Assembly (NCBI RefSeq): GCF_014174395.1
Contig: NZ_JABEQD010000007.1
Span: forward strand, 62,001-126,000
DNA: 64,000 nt
Reading direction: 5' to 3'
Source: Gluconacetobacter aggeris
GTDB taxonomy: Bacteria; Pseudomonadota; Alphaproteobacteria; Acetobacterales; Acetobacteraceae
Position 1 is the first letter of the stretch. Each line of letters starts with the position of its first letter. The position numbers and the translations under genes are program-made. Below the pieces are notes generated by a model, which had not been told where the DNA came from, ran no database searches, and worked only from the letters and a program-made list of their open reading frames with translations. Positions 1-64,000 of this stretch are shown here, one piece after another.

Positions 1-1
1 C

Positions 2-259
2 CTTCACCGCCATCCGGCGGTGCTCGAGGCCCTCGTCATCGGCGTCCCCGACCCCTATCGCGGCCAGGCACCCAAGGCGTTCGTCACCCTGCGCCCCAAT
101 TCCACGGCAACACCGGCCGACCTCGCAACCCACCTGGAGCAGTATATCTCCAAGATCGAACGCCCGCGCGAAATCGTTCTTCGCGACTCCCTGCCCAAGA
201 CGCTCATCGGCAAACTGTCACGAAAGGACCTGAAAATTCAGGAAGGAATCACAGACTGA
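2..259 (+). CDS. Acyl-CoA synthetase (AMP-forming), C-terminal fragment
   Basis: This is the last 85 codons of a gene that begins before the window. It matches the C-terminal AMP-binding_C domain of the ANL superfamily (acyl-CoA ligases), which thioesterifies fatty or other carboxylic acids to CoA via an acyl-AMP. The visible signatures are GVPDPYRGQAPKAFV and the terminal PKTLIGKLSRKDL, whose first Lys after the Gly-rich turn is the usual catalytic adenylation lysine. The substrate cannot be told from this piece. The frame is open to the window edge, so the gene is truncated by the window and not broken. A stem-loop follows the stop. Confidence 0.85.
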   Translation, partial: LHRHPAVLEALVIGVPDPYRGQAPKAFVTLRPNSTATPADLATHLEQYISKIERPREIVLRDSLPKTLIGKLSRKDLKIQEGITD

Positions 260-275
260 GGATCGATGATGCGGA

Positions 276-312
276 AAGCCCATGCCGGCCCGGTCCGCGG
301 CCCGCTGGGCTT
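276..312 (+). terminator. Stem-loop after the acyl-CoA ligase gene
   Basis: The arms AAGCCCA (276-282) and TGGGCTT (306-312) enclose a GC-rich loop with an inner GGCC/GGCC pairing, 17 bases after the stop codon. No T-run follows, so this is a possible Rho-assisted end or processing hairpin, not a clear intrinsic terminator. Confidence 0.3.
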
Positions 313-521
313 CATCCACACTACCCGCCGGCCGGCACGGGCCGAGAGCATCGACACCGCAACGGCCAGTGCCGGAACCCTGGCCAAACCTGCCCCCTCG
401 TCAAGGCACTGGAGTGTCACAGGGCGTCGCCACCTCCGGCCCTCGCATCGGTAACGGGAGTCGCGATCCGCCGCAAAAATCAGTAAGGTGCGCTCCACCA
501 TCGCCACCAACGGCAAGAGGC

Positions 522-1163
522 ATGCCGAAAAAGACCGTACCGCCCCCCCGCACCGCCCCGCCGTCTCGGGCCCCACACCGCACACGCATGGCGCTGCTCG
601 GCGCGGCGGCATGCGGCCTGCTGCTGGCGGCCGCCGGATTGCGCACGCTGGTCCTGGACCGCCCCCATGCCACCATCGGGGGACCGTACGCGCTGACCGA
701 CGAACAGGGCCGCGCCGTCACCCAGGCCGATTTCCACGGCCACTACACGCTGATCTATTTCGGCTACACCCATTGCATCGATGTCTGCCCGCTGACGCTG
801 GCAACCGTCACCACGGCGCTCGACCAGCTCGGCCCCCGCGCAGCATCGGTCGTGCCGGTCTTCGTCACCGTCGATCCGGCACGCGATACCCCCTCGGTCG
901 TGCGCGACTATGTCGCCCATTTCTCGCCGCGCATCGTCGGGCTGACCGGCAGCTCCGCCCAGATCCAGCCGGTCCTCGCCGAATTCCACGTCCTGGCCCA
1001 CCGCCACCCGTCCATGTCGGGCGTCCCCGACGGCGCCTATCTGATGGACCACAGCTCGGTTCTCTATCTGATGGACGGCAACAACCGCCTCGCGGCAATG
1101 CTGCCGGTCGATTCCAGCCCCCAGGCCATAGCCGACCGGCTACGCACCGTCCTGAGAACCTGA
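522..1163 (+). CDS. SCO1/SenC family copper chaperone
   Basis: A 213-residue thioredoxin-fold protein, anchored or secreted by an N-terminal hydrophobic stretch (MALLGAAACGLLLAAAG). SCO proteins deliver copper to the CuA centre of cytochrome oxidase or act as thiol reductants in the periplasm. The copper site is visible as HCIDVCP (Cys-x3-Cys) after GYT, and the distal His lies in MDHSSVLYLMD. The start at 522 has AAGAGG just upstream; an in-frame ATG at 588 directly before the hydrophobic segment is the alternative. The neighbouring minus-strand metal-uptake genes fit a role in copper or iron handling. The TGA stop is the first triplet of a palindromic repeat. Confidence 0.9.
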   Translation: MPKKTVPPPRTAPPSRAPHRTRMALLGAAACGLLLAAAGLRTLVLDRPHATIGGPYALTDEQGRAVTQADFHGHYTLIYFGYTHCIDVCPLTLATVTTALDQLGPRAASVVPVFVTVDPARDTPSVVRDYVAHFSPRIVGLTGSSAQIQPVLAEFHVLAHRHPSMSGVPDGAYLMDHSSVLYLMDGNNRLAAMLPVDSSPQAIADRLRTVLRT

Positions 1164-1238
1164 GCGGACCCGCGCGCTGGCGGCGATCCGACGCGCGTTT
1201 CCGGTGCTTCGGTGCCTCATTTCCATCAAGGCCGAACG
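1161..1238 (+). repeat. Palindromic stop-codon element, degenerate copy
   Basis: The element starts on the SCO TGA and carries the shared core: CGGCGATCCGACGCGCGTTT, a degenerate GGTGC block and CCATCAAGGCCG. The second half is lost or decayed. The convergent PepSY gene ends inside it (its TGA lies in the CCTTGATGG complement). The same core recurs near 5.0, 31.8, 41.1 and 56.8 kb. Confidence 0.6.
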
Positions 1239-2575
1239 CGGCGCCCCGTCACCCATGCCGCCACCGCCAGCAGCAAAAGCGATATCCCCAATTCCGGCAG
1301 CAATACGCCCAGCAGAGCCATCACCGTAACGGCACCGACGCCCACGCGCCGTCCCGGCGAGGCGGCCGGCACGCCCCAGCCGCCCGGCGGGCGCCGCCGC
1401 AGCCACAAAATGGTCGCGGCAATGCTCATGGTCGCCAGTCCCCCGGCCACCAGCAGGTTGAGCACCTGATTGGGCCAGCCGAACAACTGCCCCTCATGCG
1501 CCGCCACGCCATAGCCGACGGCACGATCGACCAGCCCCTTGCCCGCAAAATCCTGCCGCGACAGCACGGTTCCATCCGGGGCAACCTGCACACTTACTCG
1601 AAGCGGCCGATCCTGCGTATCCGACCGCACCTGCCACGCCGCCCCGACCGCCGCCGGTGGCGTGACAAGCACGGGCGCCGACAGCCCCAGCCGCGCGCCC
1701 GTCGCCACCACATCATCGAGCCCGGCCAGACCATCCGGCGCGACCGCCTGCCCGCCGCCCATCGCCATGCCCGGCATGCCGGCCCTGCCATCCATGTCGG
1801 CATGGGCCGCGACCCGATGCCCGGCAATGGTGTCCCGCACCGGAACGGCACCGATCTCCCAATCCTGCACCGTCATCAGCCGCCCCACCCGCTGCTCGAC
1901 CGATTGCAGCGCATGCCCCCACACGAACGACCATGGCAGGCCGGACACCAGGAACAGCGCCAGGACCAGAGACAGCCAGACTCCGCTCACGGCATGCAGG
2001 TCGCGCCACCGCGCCCGCCCGGCCAGGCCAAGGCGCGGATAGAGAACGCCCGCCAGCCCGCTGCGCCCCCGCGGCCACCACAGATACAGGCCGGTGACGA
2101 TCAGCACGATGGTCCAGGACGCGACCATCTCCATGATGACCGACCCGACATTGCCCAGCAGCAACTGCCCATGCAGCTTGAACACCAGCCGCTCGAACCG
2201 CGCCTCCTCCGCCACCTGCTTCAGGACGGTCAGCGACGACGGATCGACATAGACCCGGATCGCCTCACCGCCCCGCAGGACAATGATTCGGGCCGCGCCA
2301 TGTCCCGGGCGCGGCAGTTCATAGGCCATGAACCGGCTGCCCGGCACCACCTCCAGCGCTGCCCGCACCTCCGCCGAAGGCGCGGCCGGCGCCCCCGTCA
2401 CGGCCGGATGGTCGTAACGCCAGTCGATCAGATCGTCGATTTGCGGCTTGAACAGATAGATCGCCCCCGTCAGCGCCAGCAAGGCGACGAAAGGCAGGCA
2501 GAACAATCCCGCCAGCATATGCCAGCGCCAGATCGTCCGATAGTCGGGCCAGAAGGCGGATCGCCCCTCACGCAT
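1226..2575 (-). CDS. PepSY-associated transmembrane protein (PiuB-like)
   Basis: A 449-residue inner-membrane protein of the PepSY_TM family. These are typically encoded beside siderophore or metal TonB receptors and are thought to act as inner-membrane reductases or transport partners. An N-terminal helix (WHMLAGLFCLPFVALLALTG) is followed by a periplasmic PepSY-containing loop, a second helix (SWTIVLIVTGLYLWWPRG), further helices and a C-terminal membrane pair ending near GRRVRP. The ATG at 2575 is preferred because GGGGGAG lies 6-7 bases upstream; a TTG at 2593 is also in frame. The gene starts 15 bases after the TonB receptor stop and is very likely cotranscribed with it. Confidence 0.88.
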   Translation of the reverse strand: MREGRSAFWPDYRTIWRWHMLAGLFCLPFVALLALTGAIYLFKPQIDDLIDWRYDHPAVTGAPAAPSAEVRAALEVVPGSRFMAYELPRPGHGAARIIVLRGGEAIRVYVDPSSLTVLKQVAEEARFERLVFKLHGQLLLGNVGSVIMEMVASWTIVLIVTGLYLWWPRGRSGLAGVLYPRLGLAGRARWRDLHAVSGVWLSLVLALFLVSGLPWSFVWGHALQSVEQRVGRLMTVQDWEIGAVPVRDTIAGHRVAAHADMDGRAGMPGMAMGGGQAVAPDGLAGLDDVVATGARLGLSAPVLVTPPAAVGAAWQVRSDTQDRPLRVSVQVAPDGTVLSRQDFAGKGLVDRAVGYGVAAHEGQLFGWPNQVLNLLVAGGLATMSIAATILWLRRRPPGGWGVPAASPGRRVGVGAVTVMALLGVLLPELGISLLLLAVAAWVTGRRVRP

Positions 2576-2589
2576 GCGCCGCTCCCCCT

Positions 2590-4929
2590 TCAAAAATGCA
2601 CACGCACGCCGCCGAAGACGGCACGCGGCGACCCGGCATAGATCGACCCGGTCCGGGTCGCGAGAACCGCCGCCCCGGCCTGCGTGCCATCGGCCAGCAG
2701 CACGTCGGCAATGTTCGTCGCCCCGGCAGCGTAAGTCTGGTTGGCAAGATTCTGCACCTCGATATAGGTATGCAGCCGGTGCACCCAGCCGAGACGTTTC
2801 GGCGGATCGTAATGCAGCTCCAGGTTCACCAGTTGATAGGCCGGCGCGCGCAGGCGATTGGCATTGTCCAGCCAGTAATCGCTCCGCCAGGTCACCTCGG
2901 CATAGCCGCCCAGCCCTTCCAGCGGCCCATCGGGCTGATCGTAGAGAAAACGGGCATTCAGAAAATTCGGAACCACGCCGGGAATATTCTTGCCGCTGCG
3001 ATCGAACGCCCGCGACAGCCCGCTGCCGGACATCATTTCGGTGTAATCCGTGTAGACCTGATTATCATATGTATAGCTCAGCCTGATCCGCCCTCCCGGC
3101 AGGGCACGGCGCAGCGGCGTCCATTCCGCCCCCAGTTCGACCCCTCGATGCTCCGATGCCGGGGCGTTGAACGTAAAGGCGCTGACTGTATTGACCCCGG
3201 CCGACTGGCTGACCAGTTCATTGCGATAGAACTCGTAGAACCCCGTCGCCTGCACATCGACCCCGGCAAACGGATGCCACTCGCCCCCCAGATCGACCCC
3301 CACGCTGGTCTCGCTCTTCAGATGCGTGTTGTTGCCGTAATTCCCCTGCGGGGTCACGAACAGGTTCGACGTCGTCGGCGTGGCATAGGCGGTGCCGACG
3401 CGCGCATGCAGCGTCCAGTCCCGATCCGGCGCATAAACCAGCGCCGCCTCCGGCGCCAGGTTGAAGAAGAAGCGATTGGCCGTGATCGCGGTCACGCTCT
3501 GCCCGGTGGGGCCATACCGGTACAGGTTCTGGATCGCTCCAAGATCGGAGTAGGTGCCACCCAGCCCGATCACCGCATGCCACTGCGGCGCGAACTGCCA
3601 ATCCTCCTGGAAACGAGCACCGAGATTCCATTGATGCCCATAAGAGGTCCCGTTCAGCCCGCCCCGCGTCGCCCCGCCTGCGGGCGTGACGTTATAGACC
3701 TGCGATCCGAAATCCAGATCATCGAAACTGATGCCGCCGAACGTCGTCAAGTTCGTGGCCCCCAGACGCGCGCGGTTCGTCACATCGGTGCTGACATTAT
3801 AGGAATTGTACGGCCCGACATAACTGGCCACCGAAGTCGGCTGGTCGATATGCCGCTGGTCGTAGGTAAACTGGTTGCGCCAGGTGGTCCGGCTGTCGAA
3901 ATCATGCTCCCAGCGCAGCCCGACGATGGTCCGCCGGTCGAACCGGCCCAGCCCCGCCTGCTGCGGCGTGCGGGCCACGGTCGCACCATACCGGCCGTTG
4001 ACCAGCAGATTCACCGTGGCGCACCCCGCCGCCGCATTCGCGGCCACGGCACACCCTTGCTGGTACGGATTAAGACGATACTGCTCCAGCGACAGGCGCA
4101 GCGGCAGGAAGGCGTCGGTGACGTTGTTGATGAATTTCAGGATCAGCCGGTCCCGGTCCGTCACATTGACCCGCAGCCGCGCATTCTCGGTCGAGGTCGC
4201 GTAACGGCTGTTGGCGATAAATCCATTGCCGCGCACATCGCTGCCAAAGACCATCAGATCATAGGCTCGGCCGCCGACACCCAGCGTGACGTAATTGTTG
4301 AACATGCCGAAACTGCCGAAATCCGACCCCAGCTCCAGCCCATGGATATCCGCGCCATTCCGGGTGCGGAAATTGATCGCGCCATTGATCGCGTAATTGC
4401 CGTACACGGTCGAGGCCGGCCCCTGGAAGACATCGACACCGTCATAGGCATGCGGATCGATCAGGTCCGACCGCGCCGTGCCGTCCGGCTGCGTGACCGG
4501 AAACCCATCCTCCAGCACCTGGATATTCTTCAGCCCATAGGATTGCCGGTCTCCCGACCCGCGCACCGAAACGACGACATCGCGCGGCCCGTTCCCCGCG
4601 ACGAAGCTGACGCCGGGAACGGTCACGACCATATCGGCCACACTCTGCCCGACCTGGTTGGCAAAGCTGCTCCGCTCGGCGCTGTAGGTCGTCTGCCCGG
4701 CCGGCCGGATGGTCGCCGGCCCGCGGGCCGAGCCCGTCACGGTAATCCGCTCGGCCGGCGGCGCCACGGGTACGACCGGGACCGAACGCTTGGCGGGCTG
4801 CCGCACGGGCGGGGTGGCGGCGTGATGGTCCGTTTCGGCCGACTGGGCAAACGCGGCATGGCCGCACGCCAGCACCAGCGCGCTGGCCATCGCACCCGGC
4901 AGGCGGGTATGGATGATTCTGATAGGCAT
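2590..4929 (-). CDS. TonB-dependent outer-membrane receptor
   Basis: A 779-residue TonB-dependent receptor that imports a metal chelate or similar ligand across the outer membrane using TonB-ExbBD energy. It has a cleavable signal (ALVLACGHAAFAQ), a plug domain with the usual VPGVSFVAGNGPRDVVVSVR and LEDGFPVTQPDG motifs, and a barrel ending in the aromatic terminus VRVHF typical of outer-membrane proteins. The ATG at 4929 is chosen because the signal peptide begins there; longer in-frame extensions run through the upstream palindromic element. Context (DUF2946 upstream, PepSY downstream, SCO across) suggests copper or iron as cargo; this is inference. Confidence 0.92.
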   Translation of the reverse strand: MPIRIIHTRLPGAMASALVLACGHAAFAQSAETDHHAATPPVRQPAKRSVPVVPVAPPAERITVTGSARGPATIRPAGQTTYSAERSSFANQVGQSVADMVVTVPGVSFVAGNGPRDVVVSVRGSGDRQSYGLKNIQVLEDGFPVTQPDGTARSDLIDPHAYDGVDVFQGPASTVYGNYAINGAINFRTRNGADIHGLELGSDFGSFGMFNNYVTLGVGGRAYDLMVFGSDVRGNGFIANSRYATSTENARLRVNVTDRDRLILKFINNVTDAFLPLRLSLEQYRLNPYQQGCAVAANAAAGCATVNLLVNGRYGATVARTPQQAGLGRFDRRTIVGLRWEHDFDSRTTWRNQFTYDQRHIDQPTSVASYVGPYNSYNVSTDVTNRARLGATNLTTFGGISFDDLDFGSQVYNVTPAGGATRGGLNGTSYGHQWNLGARFQEDWQFAPQWHAVIGLGGTYSDLGAIQNLYRYGPTGQSVTAITANRFFFNLAPEAALVYAPDRDWTLHARVGTAYATPTTSNLFVTPQGNYGNNTHLKSETSVGVDLGGEWHPFAGVDVQATGFYEFYRNELVSQSAGVNTVSAFTFNAPASEHRGVELGAEWTPLRRALPGGRIRLSYTYDNQVYTDYTEMMSGSGLSRAFDRSGKNIPGVVPNFLNARFLYDQPDGPLEGLGGYAEVTWRSDYWLDNANRLRAPAYQLVNLELHYDPPKRLGWVHRLHTYIEVQNLANQTYAAGATNIADVLLADGTQAGAAVLATRTGSIYAGSPRAVFGGVRVHF

Positions 4930-5000
4930 CGACTCAGACCTGAAAGAACGATACGAAAACCCACCGCGCCAGAGGCGCAGGGGTCGCGGGAACGTATGTC

Positions 5001-5112
5001 GAGCCTGATTGGAAATACGCGGCGGCAAGCGAAAGCAGCCTCGATGGCCGGTCGCCGCGGAGCACAGAAAACGCGCGCAGGACACCAGCACAAATCGTCA
5101 ATCAGGCCCTCA
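5001..5112 (-). repeat. Palindromic stop-codon element between DUF2946 and receptor genes
   Basis: Read on the minus strand it starts on the DUF2946 TGA. Its arms are GAGCCTGATTG (5001-5011) and CAATCAGGCCCTC (5099-5111), pairing with a two-base bulge. Inside is a diverged version of the core, with GGAGCACAGAAAACGCGCGC matching the GGAGCACAGGAAACGCGCG of the other copies. It occupies most of the gap to the receptor start. Confidence 0.65.
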
Positions 5113-5508
5113 GGCCTGAGCGGGCGGCCCCTGGGGGTAAAGGCTGAAACGGTGCTGGAAGGGCGGCCCGCGCACGGGCGGAAACACCCAGCCCATCCCG
5201 CTTGCGACGACGGCGCGGACCATGAAAGCGGCACCGCCCACCGTCAGGGCGGGCGTATCAAGCGCCTCGGCAAGCAGGACGAACCCGTCCGCATGCCCCT
5301 CGCCATGATGCGACCCATCGGGGCCCGGCGTCACAGGATGACCGCTGTCGCAGAACACCGACAGGCCGGCCAGTTGCGCCAGCGGATCGTCGAACGCGGC
5401 CTGCGGGCTCGCCAGCCCGCCGAGCGCCAGCCGCGCGACCAGCGCAAGCAGGACCAGCGGCCATGCGGCCCGCCACCTCGCTCCCCTGTCACGCATCGCA
5501 ACCATCAT
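5110..5508 (-). CDS. DUF2946-type small secreted protein
   Basis: A 132-residue protein with an N-terminal hydrophobic signal/anchor (WPLVLLALVARLALGG) and a Cys/His-rich middle: FCDSGHP, then SHHGEGH. This matches the architecture of DUF2946 proteins, which have no settled function but often sit beside TonB receptors and copper genes. The Cys and His residues are plausible metal ligands. A second in-frame ATG at 5496 may be the true start. It is the first gene of a probable operon with the receptor and the PepSY protein. A Pho-box-like tandem repeat lies about 43 bases upstream. Confidence 0.7.
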   Translation of the reverse strand: MMVAMRDRGARWRAAWPLVLLALVARLALGGLASPQAAFDDPLAQLAGLSVFCDSGHPVTPGPDGSHHGEGHADGFVLLAEALDTPALTVGGAAFMVRAVVASGMGWVFPPVRGPPFQHRFSLYPQGPPAQA

Positions 5509-5550
5509 TTGCTCTTAGGCACTTTCTCCTGGCCTGCCTAGCGTATCCAT

Positions 5551-5574
5551 ACTGTCATAAACACTGTCATAAAC
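5551..5574 (+). promoter_or_regulatory. Perfect 12-bp tandem repeat, Pho-box-like
   Basis: ACTGTCATAAAC occurs twice head to tail (5551-5562, 5563-5574) in the divergent region between the DUF2946 operon and the acidic small protein. CTGTCAT direct repeats are the PhoB half-site, but here the period is 12 bases, whereas the classical Pho box repeats every 11. It is therefore either a variant Pho box or the site of another tandem-binding regulator. Confidence 0.5.
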
Positions 5575-5676
5575 CGGGGAACCCGCGCCCGCATCACCGT
5601 CGCGGCATTTTTTCCCTTCCTTTTTTGGCGGCTTCGTCCATACGTCGGCCGTCCAGCAGGAAGAAGGGGGGACATC

Positions 5677-5922
5677 ATGGAAGACGAAAACGACGTGATC
5701 GTCGGCTATCTCGTGATCAAGGAGATCGGCGACGACGAAGTCCAGTTCTGGGACCCGGAAGCGGGCTGGAACGACGACCCGGACGACGGCAAGCTGTACG
5801 AGACCGAGGAAGAGGCCGAGCGTGACGCCGAGACCCTCCGCGCCGGCAACAACGACACCATCACCGTCGAGCCGGTCTACGGCGACGATGGCGAGGAAGA
5901 GGAAGAAGACGAGGACATCTGA
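5677..5922 (+). CDS. Small acidic protein of unknown function
   Basis: An 81-residue protein, strongly acidic, with a C-terminal Asp/Glu run and no Cys, signal or membrane segment. I do not recognise the family. It is probably real: AGAAGGGGGGAC forms a strong ribosome-binding site just upstream of the ATG, codon use fits the high-GC pattern, and a perfect stem-loop follows the stop. The alternation of hydrophobic and charged residues in its first half (IVGYLVIKEIGDDEVQFW) suggests a small beta-rich fold. It stands alone, divergent from the DUF2946 gene and sharing the Pho-box-like repeat region. Confidence 0.7.
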   Translation: MEDENDVIVGYLVIKEIGDDEVQFWDPEAGWNDDPDDGKLYETEEEAERDAETLRAGNNDTITVEPVYGDDGEEEEEDEDI

Positions 5923-5924
5923 TC

Positions 5925-5978
5925 CCATCCCGGCGGCGCCTCCGATCCTCCGACAGGCCGGAAGCGCCGCCGGGATGG
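5925..5978 (+). terminator. Perfect 15-bp stem-loop behind the acidic protein gene
   Basis: CCATCCCGGCGGCGC (5925-5939) pairs perfectly with GCGCCGCCGGGATGG (5964-5978) around a 24-base loop, starting two bases after the stop codon. There is no T-run, so it may protect the 3' end or act in Rho-dependent termination. Confidence 0.5.
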
Positions 5979-6320
5979 CCACCCGACTGGGCCGCCAGTG
6001 ATGAACCGCCCACCACCTTTACGCAGTGCCCGCCGGTTCGAAGACGATCCGACACGCCGGTCCTATGTATTTCCCACATTCCAAATATATGTCAGGCATA
6101 GCCCTCTCTGGCTCTTCATGCGCACCAACGCGCGGTTCCGGGCCGGATTTCTCGAGGCCGATGGTCGAGACAGCGTTCCATGCGGCAATTCACGTATGGC
6201 GTGTCCGCCAAAGCGTATTGCGCCGTTGCTGGATTACAGAAAGATCGCCATAATAAACTTTGCGATCTTCTGCTACAAACAGAACCTCAGTTGGGCAGAC
6301 CTATTAAAATAGAGACGGAA
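5979..6320. other. Gene-free stretch at the left edge of the glycan island
   Basis: Composition shifts here from GC-rich to AT-rich. Short open frames exist (for example around 5998-6312) but have no recognisable product and no convincing ribosome-binding site. It probably holds the promoter of the following glycosyltransferase gene; no clear -35/-10 pair could be assigned. Confidence 0.4.
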
Positions 6321-8018
6321 ATGGATATCAAGATTTACGTATGCCACCATAAAGAGGGTCCGATTTTCAGGAATGAATTTTTTGAGCCGATCCAGGTTGG
6401 AAAAGCCATTTCCGCTCACAATATCAATGGAATAATCGGCGACGATACGGGAGAAAACATCTCTCACAAAAACAGGGAATGGTGCGAACTGACCGCCATT
6501 TACTGGATATGGAAGAATACGAATCATGATTACGTCGGAATAAACCACTATCGTCGTTACATGAATTTCGCAAAAGATTCTGCAAACAAAACATTACTTC
6601 TCGATAAAAACATCGATTTTCTTCTTTATTGCTCCCAGTATATAGAGGAAATTTGCAAAAATCATGACATCATCACATCTCCATTATGCAAGGTTCATCA
6701 GGTCGGCTCCCCCGCCAGCGGGCAGACATTATACGAAAACTATCGCCTCAATCATTTCGAAAGCGACCTGGAAACGACCCTTTCGATCATCAAAAATACC
6801 CATAAAGACTATTATGAGGCCAGCCGTCTCTCCCTGGGACTCGATTTCTGTTTTTTTGGCAATATGCTCCTCATGGGGAAGGATCTATTTGACGAATATT
6901 GCAATTTCATTTTCCCCGTTCTCTTCGAGGTCGAAAAAACCATCGACACGACATATTATGATTATTACCAGAAAAGAGTCTTCGGATTCCTTGCCGAGAG
7001 ATTAAGCAATATATTCGTCATGAAGAAACATCTGTTCGGCGAAAAAAAACGTATTTATCATGCCGGTCAGATCTCTCTGCCGAATTTCGCGAAGACCTAT
7101 GATTTTTCCTTCCTGTTCAAAAAAACAAGATCCGAATCCCGGAATGAGGAAGCAGAATCGCCTGTCGGATATGGCGGAACAATGCATATCGTCATCTCGT
7201 TCGACGATGCGTATATGGAACAGGCCGTTACATCCATCCATTCCCTGACAAAGAATTCAAAAAACCCCGAAAAGATGTCTTTCCACGTCATCCACGACAA
7301 CAGGTTGGGTGAACGGAATATTTCGAATATCGAAAAGACGTTCCCGAACGTTTCATTCAGATTCTACGATGTGGAAAACGATCCCCTACCCGATGTTTTC
7401 CCAAAAAACAGGGCCCATATCAGCAAGAACACATATTATCGACTGATCATACAGGACTTTCTTCCCGCTGAAGTGGAAAGACTGATCTATGTCGATCTTG
7501 ATACCGTGATCTGCGACGATATAACCCAGCTCTGGAATACGGATCTTGGCGACAAGATCATCGCCGGCTGCGCCGATGAAGGCGGCCTGACACAATCCCG
7601 CAAACTCTTCGGCCGCCTGCACAACAAAAATTATATCAACGCGGGAGTATTCATATTCGAGATCAAAAAAGCGAAAGAAAAGTATAAAAATCTGAGATTC
7701 CTCTACATAGAATCCTTCTCGAAGAACATGAGGAACGTTACCCTGCAAGACCAGGATATCCTCAATATTTCCTTCAAGGATGATATATATCTTCTCCCCC
7801 TGCGCTGGAACGTCGGGTCCAGAATATATGGAAACAATGAAATCGATTGTGCATATTCTGCCACGGAAGAAAAGGCCGCCGCAGAAAATCCGGCGCTGAT
7901 CCATTTCACGGGCGAAGAGAAACCGTGGAAAGAGACATCGAATCATCCGCTGAAGACGATCTATTTCTTTTATCGGGACGAAGCCATGCAGCTCTTCCGG
8001 AATCGTATCCAAAGGTAG
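6321..8018 (+). CDS. Two-domain glycosyltransferase, DUF4422 fused to GT8
   Basis: A 565-residue cytoplasmic enzyme. Residues 1 to about 260 match DUF4422, a glycosyltransferase-like domain of capsule and LPS loci (IKIYVCHHKEGP at the start, then WCELTAIYWIWKN and DYVGINHYRR). From residue 288 (MHIVISFDDAYMEQAVTS) a GT8 domain of the LPS galactosyl/glucosyltransferase type follows, with the DxD metal site at residues 392-394 (YVDLDTVICD) and a late HFTGEEKPW motif. The ATG at 6321 is chosen because DUF4422 starts there with a purine-rich AGAGACGGA upstream; the frame stays open further up without supporting signals. The gene is markedly AT-richer than the housekeeping genes, consistent with transfer. 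Confidence 0.88.
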   Translation: MDIKIYVCHHKEGPIFRNEFFEPIQVGKAISAHNINGIIGDDTGENISHKNREWCELTAIYWIWKNTNHDYVGINHYRRYMNFAKDSANKTLLLDKNIDFLLYCSQYIEEICKNHDIITSPLCKVHQVGSPASGQTLYENYRLNHFESDLETTLSIIKNTHKDYYEASRLSLGLDFCFFGNMLLMGKDLFDEYCNFIFPVLFEVEKTIDTTYYDYYQKRVFGFLAERLSNIFVMKKHLFGEKKRIYHAGQISLPNFAKTYDFSFLFKKTRSESRNEEAESPVGYGGTMHIVISFDDAYMEQAVTSIHSLTKNSKNPEKMSFHVIHDNRLGERNISNIEKTFPNVSFRFYDVENDPLPDVFPKNRAHISKNTYYRLIIQDFLPAEVERLIYVDLDTVICDDITQLWNTDLGDKIIAGCADEGGLTQSRKLFGRLHNKNYINAGVFIFEIKKAKEKYKNLRFLYIESFSKNMRNVTLQDQDILNISFKDDIYLLPLRWNVGSRIYGNNEIDCAYSATEEKAAAENPALIHFTGEEKPWKETSNHPLKTIYFFYRDEAMQLFRNRIQR

Positions 8019-8339
8019 ACCGGGAACGTGAGCGACCCCGATACCCCAATGCGGCAGCCAGGGTCGTGCGTTTCCGAATCAGGGCAATAGAGCAGCGTTG
8101 CCCACCGCGAACCCGGAAGAAACGCCCGTCACGCCCCCTCCGACGCGCGTTCCGGGTCAGAGGGGCAAAGCCCTATCTCGACCGTTTCGCGTCCTTCAAC
8201 GTTTGCAGAATTTCGGTGGCATCCCCAGAGACGTGATCCGGCCGAAGAGAGTTCCCTTAACGGGCTGACATCGTTGGCTTTTCCATGAGGCATGAACTGT
8301 TCGATTGATCCGGGAGCATCCGCACCCGTATTCGATTTC
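8019..8339. other. Gene-free stretch between convergent glycosyltransferase genes
   Basis: A GC-richer stretch between two AT-rich genes. It contains GCGTTTCCG and CGCGTTCCGG blocks faintly like the core of the palindromic element, but no arm pairing could be followed. No gene or clear terminator seen. Confidence 0.35.
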
Positions 8340-9395
8340 CTATCCGTTTTCGCCCTTCAGGTTCTTTCTGAGATATTCATTGGTGATTTTGTATACTTCC
8401 CGCTCAAGGTAGAACTTTGACTTCAGATATGACAGATATTCGAATGATTGCGTTTTTGATATGAGGGCATATGTTTCCCTATTTTCAGGACGAATTCCAT
8501 CAAGCCCATCAATATTTTCCAAAAGATATTTCTTCACCATATCGAACAAAGGGAAATAAGCATTCCCGTTGATGGATTCCAAATGCCAATTCAAGAATCC
8601 AATGATATAGTCAAAAAAATCTACTCTTCTTGAAAAATACAAATTCTTTTCCAAAAGAAATTCCTTCACCTTCTCCACAGCAAGAATGCAGCAATCAAAG
8701 CTCTTCTCCCGACTGTTACTGACGGAACCAGACCTGTTATCAACATGATGGATCAAAAAATTATCTATATAGGAAATTTTATCCGCAAGCATAAATAACG
8801 ACGCATTAAAAAAAAGATCTTCGCTCGACCTTATTTCCTGAAACCTGATATTTTGCCCGTTGATAAACTCCCTGCGGATCAGACGATCCCACGACCACCA
8901 AGTCGCACTGTTCAGAACATGTTCCCTGATGTCACACGCCGAAAAAATCTCTCCTGCCTTGAATTTGTCAAAAATAGGATAATGAACCCCGCTTTCAATG
9001 TTGATTCTTAGATCCACTCTCACGGATTTATAAAACAGGATATCAATATCAATGCAGGATGCGAGACGCGCACACAAATCGAACATATCCGGATGATAGA
9101 TGTCATCGCAGTCCAGGAACAATACGTAACGCCCTGACGCATGCTCCAAGCCGATATTTCTGGAATACCCGGCCCCTTGATTCTGATCGTTTCTGATTAT
9201 CCTGACGTTATCATAATCAAGAAAACTGTCTCTTAATATATTTGGCGTTGCGTCCGACGATCCATCATCTATAAATAAAACTTCCACATCATTTCTATAT
9301 AAAGCACATCCACTCTGACATTTTATATTATTCACCGTCGTTCGTATGTGATTTTCAGAATTGAATGTCGTTATTATGAAAGATATATTGCACAA
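8340..9395 (-). CDS. Glycosyltransferase family 2
   Basis: A 351-residue GT-A fold glycosyltransferase that transfers a sugar from a nucleotide donor, presumably to a growing surface glycan. The N-terminus is SFIITTFNSENHIRTTVNNI, the nucleotide-binding FIDDGSSDATP follows, and the metal-binding motif is FLDCDD after GRYVL. The remainder is variable acceptor-binding sequence. The start is a TTG at 9395, supported by GAGGTG eight bases upstream and by the family N-terminus beginning two to three residues later. It is transcribed opposite to its neighbours, so it has its own promoter in the gene-free stretch to its right. Confidence 0.9.
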   Translation of the reverse strand: MCNISFIITTFNSENHIRTTVNNIKCQSGCALYRNDVEVLFIDDGSSDATPNILRDSFLDYDNVRIIRNDQNQGAGYSRNIGLEHASGRYVLFLDCDDIYHPDMFDLCARLASCIDIDILFYKSVRVDLRINIESGVHYPIFDKFKAGEIFSACDIREHVLNSATWWSWDRLIRREFINGQNIRFQEIRSSEDLFFNASLFMLADKISYIDNFLIHHVDNRSGSVSNSREKSFDCCILAVEKVKEFLLEKNLYFSRRVDFFDYIIGFLNWHLESINGNAYFPLFDMVKKYLLENIDGLDGIRPENRETYALISKTQSFEYLSYLKSKFYLEREVYKITNEYLRKNLKGENG

Positions 9396-9836
9396 TTTAC
9401 ACCTCGGACAAAAATTTCAGTGCCGTTACATGACATATTCTCTTTAATTTTATAACGATACCCAGAAAAATACAATCATAAGCCTCCAGAAATCCACCCG
9501 AAAACCTGCCTGGAGACATCGACTGCGGACAAGGGCAGCCGGCCCAAGCGCCATCCATCATATGTGCCCAACCGACTGCACGATGACACAGCCGATGATA
9601 TCCGGGTCCGAGCGGCCGAGGCACAGTTCCGAAACTGCGCCGTAACCGGCTCAACCACGTCCACCGATCGAGTCGCTGACAAAACCACAATACGCCGAAT
9701 AAGACGGACTAAGCGATCGATATGCATCGTCCCGTTTCACGCGGGCCCATCGAGGGCGATATAAATGTTAATTTCCATTTACTTTTCCCAAGAATGATAT
9801 ATTCATTCTCACAAAGCCTCTCTGGTTGGTGATATC
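9396..9836. other. 440-bp gene-free stretch between divergent glycosyltransferases
   Basis: It must hold two divergent promoters. The outer parts are AT-rich, while the middle (about 9480-9740) is GC-rich, with open frames on both strands but no recognisable protein. The middle could be remnant inserted DNA. The AT-rich run ATAAATGTTAATTTCCATTT near 9760 is a plausible promoter region for the rightward gene. Confidence 0.35.
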
Positions 9837-10580
9837 ATGAAAAAGTATGCCGTCATTACAGCATATAATGGAGAAGATTTTGACATCATCAAAAGATGTC
9901 ATGATTCCGTCGGAAATCAAACCTTGAAAACCGACCACATTATTGTATGCGACGGAAAATATAGGGATTTCCTTACTCTTCTGGATGCCAGAATCATCAT
10001 TCTGGACAAAAATCACGGCGATTATGGCAATACTCCCAGAAGCATTGGCGCCAATCTGGCCGCCTGCGAACGCTATGATGGCTTTTGTTTTTGCGATTCA
10101 GACAATTGGCTGGACGGTCGCCATATAGAAACATGCATCGAACAGGCCAAAAGAGTTTTTGGCGAGGACCTATGCGATTGCATCATCACGTCTCGAACCT
10201 TCCGACGTGAAGATGGAAAGATACTCAACGTCAAGGAAGACGATGTTCAGGTCCATGTTGATACGGGCTGCATATTTTACTTCCCCGGTTCGTATTACAC
10301 GCTGTCGATCTTCTCTCTGATCCCACAGGAACTCAGCATCGCGGGAGATCGTGTTTTCTGGACCGCGTTGAAACAAAAAGGCTTGAATATCGCCTTCGTC
10401 GATAGCAAAACCGTCAACTACACAACCCTCTGGCGCAAACACTACATAGACAGCGGAGAAATTCCGCCCACAAATACCCGGGAAGACATCAATAAAAATA
10501 AAATAGTCTTATGGAAAAACTCTCTCGCCCCTCGCGAGACGGAAATTTTCGAACGAGGCGTGGGCATCAAAATCGGTTGA
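9837..10580 (+). CDS. Glycosyltransferase, GT2-like
   Basis: A 247-residue GT-A type enzyme: the N-terminus is KKYAVITAYNGEDFDIIKRC with SVGNQTLKTDHIIVCDG after it, and the donor/metal site is FCFCDSDNWL. No membrane segment. The short length suggests a single catalytic domain acting on a soluble or peripheral acceptor. It lies in the AT-rich island and probably adds one residue of the same glycan as its neighbours. Acceptor and sugar are unknown. Confidence 0.8.
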   Translation: MKKYAVITAYNGEDFDIIKRCHDSVGNQTLKTDHIIVCDGKYRDFLTLLDARIIILDKNHGDYGNTPRSIGANLAACERYDGFCFCDSDNWLDGRHIETCIEQAKRVFGEDLCDCIITSRTFRREDGKILNVKEDDVQVHVDTGCIFYFPGSYYTLSIFSLIPQELSIAGDRVFWTALKQKGLNIAFVDSKTVNYTTLWRKHYIDSGEIPPTNTREDINKNKIVLWKNSLAPRETEIFERGVGIKIG

Positions 10581-11007
10581 CGCCAGGCCCTATCGGATCT
10601 TGATCCAGGCTGCGTCGGTGAAAACCCGCTTCGCTTCCCGTCGTTCTGGCTGGTCGCCTGAACTGCCGCAATGGCTACGGGCAGAAGACGGTGCTGACGG
10701 CTGCCGGTCGGGTGCGGCTGGACATCCCCCACGATCGGGCGGTCAGTGCACGTCGGGATCGCCAATCATGGAACCGCCAGGGACAGTCCTATCCGTTGGC
10801 ATCTATCGGCCGTTCCGCTCGACGGAACATTGAGCCATGCCGCCTCTGGAAACCAATCGTTGATAGAAAATCCACCGCTCTCAGCGGATTGTAGATCTTG
10901 TTTTTATAATATTCTTTATGAAGGGACTTTCAATCCATTCGAAACGTGATAGTATTTACGCCAACTCATTGTTCAGAATATAGAATTTGACCAGGTGACC
11001 ATAAGAG
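10581..11007. other. 427-bp stretch with transposase debris
   Basis: The left half is GC-rich and contains the IS256-type remnant listed separately. The right half (about 10880-11007) turns AT-rich and likely holds the promoter of the DUF707 gene. No inverted repeats bounding an intact insertion sequence were found. Confidence 0.45.
10640..10790 (+). pseudogene. Remnant of an IS256-family (mutator) transposase
   Basis: Reading from 10655 gives RLNCRNGYGQKTVLTAAGR followed by VRLDIPHDRAVSARRDR. This matches the N-terminal conserved block of IS256-family transposases, typically RNGY-x-KKTV...G-x-LDLDIPRDR. Frame and similarity are lost on both sides and the catalytic DDE region is absent. It is debris of a former insertion, not a working element, and marks the island as recombined. 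Confidence 0.6.
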
Positions 11008-11766
11008 ATGAATAGAAACTTCCTTCCTTCCGGAAAAGAAAAAAGAAAATACTGTATTTTCACCAGTGCCGGCGACAAAAACGGAATAGAAAAACTTCTA
11101 TTTAACCAGAGAGAACGAAACTGGGATCTCATCGTCGCATTTTACGGCAATTCCGTAGAAAAATATAGAGACATCTCCGCCCTTTCGGATTTGGCATTCA
11201 TCATGAAAGGGTCAAAATTTCAGAATTTAAAGAAAATATTTTCAACACAACCGAATATACTTTCTGGATACGACTATATTTGGGTTATCGACGACGATAT
11301 TGAATTCGTTCAGGGTAATGCCGACGTTCTCTTCAATATTGCATCCACTTTTGATTTTTCCGTTTCCCAACCCGCCTTCAGTGCGGATGGGAAGATTTCT
11401 CATGACATCACAAAGGTGATCGAAAAAGAGAAACTCCTGATCAGAATCGTCAATTTTATCGAAGTCACCTGCCCTCTCTTCAAGAGTCAGGACTTGATAG
11501 ATTTCCTGAACATCTATGATGGAGAGATGGCAGGCTGGGGAATAGATTGGCGATTCTGTCATTATCTAGGCTCCAATCGGAGAGCGAAATTTGCTATTTT
11601 TGACAAGATTATTGTCAGGAACCCGCATGATGCCGAGAAGAATGGCCGGGAAATTTCATCTTACATGAGCGATGTCGACAGACGCTCTCAATGGGAAGTA
11701 TCTCAAAGAAATCTACACTGCCAAGAATTCGCTCATCAGGTCTTTTTTGAAATTTTTACACCGTAA
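11008..11766 (+). CDS. DUF707 family protein, probable glycosyltransferase
   Basis: A 252-residue protein resembling DUF707, a family best known from plants and found in some bacterial polysaccharide clusters. Matching features are WDLIVAFYGN near the start, the acidic YDYIWVIDDDIEF (a likely metal/nucleotide site), VSQPAFSADGKISH, and the late GWGIDWRFCHYLG. The family is predicted to be GT-A-like, but no activity is established. AGGTGA lies about 10 bases before the ATG. No membrane segment is visible. AT-rich, with an IS remnant just upstream. Confidence 0.7.
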   Translation: MNRNFLPSGKEKRKYCIFTSAGDKNGIEKLLFNQRERNWDLIVAFYGNSVEKYRDISALSDLAFIMKGSKFQNLKKIFSTQPNILSGYDYIWVIDDDIEFVQGNADVLFNIASTFDFSVSQPAFSADGKISHDITKVIEKEKLLIRIVNFIEVTCPLFKSQDLIDFLNIYDGEMAGWGIDWRFCHYLGSNRRAKFAIFDKIIVRNPHDAEKNGREISSYMSDVDRRSQWEVSQRNLHCQEFAHQVFFEIFTP

Positions 11767-12122
11767 TACCAACCGGCCTTGAAAGCCACGTATCATCGAC
11801 GATCTGGGAGGTTCTCCGTCCATTGAGACAGGTTTTCGACTGAAATAAGCTCTCACGCGTTCCATTCTGTTGTCTTGTGTTGTCGCTGATCGGCCCCGCC
11901 GACTGAGGCAGCATGCCCTCACGGCAAGATCCGGCAAAGAGGCATTTTTTCCGATGCAGACCGGCCGCATCACCCAATCCGATCAGAAGGCGGCCATGGG
12001 CGGCCAGTTGCGATGTTCGGACGTTTTGCCGGCGTAAACCCTCCGCAGATCCGAACCTCCCAGAGAACGTTGACGACGCAAAAGAGAACTTCGATTACTT
12101 TTATGAAAAACTTCCCGCGATC
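11767..12122. other. Gene-free stretch between convergent DUF707 and methyltransferase genes
   Basis: Mixed composition, with a GC-rich middle (about 11830-12050) flanked by AT-rich ends, the pattern seen around the other debris of the island. Short reverse frames exist but match nothing I recognise. No clear terminator. Confidence 0.3.
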
Positions 12123-12851
12123 TCAAAAAACTCCATGTACAGGCTTACGAAACTGAAAACATAAATGACCACAGTAAGTCGTCTTCGTCCGGTTCACTTC
12201 GGAAACCGAGCAGCGGCGGCCAGAGAAAATATTTCCGATCAGCACGTTGATTGGGGAATCTGCGGAAAACATGGACGCAAAGATCCCACGCATATCCTGG
12301 GCAAGACCAAACAACGCAAAATGCCGTGTTGTGAGCGTGATGCCATCGATCCCCGGACGGAACTCGCTTAACGAAAGACCGGCGGAATCCGCCAACACGG
12401 CAAACCCATAATAGGTGAAATTCCAGAGGCTGTTGGAATGAAATGGCTCCATTTGCGATACTGAACCAATGAAAAAGCCACCTGGTCTCAGTACGCGCGC
12501 GACCTCGCGCAACAGCGCCTCAGGATATCTTACGTGCTCGAAAACCTGCCGCGAATAAACAACATCGAAACTATTGTTCGAGAAGGGCAGATTTATACCA
12601 TCGAAAGTACGGAAATTACAGTCGGTGCGGGTGCGCGACACCACCTCCGGGCTATCGGCGATATCGACACCAACCCAGGCCAGGTCCGGGAATGCCTGGC
12701 TGGCCACGTCATAGGACCGCCCATCCCCCGCACCAAGATCCATAAAATCGATATGATCCGATGTGGCAAGTTCATGAATATAGTATTCGGCGTCTACCTG
12801 CCGACTATGATCACTCGGAAAACGTCGATCGATCTGTTCGATCGTTGTCAT
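12123..12851 (-). CDS. SAM-dependent methyltransferase (class I)
   Basis: A 242-residue class I (Rossmann-type) methyltransferase using S-adenosylmethionine. Motif I is FMDLGAGDGRSYDVA, motif II ends in VGVDIAD, and the post-motif is FDVVYSRQVFEHVRYPEALL with RVLRPGGFFI, typical of the Methyltransf_11 group. It probably methylates a sugar or glycan terminus given its neighbours. The ATG at 12851 is chosen because GGAG lies about 9 bases upstream; the ATG at 12866 overlaps that site. Transcribed leftward, with its promoter in the AT-rich segment near 12880-12920. Confidence 0.85.
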   Translation of the reverse strand: MTTIEQIDRRFPSDHSRQVDAEYYIHELATSDHIDFMDLGAGDGRSYDVASQAFPDLAWVGVDIADSPEVVSRTRTDCNFRTFDGINLPFSNNSFDVVYSRQVFEHVRYPEALLREVARVLRPGGFFIGSVSQMEPFHSNSLWNFTYYGFAVLADSAGLSLSEFRPGIDGITLTTRHFALFGLAQDMRGIFASMFSADSPINVLIGNIFSGRRCSVSEVNRTKTTYCGHLCFQFRKPVHGVF

Positions 12852-13211
12852 AATAATAATCTCCATTCAAAAAATGTCTGACATATGTAAATATACATTT
12901 TTAAAGTAAATTTTTTTTCCGTCAACCCATTATCGACATTTCTTACTTTCCAACGATTGGGCATGCGAAGACAAGCTCATCTTCTTTATCATACCTCCGT
13001 CAGGCCGATACGGAAGGAAGAGGGCAGAACGCTCACATCCCGAACCTGCATGAGAAAGGCCGCGTCCACTCAGATCTCGACCATATCTCGCCGCCGGAAT
13101 ATGCTGCAAAGCAACGGCTTTTCTGATCCAGACCGGAATGCCAAGCGCCAACCCTTACCCCCGTCCACCAGCGGCGGCCAAACTCCGTGAACATATGCAA
13201 GGATACCTGCC
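12852..13211. other. Divergent promoter region with insertion-sequence debris
   Basis: Near the left methyltransferase the DNA is very AT-rich with a small palindrome (ATGTA-AATA-TACAT, about 12890). The rest is GC-rich and includes the IS3-type remnant. AAGGA before 13212 serves the rightward gene. Confidence 0.4.
13045..13126 (+). pseudogene. C-terminal remnant of an IS3-family transposase (OrfB)
   Basis: From 13052 the frame reads EKGRVHSDLDHISPPEYAA then KQRLF and a TGA at 13124-13126. This is the standard C-terminal end of IS3-family transposases (VHSxLGxxSPxEYE type). Only the last 25 or so residues survive and nothing upstream continues the frame. It lies about 85 bases before the next methyltransferase gene. 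Confidence 0.55.
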
Positions 13212-13841
13212 ATGAACTCATTTTCATCGAAAACCTATTGGGAACGACGTTACAACGAAAATGGACATTCCGGTTCTGGATCCTATGGCCGTCTGGCGGC
13301 CTACAAGGCTGACATCCTGAACGCCTTCCTGTCTCTCAATCGTGTTTCATCCGTTCTGGAACTCGGCTGTGGCGACGGGAATCAGTTGGGTCTCATGACT
13401 CCCGTCGCCTCGTATATCGGCGTTGACATATCCGAGACTACTCTACAGAATTGCAGAAGAAAATTCAGCTCAAGCAATTATACATTTTTCAGATCCGAAT
13501 TTCTCGACAGAGCAGTGTCTGCAGAACTGGTATTGTCTTTGGACGTGATCTTCCATCTTGTCGAAGATAATGTATTCATAGAATATATGAATGAACTATT
13601 CAACCGATCAACGAAATATGTCATTATTTATACTAGCAACGTCGATGCAGAATGGCCGGCCGAACATGTTCGCCATCGGCATGTTACCAACTTTGTAAAG
13701 GAAAATATTCAAGGGTGGACATTAAAGGCTTATCTTCCGAACAAATATACTTTTGATATAAACAATCAAAACAATACGTCATTCTCGGATTTTATGATTT
13801 TTTCCAAAGATGATGCGCCCATTTTTATTTCCGCAGCGTGA
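13212..13841 (+). CDS. SAM-dependent methyltransferase (class I)
   Basis: A 209-residue class I methyltransferase. The start NSFSSKTYWERRYNENGHSG is the common N-terminus of small glycan-cluster methyltransferases. Motif I is VLELGCGDGNQLG, with YIGVDISETTLQNC after it and LVLSLDVIFHLVED as the post-motif. AAGGA lies about 9 bases before the ATG. Its stop is followed immediately by the ATG of the next gene, so the two are cotranscribed and probably act on the same product. Substrate unknown. Confidence 0.85.
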   Translation: MNSFSSKTYWERRYNENGHSGSGSYGRLAAYKADILNAFLSLNRVSSVLELGCGDGNQLGLMTPVASYIGVDISETTLQNCRRKFSSSNYTFFRSEFLDRAVSAELVLSLDVIFHLVEDNVFIEYMNELFNRSTKYVIIYTSNVDAEWPAEHVRHRHVTNFVKENIQGWTLKAYLPNKYTFDINNQNNTSFSDFMIFSKDDAPIFISAA

Positions 13842-14660
13842 ATGTATATGAACATGCACTCCATCGAAAACAACAAAATTTATATCTCCTTTACTTCGAT
13901 TTCATCGAGAATAGGCGATACCGACAGGGTAATTCATAGCCTGCTGGCTCAAAGCCTTCGCGCAGACAAAATAATATTTAATATTTCCAGGGAACCATTT
14001 CTTGAGGATTTAGGAATTTCAGAAAGCGACTTATCACCATTCATCCGAAAAGCTATTGCTGACGGAAGAATCGAACTCAATTACTGTACGAATTTTGGAC
14101 CATATCGAAAAATACTACCAACCCTTGAACGCTATTCCGGTTCGAATTTCTGGGTGGCAACTGCTGATGATGATGTCATATATCCGAACAGTTGGCTGGA
14201 GGGCCTGATAAAATCTGCCGCGGAACACAAATCAATCTCCGCCTATAGATGTCGCCTTTTGCTGGTCGATAATGGGCGTATCCTTCCATATAATACGTGG
14301 CCACTTATCAATAGTTCTTTTATCGAGAAATTCGGTGGTGGGGGAGAGTTCAGCAAACCATCTCTGATGTTTTTTCCAACGGGCAGAGATGGTATTCTTT
14401 ACCATTCCAGCCATCTCAGTGATTTGGAAACATTGTCTGCCCTGCGGAGGCAGGCGCCATTCCAGGATGATATTGTCTTGAAATTTTACACCTTGATGAA
14501 AAATATTCCGGTATCGATTGCCCCCTCTCCGGAGAGGTGGGAGGCTGAAGTTTTCCCCGGAACAGGAAACTCGGGACCGTCCTTATGGAACCTCAACAAA
14601 GATGGAGAAAACGACAAAGCAATCGCCCGCGTACTGGATTATTGCAAAGCGCTCACTTGA
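13842..14660 (+). CDS. Putative glycosyltransferase of a glycan cluster
   Basis: A 272-residue protein with a GT-A-like outline: IYISFTSISSRIGDTDRVI at the N-terminus, LLAQSLRADKIIFNISREP, then FWVATADDDVIYPNSWLEG, where the DDD run would bind metal-nucleotide. Similar short proteins are annotated as glycosyltransferases in LPS and capsule loci. No membrane segment. Its ATG abuts the TGA of the preceding methyltransferase, with no separate ribosome-binding site, so translation is probably coupled. Donor and acceptor are unknown; the cluster's UDP-galactopyranose mutase raises the possibility of a galactofuranosyl donor. Confidence 0.7.
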   Translation: MYMNMHSIENNKIYISFTSISSRIGDTDRVIHSLLAQSLRADKIIFNISREPFLEDLGISESDLSPFIRKAIADGRIELNYCTNFGPYRKILPTLERYSGSNFWVATADDDVIYPNSWLEGLIKSAAEHKSISAYRCRLLLVDNGRILPYNTWPLINSSFIEKFGGGGEFSKPSLMFFPTGRDGILYHSSHLSDLETLSALRRQAPFQDDIVLKFYTLMKNIPVSIAPSPERWEAEVFPGTGNSGPSLWNLNKDGENDKAIARVLDYCKALT

Positions 14661-14899
14661 CACACCCTATCCTGGCCGATCCGAGCATTTACGATATACT
14701 TGCAACACTGATCTCATGCCGGAAATTTCCGCCTTTCGCAAAAAAGACCGGCATGGGCAAGCACAAAATAGACCCGGCATGACGCGATGACCGATCACCG
14801 CCGGAACTGACATATGTACGGACGAGGCCCCCTCTTCCAAATCCCCCACAAAGGAGCCGACCGAGCCTTTGTCCTTCGAGTGAAATATGAATTCTTGTG

Positions 14900-15622
14900 C
14901 TATTTGTTCAGGCTCTGTGCCGACTCGTTATCGGTCAGGCACAATGGCGGCAAGCACGTATAAGCCTTCATTTCCCGATAATGCATATTCATCAGGTGAT
15001 CGATCGAACTCGCCGGAATGATCCGGCTATCCAGGGAAGGATAGGTGATATTGATCGTCTGCATCGGCAGGCAACACCTGATCATCTTCTCCGCCCCCAG
15101 GGGCGAAATCGCGTAGCCGCAGATTCCAAATGTATGATCAAGCCGAAATGGCAGAGACGATACGTTCATCTCACCAAACGAATGAATGCCTGCCCGGACA
15201 GACTCCTGAGAAAAGGTGGCAATGCATCGGGTAATGCCGGGCAGAAGTTCGAATTGCAGGACGGTATCCGAATTGTTTCCCCACAGGATAATATCCCAGT
15301 CCTCCGGCAGGCCCGCAATGATCCGGCGGCTCTCCTGCTCAAAATTTCCGCACAGGAACGCATCGTCCTCGAAGATGTGCGCGGGAATACCCGATTGCGC
15401 GACATTCCCCCATAACGCGACATGCGTCAGACCGGACCCTACGGCCCCCTGCGTAAACCTGCAGCTTTCCTGTATGAAGCCTTTCCCTCTCAAATCATCG
15501 ATATTCAACAAGGAACCGTCGATACCAGGCGCCTTGATAAAATCCCGTATATGCGCATTGGCGCTCAGGAAGCGTTCGGTACGCTCAGGCGTCCTGTCCA
15601 GACTGATAAAAAACTTCTTCAT
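14900..15622 (-). CDS. Glycosyltransferase family 25 (LPS/LOS type)
   Basis: A 240-residue GT25 enzyme, the family that adds galactose or glucose during LOS/LPS outer-core synthesis. Visible: MKKFFISLDRTPERTERF at the N-terminus, IKAPGIDGSLL, the GAVGSGLTHVALWGN segment, and the acidic HIFEDDAFL that corresponds to the family's metal site. Cytoplasmic, no membrane segment. It lies about 100 bases after UDP-galactopyranose mutase on the same strand and is likely in one transcription unit with it. Confidence 0.88.
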   Translation of the reverse strand: MKKFFISLDRTPERTERFLSANAHIRDFIKAPGIDGSLLNIDDLRGKGFIQESCRFTQGAVGSGLTHVALWGNVAQSGIPAHIFEDDAFLCGNFEQESRRIIAGLPEDWDIILWGNNSDTVLQFELLPGITRCIATFSQESVRAGIHSFGEMNVSSLPFRLDHTFGICGYAISPLGAEKMIRCCLPMQTINITYPSLDSRIIPASSIDHLMNMHYREMKAYTCLPPLCLTDNESAQSLNK

Positions 15623-15725
15623 TTTCGACTCGCATTATCCAATATCGCATGAACATCTGTACCAGAATTCTTTCCCACCTCTCTCTTTCTTGACGAAGAG
15701 GGCTACTGCTTGACATTTGAGTCCC

Positions 15726-16877
15726 TCAATGAGGATCGACAAAAAAAGTCGGCAGAGAGAATTCCGGAGACTGGAGAGCACGATCGATCACATTACATGC
15801 ATCCAGCGCTTCCTTGATGGTCACATCCATATCCAGGTAGCGATATGTGCCAAGGCGCCCAAGAAAAGAAACATTCTTCTGCTCGCGTGCCATCTCTATA
15901 TAATTATCGAGCAGTATCCCGTCATTGACAAGCCTGACCGGATAATAGGGTATGTCCTTCTTGTGTGCAGACCGACTATATTCGCGAAAACATACCGTTT
16001 TTGAAAAACCGTCTTTTTCCCACGGTGCAAAATATTTATGCTCGGTTATACGCGTGTAAGGAACCTCTTCATCGCAATAATTTACGACTGCGGTTCCCTG
16101 GTAATCTCCTTCTTCGACAAAACGTTCGAAATCCAGGGTTCTGTATGCCAGATGACCAATCCGAAAATTGAAATATCGATCGATCGGGCCCGTATAGAAC
16201 ACATGATCGAAATCGTTTGAAATCGACTCGAAAGAGCAATTCATTCTTGTTTCAATGCCGCTTACATCCAGTATATTTCGAACGATAGCCGTGTAACCTT
16301 CCTCGGGCATTCCCTGGTATGGGTGACTAAAGTAATTATCATCATAATCGAAGCGCAACGGCAAACGCTTCAAGATGGATGCTGGAAGTTCTGCGGGATC
16401 AATGCCCCACTGCTTGCGGGTATAGCCACGGAAAAACGCCTCGTACAATTCCGGGCCGACCATCTTGAGGGCCTGCTCCTCAAAAGAGACCGGATTCACA
16501 ATGGAATGGTCAGCCTTCGCTTCGATAAAGACCCGTGCTGCCTTCGGGCTCATGGTGCATCCAAAAAACTGATTGATCGTCAGCAGATTGACAGGAAGCG
16601 AATAGACATGCCCGCCCGAGATGGCCTTCACACGATTGGTATAAAGGCGAAAATTACCAAACCGTTGTATGTAGCGCCATACACGTTCATGCGCAGTGTG
16701 AAAGATGTGGGGTCCGTAGCAATGGACCATCACGCCCGTTTCCGCATCCCGTTCGGTATGACAATTGCCACCCACATGCGGCCGTTCATCCACCACAACC
16801 ACCGCGTGGGCCGCCTCAGCCAGATGTCTGGCAATAACAGCGCCGCTAAAGCCCGCACCCACCACGCAAAACTTCAT
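15726..16877 (-). CDS. glf: UDP-galactopyranose mutase
   Basis: A 383-residue FAD enzyme that interconverts UDP-galactopyranose and UDP-galactofuranose, supplying Galf for LPS, capsule or exopolysaccharide. The FAD-binding FCVVGAGFSGAVIARHLA is at the extreme N-terminus, followed by VVDERPHVGGNCHTERD and VHCYGPHIFHT, both diagnostic. FRGYTRKQWGIDP and the late SFLGRLGTYRYLDMD also fit the family. Full length. GGAGACGG lies before the ATG. Its presence predicts that one of the cluster's glycosyltransferases uses UDP-Galf. Confidence 0.95.
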   Translation of the reverse strand: MKFCVVGAGFSGAVIARHLAEAAHAVVVVDERPHVGGNCHTERDAETGVMVHCYGPHIFHTAHERVWRYIQRFGNFRLYTNRVKAISGGHVYSLPVNLLTINQFFGCTMSPKAARVFIEAKADHSIVNPVSFEEQALKMVGPELYEAFFRGYTRKQWGIDPAELPASILKRLPLRFDYDDNYFSHPYQGMPEEGYTAIVRNILDVSGIETRMNCSFESISNDFDHVFYTGPIDRYFNFRIGHLAYRTLDFERFVEEGDYQGTAVVNYCDEEVPYTRITEHKYFAPWEKDGFSKTVCFREYSRSAHKKDIPYYPVRLVNDGILLDNYIEMAREQKNVSFLGRLGTYRYLDMDVTIKEALDACNVIDRALQSPEFSLPTFFVDPH

Positions 16878-16978
16878 ACCGTCTCCATCTTCCGCATGAG
16901 CAATTCTTCGGCCGGCGCACCTGTCGAAAAACCTCGTTGCTTCAGCTTGCTGGGCTCACAGGGAATTCAATCGGCGCC

Positions 16979-17872
16979 TTAATGCCCGGCCTTCCCCATC
17001 CGCCCCGGATGCCCATACGTATTGGTGATCACTACCCCCGCCATGACAATCGCGCCACCCAGCAAGGTACGCACACTGGGGATTTCACCAGTCAGGAAAA
17101 AGGCCAGCACCAGCGTCGCCGGCGGCAGCAGATACAGCAACCCCGCCCCCCGCGCCGCGCCCATATGGCCGACCACGAACGCCCAGGCCGCATAGCCGAT
17201 GGCGGCGGGAAAGACCCCCAGTTCCAGCACCGCCGCCCAGCAACGCACTGGCGCACTCGGCAGCACCCTTAACGCCTGCGGCAACCAGGGGCTCAGACAG
17301 GCCGCCCCCGCGATCAGGATGTAGCAGATGGTCGGCAGCGCCCCGTATCGCAACACCAGCCTCTTCTGCAACGTGGTATAGAGCGCACCGCAAACCGCCG
17401 CCCCGAAGACCAGCGTCGCGCCGGACCCCAGCGAGATTCCCCCCACCTGCCCTTCTGCGATCAAAACCACGCCCGCAAAGCTGCACAGCGACCCAGCCCA
17501 TCCCCAGGCCGACAGCCGCTCCCCCATCACCGCCACCGCGATCAGGGCGGCGATCAGCGGCATGGCGCTGATCAGCAGGCTGGCCGCACCGGCCGAGACG
17601 GTCACTTCCCCGGTATTGAACAGGATATTGTAAAGCGCGATTCCAATCGCGCCGCACGCAAGAATGCGCAGCCAATCGCCCCGAGCCGGCACAGGCGGGC
17701 GCGCCCACGCCAGCCAGCCCCCGGCCAGCATCGCCGCAATGACATAGCGCGCGGCAGCCAGCGGCACCGGCGGCAGATCGCGCAATGCAATCCGCACGAC
17801 GGGATAGGCGCTGGCCCAGGACAGAATGGCAACGATGACGATCAGCGGCAGGAACCGCGCGACAGGAGACAT
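16979..17872 (-). CDS. EamA/DMT family transporter
   Basis: A 297-residue inner-membrane protein with about ten hydrophobic segments in two repeated EamA halves, as in RhaT/YdcZ-type drug/metabolite exporters. The first helix is FLPLIVIVAILSWASAYPVV, and the second half opens at ISLGSGATLVFGAAVCGALY. Substrates of this family range from amino acids to metabolites and cannot be read from sequence. Composition returns to the high-GC housekeeping type, marking the right edge of the glycan island. Confidence 0.9.
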   Translation of the reverse strand: MSPVARFLPLIVIVAILSWASAYPVVRIALRDLPPVPLAAARYVIAAMLAGGWLAWARPPVPARGDWLRILACGAIGIALYNILFNTGEVTVSAGAASLLISAMPLIAALIAVAVMGERLSAWGWAGSLCSFAGVVLIAEGQVGGISLGSGATLVFGAAVCGALYTTLQKRLVLRYGALPTICYILIAGAACLSPWLPQALRVLPSAPVRCWAAVLELGVFPAAIGYAAWAFVVGHMGAARGAGLLYLLPPATLVLAFFLTGEIPSVRTLLGGAIVMAGVVITNTYGHPGRMGKAGH

Positions 17873-18022
17873 GCTTCAGACTTCCATGCCCGACACGCAG
17901 CGGGCACCTCGTGTCATACCGAAACGATCCCGCCCACGCGAGAGGATAAGGCCCCCGACTTGCACCCGACGCCCCGTCAATTCATCGTCGAGCGCTTTCG
18001 ACATGACAGACGGATTTCCATC

Positions 18023-20269
18023 ATGCCTTCACTTTCCCCCGGCCGCCGCCCCCGCCGCCTGATGCGGCGCGCGGCGCTGTCCCTCCCCGGGTTGCTTCTG
18101 GCGGCAGCGGCACATGCGGCGCCCGCCGCCGGCGGCCAGTGCTACGCCGACCTCGCCGCCACGCGGAATTTCACGCTGGGCCTGCCGCGCCACGCGCAGC
18201 CAACCCCCGATGGTCGCGCGGTGTTGTTCCTGCGCAGCGGCCCGCGCGACACCACACTGCACCTGTGGCGCTTCGATCCCGCAACGGGAACCGAGACCGA
18301 ACTGGCCCGCCCGACCGGCACCGAATCCCTGTCGGTCGAGGAAAAGGCCCGGCGCGAACGGGCGCGCATGTCGCTGACCGGCATCACGGATTTCACCCTC
18401 TCGGATGACGGGCAGACCGCCCTGGTCAGTCAGGGCGATCGGCTGATGCAGATCGGGGTCGCGACCAGCACGGTCTCCGACGTCCCCGGCCGTGGCTGGA
18501 TCGCCCCCCGCCTGTCGCCGGACGGCACCCATGTCGCGGCGGTGCGCGACAATGACGTCCATGTCGTGACGCTGGCCAGCGGACGCACGGTACGCCTGAC
18601 CCATGGCGGCAGCGAAACCCTGACCCGCGGCCTGGCCGAATTCGCCGCCGCCGAGGAACTGGCCCGCCCGGACGGGCTCTGGTGGTCGCCCGACGGGCAG
18701 ACGATCCTCTATGAAGAAGCCGACTCCTCCGGCGTCGAGAAACATTACATCACCGACCCCCAGCACCCCGCCACCCAGCCGGTCGAATTCCGCTACCCGC
18801 GCGCCGGCACGGCGAATGCGCGCGTCCGGCTGGGGCTCGTGCCACGCGACGGCGGCCCGACCCGGTGGGTCCAGTGGGACAGCACCGCCTTCCCCTATCT
18901 GGCACGCGCCGTCTGGCCCAAAGGTCGCGGCCCGCTCACGCTGGTGGTGCTGAACCGCGCCCAGACCGAGGAACGGGTCCTGCGCGTCGACCCCGCCACC
19001 GGCCAGACCACGACCCTGCTCACCGAACGCGATCCCGCCTGGATCAATATCAGCCCCTCGGGCGACGGGCGCGGCCGCCCCCTGCCGCGCTGGCTGCCGG
19101 ACGGCAGCGGTTTCCTGTGGGCCGCCGAACGCAACGGCCACTGGCAGTTGGAACTGCGCAATGCCGACGGCACGCTGGACCACGCGGTCACACCCACCGG
19201 CCTCCCCTTCGTCTCGCTGGACGATATCGATCCCGAAGCCGGCACCGTGACCGTCACCGCAAACCCCGACCGGACCCGCACCGCAATCTACCGCCTGCCC
19301 CTGCAAGGCGGCACGCCGGTCCTGCTGACGCCGGAAGCCGGGCTGCACGGCGCAACCTTCGCCGATGGCGGCCATACCCGCTTCATCGACAGCCTGTCGG
19401 GCGCGGACGGCAGCGCCGTCACCACCCTGCGCGACAGCGCGGGCCATGTACTGGCCACCGTGCCCACGGTCGCGGAAACGCCGACGCTGGTGCCGCATAT
19501 CGAATACACGCGCGCCGGCACGCGCGACATGGACGCCATGATCATCCGCCCGGCCGACTTCCAGCCGGGACAGCGCTACCCGGTGGTGCTGTCCGTCTAT
19601 GCCGGCCCCGGATACAAGGAGGTCCTGGACGCGCCACGCCTGTCCCTGGAAAGCCAGTGCATGGCCAATCACGGCTTCATCGTCGTCAGCCTGGACGGGC
19701 GCGGCACACCGGGTCGCGACCATGACTGGGAACGCGCGACCAAGAACAACCTGATCGACCTGCCGCTCCAGGACCAGATCGACGGCCTGACCGCCCTCGG
19801 CAAACGCTACCCCGAACTGGACCTGGATCATGTCGGCGTCCATGGCTGGTCGTTCGGCGGCTATTTCACCGCCATGGCCACCATCCGCCGGCCCGACGTC
19901 TTCAAGGCCGGCGTCGCGGGCGCCCCGCCGGCCGATTTCGGCGATTACGACACGGCCTATACCGAACGCTATCTGGGCACGCCGCAGGCCGACCCCGAGG
20001 GCTACCGCGTCAGCAACGTCCTCACCTACGCGCACGCCCTTTCCCGTCCGCTGCTGATCATGCACGGCCTGACCGACGACAATGTCTATTTCGAAAACAC
20101 CATGAAGATGACCCAGGCCTTCATCGCCGCCGGGCGCCCCTACAATCTGCTGCTCCTGCCCGGCACCCACATGCTCACCGACCCGGTCCTGCGCGCGCAT
20201 GTCGACGACGCGCGCGAGGCCTTCCTGGCGGCAACGCTGAAGGCGCCCACCCCCACCACCCTGAACTGA
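18023..20269 (+). CDS. Secreted S9 family peptidase (dipeptidyl peptidase IV type)
   Basis: A 748-residue periplasmic serine peptidase that releases dipeptides from N-termini. It has a signal peptide (RRAALSLPGLLLAAAAHAAPA), a long N-terminal beta-propeller (DPPIV_N, about residues 50-500) and a C-terminal alpha/beta-hydrolase domain. The catalytic triad is Ser610 in GWSFGG, Asp685 in GLTDDNVYF and His716 in LPGTHMLTD. A double-Glu site for the substrate N-terminus is suggested by FAAAEELARPDG in the propeller. The start at 18023 includes a basic n-region; ATG 18062 is an alternative. No operon partner. Confidence 0.92.
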   Translation: MPSLSPGRRPRRLMRRAALSLPGLLLAAAAHAAPAAGGQCYADLAATRNFTLGLPRHAQPTPDGRAVLFLRSGPRDTTLHLWRFDPATGTETELARPTGTESLSVEEKARRERARMSLTGITDFTLSDDGQTALVSQGDRLMQIGVATSTVSDVPGRGWIAPRLSPDGTHVAAVRDNDVHVVTLASGRTVRLTHGGSETLTRGLAEFAAAEELARPDGLWWSPDGQTILYEEADSSGVEKHYITDPQHPATQPVEFRYPRAGTANARVRLGLVPRDGGPTRWVQWDSTAFPYLARAVWPKGRGPLTLVVLNRAQTEERVLRVDPATGQTTTLLTERDPAWINISPSGDGRGRPLPRWLPDGSGFLWAAERNGHWQLELRNADGTLDHAVTPTGLPFVSLDDIDPEAGTVTVTANPDRTRTAIYRLPLQGGTPVLLTPEAGLHGATFADGGHTRFIDSLSGADGSAVTTLRDSAGHVLATVPTVAETPTLVPHIEYTRAGTRDMDAMIIRPADFQPGQRYPVVLSVYAGPGYKEVLDAPRLSLESQCMANHGFIVVSLDGRGTPGRDHDWERATKNNLIDLPLQDQIDGLTALGKRYPELDLDHVGVHGWSFGGYFTAMATIRRPDVFKAGVAGAPPADFGDYDTAYTERYLGTPQADPEGYRVSNVLTYAHALSRPLLIMHGLTDDNVYFENTMKMTQAFIAAGRPYNLLLLPGTHMLTDPVLRAHVDDAREAFLAATLKAPTPTTLN

Positions 20270-20290
20270 CCGCAACGCCGTTCGCGGTTC

Positions 20291-20851
20291 CTATTTCCTT
20301 CCTGGCCGGTCCTCGGCCAGGAAGGCCCACCGTTCATGGTCGCGCCATTCCCCGTCGATCTTCAGATAGCGTGGAGAATAGCCCTCCCGCCGAAACCCGG
20401 CCCGCCTGATCAGCGCGATCGACGCCGCATTGCTGGGCTGGATATTGGCTTCGACCCGATGCAGGCCCAGTTGATCGAAGCCATAATCCAGTACCAGCCC
20501 CGTCGCACGCGTCATCCGGCCGGTCCGGGCATGCGCCTTCATCCCATAATAACCGAGATAGGCGCTGCAAAATGCGCCCATGACGATCTGGCTGAGCGTG
20601 AACACGCCCACCGGATCAGCAGCCCCATGCCACGCCACCAGCCCCACATCCGGCCCGGTCACCAGCCGGGCGAACCAGCTTTCGAAGCCGTCCTGACTGG
20701 TAAACGGCCGGGCCCATGGTGCGTGATAGGCCTGATTCTCCAGATTGGCGCGGATCAGTTCCCGCGCATCGTCCCGACCGACCGGACGGACAGACAATGT
20801 CGTCATCGACATCGGGACCGTGCTGCCGCAGATTTCGTCCGTATCTTTCAT
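20291..20851 (-). CDS. GNAT acetyltransferase, RimJ/RimL type
   Basis: A GNAT-fold N-acetyltransferase of the RimJ/L group, which acetylates protein N-termini or small amines with acetyl-CoA. LSVRPVGRDDARELIRANLE opens the domain, and GYYGMKAHARTGRMTRAT is the acetyl-CoA loop. LHRVEANIQPSNAASIALIR and AGFRREGYSPRYLKI are the hallmark C-terminal motifs. The start is uncertain: ATG 20851 or 20812 (MSMTTL) fit the family length, while longer versions would overlap the divergent gene. It is divergent from and very close to the next acetyltransferase gene. Confidence 0.85.
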   Translation of the reverse strand: MKDTDEICGSTVPMSMTTLSVRPVGRDDARELIRANLENQAYHAPWARPFTSQDGFESWFARLVTGPDVGLVAWHGAADPVGVFTLSQIVMGAFCSAYLGYYGMKAHARTGRMTRATGLVLDYGFDQLGLHRVEANIQPSNAASIALIRRAGFRREGYSPRYLKIDGEWRDHERWAFLAEDRPGRK

Positions 20852-20906
20852 CCCGCCGATATAAGCATAGATATCCCACCCCCCCCAAGCCAGCCGGACC
20901 ACCCGC

Positions 20907-21452
20907 ATGCCACCCGCCTCTCCCATCGTCACAATCCGCGCCGCGCACACCACGGACCTGCCCGAAATCACGGCGATCTACGCCCATCACGTGCTGCATG
21001 GCTGTGCGTCGTTCGAGATCGAGGCCCCTACCGTCGAAGAGATGACACGACGCATGGAGACACTGCGCGCCAGGGATTTTCCCTATCTGGTGGCCGAACA
21101 GGATGGCTCGGTGATCGGCTACGCCTATGCCGGCCCCTATCACCCGCGGATCGCCTATCGCGACACGGTGGAGGACTCCATCTACCTGTCCCCCGACGCC
21201 GCCGGACGCGGGATCGGCACGGCGCTGCTGGGCGCGCTGATCGCGGAGTGCGTGGCACGAGGCTTCCGGCAGATGATGGCCCTGGTCGGCGACAGCGCGA
21301 ATCTGCCCTCCATCCGCCTGCACGAACGCCACGGCTTCCGCACGGTCGGCACCCTGCAATCGGTCGGCTACAAGTTCGGACGCTGGCTGGATGTCGTGCT
21401 GCTGCAATGCGAACTGGGCAGTGGCGACCGTACCCCTCCCAACCGTCCCTGA
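20907..21452 (+). CDS. GNAT acetyltransferase, phosphinothricin acetyltransferase-like
   Basis: A 181-residue enzyme of the Pat/Bar/YncA group, known to acetylate phosphinothricin, methionine sulfoximine and related amino-acid analogues. Visible are VTIRAAHTTDLPEITAIYAH, CASFEIEAPTVEEM, GYAYAGPYHPR, the acetyl-CoA site LSPDAAGRGIGTALL, and the tail SIRLHERHGFRTVGTLQSVG. Full length. The TGA stop overlaps nothing but is directly followed by the alkB ATG, so the two are cotranscribed. In non-producers this family is usually a detoxifier of amino-acid sulfoximines. Confidence 0.9.
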   Translation: MPPASPIVTIRAAHTTDLPEITAIYAHHVLHGCASFEIEAPTVEEMTRRMETLRARDFPYLVAEQDGSVIGYAYAGPYHPRIAYRDTVEDSIYLSPDAAGRGIGTALLGALIAECVARGFRQMMALVGDSANLPSIRLHERHGFRTVGTLQSVGYKFGRWLDVVLLQCELGSGDRTPPNRP

Positions 21453-22148
21453 ATGGCGGGACCGGACATGCCGCCATCCCCGCCCCGTCCACTAGCAACC
21501 GGCACCCTGCCCGGCCTGGACCTGGAATCGGGCGCGCGGGATCGCGTGCTGGGGCCGGGCGTCCTGCTGCTGGCCGGACGCGCCCGCGCCACGGCTCCCG
21601 GACTGATCGCCCAGATCCAGGCCATCGCCCACGCGGCGCCCTTCCGCCGCATGACCACCCAGGGCGGCCGGACCATGTCGGTCGCCATGACCAATTGCGG
21701 CACACTGGGCTGGATCTCGGATAGCAGGGGCTATCGCTACACCACGCACGACCCGCTGTCGGGCCAACCCTGGCCCGCCCTGCCCGACATTTTCACCGCC
21801 CTGGCGGCAGAAGCCGCCGCCGAGGCCGGATATCCCGGCTTCACCCCCGACGCCTGCCTGATCAACCGCTACGAACCCGGCACCAGGCTGACCCTGCACC
21901 AGGACCGCAATGAACACGATTTCGGCCAGCCGATCGTCTCGGTCTCGCTGGGCCTGCCGGCGGTGTTCCTCTGGGGCGGTCCCGCCCGTTCGGACCGGGT
22001 GCAGCGCGTGCCGCTGGAGCATGGCGATATCGTGGCCTGGGGTGGCCCGGCCCGCCTGGCCCATCATGGCATCCATCCGCTGGCCGAGGGCACCCACGCG
22101 CTGACCGGCCGCACGCGCCTGAATCTGACCTTCCGCCGCGCCGGGTAA
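21453..22148 (+). CDS. alkB: DNA oxidative demethylase AlkB
   Basis: A 231-residue Fe(II)/2-oxoglutarate dioxygenase that removes 1-methyladenine and 3-methylcytosine lesions from DNA and RNA. Iron ligands are His149 and Asp151 (LTLHQDRNE) and His205 (AHHGIHPL). The 2-oxoglutarate-binding arginines are Arg222 and Arg228 in RLNLTFRR, with the same spacing as Arg204/Arg210 in E. coli AlkB. NRYEPGTRLTLHQD is the family signature. It starts on the base after the preceding TGA. ATG 21468 is a possible alternative start. No Ada-type box was recognised. Confidence 0.93.
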   Translation: MAGPDMPPSPPRPLATGTLPGLDLESGARDRVLGPGVLLLAGRARATAPGLIAQIQAIAHAAPFRRMTTQGGRTMSVAMTNCGTLGWISDSRGYRYTTHDPLSGQPWPALPDIFTALAAEAAAEAGYPGFTPDACLINRYEPGTRLTLHQDRNEHDFGQPIVSVSLGLPAVFLWGGPARSDRVQRVPLEHGDIVAWGGPARLAHHGIHPLAEGTHALTGRTRLNLTFRRAG

Positions 22149-22163
22149 GGCTGTACGACACGG

Positions 22164-23516
22164 ATGGACATCCCGATCCGCAACACCTATTCACCCGCGA
22201 TGATGTCCTCTGCCCCCACGCCACGCCCCCGTGTCGGCATCGATTTCGGCACGACCAACAGCGTCGTCGTCATCGCGACCCCGGATGGCAACACCCACAC
22301 CACGCGCTTCGCCTTTCCCGGCCATCCCGAAACCGAGACCTGCCGCACCCTGCTGTGCCTGTGGCAGGAGGAAGAGCGCGGACGCCTGGCCGTTCACCAG
22401 GCCATCGGCGCCGCCGCCATCGACGCCTATCTGGACGATCCGGCCGAGAGCCGCCTGATCATGTCGATGAAATCCTATCTGGCGCAGACATCGTTCCGCG
22501 AGACGCGCCTGCTGGGCCGGCGCCTGACGCTGGAAAACCTGGTCGGCTTCTTCGTCGCCGAATTGATGCGCGCCGTCGGAATCGACCCGGCCGACGTGGA
22601 CGCAACGGTCGGCCGCCCGGTGCGCTTCGCCGGCGAACTGCCGGATGATGCATTCGGCGAACAGCGCCTGCGCGACGGCTTCGCCGAGGCCGGCTTCCGC
22701 AGCATCGCGGTGGCGCTGGAGCCCGAAGCCGCCGGCTGGCGCTTCGCCCGGCGGCTGGATGCGCCGGCCACGATCCTGGTCGGCGATTTCGGCGGCGGCA
22801 CCAGCGATTTCTCGGTGCTGCGCTTCGATCCCGCCATCGGCCGGGCCATTCCGCTGGGCCATGCGGGCGTGGGCATCGCGGGCGACCAGTTCGATTACCG
22901 GATCATCGACAATGTCGTCTCGCCCGAACTGGGGCGCGACAGCACCTATCGCATCATGGGCGGCGCACCGCTGCCGGTGCCGATCGAATGGTACGCCAGC
23001 CTGGCGCGCTGGCACCGCCTGTCGCTGATGCGCACGCCGGCCACCCTGCGCGCGATCGACGATGTCGCACGCACCGCCTCCGAACCCGACCGGCTGCACG
23101 CGCTGGCCACCCTGGTCGCCGACCAGCAGGGCCAGGCCCTGTATCGCGCCGTCGGCACCGCCAAGGCCGAGCTGTCGCACGCCGACAGCACGATTCTGCG
23201 CTTCCACCACAAGGATATCCATATCGACCGCACGATCACCCGGGCGGCCTTCGAGGACTGGATCGCCCCCGATCTGGCACAGTTCGACGGTGCGGTGACC
23301 ACGGCGCTGGAACGCGCGGGCCTGACCGAATCCGATATCGACCGGGTGTTCCTGACCGGCGGCACCTCGTTCGTCCCGGCGGTGCGCGCCCTGTTCGCGG
23401 CGCGTTTCGGCAACCAGCGGATCGATCGCGGGGGCGAGTTCGTGTCGGTCGCCGAAGGGCTGGCCCTGATGCAGGGAAACAGCGCGCACCAGCCGGACGC
23501 GCCCGCCCCATGCTGA
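22164..23516 (+). CDS. Hsp70-like ATPase (YegD type)
   Basis: A 450-residue actin-fold ATPase of the Hsp70 superfamily without the C-terminal peptide-binding domain, as in E. coli YegD. The phosphate-1 motif is VGIDFGTTNSVVVI, phosphate-2 is LVGDFGGGTSDFSV, and the adenosine motif is VFLTGGTSFVPAV. GVGIAGDQFDYRI matches the conserved connecting region. No signal or membrane segment. Its role is unknown; a chaperone-like function is inferred only from the fold. GTAAGG lies about 11 bases upstream of ATG 22164; ATG 22200 is in frame and nearer the domain. A small intrinsic terminator follows. Confidence 0.88.
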   Translation: MDIPIRNTYSPAMMSSAPTPRPRVGIDFGTTNSVVVIATPDGNTHTTRFAFPGHPETETCRTLLCLWQEEERGRLAVHQAIGAAAIDAYLDDPAESRLIMSMKSYLAQTSFRETRLLGRRLTLENLVGFFVAELMRAVGIDPADVDATVGRPVRFAGELPDDAFGEQRLRDGFAEAGFRSIAVALEPEAAGWRFARRLDAPATILVGDFGGGTSDFSVLRFDPAIGRAIPLGHAGVGIAGDQFDYRIIDNVVSPELGRDSTYRIMGGAPLPVPIEWYASLARWHRLSLMRTPATLRAIDDVARTASEPDRLHALATLVADQQGQALYRAVGTAKAELSHADSTILRFHHKDIHIDRTITRAAFEDWIAPDLAQFDGAVTTALERAGLTESDIDRVFLTGGTSFVPAVRALFAARFGNQRIDRGGEFVSVAEGLALMQGNSAHQPDAPAPC

Positions 23517-23527
23517 AAAATCCTTTC

Positions 23528-23545
23528 AGACCTTTCGGTCTTTTC
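23528..23545 (+). terminator. Intrinsic terminator of the Hsp70-like gene
   Basis: AGACC-TTTC-GGTCT followed by TTTC, 12 bases after the stop codon. A short five-base-pair stem, so termination may be partial. Confidence 0.5.
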
Positions 23546-23553
23546 ATCCGTCC

Positions 23554-23671
23554 TTGATTCAGATCAAGGCCGATACCCGCTGACAGTGCCATAAGGAAAG
23601 GGCGATGGGGGCATCGCATTATCCAATCATCACGCTAACTCGCAGGGTCTTCGGGCCCTGCTTTTTTTTGC
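23554..23671 (+). ncRNA. Candidate small RNA between two terminators
   Basis: Between the Hsp70 terminator and a second, much stronger terminator lie about 100 non-coding bases, with an unstructured AT-rich linker (TTATCCAATCATCACGCTAA) before the last hairpin. This is the usual outline of a small RNA. TTGATT at 23554 is a possible -35 box but no good -10 was found. Alternatively the segment is only a 3' untranslated tail. No Rfam family recognised. Confidence 0.35.
23642..23669 (+). terminator. Strong intrinsic terminator with UUCG tetraloop
   Basis: GCAGGGTC-TTCG-GGCCCTGC (23642-23661): an eight-base-pair stem with one wobble closed by a cUUCGg tetraloop, followed by eight Ts. It points along the plus strand, toward the convergent ctrA-like gene. 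Confidence 0.85.
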
Positions 23672-23711
23672 GCTCTTGCCGATCCAAGCGCGTCTCCCCC
23701 AGGCCCCGTCA

Positions 23712-24458
23712 TCAGACCACCGACAGAACCAGCTCCTCCGACGATCGGGGCGGTATCAGCACGCCGGAAGGTGGCGCGTCCTCATCGCTATCTTCCCTGA
23801 GCATGTAACCCTGCCCCCATACGGTCGTGACCACGTTCTTCGCCCCAGCCTGCTGCAATTTCTTGCGCAGCTTGCAGATGAAGACATCGATGATCTTCAT
23901 TTCCGGCTCGTCCATCCCACCATAGAGATGGTCGAGAAACGCGAACTTGGTCAGGACCGTGCCCCTGCGGAGCATGAGCAGTTCCAGGATCATGTATTCC
24001 TTGCCGGTCAGGTGAACCAGCCGCCCCTTCACCGTCACTTCCCGGCTGTCCAGCGACAGCTTCACCAGCCCGGCCTGAAGCACCGGCTGGCTATAGCCTT
24101 TCGAACGGCGAACGATCGCCTGGATACGGGCGGCCAGTTCCGGCGTATCGTAGGGCCGGGTGATGTAATCGTCCGCACCGGCCGAAAAGGCCCTGACCTT
24201 GGCCTGGGCGCCGTTCAGACTGGACATGGCAACGATGGGTGTATCCAACCGCGCGGCCCTGGCCGCCCGCAGGACCTCATAGCCGTCAATATCGGGCAAC
24301 ACCATTTCAAGTAATGCCAGATCATAATCGTAACGACGGAGCATCTCGACCCCTTCATGGCCCGTCACGGCGTGGTCGATCATGTAGCCAACGGAGCGCA
24401 ATGTGCTGGAAGTACTACGGGCCGCACTCCCATCCCCTTCGACGAGCAAGACGCGCAT
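23712..24458 (-). CDS. CtrA-like response regulator with degenerate receiver
   Basis: A 248-residue OmpR/PhoB-type DNA-binding protein closely resembling CtrA, the alphaproteobacterial cell-cycle regulator. The winged-helix part retains the CtrA signatures LTGKEYMILELLMLRRGT, FLDHLYGGMDEPEMK and IDVFICKLRKKL. The receiver domain is altered. Numbering from MRVLLVEG, the phosphoacceptor Asp51 is Glu (codon GAA at 24306-24308, in LALLEMVLPD), the acidic pair reads EG where CtrA has ED, and the conserved Lys is Arg (ADDYITRPYD). The Ser of the switch remains. An in-frame ATG at 24464 and a TTG at 24467 are alternative starts. Probably a paralogue of a canonical CtrA encoded elsewhere; a constitutive or phosphorylation-independent mode is inferred. 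Confidence 0.88.
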   Translation of the reverse strand: MRVLLVEGDGSAARSTSSTLRSVGYMIDHAVTGHEGVEMLRRYDYDLALLEMVLPDIDGYEVLRAARAARLDTPIVAMSSLNGAQAKVRAFSAGADDYITRPYDTPELAARIQAIVRRSKGYSQPVLQAGLVKLSLDSREVTVKGRLVHLTGKEYMILELLMLRRGTVLTKFAFLDHLYGGMDEPEMKIIDVFICKLRKKLQQAGAKNVVTTVWGQGYMLREDSDEDAPPSGVLIPPRSSEELVLSVV

Positions 24459-24814
24459 ATTCATCAACCATTGATTGTTTGTGACTACAGTTACTACCTA
24501 TAGGTGTGTAACTCTCCATAAACAATCTTTTTTAGACGGTGTTAGGGCGTCAAAATCCCATGATCACGAATATGTTATATCAAGCCTCCAGAAGCGCTTC
24601 GCTCGTGCCGGGGACAGCCATCCACGGTATATCGGCCCGTCAGACGCCAATACCGCCGAATATCGCGCACAGCGACCGGACGCTCCGCATGAACGAAGCG
24701 TGACCCCCACGTCACGTACATCGCGCGGCATTCCGCCAGAATCCAGGGAAATATGCATACGATTCCCCATCAATTCCCCGCCCGTATCGAGCGGTTCGAT
24801 GGGAGGAATGAACG
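24459..24814. other. Promoter region of the ctrA-like gene
   Basis: A 350-base gene-free stretch between thiD and the ctrA-like gene, AT-rich next to the latter (24475-24590) and so its likely promoter. No TTAA-N7-TTAA CtrA box was found. The right end merges into a degenerate palindromic element. Confidence 0.4.
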
Positions 24815-24891
24815 AGGAGCATCCGAAACGAGTCCCGCCCGGCCCCCTGGGCCGCTCTCGCTCGCCAGCCCGCATTTCGGTCAGGGTCTCA
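24815..24891 (-). repeat. Palindromic stop-codon element behind thiD (half copy)
   Basis: It starts on the thiD TGA. GGGCCGCTCTCGCTCGCCAG followed by CCCGCATTTC (24850-24878) is nearly identical to one half of the copies near 31.8 and 41.0 kb, while the other half (GGAGCATCCGAAACG) is decayed. Here the opposite half of the palindrome lies next to the stop codon compared with the other copies. Confidence 0.6.
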
Positions 24892-25701
24892 GGCGCCGGG
24901 GGCTCCCCAAGCCGAATCGACGGTCACCGCGTGATTCAGCGGCCCCGCGCCGGCTCCATATCCAGGTGCGGTCGCGATCGCGGCCCGCAGATAGCGCCGG
25001 GCCCGTTCCACTGCCGCTCGCAGGGTCAGTCCCTGGGCCAGCCCCGCGGCAATCGCACTGGCCAGCGTGCAGCCGGTCCCGTGCGTATGCCGCGTCGGCA
25101 GCCGCGTGTCCGAAAATAGGGAGATGCCCGACGATTCGCACAGCACATCGGTCAGGATATCGCCCTCCAGATGCCCCCCCTTCAGCAGCACCGCCCGCGC
25201 CCCCGCGCGCCGCAGCGTTTCGGCAGCCCGGCCCATATCGTCCACCGTGCGGATCGGATGGCCGACCAGAACCTCCGCTTCCGGCAGGTTGGGCGTCAGC
25301 AGGCTCGCCAGCGGCACCAGATCCCGCATCAGCGTCTCCACGGCATCGTCCTGCAACAGGCGCGACCCGCCCTTGGCCACCATCACCGGGTCCAGCACAT
25401 ACGGAACATCCGGGCGGGCCCGCACCTCCGCCGCCACCGCCTGGATCACCTCTCCCCGGTCCAGCATGCCGCTCTTGAAGGCATCCACCCCGATATCGTC
25501 CAGCACACGACGCATCTGCGCCGCCACGAAATCGGGCGGTACCGGCAGGATTCCGCTCACCCCCAGCGTATTCTGCACCGTCAGGGCCGACACCGCCGTC
25601 ATGGCAAATCCGCCCAGCGCGGTCACGGCCTTGATATCCGCCTGGATTCCCGCCCCGCCGCCGGAATCGCTGCCGGCGATGACCAGGACGCGACCCTTCA
25701 T
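24889..25701 (-). CDS. thiD: Hydroxymethylpyrimidine/phosphomethylpyrimidine kinase
   Basis: A 270-residue ribokinase-fold enzyme that phosphorylates hydroxymethylpyrimidine twice to give HMP-pyrophosphate for thiamine synthesis. LVIAGSDSGGGAGIQADIK at the N-terminus is diagnostic. VSALTVQNTLGV, the VLDPVMVAKGGSRLL segment and the catalytic THGTGCTLASAIAA complete the family pattern. The ATG at 25701 is chosen (a TTG three codons earlier is in frame). It follows glmM by 18 bases and is the last gene of the long minus-strand block. No TPP riboswitch was seen before it. Confidence 0.93.
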   Translation of the reverse strand: MKGRVLVIAGSDSGGGAGIQADIKAVTALGGFAMTAVSALTVQNTLGVSGILPVPPDFVAAQMRRVLDDIGVDAFKSGMLDRGEVIQAVAAEVRARPDVPYVLDPVMVAKGGSRLLQDDAVETLMRDLVPLASLLTPNLPEAEVLVGHPIRTVDDMGRAAETLRRAGARAVLLKGGHLEGDILTDVLCESSGISLFSDTRLPTRHTHGTGCTLASAIAAGLAQGLTLRAAVERARRYLRAAIATAPGYGAGAGPLNHAVTVDSAWGAPGA

Positions 25702-25719
25702 GATGGCCAAGACGGTGCC

Positions 25720-27078
25720 CTACGCCGCTTCCTGCGCGGAACCGATCACCGCGCACATCCCGGCGACCACACGCTCCACCAGCGCCGGGTCCTCGGCCTC
25801 CGCCATCACGCGGACCAGCGGCTCGGTCCCGCTTTCGCGCAGCAGCAGCCGCCCGGCCGTCCCCAGTTCGGCCTCGGCCTGCCGGCGCGCCTCCTGCACC
25901 GCGGGTGCGTGCAACGGGCTCTTGCCGACGAAACGCACATTGCGCAGCACTTGCGGAAAGGGCGCGAACACGCGGCAGACCTCGCTGGCCGGCCGCCCCT
26001 CCTCGACCAGCACCGCCAGAACCTGCAGGGCCGCGACCAGACCGTCACCGGTGGTCGCGAAATCGGACAGCACCATGTGGCCCGACTGCTCGCCACCCAG
26101 ATTGACGCCCAGTTCGCGCATCCGCTCGACGACATAGCGGTCGCCCACGGCCGTACGCACCAGTTCCAGCCCCAGCCCGTCCAGGCAGCGCGCCAGCCCC
26201 ATGTTCGACATCACCGTCGCCACGACCTGCTTCGCGCTCAGCCGGCCCTGCCGGCTCCACGACCGGGCGATCAGGGCCAGGATCTGGTCGCCATCGATCA
26301 GCCGCCCCTGTTCGTCGGCAATCAGCAGCCGGTCGGCATCGCCATCCAGCGCAATGCCGATATCGGCCTCATGCGCCACCACCGCCGCGCACAGCGCCTC
26401 GGGCCGGGTCGAGCCGCAATTCTCGTTGATATTGACCCCGTTCGGCTCGCACCCGATTCGGATCACCTCTGCTCCCAGTTCCCACAGGGCGGTCGGCGCC
26501 ACGCGATAGGCGGCACCGTTGGCGCAGTCGATGACGATGCGCAGCCCATCCAGCCGCCGTCCGCGCGGGAACGAGGCCTTGGCATTCTCGATATATCGGC
26601 CGGCCGCATCGTTCAGGCGCGAGGCACGGCCGATCTGCTCGGGCGTCGCCAGGCGGTCCGTCAGGTCGGCGCGCATCAACGCCTCGATCTCGGCCTCGGT
26701 CTCGTCGGAGAGCTTGAACCCGTCCGGCCCGAACAGCTTGATGCCATTATCGCCGAACGGATTGTGCGAGGCCGAGATCATGACCCCCAGATCGGCACGC
26801 AGCGAGCGCGTCAGCATCGCGATCGCAGGCGTCGGCATCGGTCCGGCCAGCGTCACGTCCACCCCGGCGGAAAGAAAGCCCGATACCAGCGCGCATTCGA
26901 TCATGTAGCCGGACAGCCGCGTGTCCTTGCCCAGCAGCACGCGATGGCGATGCGTCCCGCGCATGAAGCGCAGGCCGGCGGCCTGTCCCAGTTTCTGGGC
27001 AACCTCCACCGTCATCGGGTCCTGGTTGGCCGTGCCGCGGATACCGTCGGTGCCGAACAGTTTTCTGGTCTTTGTCAT
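25720..27078 (-). CDS. glmM: Phosphoglucosamine mutase
   Basis: A 452-residue enzyme converting glucosamine-6-phosphate to glucosamine-1-phosphate for UDP-GlcNAc, peptidoglycan and [15 protein letters not shown] opens the protein. The phosphoserine is Ser104 in [13 protein letters not shown], the Mg-binding loop is [10 protein letters not shown], and the sugar-binding loop is [10 protein letters not shown]. The C-terminal [12 protein letters not shown] is the phosphate-binding motif. Full length. It lies between folP (30-base gap) and thiD, as in many alphaproteobacteria where ftsH-folP-glmM are linked. Confidence 0.96.
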
Positions 27079-27108
27079 CTTCCGGCTATCCCTGGTTCAC
27101 CGCGCCTG

Positions 27109-28152
27109 TTACCTGCCCGGCTTATCGCAGGTCCACAATCCCTGCCAGACCCTCAGCGCCTGCATCATGGCCGGAACATTGTGCACGCGCAGGATGGTGT
27201 TGCCGAGTTCCAGCCCCGGCAGGCTGCTGGCGATCGTGGCCGGATCACGGTCCGAGGCCACCGGCACGCCCGCCATCTCCCCCAGCACGCGCTTGCGCGA
27301 GGTCCCCAGCAGGACCCGGCACCCCAGATTGGCCAGGATCGGCAGGCGCCGCATCATCTCGATATTCTGCGCGGCATTCTTGGCAAACCCGATGCCCGGA
27401 TCGACGATGATCCGGTCCCGGGCAATACCGTTCGCCACCGCCTCGTCGATCCGCGCGGCCAGTTCGCGCGTCACGTCGACGGCCACATCGTCATAGGTGG
27501 CGAATTGCTGCATGGTCTGCGGCGTGCCGCGCATGTGCATCAGCACGACAGGGCAACCGGCATCGGCCACCACCGCCAGCGCGTACGGATCGTGCAGCAG
27601 GGCCGAGATATCGTTGATAAGCGCCGCCCCCATCCCAAGCGAAGCCGACATGGTCCCCGCATTGCGGGTATCGACCGACAGCGCCACGTCGGACTGAATC
27701 CGCAATTCCGCCAGCACGGGGGCAATGCGCGCCCATTCCTCCTCCGGCGTCACGACACCCGATCCGGGGCGCGTGCTCTCGCCGCCGATATCCAGCAGGC
27801 CCGCCCCCGCCGTGATCATGGCAATACCCGCGCGAATCGCCGCCTCGGCCCCGAAATGGCGGCCGCCATCGCTGAAACTGTCGGGGGTGACGTTCAGGAT
27901 TCCCATCACCTGCGGCCCGGGCGCGAGGTCCGCCGAGGGCAGCGGCGCGGTCACGCGCGCCAGCACATCCAGCCAGTCGGCGGGCACATCCGCCGCGCGC
28001 ACCATTCGCGCGGCATCGCCCTCGATCAAACGCGCCAGGGTAAAGGCTGCCGGCCCACCAGCCAGCCAGTGGGCCAGCCCCGCCTCCACCGCCCCATGGG
28101 CATCCCGCCCGAACACCAATCCTGCCGGTTCAAGCAGCCGCAACGCGTCCAT
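27109..28152 (-). CDS. folP: Dihydropteroate synthase
   Basis: A 347-residue TIM-barrel enzyme joining p-aminobenzoate to hydroxymethyl-dihydropterin pyrophosphate in folate synthesis; target of sulfonamides. The family signatures are VMGILNVTPDSFSDGG, LDIGGESTRPG, VSVDTRNAGT-type VALSVDTRNAG, LINDISALL, VVLMHMRGTP and IIVDPGIGFAKN. About 70 extra N-terminal residues precede the barrel, as is common in acetic acid bacteria. It lies between ftsH and glmM in the usual order. Confidence 0.95.
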   Translation of the reverse strand: MDALRLLEPAGLVFGRDAHGAVEAGLAHWLAGGPAAFTLARLIEGDAARMVRAADVPADWLDVLARVTAPLPSADLAPGPQVMGILNVTPDSFSDGGRHFGAEAAIRAGIAMITAGAGLLDIGGESTRPGSGVVTPEEEWARIAPVLAELRIQSDVALSVDTRNAGTMSASLGMGAALINDISALLHDPYALAVVADAGCPVVLMHMRGTPQTMQQFATYDDVAVDVTRELAARIDEAVANGIARDRIIVDPGIGFAKNAAQNIEMMRRLPILANLGCRVLLGTSRKRVLGEMAGVPVASDRDPATIASSLPGLELGNTILRVHNVPAMMQALRVWQGLWTCDKPGR

Positions 28153-28253
28153 CGACCTCCCGCCCCATCCTCATGGCATGGTCCTGAAACGAAAACAGAC
28201 GGAGTCCCCCCGCCTGTTTCCCTACCCATCCTGCCAAATGCAGCCCGCCGACG

Positions 28254-30188
<1,935 letters not shown>

Positions 30189-30385
30189 CTTGCCCATTGT
30201 TCCATACGCTTGACGCCACCCGGATTCCGCCTGGTGCCGAAACACGCAGGTAAGGCCCCCTTCTGACCGGCAGCCAGACGCCTTCTCTACCTCGATTTAG
30301 CCATACATAGGCCGTTCGGGCGACATTCACACCCCCACACAGGGTCTTTATTGCCCCCGGGCACGAAAATCCGCCTGCCCACCGG

Positions 30386-31651
30386 TCAATCGCCCCCCAC
30401 GAAACGCCCCGCCTCGGCCGCCACCGCGCCGGGCCGCAGCGTCAGCCGCACCCCGGCCAGCGCCGGATCATGACAGATCCCCATCGTCGGCACCCCGACC
30501 ACCTGCCCGGCGCGCAACAGGGCCGGCACGGTACGCAGCGCACGGGCCGGCCACGGCGCCTTCCAGTCCAGGGACGGCATCCACCGCCCCGGCGGCCCCG
30601 CCGGCCCGACCGACACCCCCCGCAGATCGGCCCCGCGCGGCGCTGACAGCACAAAGCGCCCGTCCCACACACATCCTTCCGCCGCCGGGATGGGTGCCTG
30701 CATCGCCGCCTCCTCGCGCAGCAGCAGCCAGCGCAGCCCGGCGCGGCGCAGGGCCGCACCGGTCGCCACCAGGCAACTCCCGGCCAGCGTGGCCGGCCGC
30801 GGATCGGCACAGAGCGCCGCCACCGCCCGCGCGGGCGGCAGATAATCCCGCCCCGAGACCGCGCGCAGCAGGAAGGCCAGCGCACGCGGGCAAGCCGGGT
30901 CTTCCGCCAGCGCCACCCAGCCGCCCTCGGCAACGGTCACACCGCGCGCCAGCCACAGCGCCTGTTCGGCATCCCGCACCATGCGCGCAATCCCCGCCTC
31001 CCGCGCCTCCGCCCGCAGCCGCATCACCGCCGGCGGATCGGCGCACAGCGTGGCCCGCAGACGGGCGCGCTCGGCCCGCCGGTCGGCGTTCGAAGGATCT
31101 TCCACCCATTCCAGCCCCGCGCGCCGCAGCGTACCGCGCAAGGTCGCCGGCTCGATATCCAGCAATGGGCGTACCAGGCGCAGGTCCCCGGTAAACGTCA
31201 CCGCGCCCATGCAGGCCAGACCGTCCGGCCCGCTGGCGGCACGGCGGCGGATCAGCATGGTTTCCGCCTGGTCGCGGGCATGATGGCCCAGCAGCAGGTC
31301 GACGATGCCCGCCCGGCGACAGGCGGCGGAGAGGGCCGCATAGCGCGCACGCCGCGCCCGGTCGGCCATGCCGGAGCCGGGCCGCAACCCCTCCAGCACC
31401 AGGATCTCGGCAGGAATGCCCAGCCGCGCCAGACGGTCGCGGGTCAGGCGCGCCTCGGCGGAAGCCGCCGGACGCAATCCATGATCGACGATCAGCGCCC
31501 GCACCGCCCGGCGCCATCGCCCCGCCAGATAGGCCAGACAGAGACTGTCCGCCCCGCCCGACACCGCAATACCCACCTCCGGCATGCCCGCCCCATCCGG
31601 CACCCAGGGCCCCAACCCCGCCATGATGGCGGCAAACCGGCCATCATCCAT
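30386..31651 (-). CDS. tilS: tRNA(Ile)-lysidine synthetase
   Basis: A 421-residue ATP-dependent enzyme placing lysine on C34 of tRNA-Ile(CAU), changing AUG to AUA decoding. The PP-loop is IAVSGGADSLCLAYLAGRW. The HGLRP and LLGHHARDQAETMLIRR motifs are diagnostic, and VEDPSNADRR matches the family's tRNA-contact segment. ATG 31651 (MDDGRF) is chosen; a longer frame exists but has no family similarity. The start lies 37 bases from the edge of the palindromic element that separates it from cpoB. tilS before ftsH is the common order. Confidence 0.93.
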   Translation of the reverse strand: MDDGRFAAIMAGLGPWVPDGAGMPEVGIAVSGGADSLCLAYLAGRWRRAVRALIVDHGLRPAASAEARLTRDRLARLGIPAEILVLEGLRPGSGMADRARRARYAALSAACRRAGIVDLLLGHHARDQAETMLIRRRAASGPDGLACMGAVTFTGDLRLVRPLLDIEPATLRGTLRRAGLEWVEDPSNADRRAERARLRATLCADPPAVMRLRAEAREAGIARMVRDAEQALWLARGVTVAEGGWVALAEDPACPRALAFLLRAVSGRDYLPPARAVAALCADPRPATLAGSCLVATGAALRRAGLRWLLLREEAAMQAPIPAAEGCVWDGRFVLSAPRGADLRGVSVGPAGPPGRWMPSLDWKAPWPARALRTVPALLRAGQVVGVPTMGICHDPALAGVRLTLRPGAVAAEAGRFVGGD

Positions 31652-31688
31652 AATCCAGCCACCCTCGGAGTCCCTCTCGACGGCCGGG

Positions 31689-31746
31689 CTCAAGAGCGTG
31701 ACCGGAGATGTGGGCTGGCGAGCGGAGAGCGGCCCGCAAGGCCAGG
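31689..31746 (-). repeat. Tandem partial copy of the palindromic element
   Basis: A 58-base unit (CTCAAGAGCGTGACCGGAG... to ...AGGC) that repeats the first 58 bases of the full copy starting at 31747 with few changes (GATGTGGGCTGGCGAGCGGA versus GATGCGGGCTGGCGAGCGA). It extends the array toward tilS. Confidence 0.7.
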
Positions 31747-31916
31747 CTCAGGAGCGTGACCGGAGATGCGGGCTGGCGAGCGAGAGCGGCCCGCAGGGCC
31801 GCGCCCGGCGTGCGTTTCCGAGCACCGGAGCGGAGCGGCCTTGATGGCCGTGAGCACCGGAGCACAGGAAACGCGCGTCGGATCGCCGCCAGCGCGCATC
31901 TCCGGTCACGCTCTCA
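31747..31916 (-). repeat. Palindromic stop-codon element, full copy behind cpoB
   Basis: A 170-base element beginning (minus strand) on the cpoB TGA. The outer arms GAGCGTGACCGGAGATGCG pair across the whole element (about 31751-31769 with 31897-31915). Inside are GCGTTTCC/GGAAACGC arms, two GAGCACCGGAGC blocks and the small palindrome CGGCCTTGATGGCCG. It lacks a T-run. Confidence 0.85.
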
Positions 31917-32864
31917 GTGGCATCCGGCGCGGGTGCGATAGGCCGCCTCGGCCGTCTTGACCCGCGGCGCCGGCGACGGGAACTCGCTCTTCAGCTTGGC
32001 CAGGGCCTGGCATGCCGAATTCTTGTCCCCCAGCGCCAGCAGCGACGCCGTCACGCCCAGCAGCGCGTCCGGCGCCCGGCCGGAGCGCGGCGAGCGGTTA
32101 TAGGTATCGTAATAGGCTACGGCCGACTGCCGATACTGCTTCTGTCCGGCCAGCGACTGCGCCAGCAGGAATTGCGCATCGATCTGCAACGGGCCGCGCG
32201 GACCGGCCAGCACCTGCTTGGCGGCCGCCTGCGCCGCCGCATAATCCCCATGCATCAGGGCCGCATTGCCGTCCCGCAGCACGGTTTCGGGCGTGGATTT
32301 GGCCGCTGGCGCCTCCCCGGCGCCGGCGGCAGCCGGGCCTGCCTCGGCAGGGGTCGCATCCGGCCCGGCCGCCGGTCGGGGCGCCGGGTGGCCACCATTC
32401 TGCATGGCGAAATTCATGTCGTCGATCTGCTTCGCCAGGGTCGCATTCTGCTGCTGCACCTGGTTGGTCAGTTGGTCGAGCTGCCCGCGCATGTCGCGCA
32501 CCTGCTGCTCCAGGGTCATCACCCGGTCCAGCAATTGCGCCGTCAGGTCGCCACCGGCCGGCGGGCCGCCATTGCCGCCAGCCTCGGGCGCGGGCGGCGG
32601 AAGGATGCCATTGCCCTGCCCGTTCCCCTGTCCCTGGCTCCAGGGCGCCGCCGACTGCATCTGCGAAAGCTGCTGGCGCAGATCCATGATCTGGTTCTGC
32701 AGCGCGATCCCCTCACGACTCGTCATCTGCTCGGTATCCTGCGCCCGGACCGCCAGCGGCGACAGGCCGGCCAGCAGGGTCAGGATCGCCAGCCCCCTTG
32801 CGCGCGGGGCCAGCCCCCCGCGATGTCGAAACGGCGAAAAAGGGCGGAAGGCAACAGACCGCAT
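31914..32864 (-). CDS. cpoB: Cell division coordinator CpoB (YbgF)
   Basis: A 316-residue periplasmic protein of the Tol-Pal system that couples outer-membrane constriction to peptidoglycan synthesis. It has a signal sequence (AILTLLAGLSPLAVRAQ), a trimerising coiled coil (LLDRVMTLEQQVRDMRGQLD and following Gln-rich stretch), a Pro/Ala linker, and C-terminal TPR repeats (GNAALMHGDYAAAQAAAKQV, QFLLAQSLAGQKQYRQSAVA, LLALGDKNSACQAL). It follows pal on the same strand. Its TGA forms the first bases of the palindromic element. Confidence 0.92.
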   Translation of the reverse strand: MRSVAFRPFSPFRHRGGLAPRARGLAILTLLAGLSPLAVRAQDTEQMTSREGIALQNQIMDLRQQLSQMQSAAPWSQGQGNGQGNGILPPPAPEAGGNGGPPAGGDLTAQLLDRVMTLEQQVRDMRGQLDQLTNQVQQQNATLAKQIDDMNFAMQNGGHPAPRPAAGPDATPAEAGPAAAGAGEAPAAKSTPETVLRDGNAALMHGDYAAAQAAAKQVLAGPRGPLQIDAQFLLAQSLAGQKQYRQSAVAYYDTYNRSPRSGRAPDALLGVTASLLALGDKNSACQALAKLKSEFPSPAPRVKTAEAAYRTRAGCH

Positions 32865-33020
32865 GATACGGATGTCTCCATGAACGCACCGCCGCCGGCC
32901 GGACCAATGCCGATCGCCGGGCGCGACGATACGAGGTCATAAACGCCACCTCTTATGCACGCCCTCCCCGAAGGCGTGAAGAGATCACGCACGATCCAGC
33001 CATGAAGAAGAGGCAACGAT

Positions 33021-33059
33021 AAAATAAAAAAGCCGGCCAGGCGAAACACCTGGCCGGCT
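33021..33059 (-). terminator. Intrinsic terminator behind pal
   Basis: On the minus strand AGCCGGCCAGG pairs with CCTGGCCGGCT (33031-33041 and 33049-33059) around a seven-base loop, followed by TTTTTATTTT. It separates pal from cpoB, so cpoB depends on read-through or its own promoter. Confidence 0.9.
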
Positions 33060-33093
33060 TCCTTCAGCCGAACGAACGCGTCGGCCGGTTCGC

Positions 33094-33570
33094 TCAGCGA
33101 ACCGACGTGATGCTGTTGCGGTTCTGGGCCCAGGCTTCCTCATTGTCACCCGTCGCGGTCGGACGATCCTTGCCGTAGGAGATCGTCGTGATGCGCGAGG
33201 CGGCAACGCCCTTGGCCACCAGGTAGTCGCGCGCGGCGTTGGCACGACGCTCGCCCAGGGCGATGTTGTACTCTTCGGTGCCACGATCGTCACAGTTGCC
33301 GGCAAGCTGCACGGTAACCTGCGGATACTTCGCCAGCCAGGCGGCCTGGCGGTCCAGCGTCGCCTGGGCTTCGCTGGACAGGTTGTTCTTGTTCAGCTCG
33401 AAGAAGACGCGATCGCCGACATTGGCGACCAGATCGGCTTCACTGCCGGGCGTCACGCCGGTGCTCTGGGCGGCAGCACCGGTTCCGGTCGTGGCGCCCT
33501 TGTTCGTATCGTCCGAGCACGCCGCGAGAAAAACGGCCATGCCAAGCGCACCAAGAAGCTTCAGTCTCAT
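33094..33570 (-). CDS. pal: Peptidoglycan-associated lipoprotein Pal
   Basis: A 158-residue outer-membrane lipoprotein linking the outer membrane to peptidoglycan and to TolB. The lipoprotein signal is MRLKLLGALGMAVFLAAC with Cys at the LAAC lipobox. The OmpA-like domain contains DRVFFELNKNNLSSEAQATL, the diaminopimelate-binding NCDDRGTEEYNIALGERRAN and ARDYLVAKGVAASRI. Start 33570 is fixed by the signal peptide. A strong terminator follows. Confidence 0.96.
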   Translation of the reverse strand: MRLKLLGALGMAVFLAACSDDTNKGATTGTGAAAQSTGVTPGSEADLVANVGDRVFFELNKNNLSSEAQATLDRQAAWLAKYPQVTVQLAGNCDDRGTEEYNIALGERRANAARDYLVAKGVAASRITTISYGKDRPTATGDNEEAWAQNRNSITSVR

Positions 33571-33735
33571 TGGTTGTAGATCCTGAGATCGGTTCCCGCA
33601 CGGAACCATATGATTAAGTTGCCGGTAAGCTTTATCTGGTTCCGATACTCGTTTTGTTCCGTCAACAACCCGACGACAGAACTATACGAACAGTGGAGCC
33701 CACTCGCCCGTTAGCGCCAGACATGACAGACCGTC

Positions 33736-33765
33736 AAGATGCCCGTAACACATGCCGGGCATCTT
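33736..33765 (-). promoter_or_regulatory. Stem-loop in the tolB-pal gap
   Basis: AAGATGCCCG (33736-33745) and CGGGCATCTT (33756-33765) are perfect ten-base inverted arms with a ten-base loop. The T-rich flank (GTTTTG) is on the plus-strand side, so for tolB transcripts this is a processing or partial-termination hairpin that could set the tolB:pal ratio. Confidence 0.5.
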
Positions 33766-33816
33766 GTTTTGTACATCGGCCTGAAAAGCACAGTAACGCG
33801 CCTTTTCGACGTCTTT

Positions 33817-35190
33817 TCAGCCGTTCAGCGGCGACCAGGCCGGGTCGGATGCCATGCCGGCCGCCGGGATCGAGCGCTCGTGGAAGCCGGTGATGTCGAT
33901 CGTGCCGATCGAGGACGAGAACCCCGCTCCCCCGGCTCCCGCCGCCGTCTGGCGGCAGAAGGCCAGCACCCGGCCATTGGGGCAGAAGGTCGCCGTATCC
34001 ACGGTAAAGCCCTGGGTCAGGATGCGCTCGCCAGTACCGTCGGGCGCCATCACGCCCAGCGAGAAGCTGCCATTGGCAATGCGGGTAAAGGCGATCAGGT
34101 CGCCGCGCGGCGACCAGACCGGCGAGCCATATATGCCATTGCCGTAGGAAATCCGCTTCGCCCCACCCCCGCCGGCACTCATGATGTAAAGCTGCGGCGT
34201 ACCCCCGCGATCGGAATTGAAGACGATCTGCGACCCGTCGGGGCTGTAGCACGGGCTGGTATCGATGGCGCCGGAACTGGTGAGCTGCCGCTTGCCGCGC
34301 GAGGCCAGGTCGACCGAATAGATGTCCGATCCCCCGCCGCGCGTGACGGACATGATGACCGTATGCCCATCGGGCGCGAAGCGCGGCGCGAACGAGATCC
34401 CGTCGAAATCGCCGAGCAGCTGCTGCCGCCCCGTCGCCAGGTTCAGCACGTACACGCGCGGACGGTTGTTGGCGTAGGACATGAACGCAAGCTGGTCGCT
34501 GACCGGGCTGAAGCGCGGGGTCAGGGTCAGCCACTGGCCGCCGGACAGATAATGGCTGTTGGCGCCATCCTGGTCCATGATCGCCAGCCGGGTGATCTGG
34601 TGCGCCCGCGGGCCGGACCGCGCGATATAGGCAATCCGCGAGTTGAAATATCCCTTCTCGCCCAGCAGCCGTTCATAGATCACGTCGGCGATGATATGCG
34701 CGATCTTGCGCGCGTCGCCGGCCCCGGCGGTGTAGGCCGTGCCCTGGATCTGCTGCCCGGTCAGCACGTCCCACAGCCGGAACTCGACGCGCAGTCCCCC
34801 GGCGCCCGTGGTGGCGGTGCCGCTGACCAGCGCCCGCGCGCCCAGCGATTTGTAGGTGCCGAAATCCGGCACGCCGACCGGCAGCGCACCATTGATCGGG
34901 GCGAATAGGCCGCAATTGCCCAGGTCGCCGGAAATCACGCTGCTGACCAGTTGCCCCGCATCGCCGCCCAGCACCGGAATGACGATGGGAATCGGCGCCG
35001 TGCGCGCCTGGTCCACCGTGATCTCGGCCGCGCCCGGCGCGCCGGGCGCGGCCTGGGCCAGCGCGGACAGCGGCATGGCCAGGACACCGGTGGCGGCGGC
35101 TCCAGCCCCGAGCAGGGCGCGGCGGCCGAAATGGGTCGCCAGCAGCGAGGCCTCGACATCGGAAATCAGCGGAAGGTCACTCGGACGCAT
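33817..35190 (-). CDS. tolB: Tol-Pal system beta-propeller protein TolB
   Basis: A 457-residue periplasmic protein that binds Pal and the TolA C-terminus. After the signal comes the TolB N-terminal domain ([33 protein letters not shown]) and then six-bladed propeller repeats ([55 protein letters not shown]). The signal is unusual: a 30-residue n-region with GRRALLGAG before the hydrophobic core, which resembles a twin-arginine signal. Start 35190 precedes this signal. It lies between tolA and pal. Confidence 0.95.
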
Positions 35191-35234
35191 GGTCTTCTCC
35201 TCGAACGCACCGACGGGGCAGCGCCTGGGCTGCC

Positions 35235-36227
35235 TCACGGACGGAAAACGAATTTGAGCTGCTGGGTTTGCCCCAGCATCGCCTTGGGTATGGGCAGTTG
35301 CGCGCAGGTCGGGCTCAGCACCGCCGCGCGCGCCCGTTCGGCCAGCGCGCGATAGGACGAATCGCCCGCCATCCGCGCCTGGGTCTCGGGCGCGAACTGG
35401 ACGATGCGGGCCATGCCCGTGCCATCCACCGTCACCACCAGATGGGCCACGAACTGCGCGTAATCCTTCGCCGCCGTATCCTCGGTATAGCAGCGGCGGA
35501 CGGCGTTCCCGATCGCCTTCTGCTCGGCCGAGTTCAGCGCATTGGTGATGTCGCCATCCGGCGCGCCGCCCCCGTCGGGCGCCCCGCCCTGCACCGGGTT
35601 CGCCCGCGCCTTCGGCGGATGGGTCTGCTTCTGGTCGGCACGGAACGCATCCAGCGTCGCCAGCAGCGAATGGGTATCCGGCACCGCCTTCTTCGCCTCG
35701 TTCGGCTGCGTGATGTGCGAGAATTGCTGCATCTTGGGCAGGGGCGCGGGCTCGGGCTGCGGCGACGGCGGCGCCGCTTCATGCGACGGCACGGGCGGCG
35801 ACGGCAGGGAAGGCGGTGTCGGCACGGCATCGGGCGACGGCTGCTCGACCTTGGGCGGCACCGGGGTATCGGGCAGCTTCGCCGGCGGCGTCTCCGGCGG
35901 CGGCGGCATGGGCGGCGGCGGAGGCGGCGGCGGGGCCGCTTCCTCGTTCGGCGCCTTGACCGGCGGCGTCGGGGCCGGCGGGGCCTCCTGCGGCACGGGG
36001 GCCGGGGCCGGCGCGGGCTTGGGCGCCGGCCTGTCCGCCTTGTGCGGCGTACCGCCGCTGTCCGAGGGGGCGAACTCCATCTCGATGGTCGGCGGCGGCG
36101 GCGGCTCGGGCGGCACGGAAACCGGCAGCCCCAGCAGCACGGCCGCCAGCAGCACCATATGCGCGACGCCGGATGCGACGATCGACCGCCGCATCAGGTT
36201 ACGTTCGGAACGACGCGGCGGAACCAC
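35235..36227 (-). CDS. tolA: TolA-type cell envelope protein
   Basis: A 330-residue protein spanning the periplasm, passing the TolQR proton-motive signal to TolB and Pal. A single N-terminal helix ([18 protein letters not shown]) is followed by about 120 residues of Pro/Ala/Glu-rich linker and a C-terminal domain resembling TolA/TonB ([40 protein letters not shown]). The start is a GTG at 36227 with TAGGAGAG about nine bases upstream; ATG 36194 is an alternative. It lies between tolR and tolB. Confidence 0.88.
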
Positions 36228-36253
36228 GATTGCGGCTCTCCTACCCGATGGCG

Positions 36254-36697
<444 letters not shown>

Positions 36698-36700
36698 GGT

Positions 36701-37417
36701 TCAGCCCCTTTCTTCGGACTGGCGGGACAGGATCGCGGCGAATTCGGTGCCGAACGCCGCCATCCGGTCCTCGAACAGTCCCAGATTGTTGCTGATGACG
36801 TTATAGGCGATCACCGCCGGAATGGCGGTCACAAGGCCGATGGCGGTGGCGAACAGCGCCTCGGAAATACCGGGGGCCACCACGGCCAGGTTGGTGTTGT
36901 GCATCGCCGCGATCGACCCGAACGCATGCATGATGCCCCACACCGTGCCGAACAGGCCGATGAACGGCGCCACCGGCCCGATCGTGGCCAGGAAGATCAT
37001 CCAGCGGCCCAGCCGCTCCATCTCGCGCGTGATGGTGATGGTCATGGCGCGGTCGACCCGCTCCTTCACCCCGCCGCGCGCCAGGTCGATGCCGGCGATA
37101 CGTGCCGAGCGGCGCCATTCACCCATCGCGGCGCCGAACACGGCCGCCATCGGATGCAGCGGCTTGGCGCCGTCGGATTCGTACAGATCGTCCAGGCTGC
37201 CGCCCGACCAGAATTTGTCCTCGAACGCCGACGCCTCGCGATTCACCCGCCGCAGGGTCACGATCTTGTCGAAAATGATGCCCCACACGACGACGCTGCT
37301 GACCGCCAGGCCGATCATCACCAATTTGACGACGATCGCCGCGTGCAGAAACAAACTCCACAGCGACAGGTCGGACGCAGCCGCGCCCAGATTCGCCGCG
37401 TTAACCGCTTGGTCCAA
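36701..37417 (-). CDS. tolQ: Tol-Pal proton channel subunit TolQ
   Basis: A 238-residue ExbB/TolQ protein with three helices: one near the N-terminus (LHAAIVVKLVMIGLAVSSVV), then the pair that lines the channel (MIFLATIGPVAPFIGLFGTV and ISEALFATAIGLVTAIPAVI). The start is taken as a TTG at 37417, because GGAGG lies five bases upstream and this gives the usual TolQ length; the frame extends to a TTG at 37498 with weaker support. It heads the tolQRAB set directly after ybgC. Confidence 0.92.
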   Translation of the reverse strand: MDQAVNAANLGAAASDLSLWSLFLHAAIVVKLVMIGLAVSSVVVWGIIFDKIVTLRRVNREASAFEDKFWSGGSLDDLYESDGAKPLHPMAAVFGAAMGEWRRSARIAGIDLARGGVKERVDRAMTITITREMERLGRWMIFLATIGPVAPFIGLFGTVWGIMHAFGSIAAMHNTNLAVVAPGISEALFATAIGLVTAIPAVIAYNVISNNLGLFEDRMAAFGTEFAAILSRQSEERG

Positions 37418-37607
37418 AAACGCCTCCTGCACCTTCCGCACACAGCTTCGGCACCCGCTCCCGACGCCGAGTCGGGGCAGTCCCACACTGCTTTCCAAAC
37501 TGTTCCTTATAGGCTTCCAGGAGAAAGCAGAAGCACCCCCACGGCGGGACGCACCCGCCGCACGGAAAAAATTTCTCCCGGACAGAAACGCGGAAAAACG
37601 CCTCGCC

Positions 37608-38012
37608 CTAGTCCAGCAACCCGGTCAGGAGATCACGCCATAAAGGCGGAAATCGGGCAGCCCGACCGTCGGCTGCACGCACGCAGGCCAGCCGGACGTC
37701 CAGACGCGCGCAGCATATCTCCCCCAGCAGGAATTCCTGCTCCAGCCGGCAGCTGGCCGGGCCCTGTTCGATCAGGCGGGTGGTCACGGTCACGATATCG
37801 TCAAGCCGCAGCGGCCGCTTGTAGTCGATCGCGGCGCGATGGATGACGAAGGCCAGCCCGTATTCTTCCAACAGCGAAAATGCCGATCGGCCCAGCCCGC
37901 GAATCGCCTCGGTCCGCGCCCGTTCGGCAAAGGCCAGATAGCGGGCATGATAGACAACACCCCCCGCGTCGGTATCCTCGTAATAGACGCGGAACGGGAT
38001 GCTGTGCTTCAT
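37608..38012 (-). CDS. ybgC: Tol-Pal associated acyl-CoA thioesterase YbgC
   Basis: A 134-residue hotdog-fold thioesterase, normally the first gene of tol-pal operons, acting on short-chain or phospholipid-linked acyl thioesters. The 4-hydroxybenzoyl-CoA thioesterase motif [20 protein letters not shown] holds the catalytic Asp. [13 protein letters not shown] and [11 protein letters not shown] also match. Its ATG overlaps the ruvB TGA by four bases, so the ruv and tol genes are translationally linked. Confidence 0.94.
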
Positions 38013-39055
38013 CCGTCATCTCCCAGCAAAAGATCGCCCTGGTCGGCCTGGCGGGCCGGCGGCTGCAGCCCCAGATGGCGCCATCCCCGCTCGCCCAGCA
38101 TCCGTCCGCGGCTGGTCCGCAGCACCAGCCCTTCCTGGATCAGATAGGGTTCCACCACATCTTCCAGCGTATCGCGGGCCTCGGCCAGCGCCGCCGCCAG
38201 CGTCTCCACCCCCACCGGTCCGCCATGATGGTGCTCGGCGATCCGCCGCAGATAGCGCCGGTCCATCCCGTCCAGCCCCAGCGAATCGACCTCCAGCCGC
38301 GACAGCGCGGCATCGGCCATCGCCCGGTCCACCGCGCCGGCACGCGAGACCGAGGCAAAGTCGCGCACCCGCCGCAGCAGCCGGCCGGCAATGCGCGGCG
38401 TCCCGCGTGACCGGCGGGCGATCTCCTCCGCTCCTTCCGGCGTCAGGTCGAATTGCAGCTTCCGCGCCCCGCGCGAGACGATCTGCCGCAACTCCTCGGG
38501 CGTGTAGAACACCAGCCGCAGCGGAATGCCGAACCGGTCGCGCAGCGGCGTGGCCAGCAGCCCGGCTCGCGTGGTCGCCGCGACCAGCGTGAAGGGCGAC
38601 AGGTCGATGCGCACCGACCGCGCGGCCGGCCCCTCGCCGATGATCAGGTCGAGCTGGAAATCCTCCATCGCCGGATAGAGCACTTCCTCGATCGCCGGTT
38701 GCAGGCGATGGATCTCGTCGATGAACAGCACGTCGCGCGGCTGCAGATTGGTCAGGATCGCCGCCAGGTCCCCCGCACGCTGGATCACCGGCCCCGACGT
38801 CGCCCGGAAGCCCACCCCCAGCTCGCGCGCCACGATCTGCGCCAGCGTGGTCTTGCCCAGGCCCGGCGGCCCATGCAGCAGCACATGGTCCATCGCCTCG
38901 CCCCGCGCACGCGCGGCGGCGATGAAGATCGCCAGATTCTCGCGGCTGGCCTTCTGCCCGGTGAAATCCTCAAGCGTCTGCGGGCGCAGCCCGGCCTCGG
39001 CCGAATCCTCGTCCATCCGCGAGGGATCGACCGCGCGGGGGGGCAATTCGCTCAT
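38009..39055 (-). CDS. ruvB: Holliday junction helicase motor RuvB
   Basis: A 348-residue AAA+ motor that drives branch migration with Ruv[13 protein letters not shown] opens the core. Walker A is [13 protein letters not shown] (62-69 for the GPPGLGKT), Walker [13 protein letters not shown], sensor [10 protein letters not shown], and arginine finger region [12 protein letters not shown]. The winged-helix C-terminus includes [19 protein letters not shown]. Four-base overlaps with ruvA (upstream) and ybgC (downstream). Confidence 0.97.
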
Positions 39056-39669
39056 CGCGCCAGTTCCCGCAGGCTTTCACGGATCACCACGTCCAGGTCA
39101 GCCTCCTGCCCGGCGCCGGCCTCCTTCAGCCGCGCCAGAATCCGCACCACCACCGGCTGCGCCTCGGCCCGGCGAAAGCCCAGCCCCGCCAGCGCCAGCA
39201 GCACATCGCCCTCGACTCCGGCCGAGACCGGCCGGCCCGACAGCACCACACCGGGGCCGACGGGCAGCTTGCCCGCCTTGTCGCGCAGTTCCGTCAGAAT
39301 CCGCTCGGCCAGCCGCGCCCCCACGCCCGAAACCCGCGTCAGCCCGGCCTTGTCCCCCGCCGCGATGGTGGCCGCCACCTCACCCGGCGAGAGCGCGGAG
39401 AGAATCGCCAGCGCCAGCTTGGCCCCCACCCCCTGCACCGTCGTCAGCAGCCGGAACCAGTCGCGCTCCGCCGCATCGGCAAAACCATAGAGCAGGAACG
39501 CATCCTCGCGCACCACGGTCTCCACCAGCACCCGCGCCGTTTCCGGCGGGCTGGGCAGGGCGGAAAGGGTACGGGTCGAGGCATGGACCAGATACCCCAC
39601 GCCATGGACGTCGACCACGCAGCGATCGGCTTCGACCTGCCCGACCAGTCCGGTCAGTTGCGCGATCAT
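39052..39669 (-). CDS. ruvA: Holliday junction DNA-binding protein RuvA
   Basis: A 205-residue protein whose tetramer holds the four-way junction for Ruv[21 protein letters not shown] starts the OB domain. [40 protein letters not shown] and the helix-hairpin-helix [20 protein letters not shown] follow. The flexible linker leads to the RuvB-binding C-terminal domain. It overlaps both ruvC and ruvB by four bases. Confidence 0.96.
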
Positions 39670-40178
39670 GCCATGCGCGTCCCGCCCGCCACGCGCAGGG
39701 CACTGGCGCGATGATGCGCATGGCAGATCGCCACCGCCAGCGCGTCGGAGGCATCGGCCCGCCTGATCGTCGCCGCGGGCAGAAGGCGGCGCACCATCAT
39801 CTCCACCTGCTCCTTGCTGGCGGCGCCGGTGCCGACCACCGCCCGCTTCACCGCCATGGCACCGTATTCGGAAACCGCGATCCCGGCCAGCGCCGGCACC
39901 AGCAACGCAACCCCGCGCGCATAGCCCAGCTTCAGCGTCGAGGACCCGTTGCGGTTGACATAGGTTTCCTCCACCGCCGCCTCGGCCGGCGCGAACCGAT
40001 GCACCAGATCCATCAGCCCGTCATGCAGGCACCGCAGCCGTTCGGGCACCGCCACGTCGCCATCGGTCGCAATCACGCCGTCGGCGACATGGCACAGCCG
40101 GTTGCCGGCCACGTCGATGATCCCCCACCCCGTAAAGCGCAGGCCCGGATCGATGCCCAGCAGCCGGACCATCGACAT
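39666..40178 (-). CDS. ruvC: Holliday junction resolvase RuvC
   Basis: A 170-residue RNase H-fold endonuclease cutting Holliday junctions. The first catalytic Asp is in [17 protein letters not shown]. The catalytic Glu is in [19 protein letters not shown], and the C-terminal acidic pair in [17 protein letters not shown]. The ATG at 40178 (or 40172) gives the usual length; the frame extends further but into the yebC gene. It directly follows yebC. Confidence 0.95.
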
Positions 40179-40182
40179 CCGG

Positions 40183-40932
40183 TCAGGCCGACAATGTCTC
40201 GGCCACGTCGTCGGGCAGGTCGAAATTGGCATAGACGGCCTGCACGTCGTCGCTTTCGTCCAGCACGTCGATCAGCTTCAGCACGGTGCGCGCCTTTTCC
40301 TCGTCCAGCGTCACCACCGTCCCGGGCCGCCAGTCGAATTTCGCGCTCGCCGGCTCGCCAAATCGCGTCTCCAGCGCATCGCGCACCGCAAAGAAAGACT
40401 CCACCGGGCAGGTCACCTCATGCCCCTCCGCGGTGCTTTCCACATTCTCGGCGCCGGCCTCGATCGCCGCCTCCAGCATCTCGTCCTCGCTGGCGACGCT
40501 GGCCGGATAGGTGATCACGCCCAGCCGGGTGAACATGAACGACACCGAATTGGTCTCGCCCAGCGACCCGCCATATTTCGAGAACGCGGCCCGCACGTCG
40601 GATGCCGTGCGGTTGCGGTTGTCGGTCAGGGCCTCGACGATCACGGCCACGCCCGCCGGGCCGTAACCTTCGTAGCGCACTTCCACATAATCGTCGCCGC
40701 CACCGGCACCCGTCGCCTTCTTGATCGCACGCTCGACCGTGTCTTTCGGCATGTTGACCTCGCGCGCCGCCGAAATCGCGGCCCGCAGGCGCGGATTGCT
40801 CGCCGGGTCAGGCAGGCCCGACCGCGCCGCCACGGTAATCTCGCGGATCACCTTGGCAAACTGCCGGGCCCGACGCGCATCCTGCGCGCCCTTGCGATGC
40901 ATGATGTTCTTGAACTGCGAATGACCCGCCAT
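40183..40932 (-). CDS. YebC/PmpR family regulator or translation factor
   Basis: A 249-residue YebC-family protein. Members have been described as DNA-binding regulators and, for some, as factors relieving ribosome stalling. [20 protein letters not shown] is the invariant start, followed by [37 protein letters not shown] and the [22 protein letters not shown] signature. Full length. It heads the yebC-ruvCAB-tol block; the region to its right contains the palindromic element behind secA. Confidence 0.95.
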
Positions 40933-40993
40933 CGTCCGTCTTCTCTAACTCTTCATCAAATCGTCATCCATCACCGCCCCATCCGGCCTCCCG

Positions 40994-41155
40994 GAGGCTG
41001 GCCGGAAATGTGAGCTGGTGAGCGAGAGCGGCCCACCGGGCCGCGCCCGTCGTGCGTTTCCGAGCACCGAAGCGGAGCGGCCTATATGGCCGTGAGCATC
41101 GGAGCACAGGAAACGCGCGCCGGATCGCCACCAGCGCGCATTTACGGCCAGCCTC

Positions 41156-41158
<3 letters not shown>
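40994..41158 (-). repeat. Palindromic stop-codon element, full copy behind secA
   Basis: A 165-base element starting on the secA TGA. The outer arms are GAGGCTGGCCGGAAATG (left) and CATTTACGGCCAGCCTC (right). The core is about 90% like the copy at 31.75 kb, including GCGTTTCCGAGCACCGAAGC and GGCCTATATGGCCG, but the outer arms differ and still pair with each other. It fills most of the gap to yebC. Confidence 0.85.
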
Positions 41159-43888
<2,730 letters not shown>

Positions 43889-44129
43889 GTAGACCTTCCG
43901 GAATGGCGCGGCCCCACACCCGGCCGGACCCCCGGACGGGCTGGAACTGGAGCAAGGGCATTCTCGCGCGCGGCATCTGAGATAGGACCCACACCGCCAC
44001 CGGTCAACCGAAGCCGGCCCCGGCGGCTGTCTCGAAAGCCTCGCCATCCCCCATCCCGCCCAGCCTTGCAGGACCGGGCAGCCTCGGCCATGATGCCACG
44101 GACGCTTTATATCTTAGGGTTCTCAACAC

Positions 44130-45068
44130 ATGCGGCCTTCCAGCCCGGCAGCCTCCATTCTGGCGGCAGCCCTGCTCGTTCCTGCGCTTTCCATTCCTCA
44201 TGCCCATGCCGCCCCGGCCGCGGCGCCCGCGCCCGCCGCCACGGCCCAGCCGGCGCCCCCGGCCAATCCGAACCCCGTCGTCGCCAGCGTGAATGGCGAG
44301 GACATCCATCTCGACGACGTGCGCCAGGCCGCCGCCGGCATGCCGCAGCAGCTGCGCCAGCTGCCGCCGAACATGATCTTCCCGATGCTGCTGAACCAGC
44401 TGATCGACCAGAAGGCGATCCAGCTCGCGGCACACAAGGAAGGGCTGGAGAACCAGCCCGAGATCAAGCAGCAGATGCAGACCGCCGCCGCCAACGCGCT
44501 GCAGAACGCCTATCTGTCGCAGAAGGTCACGCCGACGCTGACCGACGCCGCGATCCAGGCCTATTACGACCAGAACTACGCCAACAAGAAGCCGGAGCAG
44601 GAAGTCCACGCCCGCCATATCCTGGTGGCGACGGAAGCCGAGGCGAAGGACGTCATCAAGCAGCTCAAGAGCGGTGCCGATTTCGCGGCCCTGGCCACCA
44701 AGCTGTCGACCGACAAGGCGTCGGCCAAGCAGAATGGCGGCGACCTGGGCTGGTTCAAGAAGGGCGACATGCTGCCGGCCTTCTCCGATGCCGCCTTCAC
44801 GCTGAAGCCCCACACGATCAGCCCGACTCCGGTGCACACGCAGTACGGCTGGCACGTGATCGAGGTACTGGAAACCCGCACCGCCGCCGTGCCCAAGCTG
44901 GACGCCGTGCGTGACGAAATCCGCCAGAAGCTGATCCAGCAGGGCGTCCGCGACGCGGTCGAGAAGGCGGTCTCCGCCGTCAAGGTCGTGCGCTTCGATC
45001 CCAGCGGCAAGCCGATCGCCGACACCCCCGCCCCGGCGGCGGCCCCGGCTGCTCCGGCCAAGAAGTAA
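44130..45068 (+). CDS. Periplasmic parvulin-type peptidyl-prolyl isomerase
   Basis: A 312-residue exported foldase of the SurA/PrsA/PpiD group. It has a signal peptide (SILAAALLVPALSIPHAHA), an Ala/Pro-rich linker, an N-terminal chaperone helix region (VNGEDIHLDDVRQAAAGMPQ), and a rotamase domain: HARHILVATEAEAKDVIKQL, FAALATKLSTDKASAKQNGG and DLGWFKKGDMLPAFSDAAF. The C-terminus is Pro/Ala/Lys-rich. It is divergent from secA over a 240-base region, a sensible pairing of export functions. A long stem-loop follows the stop. Confidence 0.92.
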   Translation: MRPSSPAASILAAALLVPALSIPHAHAAPAAAPAPAATAQPAPPANPNPVVASVNGEDIHLDDVRQAAAGMPQQLRQLPPNMIFPMLLNQLIDQKAIQLAAHKEGLENQPEIKQQMQTAAANALQNAYLSQKVTPTLTDAAIQAYYDQNYANKKPEQEVHARHILVATEAEAKDVIKQLKSGADFAALATKLSTDKASAKQNGGDLGWFKKGDMLPAFSDAAFTLKPHTISPTPVHTQYGWHVIEVLETRTAAVPKLDAVRDEIRQKLIQQGVRDAVEKAVSAVKVVRFDPSGKPIADTPAPAAAPAAPAKK

Positions 45069-45078
45069 CGACCCATCC

Positions 45079-45121
45079 GGTCGCACTCCCGGTTTCACAT
45101 GAAACCGGGGGGTGCGACCGC
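45079..45121 (+). terminator. Long stem-loop between parvulin gene and argJ
   Basis: CGGTCGCACTCCCGGTTTCA pairs with TGAAACCGGGGGGTGCGACC G over about 20 bases with a tiny loop and one asymmetric base (45079-45121). No T-run. It is a very stable 3'-end hairpin, or an attenuating structure in the argJ leader. Confidence 0.6.
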
Positions 45122-45198
45122 TCTACAAAGACCCATATCCATTCCCCGGCCCCCGGCGGGCCGGACCATGCCGCCCCCCAGAAAAGAAGACCGGACCG

Positions 45199-46431
45199 AT
45201 GGCTCCCCTCCCCGTATCCCCCCTCGCCCGCGCGCTGCCGGACCTTCCGCCCGTGGCCGGGGTGCGTTTCGGCGCGGCGGCGGCCGGTATCCGCTATGTG
45301 GGGCGGACCGATCTGGTGATGGCGGATTTCGCCCCCGGCACCACGGTCGCGGGCGTCTTCACCCGCAACAAATGCCCCGGCGCACCCGTCGACTGGTGCC
45401 GCGCCGCCCTGCCCGACGGCTCGGCCCGCGCGCTGGTGGTCAATGCCGGCAACGCCAATGTCTTCACCGGCCGCGCGGGATATGAAGCCACGCAGGCCAA
45501 TGCCGCCGACGCCGCCCGCCTGGTCGGTTGCGCGGCCAGCGAAGTCTTCCTGGCCTCCACCGGCGTGATCGGCGAAGTCCTGCCCTTCGAGAAGATTTCC
45601 ACAGCCCTGCCGGGCCTCTACGCCACCCTTTCGGAAACCGGCTGGGAAGACGCCGCGCGCGGCATCATGACCACCGACACCTTCCCCAAGGCCGCGGTGC
45701 GCGAGACGGAGATCGGCGGCGTGCCGGTCCGCATCCAGGGCATCGCCAAGGGCAGCGGCATGGTGGCGCCGGACATGGCGACCATGCTGTGCTTCGTGGC
45801 CACCGACGCCGCCCTGCCCCCTTCGGTCCTGCAACCGCTGCTGGCCGCCGGCACCGACCGCAGCTTCAACCGCACGACGGTCGATTCCGACACCTCGACC
45901 TCCGACATGGTGCTGCTGTTCGCCACCGGCCAGGCCGGCAACCCGCCCGTCACCACCCCGACCGACCCGGCGCTGGCGCCGTTCGCCCAGGCGCTGAACG
46001 CATTGCTGCTGGAACTGGCCCTGCTGGTGGTGCGCGATGGCGAAGGCGCGACCAAGCTGATCGAGATCCAGGTCAAGGGCGCCGTCAGCGACGAATCCGC
46101 CCGCAAGGTGGCCATGGCCGTGGCCAATTCCCCCCTGGTCAAGACCGCGATCGCGGGCGAGGACGCCAATTGGGGCCGCGTCGTCATGGCCGTGGGCAAG
46201 AGCGGCGAACCCGCGAACCGCGACACGCTGTCGGTCGCCATCGGCGGCGTCTGGATCGCGCGCGAGGGCACAGTCGTCCCGGGCTATGACGAAACGCCGG
46301 TCGTCGCCCACATGAAGGGCCCGGAGATCGAGATCACGATCGACCTTGGCCTGGGCAACGGCACCGGCACGGCCTGGAGCTGCGACCTGACCCACGGCTA
46401 TATCGACATCAACGGGTCCTATCGCAGCTGA
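45199..46431 (+). CDS. argJ: Bifunctional ornithine acetyltransferase/N-acetylglutamate synthase
   Basis: A 410-residue Ntn-type enzyme of the cyclic arginine pathway, moving acetyl from N-acetylornithine to glutamate. It self-cleaves between Ala194 and Thr195 in PDMATMLCFVATDA; Thr195 becomes the nucleophile. VAGVFTRNKCPGAPVDW, VNAGNANVFTGRAG, STGVIGEVLP, and SFNRTTVDSDTSTSDMVLL all match the family. The ATG at 45199 precedes the conserved start. The regulation is not visible, apart from the hairpin in its leader. Confidence 0.96.
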   Translation: MAPLPVSPLARALPDLPPVAGVRFGAAAAGIRYVGRTDLVMADFAPGTTVAGVFTRNKCPGAPVDWCRAALPDGSARALVVNAGNANVFTGRAGYEATQANAADAARLVGCAASEVFLASTGVIGEVLPFEKISTALPGLYATLSETGWEDAARGIMTTDTFPKAAVRETEIGGVPVRIQGIAKGSGMVAPDMATMLCFVATDAALPPSVLQPLLAAGTDRSFNRTTVDSDTSTSDMVLLFATGQAGNPPVTTPTDPALAPFAQALNALLLELALLVVRDGEGATKLIEIQVKGAVSDESARKVAMAVANSPLVKTAIAGEDANWGRVVMAVGKSGEPANRDTLSVAIGGVWIAREGTVVPGYDETPVVAHMKGPEIEITIDLGLGNGTGTAWSCDLTHGYIDINGSYRS

Positions 46432-46468
46432 CAGATCCCGGCTGACCGACCCGCGCGGAGACCGCTCC

Positions 46469-47083
46469 ATGCCCGACGTGCCCCCGCTTTCCGATCCGTT
46501 CGGCAGCCTCCATCCCCGCCATGTCTGGGTCTATGCGGGCTTCTGGTTCCGGGCGCTGGCCTGGGTCATCGACGCGTTCATCCTCAGCGTGCTGGGCGCG
46601 ATCATGCGGCTCCTGCTCTCCCCCAGCCTCACCGTCACGCTGACGAACGGCGGCTCGGCGTCGGACAAGTACCAGATCTCGGACATCATCCGCGTCAGCG
46701 ACGTGATCCGCGACGTGCCGGTCGATTATTCCTATTCCTATAGCGGTTTCCATCCCACATGGCATGGAAACGGGCTGTACGAGATCCTGCAGCTTCTCCT
46801 GCCGGCACTCTATTATATCCTGTTCGAATCCTCGCGCCTGCAGGGCACGCCGGGCAAGCGGGCCTGCCACATGCGCGTGGCCGATCTCCACGGCCAGCGA
46901 ATCGGCATCGGCCGCGCCGCCCTGCGCTATTTCGGCCATTTCCTGTCCGTCCTGACGCTCGGCCTGGGCTTCCTGATGGTGGTATGGACCCGGCGCAAGC
47001 AGACCCTGCACGATCTTCTGGCCGGCACCTGCGTCATCCGCCGGCAGGAAGAAGCCCTCGTCAGCTTCACCCCTCCGGCGTGA
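46469..47083 (+). CDS. RDD family membrane protein
   Basis: A 204-residue membrane protein of the RDD family, whose transport role is poorly defined (some have been linked to Na+/H+ exchange). The first helix (FWFRALAWVIDAFILSVLGA) contains the R...D pattern of the family. A periplasmic loop follows, then LLLPALYYILFESSRLQGTP and the conserved GTPGKRACHMRVADLHGQRI. A third helix ends before TLHDLLAGTCVIRR. It lies between argJ and thiM, all in one direction with short gaps. Confidence 0.85.
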   Translation: MPDVPPLSDPFGSLHPRHVWVYAGFWFRALAWVIDAFILSVLGAIMRLLLSPSLTVTLTNGGSASDKYQISDIIRVSDVIRDVPVDYSYSYSGFHPTWHGNGLYEILQLLLPALYYILFESSRLQGTPGKRACHMRVADLHGQRIGIGRAALRYFGHFLSVLTLGLGFLMVVWTRRKQTLHDLLAGTCVIRRQEEALVSFTPPA

Positions 47084-47103
47084 GCGGGCGGGAGCCCCCG
47101 CCC

Positions 47104-47943
47104 ATGTCGAACGCACTCTTCACCCCCGACGCCGTAGCCACGACGCTGGAACGCGTCCGGGCCGCCACGCCGCTGGTCCATAACATCACCAATATCGTGG
47201 CGGCCAACAGCACGGCCAACGCCCTGCTCGCACTCGGCGCCTCGCCCGCCATGGTCGATGCCGAAGAGGAAGTCGAAGCCTTCGCCGCCCTGGCGGCCGC
47301 GCTGGTGGTCAATATCGGCACCATCACCGCTCCCCAGGCCGCCGCCATCGCGCGGGCAACCCGCGCTGCGCAACGTGCCGGCACACCATGGATTCTCGAT
47401 CCGGTGGCGCTGGGGGCACTCCCCTTCCGCGCCCGCGTCGCGCTGGACAGCCTGGCCCATGCCCCGCGGGCGATTCGCGGCAATGCCTCGGAAATCATGG
47501 CGCTCGCCCACCTGCGCGACGGCCACACCGAACCACCGGCCGCCGGACGCGGCGTGGATTCGCTGGAAACCGCCGAACGGGCCCTGGCGGCAGCGCGCCG
47601 GCTGGCACGGGCAACCGGCGCCTGCGTCACCGTCAGCGGCGCCACCGACTACATCACCGACGGCACGCAGGTCGCCACCGTGGCGAACGGACACCAGATG
47701 ATGACGCGCGTCACCGCGCTGGGCTGCACCGCCACCGCACTGGCCGGTGCCTGCCTGGCCGTGGAACCCGACGCCATGGCCGCCTGCGCGCACGCCATGG
47801 TCCTGCTCGGCCTGGCAGGGGAATGCGCGGCGCGCGGGGCCACCGGACCGGGCAGCCTGCAGGTGCGGCTGCTGGACATGTTGTACCATCTGGACCGCGA
47901 TACGGTGACGCGCCAGGCACGGATCGCTATCCTGCCTCCCTGA
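47104..47943 (+). CDS. thiM: Hydroxyethylthiazole kinase
   Basis: A 279-residue ribokinase-like enzyme that salvages the thiazole moiety of thiamine. PLVHNITNIVAANSTANALL and LGASPAMVDAEEEVEAFAAL are the family start. DPVALGALPFR, IRGNASEIMALA and TDYITDGTQVATVANGHQMM follow, then the catalytic VTALGCTATALAGACLA. The ATG at 47104 follows a small GGGCGGGAGCCCCCGCCC hairpin that overlaps its ribosome-binding site. No TPP riboswitch was recognised upstream. The TGA starts a mini palindromic element. Confidence 0.93.
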   Translation: MSNALFTPDAVATTLERVRAATPLVHNITNIVAANSTANALLALGASPAMVDAEEEVEAFAALAAALVVNIGTITAPQAAAIARATRAAQRAGTPWILDPVALGALPFRARVALDSLAHAPRAIRGNASEIMALAHLRDGHTEPPAAGRGVDSLETAERALAAARRLARATGACVTVSGATDYITDGTQVATVANGHQMMTRVTALGCTATALAGACLAVEPDAMAACAHAMVLLGLAGECAARGATGPGSLQVRLLDMLYHLDRDTVTRQARIAILPP

Positions 47944-47998
47944 GCCTGACTGGACATGCGCGCCCGGTCGCCACCGGCACGCATGTCCAGTCAGGCTC
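47942..47998 (+). repeat. Mini palindromic stop-codon element behind thiM
   Basis: Perfect 19-base arms: GAGCCTGACTGGACATGCG (47942-47960) and its complement (47980-47998), enclosing only CGCCCGGTCGCCACCGGCA. The loop keeps the GGTCGCCACC that lies just inside the arms of the full copies, while the whole core is missing. It begins inside the thiM TGA. Confidence 0.8.
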
Positions 47999-48051
47999 CG
48001 ATCGACGATCAGGTCCACCCCGGCCCATCTTCCAGGAGGTCATACCCAGGC

Positions 48052-50538
48052 ATGTCGGTTTTCCCCGTTCGCGGTTCTTCCTTCCCCCGCGCCGGATGGC
48101 GCCCATGCCGGGTGATGCCGATCCTGGCGCTGCTCCTCGGCTCGCTCCTCCTGCCTGCAATGCCCGGCCGCGCCGCCGATGCAGCGCCCTCCTCACCGTC
48201 GGCGATGACCGCCCAGCAGGCGCAGCAGGTCCTGGGCGTGCTGAACGACCCGCAGAAACGCGCCGAGTTCACCCGCACCCTGACCGCAATCGCGAACGGC
48301 CTGCCCCAGGCTGCGCCCGCCACACCGGCGGCCGCAGCCACGCCTCCCGCTGCGTCCGACAAGTCGGATGTGGCGCTGGAACCCGACAGCGTGGGCAGCG
48401 ACGTGCTGGACGAACTGTCGACCATGCGCAACGGCATCGTCCGCCAGGCGCGCAGCTTCGCCGCCCTGTTCGCCGACCTCGCCTTCGTCGGCCACTGGTT
48501 CCGCACCGAACTGTCCGACCCCGCATCGCGACATGCCCTGTTCGATGCATTCGGCCAGGCGGGACTGGTGATCCTCCTCGCACTGGCCGCCGAGCGCGGC
48601 CTGTCGATCGCGCTGCGCCGCCCCCTGAGCAGCATCACCGCCCGCGCGGTCGAGGCCGAGCGCCGCCTGAACCAGCGCGCGGCCCAGGTCCAGGCCGAAG
48701 ACAGTGCCTCCGTCCCGCCCGGCGCAAGCCAGGCCGAACGCACGGTGGAGGACACCAGGCGCCAGGACGACCGCAAGCAGGTCGAAACCCTGCGCATCAT
48801 CCGCCGGTTTCCCTTCTCGCTGCTGCATCTGCTCACCAAATTGCTGCCCGTGGCGCTGTTCCTGGGCGTCGGCTATGCCGGGGCGGCCTTCTTCGGCGAT
48901 AACGACCAGGCGGAACTGGTCACGCTGACGCTGGCCAACGCCTATGCGGCGGCGCGCGGCATGTACCTGCTGGTCGAAACGGTCCTGGTACCGAAATCGC
49001 CCACCATCCGCCTATGCCGCGCCTCGGACCGCACGGCGCGGATCATCACGCGCTGGTGGAACGTGCTGGTCGCCATGCCCTCGATCGTCGTGTGCCTCTC
49101 CACGCTGGGCGGATTGTTCCACCTCGCCCCGCGCGGGACCGAGGCCCTGATCCGCGCCCTGGTGCTGGCCGAACATCTCATGATCGCCGTGTTCATCTGG
49201 CGCATCCGCCATCAGATGGCCGCGTCCCTGCAACCGCCCGCCCGTTTCCAGAAGAGCGCGTTCTGGCTCTTCCTCGGCCGGCTGGCGCAGCTCTGGTGGC
49301 TGCCGGCCATGGTGTTCGACCTGGCGCTGTGGCTGGTCTGGGCCACCCATACCAGGGGCGGCTATGCCTGGATCTGGCGCACCACGGTCCTGACCATCAT
49401 CGTCATCGTCGTCTCGCGCGTGCTGTCCCTGCTGCTCTTCGGCGCCCAGAACCGGCTGTTCCATATCAACGACGATGTCGAAGCCCGCTATCCGGGCCTG
49501 CGCGCCCGGGCCGACTATTACTACCCCTATGCACGGCGCTCCCTCTCGGCGCTGCTGGTCTTCGCCACGGCCGTCATCCTGTTGCAGGCATGGGGTATTC
49601 CCGCCCTCTCCTTCTTCCTGCACGGCGAACTCGGCACCCGGATCATCGCCGCCATCCTGTCGATCCTGATCGCCTTCACGGTCGCCATCGTGGTCTGGGA
49701 GGTCGCGAACGCCGCCCTGCAGAACCAGGTCAACCGCTACGAGACCAGCGAGCAGGTCTCGCGCGCCATCCGGCTGCGCACGGTCCTGCCGATCATCCGC
49801 ACCGTGCTGCTGACGGTCATCGTCATCATCGTCGCCGTCACCACCCTGTCGCAGATCGGGCTGAACGTCGCCCCGCTGCTCACCGGCGCCGGCATCATGG
49901 GGGCCGCGATCGCCTTCGGCTCGCAAAGCCTGGTGAAGGATTTCATCACCGGCTTCTTCATGCTGGTGGAAAACGCCATGCAGGTCGGCGACTGGGTCAC
50001 GGCGGGGGGCGTGTCCGGCACGGTCGAACATCTGTCCATCCGCACGCTGCGCCTGCGCACCACGTCGGGTGATGTGCATATCATCCCGTTCTCGTCCGTC
50101 ACCTCCATCGCCAACACGTCGCGCGACTATAATGTCGTCATCGTCAGCTTCATGCTCGACCTCAGCGAAAACCCGGACCGCGTGGCGTCCATCCTGGCCG
50201 ACGTCGTCGCCGGCATGCGCACCGATGACCTGTTCGCGCCGCTGATCCTGAGCGACTTCACCTTCCTCGGCGTCGACAATGCCGACGGCAACGGCGCGAA
50301 ATTCGTCGGGTCGTTCCGCACCACGCCGGGCAGCAAGTGGAGAGTGTCGCGTGAATATTATCGCCGGCTGGGCCTGCGCATGGTCGCCGAAGGGGTGAAG
50401 TTCCCCATTCCCACCTCCATTTCGATGATGACCAATTTCGGCGCCACGCCCCTTATGATCGGACAGGCCGAGCCGGCAGCGCCTGCCAATACCAACACCG
50501 CGCCGGCGCCCCTCCAACCGGACCCGTCGCATGACTGA
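48052..50538 (+). CDS. Large mechanosensitive ion channel (MscS/MscK-like)
   Basis: An 828-residue inner-membrane channel with a signal (ILALLLGSLLLPAMPGRAA), a periplasmic helical part, many hydrophobic segments from about residue 160 to 560, and a C-terminal MscS core. The pore helix is near LNVAPLLTGAGIMGAAIAFG SQ, followed by SLVKDFITGFFMLVENAMQV and the beta domain GDWVTAGGVSGTVEHLSIRT. It relieves hypo-osmotic pressure. AGGAGG lies 12 bases upstream of the ATG. The stop overlaps the dioxygenase start by eight bases. Confidence 0.9.
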   Translation: MSVFPVRGSSFPRAGWRPCRVMPILALLLGSLLLPAMPGRAADAAPSSPSAMTAQQAQQVLGVLNDPQKRAEFTRTLTAIANGLPQAAPATPAAAATPPAASDKSDVALEPDSVGSDVLDELSTMRNGIVRQARSFAALFADLAFVGHWFRTELSDPASRHALFDAFGQAGLVILLALAAERGLSIALRRPLSSITARAVEAERRLNQRAAQVQAEDSASVPPGASQAERTVEDTRRQDDRKQVETLRIIRRFPFSLLHLLTKLLPVALFLGVGYAGAAFFGDNDQAELVTLTLANAYAAARGMYLLVETVLVPKSPTIRLCRASDRTARIITRWWNVLVAMPSIVVCLSTLGGLFHLAPRGTEALIRALVLAEHLMIAVFIWRIRHQMAASLQPPARFQKSAFWLFLGRLAQLWWLPAMVFDLALWLVWATHTRGGYAWIWRTTVLTIIVIVVSRVLSLLLFGAQNRLFHINDDVEARYPGLRARADYYYPYARRSLSALLVFATAVILLQAWGIPALSFFLHGELGTRIIAAILSILIAFTVAIVVWEVANAALQNQVNRYETSEQVSRAIRLRTVLPIIRTVLLTVIVIIVAVTTLSQIGLNVAPLLTGAGIMGAAIAFGSQSLVKDFITGFFMLVENAMQVGDWVTAGGVSGTVEHLSIRTLRLRTTSGDVHIIPFSSVTSIANTSRDYNVVIVSFMLDLSENPDRVASILADVVAGMRTDDLFAPLILSDFTFLGVDNADGNGAKFVGSFRTTPGSKWRVSREYYRRLGLRMVAEGVKFPIPTSISMMTNFGATPLMIGQAEPAAPANTNTAPAPLQPDPSHD

Positions 50539-51268
50539 CACGCTCCTGCCGGCCGATCTCGCCGGCGTCGAATTCCCCCTGGCGCAGGGCGGCTTCGCCT
50601 TCCTGCATGCGCCCACCACCCACGCCCTGCTCGCACCCTACGGCCTGGCCGACTGGGACGGATTCGCCGCAAGCTGGAACCGGCTGGGGCTGGACCGCTA
50701 CATGGCCGATGGCGGCCGCTATCGCCGGCGTCGGCACGCCACCTATACGGTTTCGGCAGACGGCATCGAACGCAAGAAGCACCAGCCGCATTACCAGAGC
50801 CGCGATTACAACGAGCTGAATGGCGGCATCGAACGCTGGTTCCGCCCCGTGGAGGCCGCCATCGGCACCCACCCGGCGCTGACCGCCGTGCTGCGCCTGA
50901 TGCGGCGCCTGGTCACGGACCTCACCCCGCCCGACCGGCGCCCCGACGCCTGGCATGTCGAAATCCACCAGTTCCGCATCGAGGCCCGCGCCGAGGAACC
51001 CGGCGAGCCGACACCCGAAGGGCTGCATCGCGACGGCGTGGACTGGGTACTGGTCCTGATGGTCCAGCGCGAGAACGTGGCCAGCGGCGAGACGACGATC
51101 CACGATCTCCATCGCCGCCCGGTCGGGCATTTCACCCTCACCAAACCGCTGGACGCCGCCCTGGTGGACGATAACCGCGTCTATCACGGCGTCACCGCCG
51201 TCCGGCCGCTCGACCCCGCCCGCCCCGCCTGGCGCGACGTGCTGGTCGTGACCTTCCGGCACCAGTAA
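50531..51268 (+). CDS. 2OG-Fe dioxygenase (PF10014 / IDO-like)
   Basis: A 245-residue Fe(II)/2-oxoglutarate oxygenase of the group containing L-isoleucine-4-hydroxylase. RRRRHATYTVSADG, HQPHYQSRDYNELNGG, WHVEIHQFRIEA, the iron motif EGLHRDGVDWVLVLMV (His-x-Asp) and the second His in VYHGVTAVRPLD match. A free amino acid is the likely substrate by family precedent, but the specific one is not predictable. It overlaps the channel gene by eight bases and precedes the MBOAT gene by 19 bases, which suggests one transcript. Confidence 0.85.
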   Translation: MTDTLLPADLAGVEFPLAQGGFAFLHAPTTHALLAPYGLADWDGFAASWNRLGLDRYMADGGRYRRRRHATYTVSADGIERKKHQPHYQSRDYNELNGGIERWFRPVEAAIGTHPALTAVLRLMRRLVTDLTPPDRRPDAWHVEIHQFRIEARAEEPGEPTPEGLHRDGVDWVLVLMVQRENVASGETTIHDLHRRPVGHFTLTKPLDAALVDDNRVYHGVTAVRPLDPARPAWRDVLVVTFRHQ

Positions 51269-51287
51269 GGCCGCGTCCCCGGCCATC

Positions 51288-52664
51288 ATGCTGTTCAGCA
51301 CCCAGGCCTTCCTGCTCGGCTTCCTGCCGCCGACGCTCGCGCTGTTCTATCTGTGCGCCGGCAACCGCGCGGCGCGGCAGACGGTGCTGGTCGCGGCCTC
51401 GCTGCTGTTCTACGGGCTGTGGAACTGGCACTTCGTCCCCGCCCTGGCAGTACTGACGCTGGCCAACTGGGCGCTGGGCCGCGCCTGGGCGGCCACCGGG
51501 CGCCGGCTCTGGCCGATCGCGGGGATCGTGCTGAACCTCACGATCCTCTTCGTCTTCAAATACGCGCATTTCTTCGCGGACAGCCTGGCCTGGGCGGCAG
51601 GCCGGCCCCCGCCGGCCTGGACCATCCTCCTGCCGCTGGGCATCTCGTTCTTCACCTTCCAGAAAATCGCCTACCACGCCGACCTGCTGCGCGGCGCCCG
51701 TCCCGTGCGCGGCGCGCTCGATTTCCTGGAATTCGTGACTTTCTTTCCCCAGTTGATCGCCGGCCCCATCGTCCGCCATTCGGAAATCGTGCCCCAGTTC
51801 GGCACCGATCCGCGCGGCCCAGCAATGTGGGAGAACCTGTCGCGCGGTGCGATGCTGCTGCTGCTGGGGCTGGCGAAAAAGGCCGGTCTGGCCGACACGC
51901 TGGCCCTGACCTGCAATCCGCTCTTCGCCCACGCGGCTGGCGGCGCCACGCCGACTCTCGCCGAAGCCTGGGTCGCCGCCCTCACCTACACGCTGGAAAT
52001 CTTCTTCGATTTCTCGGGCTATTCCGACATGGCGATCGGCATGGCGCTGATGTTCGGCCTGCGCCTGCCCTTCAATTTCGACGTACCCTACCGCGCCACC
52101 AGCATCCGCGCCTTCTGGCAGCGCTGGCACATGACGCTGTCGCGCTTCCTGCGCGATTACGTCTACATCCCACTCGGCGGCAACCGGCGCGGCCCGGCGC
52201 GCCAGATGGTCAATCTGGTGGCGACCATGATGCTGGGCGGATTGTGGCACGGCGCGGGCTGGACCTTCGTCGCCTGGGGCGCGCTGCATGGCGCGGGGCT
52301 GGCGGTCAATCATGCCTGGACCCGCGCGGGCCTGCGCCTGCCGGCATTGGCGGGGTGGGCGATGACGATGCTGTTCGTCATCATCGGCTGGGTCCTGTTC
52401 CGGGCGCCCGATTTCCCGACCGCCGGCCGCGTGCTGGCCGGCATGGCCGGCCTGGGCGGGCCGGGCCATACCAAAATCGTCGATGCGGCGGTGTTCTGGA
52501 TCGCCCTGGCCGTCGCGCTGGTCGGCCCCTCGTCGCAGGACGCCATGCTGCGGTGGCTGCGCCCCAGCCCGCTGATCGCGGTGCCCGCCGCGATCGCCTT
52601 CATCTTCCTGCTGCTGCTGATCGGCGGACGGATTCCCGATGCCTTCATCTATTTCCAGTTCTGA
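51288..52664 (+). CDS. MBOAT family O-acyltransferase (AlgI/PatA-like)
   Basis: A 458-residue multi-spanning membrane acyltransferase of the type that moves acetyl groups across the membrane for polysaccharide or peptidoglycan O-acetylation. MLFSTQAFLLGFLPPTLALF starts it. FPQLIAGPIVRHSEIVPQF, FDFSGYSDMAIGMALMFGLR, FWQRWHMTLSRFLRDYVYIP and the catalytic His of MMLGGLWHGAGWTFVAWG are all diagnostic. About ten helices. It overlaps the SGNH-like gene by 26 bases, giving the usual membrane/periplasm pair. Confidence 0.93.
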   Translation: MLFSTQAFLLGFLPPTLALFYLCAGNRAARQTVLVAASLLFYGLWNWHFVPALAVLTLANWALGRAWAATGRRLWPIAGIVLNLTILFVFKYAHFFADSLAWAAGRPPPAWTILLPLGISFFTFQKIAYHADLLRGARPVRGALDFLEFVTFFPQLIAGPIVRHSEIVPQFGTDPRGPAMWENLSRGAMLLLLGLAKKAGLADTLALTCNPLFAHAAGGATPTLAEAWVAALTYTLEIFFDFSGYSDMAIGMALMFGLRLPFNFDVPYRATSIRAFWQRWHMTLSRFLRDYVYIPLGGNRRGPARQMVNLVATMMLGGLWHGAGWTFVAWGALHGAGLAVNHAWTRAGLRLPALAGWAMTMLFVIIGWVLFRAPDFPTAGRVLAGMAGLGGPGHTKIVDAAVFWIALAVALVGPSSQDAMLRWLRPSPLIAVPAAIAFIFLLLLIGGRIPDAFIYFQF

Positions 52665-53697
52665 CCCCGGCCAGGGCGCGGCCTGGCGCCGCTTCGCCCG
52701 CGCACTCGCCCTCACGGCAGCCGGGGTCGGGGCATTCGTCTACCTGTTCGTCACCCTCGTCGATCCATGGGGCATGCTGCCCCTTTCGCCGCCCTGGCAC
52801 CGGATTCCGATTTCCAGCAACGCGCGCTACAGCATGCCGGCCCTGGCCGTCAGCCCCCGCTTCGATTCCGCGATGGTCGGCACCTCGACCGGCCGCCTGC
52901 TGCAGCCGGCCATCCTCGACGCCCCGTTCGGCGCCCATTTCGTCAACATGGCCATGAACAGCGCGACGCCGTGGGAACAGGACCGCATCCTGCGCCTGTT
53001 CCTCCGCCACCATCCCGCCCCACGCGTGGTGCTGATCGATATCGACGCCGAATGGTGCTTCGCCGACCGCCACGGCCTGTCCGGCCCCAACCGCCCGATG
53101 CCCGACTGGATGTACGAAGGCTCGCCCTGGCGCGGCTATCTGGAAATGATGAACATGTATGCGGTGCAGGAAGCCGCCAACCAGTTCATGTGGCTGACCG
53201 GGCACAAGAAACAGCGTTTCGGCTCCGACGGCTATACCAGCTTCGTACCGCCCGACAGTCTCTACGACCCACACCGGGTGGACGAATTGTTCCGCACCTG
53301 GGCGTTCGATACGGCCCCGGCAAAGGGGCCGGCGGCACCCCCGGCTTCAATCCCCTTCCTGGCCCGCCTGCTCGACGCCATTCCGGCGGAAACCGCCAAG
53401 ATCCTGTGGTTCCCCCCCTCGGCGCGCGAACAGCAGGGTGCCCCGGGCACCCAGGTCGCCGCCACGCGCGCCGCCTGCCGCACCGCCATCGCCGCCCTCG
53501 CCCGCACCACGCCACACGTTATGGCGATCGACTTCGAAATCCCCGGCCCCCTCGCCGACAGCCGCGCCAATTTCTGGGACCCGATCCATTACCGCCAGGC
53601 CGTGGCCCGCATGGTGATGGACGACCTGGCCGCCGCCGCCATGGGTCGAGACGTGGCCCCCACGCAGGCCAGGGTCCTCGTGCCGCCGCATCCCTGA
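52639..53697 (+). CDS. SGNH-like periplasmic acyl-transfer partner
   Basis: A 352-residue protein with one N-terminal helix (ALALTAAGVGAFVYLFVTLV) and a periplasmic domain with SGNH-hydrolase-like marks: SAMVGTSTGRLLQP (block I region), VVLIDIDAEWCFADR, and late FWDPIHYRQAVARMV (Asp-x-x-His). Proteins of this kind (AlgJ, PatB and relatives) take the acyl group from the MBOAT partner and place it on a polymer. The canonical block I Ser is Thr-Ser-Thr here, so catalytic details are uncertain. The overlap with the MBOAT gene supports the pairing. The target polymer is unknown. Confidence 0.7.
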   Translation: MPSSISSSDPGQGAAWRRFARALALTAAGVGAFVYLFVTLVDPWGMLPLSPPWHRIPISSNARYSMPALAVSPRFDSAMVGTSTGRLLQPAILDAPFGAHFVNMAMNSATPWEQDRILRLFLRHHPAPRVVLIDIDAEWCFADRHGLSGPNRPMPDWMYEGSPWRGYLEMMNMYAVQEAANQFMWLTGHKKQRFGSDGYTSFVPPDSLYDPHRVDELFRTWAFDTAPAKGPAAPPASIPFLARLLDAIPAETAKILWFPPSAREQQGAPGTQVAATRAACRTAIAALARTTPHVMAIDFEIPGPLADSRANFWDPIHYRQAVARMVMDDLAAAAMGRDVAPTQARVLVPPHP

Positions 53698-53826
53698 TGC
53701 GGCCCCCCTTGCCCAACTGCCTCTATCTGATAAGGAAACAGGAGCCGTCAACGCGGCACCCCGTCGCCCGCCCACCCTTTTTCCCAGACCACCCGCCACG
53801 GGAATGTCCTGCGATATGGAGAGGCT

Positions 53827-54963
53827 GTGAACAGTACCGATCGCGGCCAACCGGAATGGTCCCTGCAAGCCGGCGACAATGCCAACGTGATCGTCCTGTC
53901 CGGCGACTGGATCGCGCAGCAGGGCCATCTTCCGGAGTTTCCGGCCGATGGCCTGCGGCAGGCGCGCCCCGGCCAGAAGCTGATTTTCCAAACCCATGAT
54001 CTCGGCCGTTGGGATACCGGGCTGATCGGCTTCCTGTGGGCCCTCAAGCAGGGCGCGGCACAGGCCCAACTCGACATGCGCGCCGAGACCCTGCCGGACG
54101 CGGCGCGCAAGCTGCTCGATCTGCTGCCCGACCGTCCCGCGCCGGCTCCGCCCTTGCCTCGCCGTCGCTACGCCCCCCTGGCGGCCATCGGCACCGTCAC
54201 CATCGACAGCCTGACCGAAATCGGCACCGTGACCGAGCTGGGCATCGAGACCGCCCGCGGCGGCGTGGCCAGCGTGACCGGCCGCGGCCGGATGCGCCTG
54301 ACCGACCTGATGTCGAACATCCGCGACGCCGGCCCGTCGGCGCTGCTGATCGTCAGCGTCGTGAACTTCCTGGTCGGCGCGATCCTGGCCTTCGTCGGCG
54401 CGGTCCAACTGCGCAAATTCGCGGCCGATATCTATGTCGCCAGCCTGGTCGGCATCGCCATGGTGCGCGAGATGTCGGCGGTCATGACGGCGATCATCAT
54501 GGCCGGCCGCACCGGCGGCGCCTATGCCGCGCGCATCGCCACCATGCAGGGCAACGAGGAAATCGACGCCCTGACCGTCTTCGGTATCCCGGTCTCGAGC
54601 TATATCATCCTGCCGTCGATCCTCAGCCTGACCGCCACCATGCCCTTCCTGTATCTGTACGGATGCCTGGTCGGGATGCTCGGCGGCTTCACGGTGGCGA
54701 TCGGCATGCTGTCCGTCACCGGCGCCGGCTATTTCCACCAGACGCTCAATGCCGTGGCGCTGAACCAGTTCGTGTTCGGGTTCATCAAGAGCATCTTCTT
54801 CGCCATCCTGATCGGGCTGACCAGTTGCCGCATCGGCCTGCAGGCCGGGCGCAGCGCCGCCGATGTCGGCGTGGCCGCAACCCGCGCCGTGGTGGTCGGG
54901 ATCGTGGGCGTCATCGCGCTGGACGCGATCTTCGCCGTCATCGCGACGACGATCGGAATCTGA
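53827..54963 (+). CDS. MlaE-type ABC permease with N-terminal STAS domain
   Basis: A 378-residue permease of the Mla phospholipid/organic-solvent transport family. Residues 1 to about 105 look like a STAS domain (NVIVLSGDWIAQQGHLPEF), the MlaB function fused on. The MlaE part begins near LTELGTVTELG-type sequence and has FLVGAILAFVGAVQLRKFAA, REMSAVMTAIIMAGRTGGAY, and SYIILPSILSLTATMPFLYL. The start is a GTG with GGAGAGG four bases upstream. It overlaps no gene, but mlaF starts two bases after its TGA. Confidence 0.92.
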   Translation: MNSTDRGQPEWSLQAGDNANVIVLSGDWIAQQGHLPEFPADGLRQARPGQKLIFQTHDLGRWDTGLIGFLWALKQGAAQAQLDMRAETLPDAARKLLDLLPDRPAPAPPLPRRRYAPLAAIGTVTIDSLTEIGTVTELGIETARGGVASVTGRGRMRLTDLMSNIRDAGPSALLIVSVVNFLVGAILAFVGAVQLRKFAADIYVASLVGIAMVREMSAVMTAIIMAGRTGGAYAARIATMQGNEEIDALTVFGIPVSSYIILPSILSLTATMPFLYLYGCLVGMLGGFTVAIGMLSVTGAGYFHQTLNAVALNQFVFGFIKSIFFAILIGLTSCRIGLQAGRSAADVGVAATRAVVVGIVGVIALDAIFAVIATTIGI

Positions 54964-54964
54964 C

Positions 54965-55762
54965 ATGGCGCCACAAACCCCCGCCGCCGATACAAGCGAC
55001 ACGCTGATGTCCCTCCAGGGCATCACGCTCGCCTTCGGGCCGAAAGTGATCCAGAAGGACATTTCCTTCGACATCAAGCGCGGCAGCATCTTCGCCGTCA
55101 TGGGCGGCTCGGGCTGCGGCAAGAGCACCGTCCTCAAGAGCATGATCGGCCTGTTGCGCCCCACCGCCGGCCATTACCTGGTCGATAGCGAGGATTACTG
55201 GACGGCCGACCCAGCCCACCGCCAGACGGTCAGCCGACGCTTCGGCGTGCTGTTTCAGAGTGCCGCGCTATGGAGTTCGCTCACGGTCGGCGAAAACGTC
55301 GCCCTGCCGATGCAGATGCTCACGAAGATGGACCCCGCCACCGTCCGCAGCCAGGTGGAACTCAAGCTGGGGCTGGTCGACATGCTGCACGCCATCGACC
55401 AATACCCGTCCGAGCTCAGCGGCGGCATGAAGAAGCGCGCCGGCCTGGCCCGTGCCATGGCGCTGGACCCGGACATATTGTTCTTCGACGAGCCCTCCGC
55501 CGGGCTCGACCCGATCACGTCGGCCCGGCTGGACGATCTGATCCTGAACCTGCGCGACGGTCTGGGGGCCACCATCGTCATCGTCAGCCACGAACTGCCC
55601 AGCCTGTTCAAGATCGCCGATGACGGGATCTTCCTCGACGCCAAGACCAAGACCCCGATCGCCCACGGTGCGCCGTCCTGGCTCCACGATCACTGCGACG
55701 AACCGCAAGTCCACGCCTTCATGCACCGCGAACGCGAAACCGAGTCCGGGAGGACCGACTGA
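54965..55762 (+). CDS. MlaF-type ABC ATPase
   Basis: A 265-residue ATPase powering the lipid transporter. Walker A is VMGGSGCGKSTVLKSMIGLL, the Q-loop GVLFQSAALWSSLTVGENVA, the signature ELSGGMKKRAGLARAMALDP, Walker B ILFFDEPSAGLDP, and the H-loop VIVSHELPSLF. It follows the permease by one base and precedes the mlaD gene by three, so all three are translationally close. Confidence 0.94.
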   Translation: MAPQTPAADTSDTLMSLQGITLAFGPKVIQKDISFDIKRGSIFAVMGGSGCGKSTVLKSMIGLLRPTAGHYLVDSEDYWTADPAHRQTVSRRFGVLFQSAALWSSLTVGENVALPMQMLTKMDPATVRSQVELKLGLVDMLHAIDQYPSELSGGMKKRAGLARAMALDPDILFFDEPSAGLDPITSARLDDLILNLRDGLGATIVIVSHELPSLFKIADDGIFLDAKTKTPIAHGAPSWLHDHCDEPQVHAFMHRERETESGRTD

Positions 55763-55765
55763 CCC

Positions 55766-56740
55766 ATGGCAAATCGAGAAACGATCGTTGGCGCCTTTGT
55801 CGTCGGGGGTGTGGCCCTGGGCATGGGGGCCCTGATATTCTTCGGAAATTTCAACCTCTTCTCGCCCACAAGGCAAGCTACCGTGGTGTTCCAGGGCTCG
55901 ACTTCGGGCCTCAGCATCGGCGCGTCGGTCACCTTCCGCGGGGTGCGGGTCGGCGCGGTCGATTCCATCTCGATCACCTATGATGCCCGAACCCATGCCG
56001 CCTATATCCCGGTAACGGTCGAACTCCAGCCCAACCGCATCTCGATCGCCGGCAGGTCAGGCAGCCACCACAGCCTGACCCTGCAGAGCATGATCGACCA
56101 CGGGCTGCGCGCCTCGCTGAACATGCAAAGTTTCGTCACCGGCCAGGCGGAGATCGACCTCGATTTCGACCCCTCCGCCCCTGCGGTCCTGCACCCCGAC
56201 ATCGTATCCGGCAAGCGGGTCGAGATCCCGACCCGCCAGTCCGCGATCCAGAAGGTGCAGGAAACCCTGACCCAGCTTCCCCTGAAGGAACTGGCCGACA
56301 ACGCCCAGGCAGCGCTCGCCAGCATCAAGCAGTTGAGCGAACGGCTGGATCAGGACCTGCCTCCGCTGGTCGACAGCATCAAAGAGACCTCCGACCATTC
56401 GCGCATCGCCGTCGACAGCGCGACCCACGCCATCCAGGACCTGGAGCAACGGCTGGGTACGACGCTGACGGCCATCGACCGGCTGGCCAATACCGGCACC
56501 CAGCAGCTCGATGCCCGCGGCGCCGACCTGCACGAAGTGCTGCGCAACGCCAACGACACGGTGATCCAGGCCCGCGAGAGCCTGTCCGCCCTGCACGACA
56601 TGACATCGCCCCGCTCGGCCGACCGCGCGAACATCGACTCCACCCTGCGCGACCTGTCCGCCGCCGCCGCTGCCCTGCGCGGCTTCGCCAGCGACGTCGA
56701 ACGCAATCCGCAACTCCTCCTAACAGGACGCCGCCCATGA
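55766..56740 (+). CDS. MlaD/MCE family substrate-binding protein
   Basis: A 324-residue MCE-domain protein anchored by an N-terminal helix (VGAFVVGGVALGMGALIFFG). The MCE domain (ATVVFQGSTSGLSIGASVTF through GQAEIDLDFDP) forms the hexameric lipid ring. The long C-terminus is helical (LNMQS... to LRDLSAAAAALRGFASDVER), resembling PqiB/YebT-like extensions more than short MlaD. Its TGA overlaps the next ATG (ATGA) and also opens a palindromic element. Confidence 0.92.
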   Translation: MANRETIVGAFVVGGVALGMGALIFFGNFNLFSPTRQATVVFQGSTSGLSIGASVTFRGVRVGAVDSISITYDARTHAAYIPVTVELQPNRISIAGRSGSHHSLTLQSMIDHGLRASLNMQSFVTGQAEIDLDFDPSAPAVLHPDIVSGKRVEIPTRQSAIQKVQETLTQLPLKELADNAQAALASIKQLSERLDQDLPPLVDSIKETSDHSRIAVDSATHAIQDLEQRLGTTLTAIDRLANTGTQQLDARGADLHEVLRNANDTVIQARESLSALHDMTSPRSADRANIDSTLRDLSAAAAALRGFASDVERNPQLLLTGRRP

Positions 56741-57498
56741 GAGGCTATTCTCCCAGCCGGTCTGCCGGCGATCCGACGCGCGTTTCTTGCGCTCCGGTGC
56801 TCACGGCCATCAAGGCCGCTCCGCTCCGGTGCTCGGAAACACACGCCGGGCGGCCCGCTTCGCGGCCCTCTCGCTCGGCAGACCGGCTGGGAGAACAGCC
56901 TCTCCCACGCCGGGATCAACGCGTTCCGGCGTGGCTGGCTGGCCTCGTTCTCCCCGCCCTGCTCGCCGCCTGCGCGTCGCCGCCAGTGCGATTCTACACG
57001 CTGGGCGCACCGGCCATCGCAACGGGTGCGGTGCCGGTCGGCGCCGTCACGCCGGCAACGCCGACCGTCGCGGTCGCCCGCGTCACCCTGCCCGATTATC
57101 TGGATGGCCAGGACCTGATCGCCCGCGACGGCAACCGGATCGAACGCAGCGCCACCGGCCGCTGGGCCAGCCGCCTGTCCCTGGGCGCCACCGACCTGAT
57201 CACCGCGCGACTGGCCCAGAGCCGCACCGACCTGTTCGTGACCGACCAGCCACAAATCCTGCCCGCCACCTGGCGGCTGGCGGTCAATATCAGCCGTCTG
57301 GACATCGCCCATGACGGCACCGCGTCACTGGCCGCCGACTGGTCGATCATCCCGCATGACGAACACCAGCCGCTGATCCACCAGCGCGCCACCCTGACCC
57401 GCCAGGGCCCCGCCACGACCGACGATCAGGTCGCAACACTGACCCAGTCGATTTTGGACGATCTGGCGGAACGCATCGCGGCCGGGTGGCCGCGCTAA
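56737..57498 (+). CDS. PqiC-type ABC transport auxiliary lipoprotein with palindromic insert
   Basis: A 253-codon frame. From about residue 66 it is an outer-membrane lipoprotein of the ABC-transport auxiliary family (PF03886, PqiC-like): lipobox WLAGLVLPALLAACAS, then VRFYTLGAPAIATG, VAVARVTLPDYLDGQDLIAR and LAVNISRLDI. Codons 2 to about 56 are encoded by a palindromic element (AGDPTRVSCAPVLTAIKAAP and on). No ATG, GTG or TTG lies in frame between the element and the signal peptide. Translation thus apparently starts at the ATGA overlap and runs through the element, placing 60 residues before the signal. Either the protein tolerates this, a non-standard start is used, or the gene is impaired. 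Confidence 0.8.
   Translation: MRGYSPSRSAGDPTRVSCAPVLTAIKAAPLRCSETHAGRPASRPSRSADRLGEQPLPRRDQRVPAWLAGLVLPALLAACASPPVRFYTLGAPAIATGAVPVGAVTPATPTVAVARVTLPDYLDGQDLIARDGNRIERSATGRWASRLSLGATDLITARLAQSRTDLFVTDQPQILPATWRLAVNISRLDIAHDGTASLAADWSIIPHDEHQPLIHQRATLTRQGPATTDDQVATLTQSILDDLAERIAAGWPR
56738..56904 (+). repeat. Palindromic stop-codon element, full copy inside the lipoprotein gene
   Basis: A 166-base element from the mlaD TGA. Its outer arms are 29 bases long (56739-56767 and 56876-56904), matching at 28: GAGAGGCTATTCTCCCAGCC plus GGTCTGCCG. The core is the common one (GGCGATCCGACGCGCGTTTC, CGGTGCTCACGGCCATCAAG, GGTGCTCGGAAACACACGCC). The outer arms are unlike those of any other copy. Confidence 0.88.
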
Positions 57499-57505
57499 CG
57501 GCCGT

Positions 57506-58624
57506 CTATTTGCCCTGCATCAGCGGCGTGCCCGGCACATGGTCGGCATACCGGTCCCAATGCAGCGCCAGTTCGCGCACCACGACGCTGCCGACCTGAT
57601 AGGCGGCAGCGACCGAGGGCAGATAACCTGAATACCCGCCCTCGCTGGCCTCGGATTTCAGCAATTCAGCCGCACTCTCGCCCGGCGGCGGCATGTCGAA
57701 ATTGCTGCCGGTCCGCAGCACCAGTACCCGCTGCGGGTCCACACGCCCGACCTGCGCCTGAAGCGTCAGCGCCTGCATCAGGCCGATTTCCTCCTCGGCC
57801 GTGGTCGCGAAGGTGCCCTTGCCCTCGGTCCAGTAGCCGACCCAGCGCTCCGCCCAGCGGTTCATCCGCTCGCCGACCCAGAAGGTCTCGCTGGACAGCG
57901 TGTCGCCCAGCAGCACGGCAGGCGGCTTCTGCGCCTGCGGATACCCGACATAGCGCGCCCGGATCGCCTTCAGCGCCGGCGTGTCGGGCAGTGCCAGCGA
58001 ACGCGTCAGATTATACGCCCAGCCGACCAGCGCCGGATTGAGCGTATATTCCATGTCGCCCGACAGCGAATGCAAAGGCGGCACCGGCCTGTCGGTCGGC
58101 GTGCTGCCCTGGACCGGCGTATAACCATCCGGCCAGTCGGACGGTATCTCCCGCGCATCGATCGCATGCGACAGCCCGCCATTGATGACGCGCGGTGCCC
58201 ACGCAGCCCCACCGATCGACGAGAAATTGGGATCGATCCCGGCAATGCCCGCCAGCACGAAATAGGTTCGCCGCAGGTCGAAACGCGGGTCCAGCACCAG
58301 CGCGGTGATGGCCGAAGCCATATGTTCCGGTCCTTCACCGGTGGCGATGCCCAGCACCTGAAGGTCCGGATTATAGCGCATCACCCCATGCCAGGTGCCC
58401 GGCGCCGGCAGTTCCTGCTTCAGCGGCAGCTTTTCCACCCAGGTCTGGAATTCGCCCGGCACGTCACCGGTATCCTTGCCGATCTCGAATGTCGTCACCA
58501 CCACCACGCGCACGGGGATCTGCGCCGCACGGGCCCCGGCACTCCCACAGGCAGCCATGCCGCCCAGCAGGCAGGCCCCCGCCAGCCACCGGCCCAATCG
58601 TTTGCGCGATGCGTGCGTCATCAT
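57506..58624 (-). CDS. Purine nucleoside permease (NUP family)
   Basis: A 372-residue exported protein of the NUP family, first described as a purine nucleoside permease in yeasts and found in bacteria with a phosphorylase-like fold. The N-terminus has a signal with a possible lipobox (ACLLGGMAACGSAG). VRVVVVTTFEIGKDTGDVPG, GIATGEGPEHMASAITALVL, YFVLAGIAGIDPNFSSIGG and VLVLRTGSNFDMPPPG are the family motifs. Its ATG overlaps the adenosine deaminase TGA by four bases, so both products act together on extracytoplasmic purine nucleosides. Confidence 0.9.
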   Translation of the reverse strand: MMTHASRKRLGRWLAGACLLGGMAACGSAGARAAQIPVRVVVVTTFEIGKDTGDVPGEFQTWVEKLPLKQELPAPGTWHGVMRYNPDLQVLGIATGEGPEHMASAITALVLDPRFDLRRTYFVLAGIAGIDPNFSSIGGAAWAPRVINGGLSHAIDAREIPSDWPDGYTPVQGSTPTDRPVPPLHSLSGDMEYTLNPALVGWAYNLTRSLALPDTPALKAIRARYVGYPQAQKPPAVLLGDTLSSETFWVGERMNRWAERWVGYWTEGKGTFATTAEEEIGLMQALTLQAQVGRVDPQRVLVLRTGSNFDMPPPGESAAELLKSEASEGGYSGYLPSVAAAYQVGSVVVRELALHWDRYADHVPGTPLMQGK

Positions 58625-60204
58625 GCCGGTCCATATCCTTTCGGCCGCGCGGAGCCAGCACCCTGCCCCGCTTCGCGGATCATCATGGTTTCGAAATCAT
58701 GCAGCCGCGCTTCCAGCGCCCATTGCAGACGCGCCCGGGCACTCGCGGCCAGAAAATCATGGCATGCGCCGCTAGCCGGCATTGCCCCCGTCGGCACGGA
58801 CGCACAGGCCGCAACCATCCGATACGGCGCCACCCCGCGCCACAGGCTCTCGCCAGGAACAAAGGCATATTCCAGCCCGGCACGCGACAGATCGCGCAAG
58901 GCGGCATAATCCAGCGCATAGACCGTCGCCGCCCGCGCATATTCATGCGTCAGGTCGATCCGCGACACCCCCTCGTCATCGGTCGACAGCGCCACCGGCA
59001 CCCCCGCCGCGCGATAGGCATCGAACGGATGCCCCGCCCCGGCAATGCCGAGAATGACATCGTTGCTGGTCAGGTTGATCTCCACCATCACCCGGCGCCG
59101 CGCCATCTCCGCCATCAGCCCGTCCGGATCGTCCTCATGCAGGATATCGACCCCATGGCCGATCCGGCGCGCCCCCGCCACCTCGACCGCCTGCCGGATA
59201 TGGTCGCGCAACCCCTCGGGCGGCACCATGCCGGGCGCCAGTTCCCCCGCATGCAGCGACAGCTTCACCCCCGGATCGCGCGCGGCCAGCCAGCCGAACA
59301 TGCGCATATGCAGCCCGTAATCGCGCATCGCCACCGCATCGTCCTCGGGTGCCACGATATTCACACCGACAAAACGCGGATCGGCATGGACGAGCGCATA
59401 ACCGAAATCAAGCTGCGGAAAGACCATGGCAGGCGGCATGGTGCGGATCGTCTGGTACAGATAGCGCACCGTCACCCCGCATCCCGGCGCAGCCTGCGCC
59501 GTTCCGCACCGCAGCACGGCCCGCATCCGCGCCTCCATGGCGTCGACATCCTGCCGCGCCGCCCCAACCAGCGCCGGCAGGTCGGGGCCGATGGCCCGGT
59601 CAGCCTCGGCAAACGCCTCGTCATGCAGAGGATGCCGCGCCCCCAGCCCCGCCGCCGCGCCAAGCTGGGGCGAAATCATCAATTCCAGATACAGGACATG
59701 ATCGCCGGCCGCATGCGTCGCCGCCTCGGCCAGCATGTCGCCGCCATGGGCCGCCTGCGCGGGCATGAAGCGCGCAAAGGTCGCAAAGAAATGGTCATGC
59801 CCCGACCGGTCGGACGCGGTCGGCACGAAATCGCGCATCGACAACGCATCGATCATATCCGCCCGCATATCCGGCCGCCCCGACAGATCGGCAGCCCGAA
59901 CCCCGTCACCACCCGCCACGCAGCCCCCGGCCAGAATACGCCCCTGCACGGGCGAGACGCACAATCCATCCCGCGCCGCCCAGTCCAGCATGCTCTCGGC
60001 ATAGACGGCACCGGCCAGATGATTATGCAGGTCCGCGCCCTTGGGCATGGCCCGCAGCAGCATATCCAGCCGCGCCGGATCACGGCCCAGCAGCGCGAAA
60101 GCGCGCGACGCGGCGTCGGGCGATACGGATTGGGGCGCGGCAAGGGCCTCCCCGGGCAGGATCAGGCCGGCGGCCAGGGCACAGACAACGGAGAATCGCG
60201 ACAT
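58621..60204 (-). CDS. Exported adenosine deaminase
   Basis: A 527-residue metal-dependent deaminase of the adenosine deaminase superfamily, with a signal peptide (VVCALAAGLILPGEALAAPQ), so periplasmic. The zinc ligands are in DLHNHLAGAVYAESM (His-x-His), KLSLHAGELAPG and ALSTDDEGVSR (Asp-Asp). RIGHGVDILHEDD is the catalytic His segment. It is longer than cytosolic Add and resembles the secreted ADGF/ADA2-like class. It converts adenosine to inosine or acts on a related nucleoside. Operon with the nucleoside permease downstream and the DUF1653 gene upstream. Confidence 0.9.
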   Translation of the reverse strand: MSRFSVVCALAAGLILPGEALAAPQSVSPDAASRAFALLGRDPARLDMLLRAMPKGADLHNHLAGAVYAESMLDWAARDGLCVSPVQGRILAGGCVAGGDGVRAADLSGRPDMRADMIDALSMRDFVPTASDRSGHDHFFATFARFMPAQAAHGGDMLAEAATHAAGDHVLYLELMISPQLGAAAGLGARHPLHDEAFAEADRAIGPDLPALVGAARQDVDAMEARMRAVLRCGTAQAAPGCGVTVRYLYQTIRTMPPAMVFPQLDFGYALVHADPRFVGVNIVAPEDDAVAMRDYGLHMRMFGWLAARDPGVKLSLHAGELAPGMVPPEGLRDHIRQAVEVAGARRIGHGVDILHEDDPDGLMAEMARRRVMVEINLTSNDVILGIAGAGHPFDAYRAAGVPVALSTDDEGVSRIDLTHEYARAATVYALDYAALRDLSRAGLEYAFVPGESLWRGVAPYRMVAACASVPTGAMPASGACHDFLAASARARLQWALEARLHDFETMMIREAGQGAGSARPKGYGPA

Positions 60205-60251
60205 CCCGCGATCGTGCGGCGATCGATTCAAAAAGGCAACAGGCCGCCCGA

Positions 60252-60470
60252 TCAGCCCGTCGCCTCCCGCACGGGGCTGAAACGGGGCACGCCGTCCACC
60301 TCCTCGATCCACATGGCCAGCGGCCGCACCCAGTAATCGCCGCGCGCCTCGCTGCGATAGGTCACCAGCCATTCCTCGGTCTCGGAATGCCGGCCGACAC
60401 AGATCAGCGTGTACAGGCCGCCCTTGTAATGGCGGTACAGACCCGGCTGTGTCCTTTCGGTCTCGTTCAT
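60252..60470 (-). CDS. DUF1653 domain protein
   Basis: A 72-residue protein matching DUF1653: PGLYRHYKGGLYTLICVGRH, then SETEEWLVTYRSE and DYWVRPLAMWIEEVDG. Members are small, cytoplasmic and of unknown function, often found as single domains near metabolic genes. No signal or membrane segment. It is 47 bases upstream of the deaminase gene and on the same strand, so probably cotranscribed. Confidence 0.85.
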   Translation of the reverse strand: MNETERTQPGLYRHYKGGLYTLICVGRHSETEEWLVTYRSEARGDYWVRPLAMWIEEVDGVPRFSPVREATG

Positions 60471-60566
60471 GCGTTACTCCCCTCACGGGGCTCCGGATCG
60501 CGGTCCGGAGCCAGCCTTTCCCCAGGCGGCCCCCAGGACCGCCCGCGAACCGACGGACCTCATCGC

Positions 60567-61142
60567 ATGATTCGCCCGCCCCGTCATACAAGCCTGCTCG
60601 CCACCCTGGCCGCCGCCATGGCGCTCGCCCCCGCCGCCCTCGCCCTGGCCGCACCCCACCACCCGGCAGCCCCCGCGACCGAGAGCGGCGATCCGGTCAT
60701 CCTGGCCCAGCAACCCGGCGGCGCGCTGGACCAGGCAGCCCGCACGCTCAATGCAGCCGACCTGGCGGCGGCCACGCGCAAGGGCGATACGCCCGTGGTC
60801 CTGGTCGGCTCCGCCCCCCTCTCGACCCGTGCCGGGGACGCGGCCCTGTTCGTGCAACTGCAATCGGCCAATCTGTGCGGCTCGGCCGGCTGCGCCACCT
60901 CGGTCTACCTGCGGCGCGGCCGGCGCGACTGGGTCAAGGTGCTGGATTCCGTCAGCGGACCGATCGCCCTCTCACACCGCCTCCATGGCGGCATGCGCGA
61001 CCTGATCGTGGACGGCACCGACCGCTGGGTCTGGAACGGCACCACCTACCGCGACACCATGCCCGCCGCCCCCGACACCGGCCTGCGCCGCTCGATCGAA
61101 CGCTTCCAGGCGCAACATCACACGGAACAACCGCCGCAATAA
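60567..61142 (+). CDS. Secreted protein of unknown function
   Basis: A 191-residue protein with a clear signal peptide (SLLATLAAAMALAPAALALA AP). The mature part contains VVLVGSAPLSTRAGDAALFV, LCGSAGCATSVYLRRGRRDW and LIVDGTDRWVWNGTTYRD, including two Cys that could form a disulfide. I do not recognise a family; the pattern resembles small bacterial proteins that report on a beta-sheet domain of unknown role. The start at 60567 is set by the signal. It is divergent from the DUF1653 operon, with no other partner. Confidence 0.7.
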   Translation: MIRPPRHTSLLATLAAAMALAPAALALAAPHHPAAPATESGDPVILAQQPGGALDQAARTLNAADLAAATRKGDTPVVLVGSAPLSTRAGDAALFVQLQSANLCGSAGCATSVYLRRGRRDWVKVLDSVSGPIALSHRLHGGMRDLIVDGTDRWVWNGTTYRDTMPAAPDTGLRRSIERFQAQHHTEQPPQ

Positions 61143-61180
61143 CGGGTTGTGCCGGCACCGCCGTCGGGTACCGACCGTGA

Positions 61181-61876
61181 TCAGACCGCCGCAATGACCC
61201 GCCGCGTCTCCTCGACCGCGATGGCCCATATGGCGTGCATCTCCGCATCCGCGCGTGCGTAGCGTCCGCCGAAATTGCCGTCGCCCAGGCGAATCCTGAC
61301 CATTTCGGGCGTCACATCATGCAATTGTTCCAGCATGATGGCCGGCTTCGCCTCATCCGGCTGGGCGATGCCCGCAATACGCGTCCACGGAAAATTCTCC
61401 ATCCACGACGCATGCATCGCCACTGGATCGGTCGCCGTCACGATACGCCAGGTTTCCGGCGCCCGCCACCAATCATGAAATACGCCTCTGCAATCGATAT
61501 TTTTCTCGAACCACAATGAGAGTGACGACCAGATCGGACAATTTCCACCGTGCCCGTTCACAAACACAAAGCGACGGAACCCCTGGCCGTGGAGGCTGGT
61601 CACGAGGTCCTCAAGAAGGGCAAGATAAGTTTCCGTCCGCAGCGAAATCGTGCCGGGATAGGCAAGAAAACGCGGCGTCATGCCGAACGGCACAACAGGA
61701 CAGACCGGAATCCCCAGCGGTCCGCAGGCTTCAAGCGCCACGCGCTCGGCCAGGATCGCATCCGTGAACAGGCTCAGATAGGCATGTTGTTCGGTCGAAC
61801 CGAGCGGGATAACGATGCGATCATCCGCCTCCAGATAGGCCTCGACCTGCATCCAGTTCATCTCGCGTAAATTCAT
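61181..61876 (-). CDS. Creatininase family amidohydrolase
   Basis: A 231-residue metal-dependent amidohydrolase related to creatininase and to the MftE and FAPy-deformylase enzymes. Metal ligands are visible in VIPLGSTEQHAYLSLFTD (Glu, His, Asp) and in FVNGHGGNCPIW. The usual Gly after EQH is Ala, and the HLP that follows in most members is YLS, so specificity probably differs from creatininase. Length is normal. It follows the GntR regulator by 24 bases on the same strand, suggesting a regulated catabolic pair. Substrate unknown. Confidence 0.85.
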   Translation of the reverse strand: MNLREMNWMQVEAYLEADDRIVIPLGSTEQHAYLSLFTDAILAERVALEACGPLGIPVCPVVPFGMTPRFLAYPGTISLRTETYLALLEDLVTSLHGQGFRRFVFVNGHGGNCPIWSSLSLWFEKNIDCRGVFHDWWRAPETWRIVTATDPVAMHASWMENFPWTRIAGIAQPDEAKPAIMLEQLHDVTPEMVRIRLGDGNFGGRYARADAEMHAIWAIAVEETRRVIAAV

Positions 61877-61900
61877 GATGTTTCCTGTGACATGCGCCCC

Positions 61901-62938
61901 TCACGGCCGCCGTGCGGTCAGCTCGGCGATCAGGCGGCTGACGTCATGGGGATTGGGCGTGTGCTGATATTCAAAATGGATCGATTCGTCGGGGAATTTC
62001 AGCCCGAGATCATCCGCGCCGGTGGCGTAGACGATCACATCGGCATTCCTCGTCAGGACCTCGCATTCTGGCGCGTCGATCAGGACGACCACAGGTTCCG
62101 CGATATGCGGCGCGAACTGCTGGACACCGGCTTTCATCGACCCCGCGAACTCCGGATTGATGACGACGAGCAGGACGCGACTTCCCGGATCGATCTGCGC
62201 CAGTTTCATCCGCGTCTCCATCGACGGAATGAAGGTGATGACCGCCACGCCCAGTCCGGGCAACATACGCGCGACCTCGGTGCGGCGATGTGCAAATGTC
62301 ACAGCCATCTGACACAAGTCAACACGCTGCCGTTCTGACGGATTCGTCTGCAACTGGGTGATGGTCGTCGGCAGAAACCGTACCTTCCCCTCGCTCAGCC
62401 GCTCCATCTGCCGACAATAGGCAATTGTGGTCTGCATGAAATTGCCGACGACCATCACCGATGGCGGGGGCACACCCAGGCCGCCACCTTCCATCCGCGC
62501 GCTGACCAGGCCCAGGACCTCGCTCGTGCTCAGCCCCAGCGCCCGGGCACGGGTGACCAACACATCGATCGCGGATTGGATCTCCGAGCCGCGCGCGCCT
62601 CGGGCCGACCATCCGGCCATCAGGTCGGCAACGAACGTGCCTGCCCCGGTCCGTCCGCGCAGTACGCCGCCGCGCTTGAGTTCGGCATAGACCTGCCCCA
62701 CCGTGACCGGGGAAATGCCCAGCCGCTCGGCCAGTTCGCGAACAGGCGGAAGCCGCTGGCCCGGCCTGATGACGCCGAGCCCGATCCCGTATTCGATCTG
62801 TCCCTTGAGTTGCGTTCCGATCGGCAGGTCCAGAGTCCTGTCGATCCGAAAGAGGGTCACGTCCAGGCGCTCGCCCCCATCCTGTTCCACCACCTCCGGG
62901 TTGGCGCTGTCCTGTCGAATGAGATCCTCCTCCTCCAT
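61901..62938 (-). CDS. GntR family transcriptional regulator
   Basis: A 345-residue regulator. The winged helix-turn-helix is RIDRTLDLPIGTQLKGQIEY followed by PGQRLPPVRELAERLGISPV and TVGQVYAELKRGGVLRGRTG. The remaining 220 residues form an effector domain with alternating hydrophobic strands (VMVVGNFMQTTIAYCRQMER, VLLVVINPEFAGSMK) that looks like a periplasmic-binding-protein or sugar-isomerase-like fold rather than the FadR or HutC types. It is probably autoregulated from the divergent region and controls the creatininase gene and perhaps the divergent receptor. Confidence 0.88.
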   Translation of the reverse strand: MEEEDLIRQDSANPEVVEQDGGERLDVTLFRIDRTLDLPIGTQLKGQIEYGIGLGVIRPGQRLPPVRELAERLGISPVTVGQVYAELKRGGVLRGRTGAGTFVADLMAGWSARGARGSEIQSAIDVLVTRARALGLSTSEVLGLVSARMEGGGLGVPPPSVMVVGNFMQTTIAYCRQMERLSEGKVRFLPTTITQLQTNPSERQRVDLCQMAVTFAHRRTEVARMLPGLGVAVITFIPSMETRMKLAQIDPGSRVLLVVINPEFAGSMKAGVQQFAPHIAEPVVVLIDAPECEVLTRNADVIVYATGADDLGLKFPDESIHFEYQHTPNPHDVSRLIAELTARRP

Positions 62939-63165
62939 CGCCGGACCTGTTCGACAACATTCGGGAACGGCGCAACGTGCCTGCTCATATTAGGACGGAA
63001 ACTTGTTACACACAAGGATGCTAAAATTCGCCAAATCGTCCATTTTGTATCATTGCAGAGTAACATTTTGTGTGCTTAATCCGATAACGGTTCGTTCCGG
63101 TCGATGAATGACCTGCCGGCGGACCCGACGACCCGACATGACGCAACGGAGACGCAGGCACGCAT
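62939..63165. promoter_or_regulatory. Divergent control region, GntR gene and TonB receptor
   Basis: AT-rich centre (63000-63080) between two high-GC genes. CACACAA (63009-63015) and TTGTGTG (63068-63074) are inverted seven-base sites 52 bases apart, and CATTTTGT occurs twice between them. These are candidate regulator sites; no textbook GntR operator was found. Confidence 0.4.
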
Positions 63166-64000
63166 ATGTTCACCAGAAAGATGAACCCCTTCGGCGCCGC
63201 AGCCTTCATGCTGCTGTCCTCGACCGCCCTGGCTGCGACACCGCAGAACGCCACGCCCCATCAGAAGCAGCATGCGAAACCGGAGCGTTCACATGCGGCA
63301 TCGAGCGCGAAGAACGAAAACGTCATGGTCACCGCGGCACTCCGGGCCGCCCACAGCGCCATCACAGACGTGTCCAGGAAGGACATGGAAAAATTCGTCG
63401 CAGGCACAAGCCCGCTCAAGATCCTCGGCAGCCTGACGGGCGCGAACTTCGTGTCCAACGATCCCCTTGGCCTCGATATCTATTCGAAATCGTTCTATGT
63501 GCGCGGCTTCAACCAGAGCCAGCTCGGCGCGACGCTCGACGGCATTCCGCTCGGGGACCAGTCTTACAACAAATATAACGGCCTCGACGTCAATTCGGCG
63601 ATCACACAGGACAATATCGCCCGGATGAATCTCAGCCAGGGCGGCGGCGACGTCACGCTTCCGTCGACCAGCGAACTGGGCGGCGCGATGGAATTCTATT
63701 CCGCCGATCCGGCCGACAAGGCAGGCGGCATGATCTCGCAGATGTTCGGCAGCTACAACAGCTATCGCACCTACATAAAGGGCGATACCGGCACCTTCAC
63801 GCCTTTCGGAACGAAGGCATATGTATCCTATATGCGGGTCGATGCCGATAAATGGAAAGGCTATGGTGACCAGTTCACCCAGCAGGTCAATGCCAAGATC
63901 GTCCAGCCCATCGGAAACAACAGCAGTATCAAGGCATTTTTCAACTGGAGCGATCTCGCCCAGTACGAATACCAGGACCTGTCCCTGGAGCTGCTGCACA
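63166..64000 (+). CDS. TonB-dependent receptor, N-terminal part (runs off the window)
   Basis: The first 278 residues of an outer-membrane TonB-dependent receptor. Signal peptide: NPFGAAAFMLLSSTALAATP. A short linker leads to the plug domain: ITDVSRKDMEKFVAGTSPLK, ILGSLTGANFVSNDPLGLDI, FYVRGFNQSQLGATLDGIPL and LSQGGGDVTLPSTSELGGAM, followed by the first barrel strands. The plug style (RGFNQSQLGATLDGIPLGDQ) is of the type common in sphingomonads and acetic acid bacteria. It starts at the ATG at 63166, just before the signal. Divergent from the GntR gene, so its ligand may relate to the creatininase substrate; inference only. Confidence 0.9.
   Translation, partial: MFTRKMNPFGAAAFMLLSSTALAATPQNATPHQKQHAKPERSHAASSAKNENVMVTAALRAAHSAITDVSRKDMEKFVAGTSPLKILGSLTGANFVSNDPLGLDIYSKSFYVRGFNQSQLGATLDGIPLGDQSYNKYNGLDVNSAITQDNIARMNLSQGGGDVTLPSTSELGGAMEFYSADPADKAGGMISQMFGSYNSYRTYIKGDTGTFTPFGTKAYVSYMRVDADKWKGYGDQFTQQVNAKIVQPIGNNSSIKAFFNWSDLAQYEYQDLSLELLH

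Follow-up and report, generated by a model that had tools for sequence, protein, structure and literature searches.

Does the palindrome that begins on the stop codon of cpoB in the window, i.e., the whole 64-kb stretch of DNA analyzed here, belong to a repeat family anchored on stop codons and, if so, what places it there? The element (31750-31916, minus strand) is an imperfect palindrome of 167 nt with a predicted fold of -123 kcal/mol (z -10.9). It represents a family of folded units of ~165 bases, which occur in dozens of copies in each genome of one group of acetic acid bacteria. Read in the same sense as the upstream gene, a unit opens with a triplet that is often TNA, most commonly a TGA stop, followed by a variable outer arm that usually has a GAG-like start. 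A long stem then leads to an apical core, in which two copies of CTCCGGTGCTC flank a small GGCC...GGCC hairpin. The 3' half carries a side hairpin and the second arm, after which TNA recurs in part of the copies. The side hairpin is absent from the ~147-nt forms of other genera (G055, G092, and one copy in G014), and short forms span 62-145 nt.

Seven loci in the window each start on a TGA that ends an open reading frame, as the first-pass annotation had proposed, with the thiM codon (47941-47943) lying one base before the position originally given. Only three are full-length. Each of these comprises 167 nt whose first bases form the TGA stop of the upstream gene: the cpoB copy, with its TGA at 31914-31916 (ORF 31914-32864, minus strand), the secA copy (40992-41158, minus strand), and the mlaD copy (56738-56904, plus strand). 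These three score 157-187 bits with R1, a covariance model built from 28 copies. The thiM site instead holds a 62-nt short form consisting of the outer stem and a small loop (47940-48001, plus strand, orientation ambiguous; ~41 bits), and a weak, diverged copy lies 3' of ORF 5110-5508 (4999-5112, minus strand; R1 E-value 0.15). The last two are truncated remnants, neither reported by R1 at E-values up to 1. One lies 3' of ORF 282-1163 (1161-1240, plus strand, right limit set by eye; direct repeat D8) and the other, in reverse orientation, lies 3' of thiD (ORF 24889-25710; remnant 24833-24891, minus strand, left limit set by eye), where the TGA is followed by the reverse complement of the right arm of the element. 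Pfam supports the gene names secA (SecA domains), thiM (HK family), mlaD, and thiD (Phos_pyr_kin), whereas cpoB is named solely from TPR_6 and TolA_bind_tri matches that both fall below Pfam cut-offs; DUF2946 and SCO, for ORFs 5110-5508 and 282-1163, are the names of the first-pass annotation.

Some copies are arranged in tandem. The right half of the element is repeated directly 3' of the cpoB copy (31682-31749, minus strand; direct repeat D3), and in the relative G001 the R1 model places a second copy of 162 nt after the first at the cpoB site (L114 12324-12485). Further tandem or partial tandem copies were seen at G000:C20:34487-34985 and G000:C2:270352-270779. The window also contains a run of GGC-rich imperfect repeats (family D1) at 35734-36129, mostly within ORF 35235-36227.

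The copies had been described as lying mostly between genes, which does not hold at mlaD, where the element falls within the N-terminal part of the following reading frame. The mlaD TGA shares bases with the ATG of this gene (ATGA), and the element runs in frame within ORF 56737-57498, an ABC-transport auxiliary lipoprotein gene (ABC_trans_aux). It adds ~55 codons to the lipoprotein reading frame, which is open in all seven element-bearing genomes (window ORF 56737-57498 and its orthologs in L113, L115, L117, L120, L121, and L123). A lipobox-like LAAC motif follows 3' of the in-frame element, and the N-terminus is short in all four element-free genomes.

We used R1 to survey the genome from which the window derives (4.32 Mb, 61 contigs). 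The search returned 85 rows and, once four rows representing the opposite strand of an already listed place were removed, 81 non-redundant places. Genes were called with a custom hexamer caller trained on the same genome, not a standard program, which placed secA on the correct strand and ended it at the correct stop. A same-sense upstream gene ended within -8 to +16 of the left end in 58 of the 81 copies (72%). The offset was 0 in 29 copies (28 TGA, one TAG), +8 in eight, +2 in six, +1 in five, and another value in ten. Among TNA sites that were intergenic or fell within the final 16 nt of a gene, counted in both orientations over 395 kb, the corresponding frequency was 8.3% (394/4774), or 5.0% at offset 0 (p = 2e-44 for 58/81); within the same 395 kb, 18 of 22 copies were anchored. 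Of the 58 copies with a length of 150 nt or more, 42 were anchored. We assigned the thiM short form by hand to the plus strand, which scores slightly above the minus strand listed by the genome scan, and 57/80 copies are anchored without it; the orientation of the remaining short forms is likewise ambiguous.

These counts correct the original claim that the element always begins on TGA: 23 of the 81 copies are unanchored, and the anchoring stops include TAG and TAA, at offsets from -5 to +14. Slippage in CTGAGAGCCTGA, where two CTGA motifs lie eight bases apart, can account for several of the offsets other than 0, as judged from single loci. At one copy with an offset of +8 (C2:211743), the protein of G007, an element-free relative, terminates at this codon too. 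Random placement of genome-wide matches relative to stop codons had been set beforehand as the outcome that would count against anchoring, and the R1 survey found placement to be non-random. With a null of 8.3%, a p-value of 2e-44, and a fold z-score of -10.9, chance placement is excluded. The observation of a stop-codon-anchored repeat is confirmed and is stronger genome-wide.

The family extends beyond this genome. Matches were present in all 14 genomes of the genus and in at least 23 of 120 genomes, representing at least 21 of 102 genera, in a sample of the family scanned with stricter filters and a ceiling of 23 scored candidates per genome. When named genomes were scanned for a 48-base segment of the core, four stretches matched exactly, all from Gluconacetobacter (three species) of the family Acetobacteraceae, which makes this the probable genus of the window. 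Among 40 copies from five other genera, taken as the high-scoring places of five genomes with several to many matches, 27 were anchored at the left end and one at the right end only (L214); by genome, anchoring was 8/10 in G055, 7/10 in G046, 6/8 in G014, 4/10 in G092, and 2/2 in G098. When the single best locus per genome was considered, 8/9 loci in genus genomes and 10/13 in family genomes were anchored, with four of 26 loci omitted for incomplete flanks and with L031 and L032 representing the cpoB site in relatives. The two counts share loci (L169/L206, L171/L236, and L173/L216) and are not additive. A phage search gave no match to the element, and a plasmid search gave only one partial match, covering 43% of the query, in Mesorhizobium.

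Mobility of the element is well supported by comparisons of orthologous sites. At secA, the element is present in 6/13 genomes and absent from 7/13; the respective counts are 4/11 and 7/11 at cpoB, and 7/11 and 4/11 at mlaD. Because element-free relatives stop at the same codon at secA, cpoB, mlaD, and thiM (with TAG for TGA at secA in G008), the stop predates the element. The borders carry a further signature. Among copies with clear arms (67/81 in the own genome, 14 omitted; 37/40 in other genera, three omitted), the triplet at the right border was TNA in 21/67, compared to 0-6 at the next 14 offsets, and in 10/37, compared to 0-3 at the next offsets, respectively. At C2:239262, the sole clear filled/empty pair, the own genome has TGA on both sides of the element, and in G001 and G009 the TGA stop stands without it. 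Three copies in G055 read TTA-element-TTA, and in two of these the target contributes TA, and the element its first G, to the TAG stop of the gene. The left and right triplets are identical in just 10/67 copies, which is not significant (7.2 expected; 256/2000 shuffles reach 10); either the duplications have decayed or in part there were none.

The genus also encodes candidate helpers. Transposases matching PF13340 were found in 13/14 genus genomes, and both of the two tested belong to the IS5 family (NCBIfam); the number of matches was 25 in G003, 34 in G004, and 0-16 in the other genus genomes. Both ends of the insertion sequence (IS) were readable in five of 30 loci (L142, L151, L160, L161, and L162). 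These five copies are 0.88-0.93 kb long and have GAG-type ends, mostly GAGCC(C/T)G, with TNA duplications that read TTA/TAA or TCA depending on strand, TCA being TGA read on the opposite strand. We take the IS5-family elements of the genus to be of the IS1031 group, which has a TNA target. No IS with the full terminal sequence of the element was found, the resemblance being in the type of ends at these 5/30 loci, and a search for IS ends without the TNA filter yielded chiefly chance pairs. As a weak test, none of these five was located at a called stop.

The earlier suggestion of a non-autonomous mobile palindrome gains support from the presence/absence patterns, the TNA borders, the C2:239262 pair, and IS5-family elements whose ends and duplications are of a matching type. 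Its proposed TGAG target gives way to what looks like TNA. With TNA at the borders, TGA or TAA stops survive insertion, and stop anchoring is partly a target-site effect. The unit inserts at TNA and duplicates it, a well-supported step that leaves a TGA or TAA stop intact; its first base, G, equally preserves a TAG stop at TTA|G, which is also well supported. The transposases of IS5-family elements, whose ends it resembles, may mobilize it in trans.

This raises the possibility that the repeat is a purely selfish and functionless MITE (miniature inverted-repeat transposable element), for which a TNA target combined with purifying selection elsewhere would yield the anchoring. The TNA borders, the presence/absence among close relatives, and the status of TGA and TAA stops as TNA sites that survive insertion all agree with such an origin. 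However, TNA targeting alone predicts neither the frequency of anchoring nor its orientation. Only 237 of 2277 noncoding TNA sites are stops, and the null values of 5.0% at offset 0 and 8.3% within -8 to +16 compare to 29 and 58 of 81 copies; an even orientation would also be expected. Instead, a left end at the stop in the sense orientation of the gene is far commoner than TNA targeting allows. Anchoring by the right end only within -8 to +16 was seen in 0/81 copies, since the three right-anchored copies are all left-anchored as well. Widening the range to -15 gave 60 left-anchored and three right-only copies, one of the latter full-length (at least 150 nt, at -12). Ordinary MITEs, moreover, have conserved ends and a less conserved interior, a pattern not found here: there are 61 distinct left arms in 67 copies, and the near-invariant core is less variable than the ends. 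We consider a purely selfish origin unlikely.

Orientation-specific targeting to stops, e.g., by a recombinase that recognizes the structure of the folded bottom strand, as in integron attC or REP/RAYT systems, would account for the strong orientation bias. It would also fit the better folding of the bottom strand, arms that conserve pairing over sequence, and the secA and cpoB stops that each hold copies with differing arms. At secA, two unrelated arm pairs occupy one stop in different species. The candidate enzymes were not found in the genus, however: Y1_Tnp (RAYT) was found in 0/14 genus genomes, in a search whose control gave a match in 5/14, E. coli among them, and an integron integrase above cut-off was found in 0/14. 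TNA borders are in keeping with a DDE transposase and argue against this route, and the left triplets of unanchored copies include TCA besides TGA, so that the unit does not always face TGA. Such targeting thus also seems improbable.

The arms and the core behave differently. Both sides were altered in 23 of the 58 consensus pairs. At the mlaD site, where seven orthologous genomes could be compared, 11 of 28 arm pairs had changed on both sides and 94% of cells pair, compared to 30-48% in shifted registers; the covariation score was reached by 0/500 shuffles, and in one of the five measures, that of further pair types, there was no excess (13 vs. 14.0 in shuffles). The arms therefore alter jointly at one site after insertion. 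These changes look like exchange between copies or hairpin-templated correction, which is a mutational process of quasi-palindromes. At the C2:245648 locus, G009 (L201) carries a mosaic that combines the left arm of one type with the right arm of another. We propose that either DNA-level process may make the arms change together. In an alignment of 26 copies, hand-picked from the 40 of the five other genera, and two window copies, the core, TGCGCTCCGGTGCTCACGGCC-(3-4 nt)-AGGCCGCTCCGCTCCGGTGCTCG, hardly varies, in contrast to widely divergent arms. Conservation of the core across genera is partly ascertainment, given that the copies were found by a model holding that core; in the own genome, the core is likewise the less variable part.

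The two strands of the element also differ. The antisense strand folds better in 57/58 own copies and 39/40 copies of other genera, by means of 17.6 and 19.7 kcal/mol, respectively, the own set being limited to copies of 150 nt or more (23 of 81 excluded); these 98 cases share a consensus and are not independent. In controls, the difference was +8.9 (sd 9.2) for random 167-mers of contig C7, -4.9 for coding sequences, and +3.5 for 3' intergenic sequences (sd ~15). Mismatches in the sense strand were A.C rather than G.U in 32 vs. 18 cases in the own genome, with one fixed-mismatch position omitted, and in 31 vs. 2 cases in other genera. The excess of A.C together with the better antisense fold is not what selection for a sense RNA stem would produce, and this asymmetry between the strands counts against the simplest RNA explanation. 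A palindrome acting as DNA, i.e., a cruciform, protein-binding, or replication site merely tolerated at gene ends, would agree with sense-strand G-U pairs not being favored and with pairing that is kept even within a coding frame. It makes no prediction of orientation relative to the gene, and we judge it very unlikely.

The alternative suggested in the first-pass annotation, a 3'-end RNA structure, is consistent with the position and orientation of the copies but less so with the other results: convergent neighbors are not in excess (40 same and 18 opposite vs. a background of 232 and 110), T-runs are rare, and G-U is not favored in the sense strand. Rfam gave no gathering match in the window and no match up to an E-value of 1 on the element in the seven loci, with three weak matches elsewhere. 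Intrinsic or bidirectional transcription terminators would explain a stable hairpin directly 3' of genes, but with TTTT 3' of the right end in just 3/81 copies (5/81 on the antisense side), no excess of convergent neighbors, and the mlaD copy within a coding frame, we hold this reading to have little chance of being correct.

On balance, we give about an even chance to a reading in which the element is a MITE-like palindrome and its conserved hairpin has been kept as a 3'-UTR element in sense orientation, with a function that the placement would suggest. A function of the core is considered because of its conservation and the orientation of the units: it may be a hairpin with a function in the 3' UTR of the gene upstream, where selection would maintain it. 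Its targets might be the terminating ribosome or the mRNA 3' end, a role reported for E. coli REPs within 15 nt of the stop. In a more specific and tentative version, a selfish palindrome would carry the conserved hairpin as cargo acting at translation termination, and mobility would disperse a regulatory 3'-UTR module among dozens of genes in each genome. Equally tentatively, the unit would be placed or kept at the stop in the sense orientation, with arms free to vary while pairing.

No named or described family matching the element was found in the open-licence papers searched, and several known systems share some of its features. The IS5-family elements of the genus share the TNA duplication and GAG-type ends, but are 0.88-0.93 kb long and encode a transposase, and the weak test of the five resolved copies placed none at a called stop. 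Mycobacterial MIRU elements insert at DTGA sites between overlapping genes, a likeness by their general description, but are not known to be palindromic. Rickettsia palindromic elements are palindromic repeats in frame inside genes, like the copy in the gene 3' of mlaD, and differ in that most copies here lie 3' of stops and are not in frame. The nearest functional precedent is provided by E. coli REPs, hairpin repeats directly 3' of stops. Copies within 15 nt of a stop are reported, from an earlier study, to cause ribosome stalling and reduced translation (PMC12306157). They differ in size (20-40 bp; PMC3733652), in the share close to a stop (446/4072 within 15 nt, PMC12306157, vs. 58/81 here), and in that no RAYT-type transposase was found in this genus. 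The termini of GTAG-tagged REPs are described as often supplying the TAG stop of flanking ORFs, with some copies within ORFs (PMC3733652), but these are small palindromes with a GTAG tag, in contrast to the ~165-nt unit with a TNA border, sense orientation, and conserved apical core. The enterobacterial ERIC and YPAL (RU-1, RU-2) elements are similar in size (127-168 bp), MITE-like, and intergenic, with some in-frame copies in genes (PMC2229807, PMC2759123). They occur in other hosts, with TA at the ends of ERIC and variable duplications of 3-26 bp for YPAL, and strict stop anchoring is not among the features that the cited passages describe (PMC2229807, PMC2759123).

Small palindromic repeats are common in bacteria, and their location is usually just termed intergenic. 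Here, position relative to the stop and orientation are measurable and are strongly biased in six genera, more weakly in one of them. The element is a palindrome that keeps its pairing through paired changes in place. At the mlaD site, it lengthens an open lipoprotein reading frame by ~55 codons in seven genomes. Moreover, filled and empty alleles of one gene in close species allow a direct test of whether repeats of this kind are junk, terminators, or elements of translation termination.
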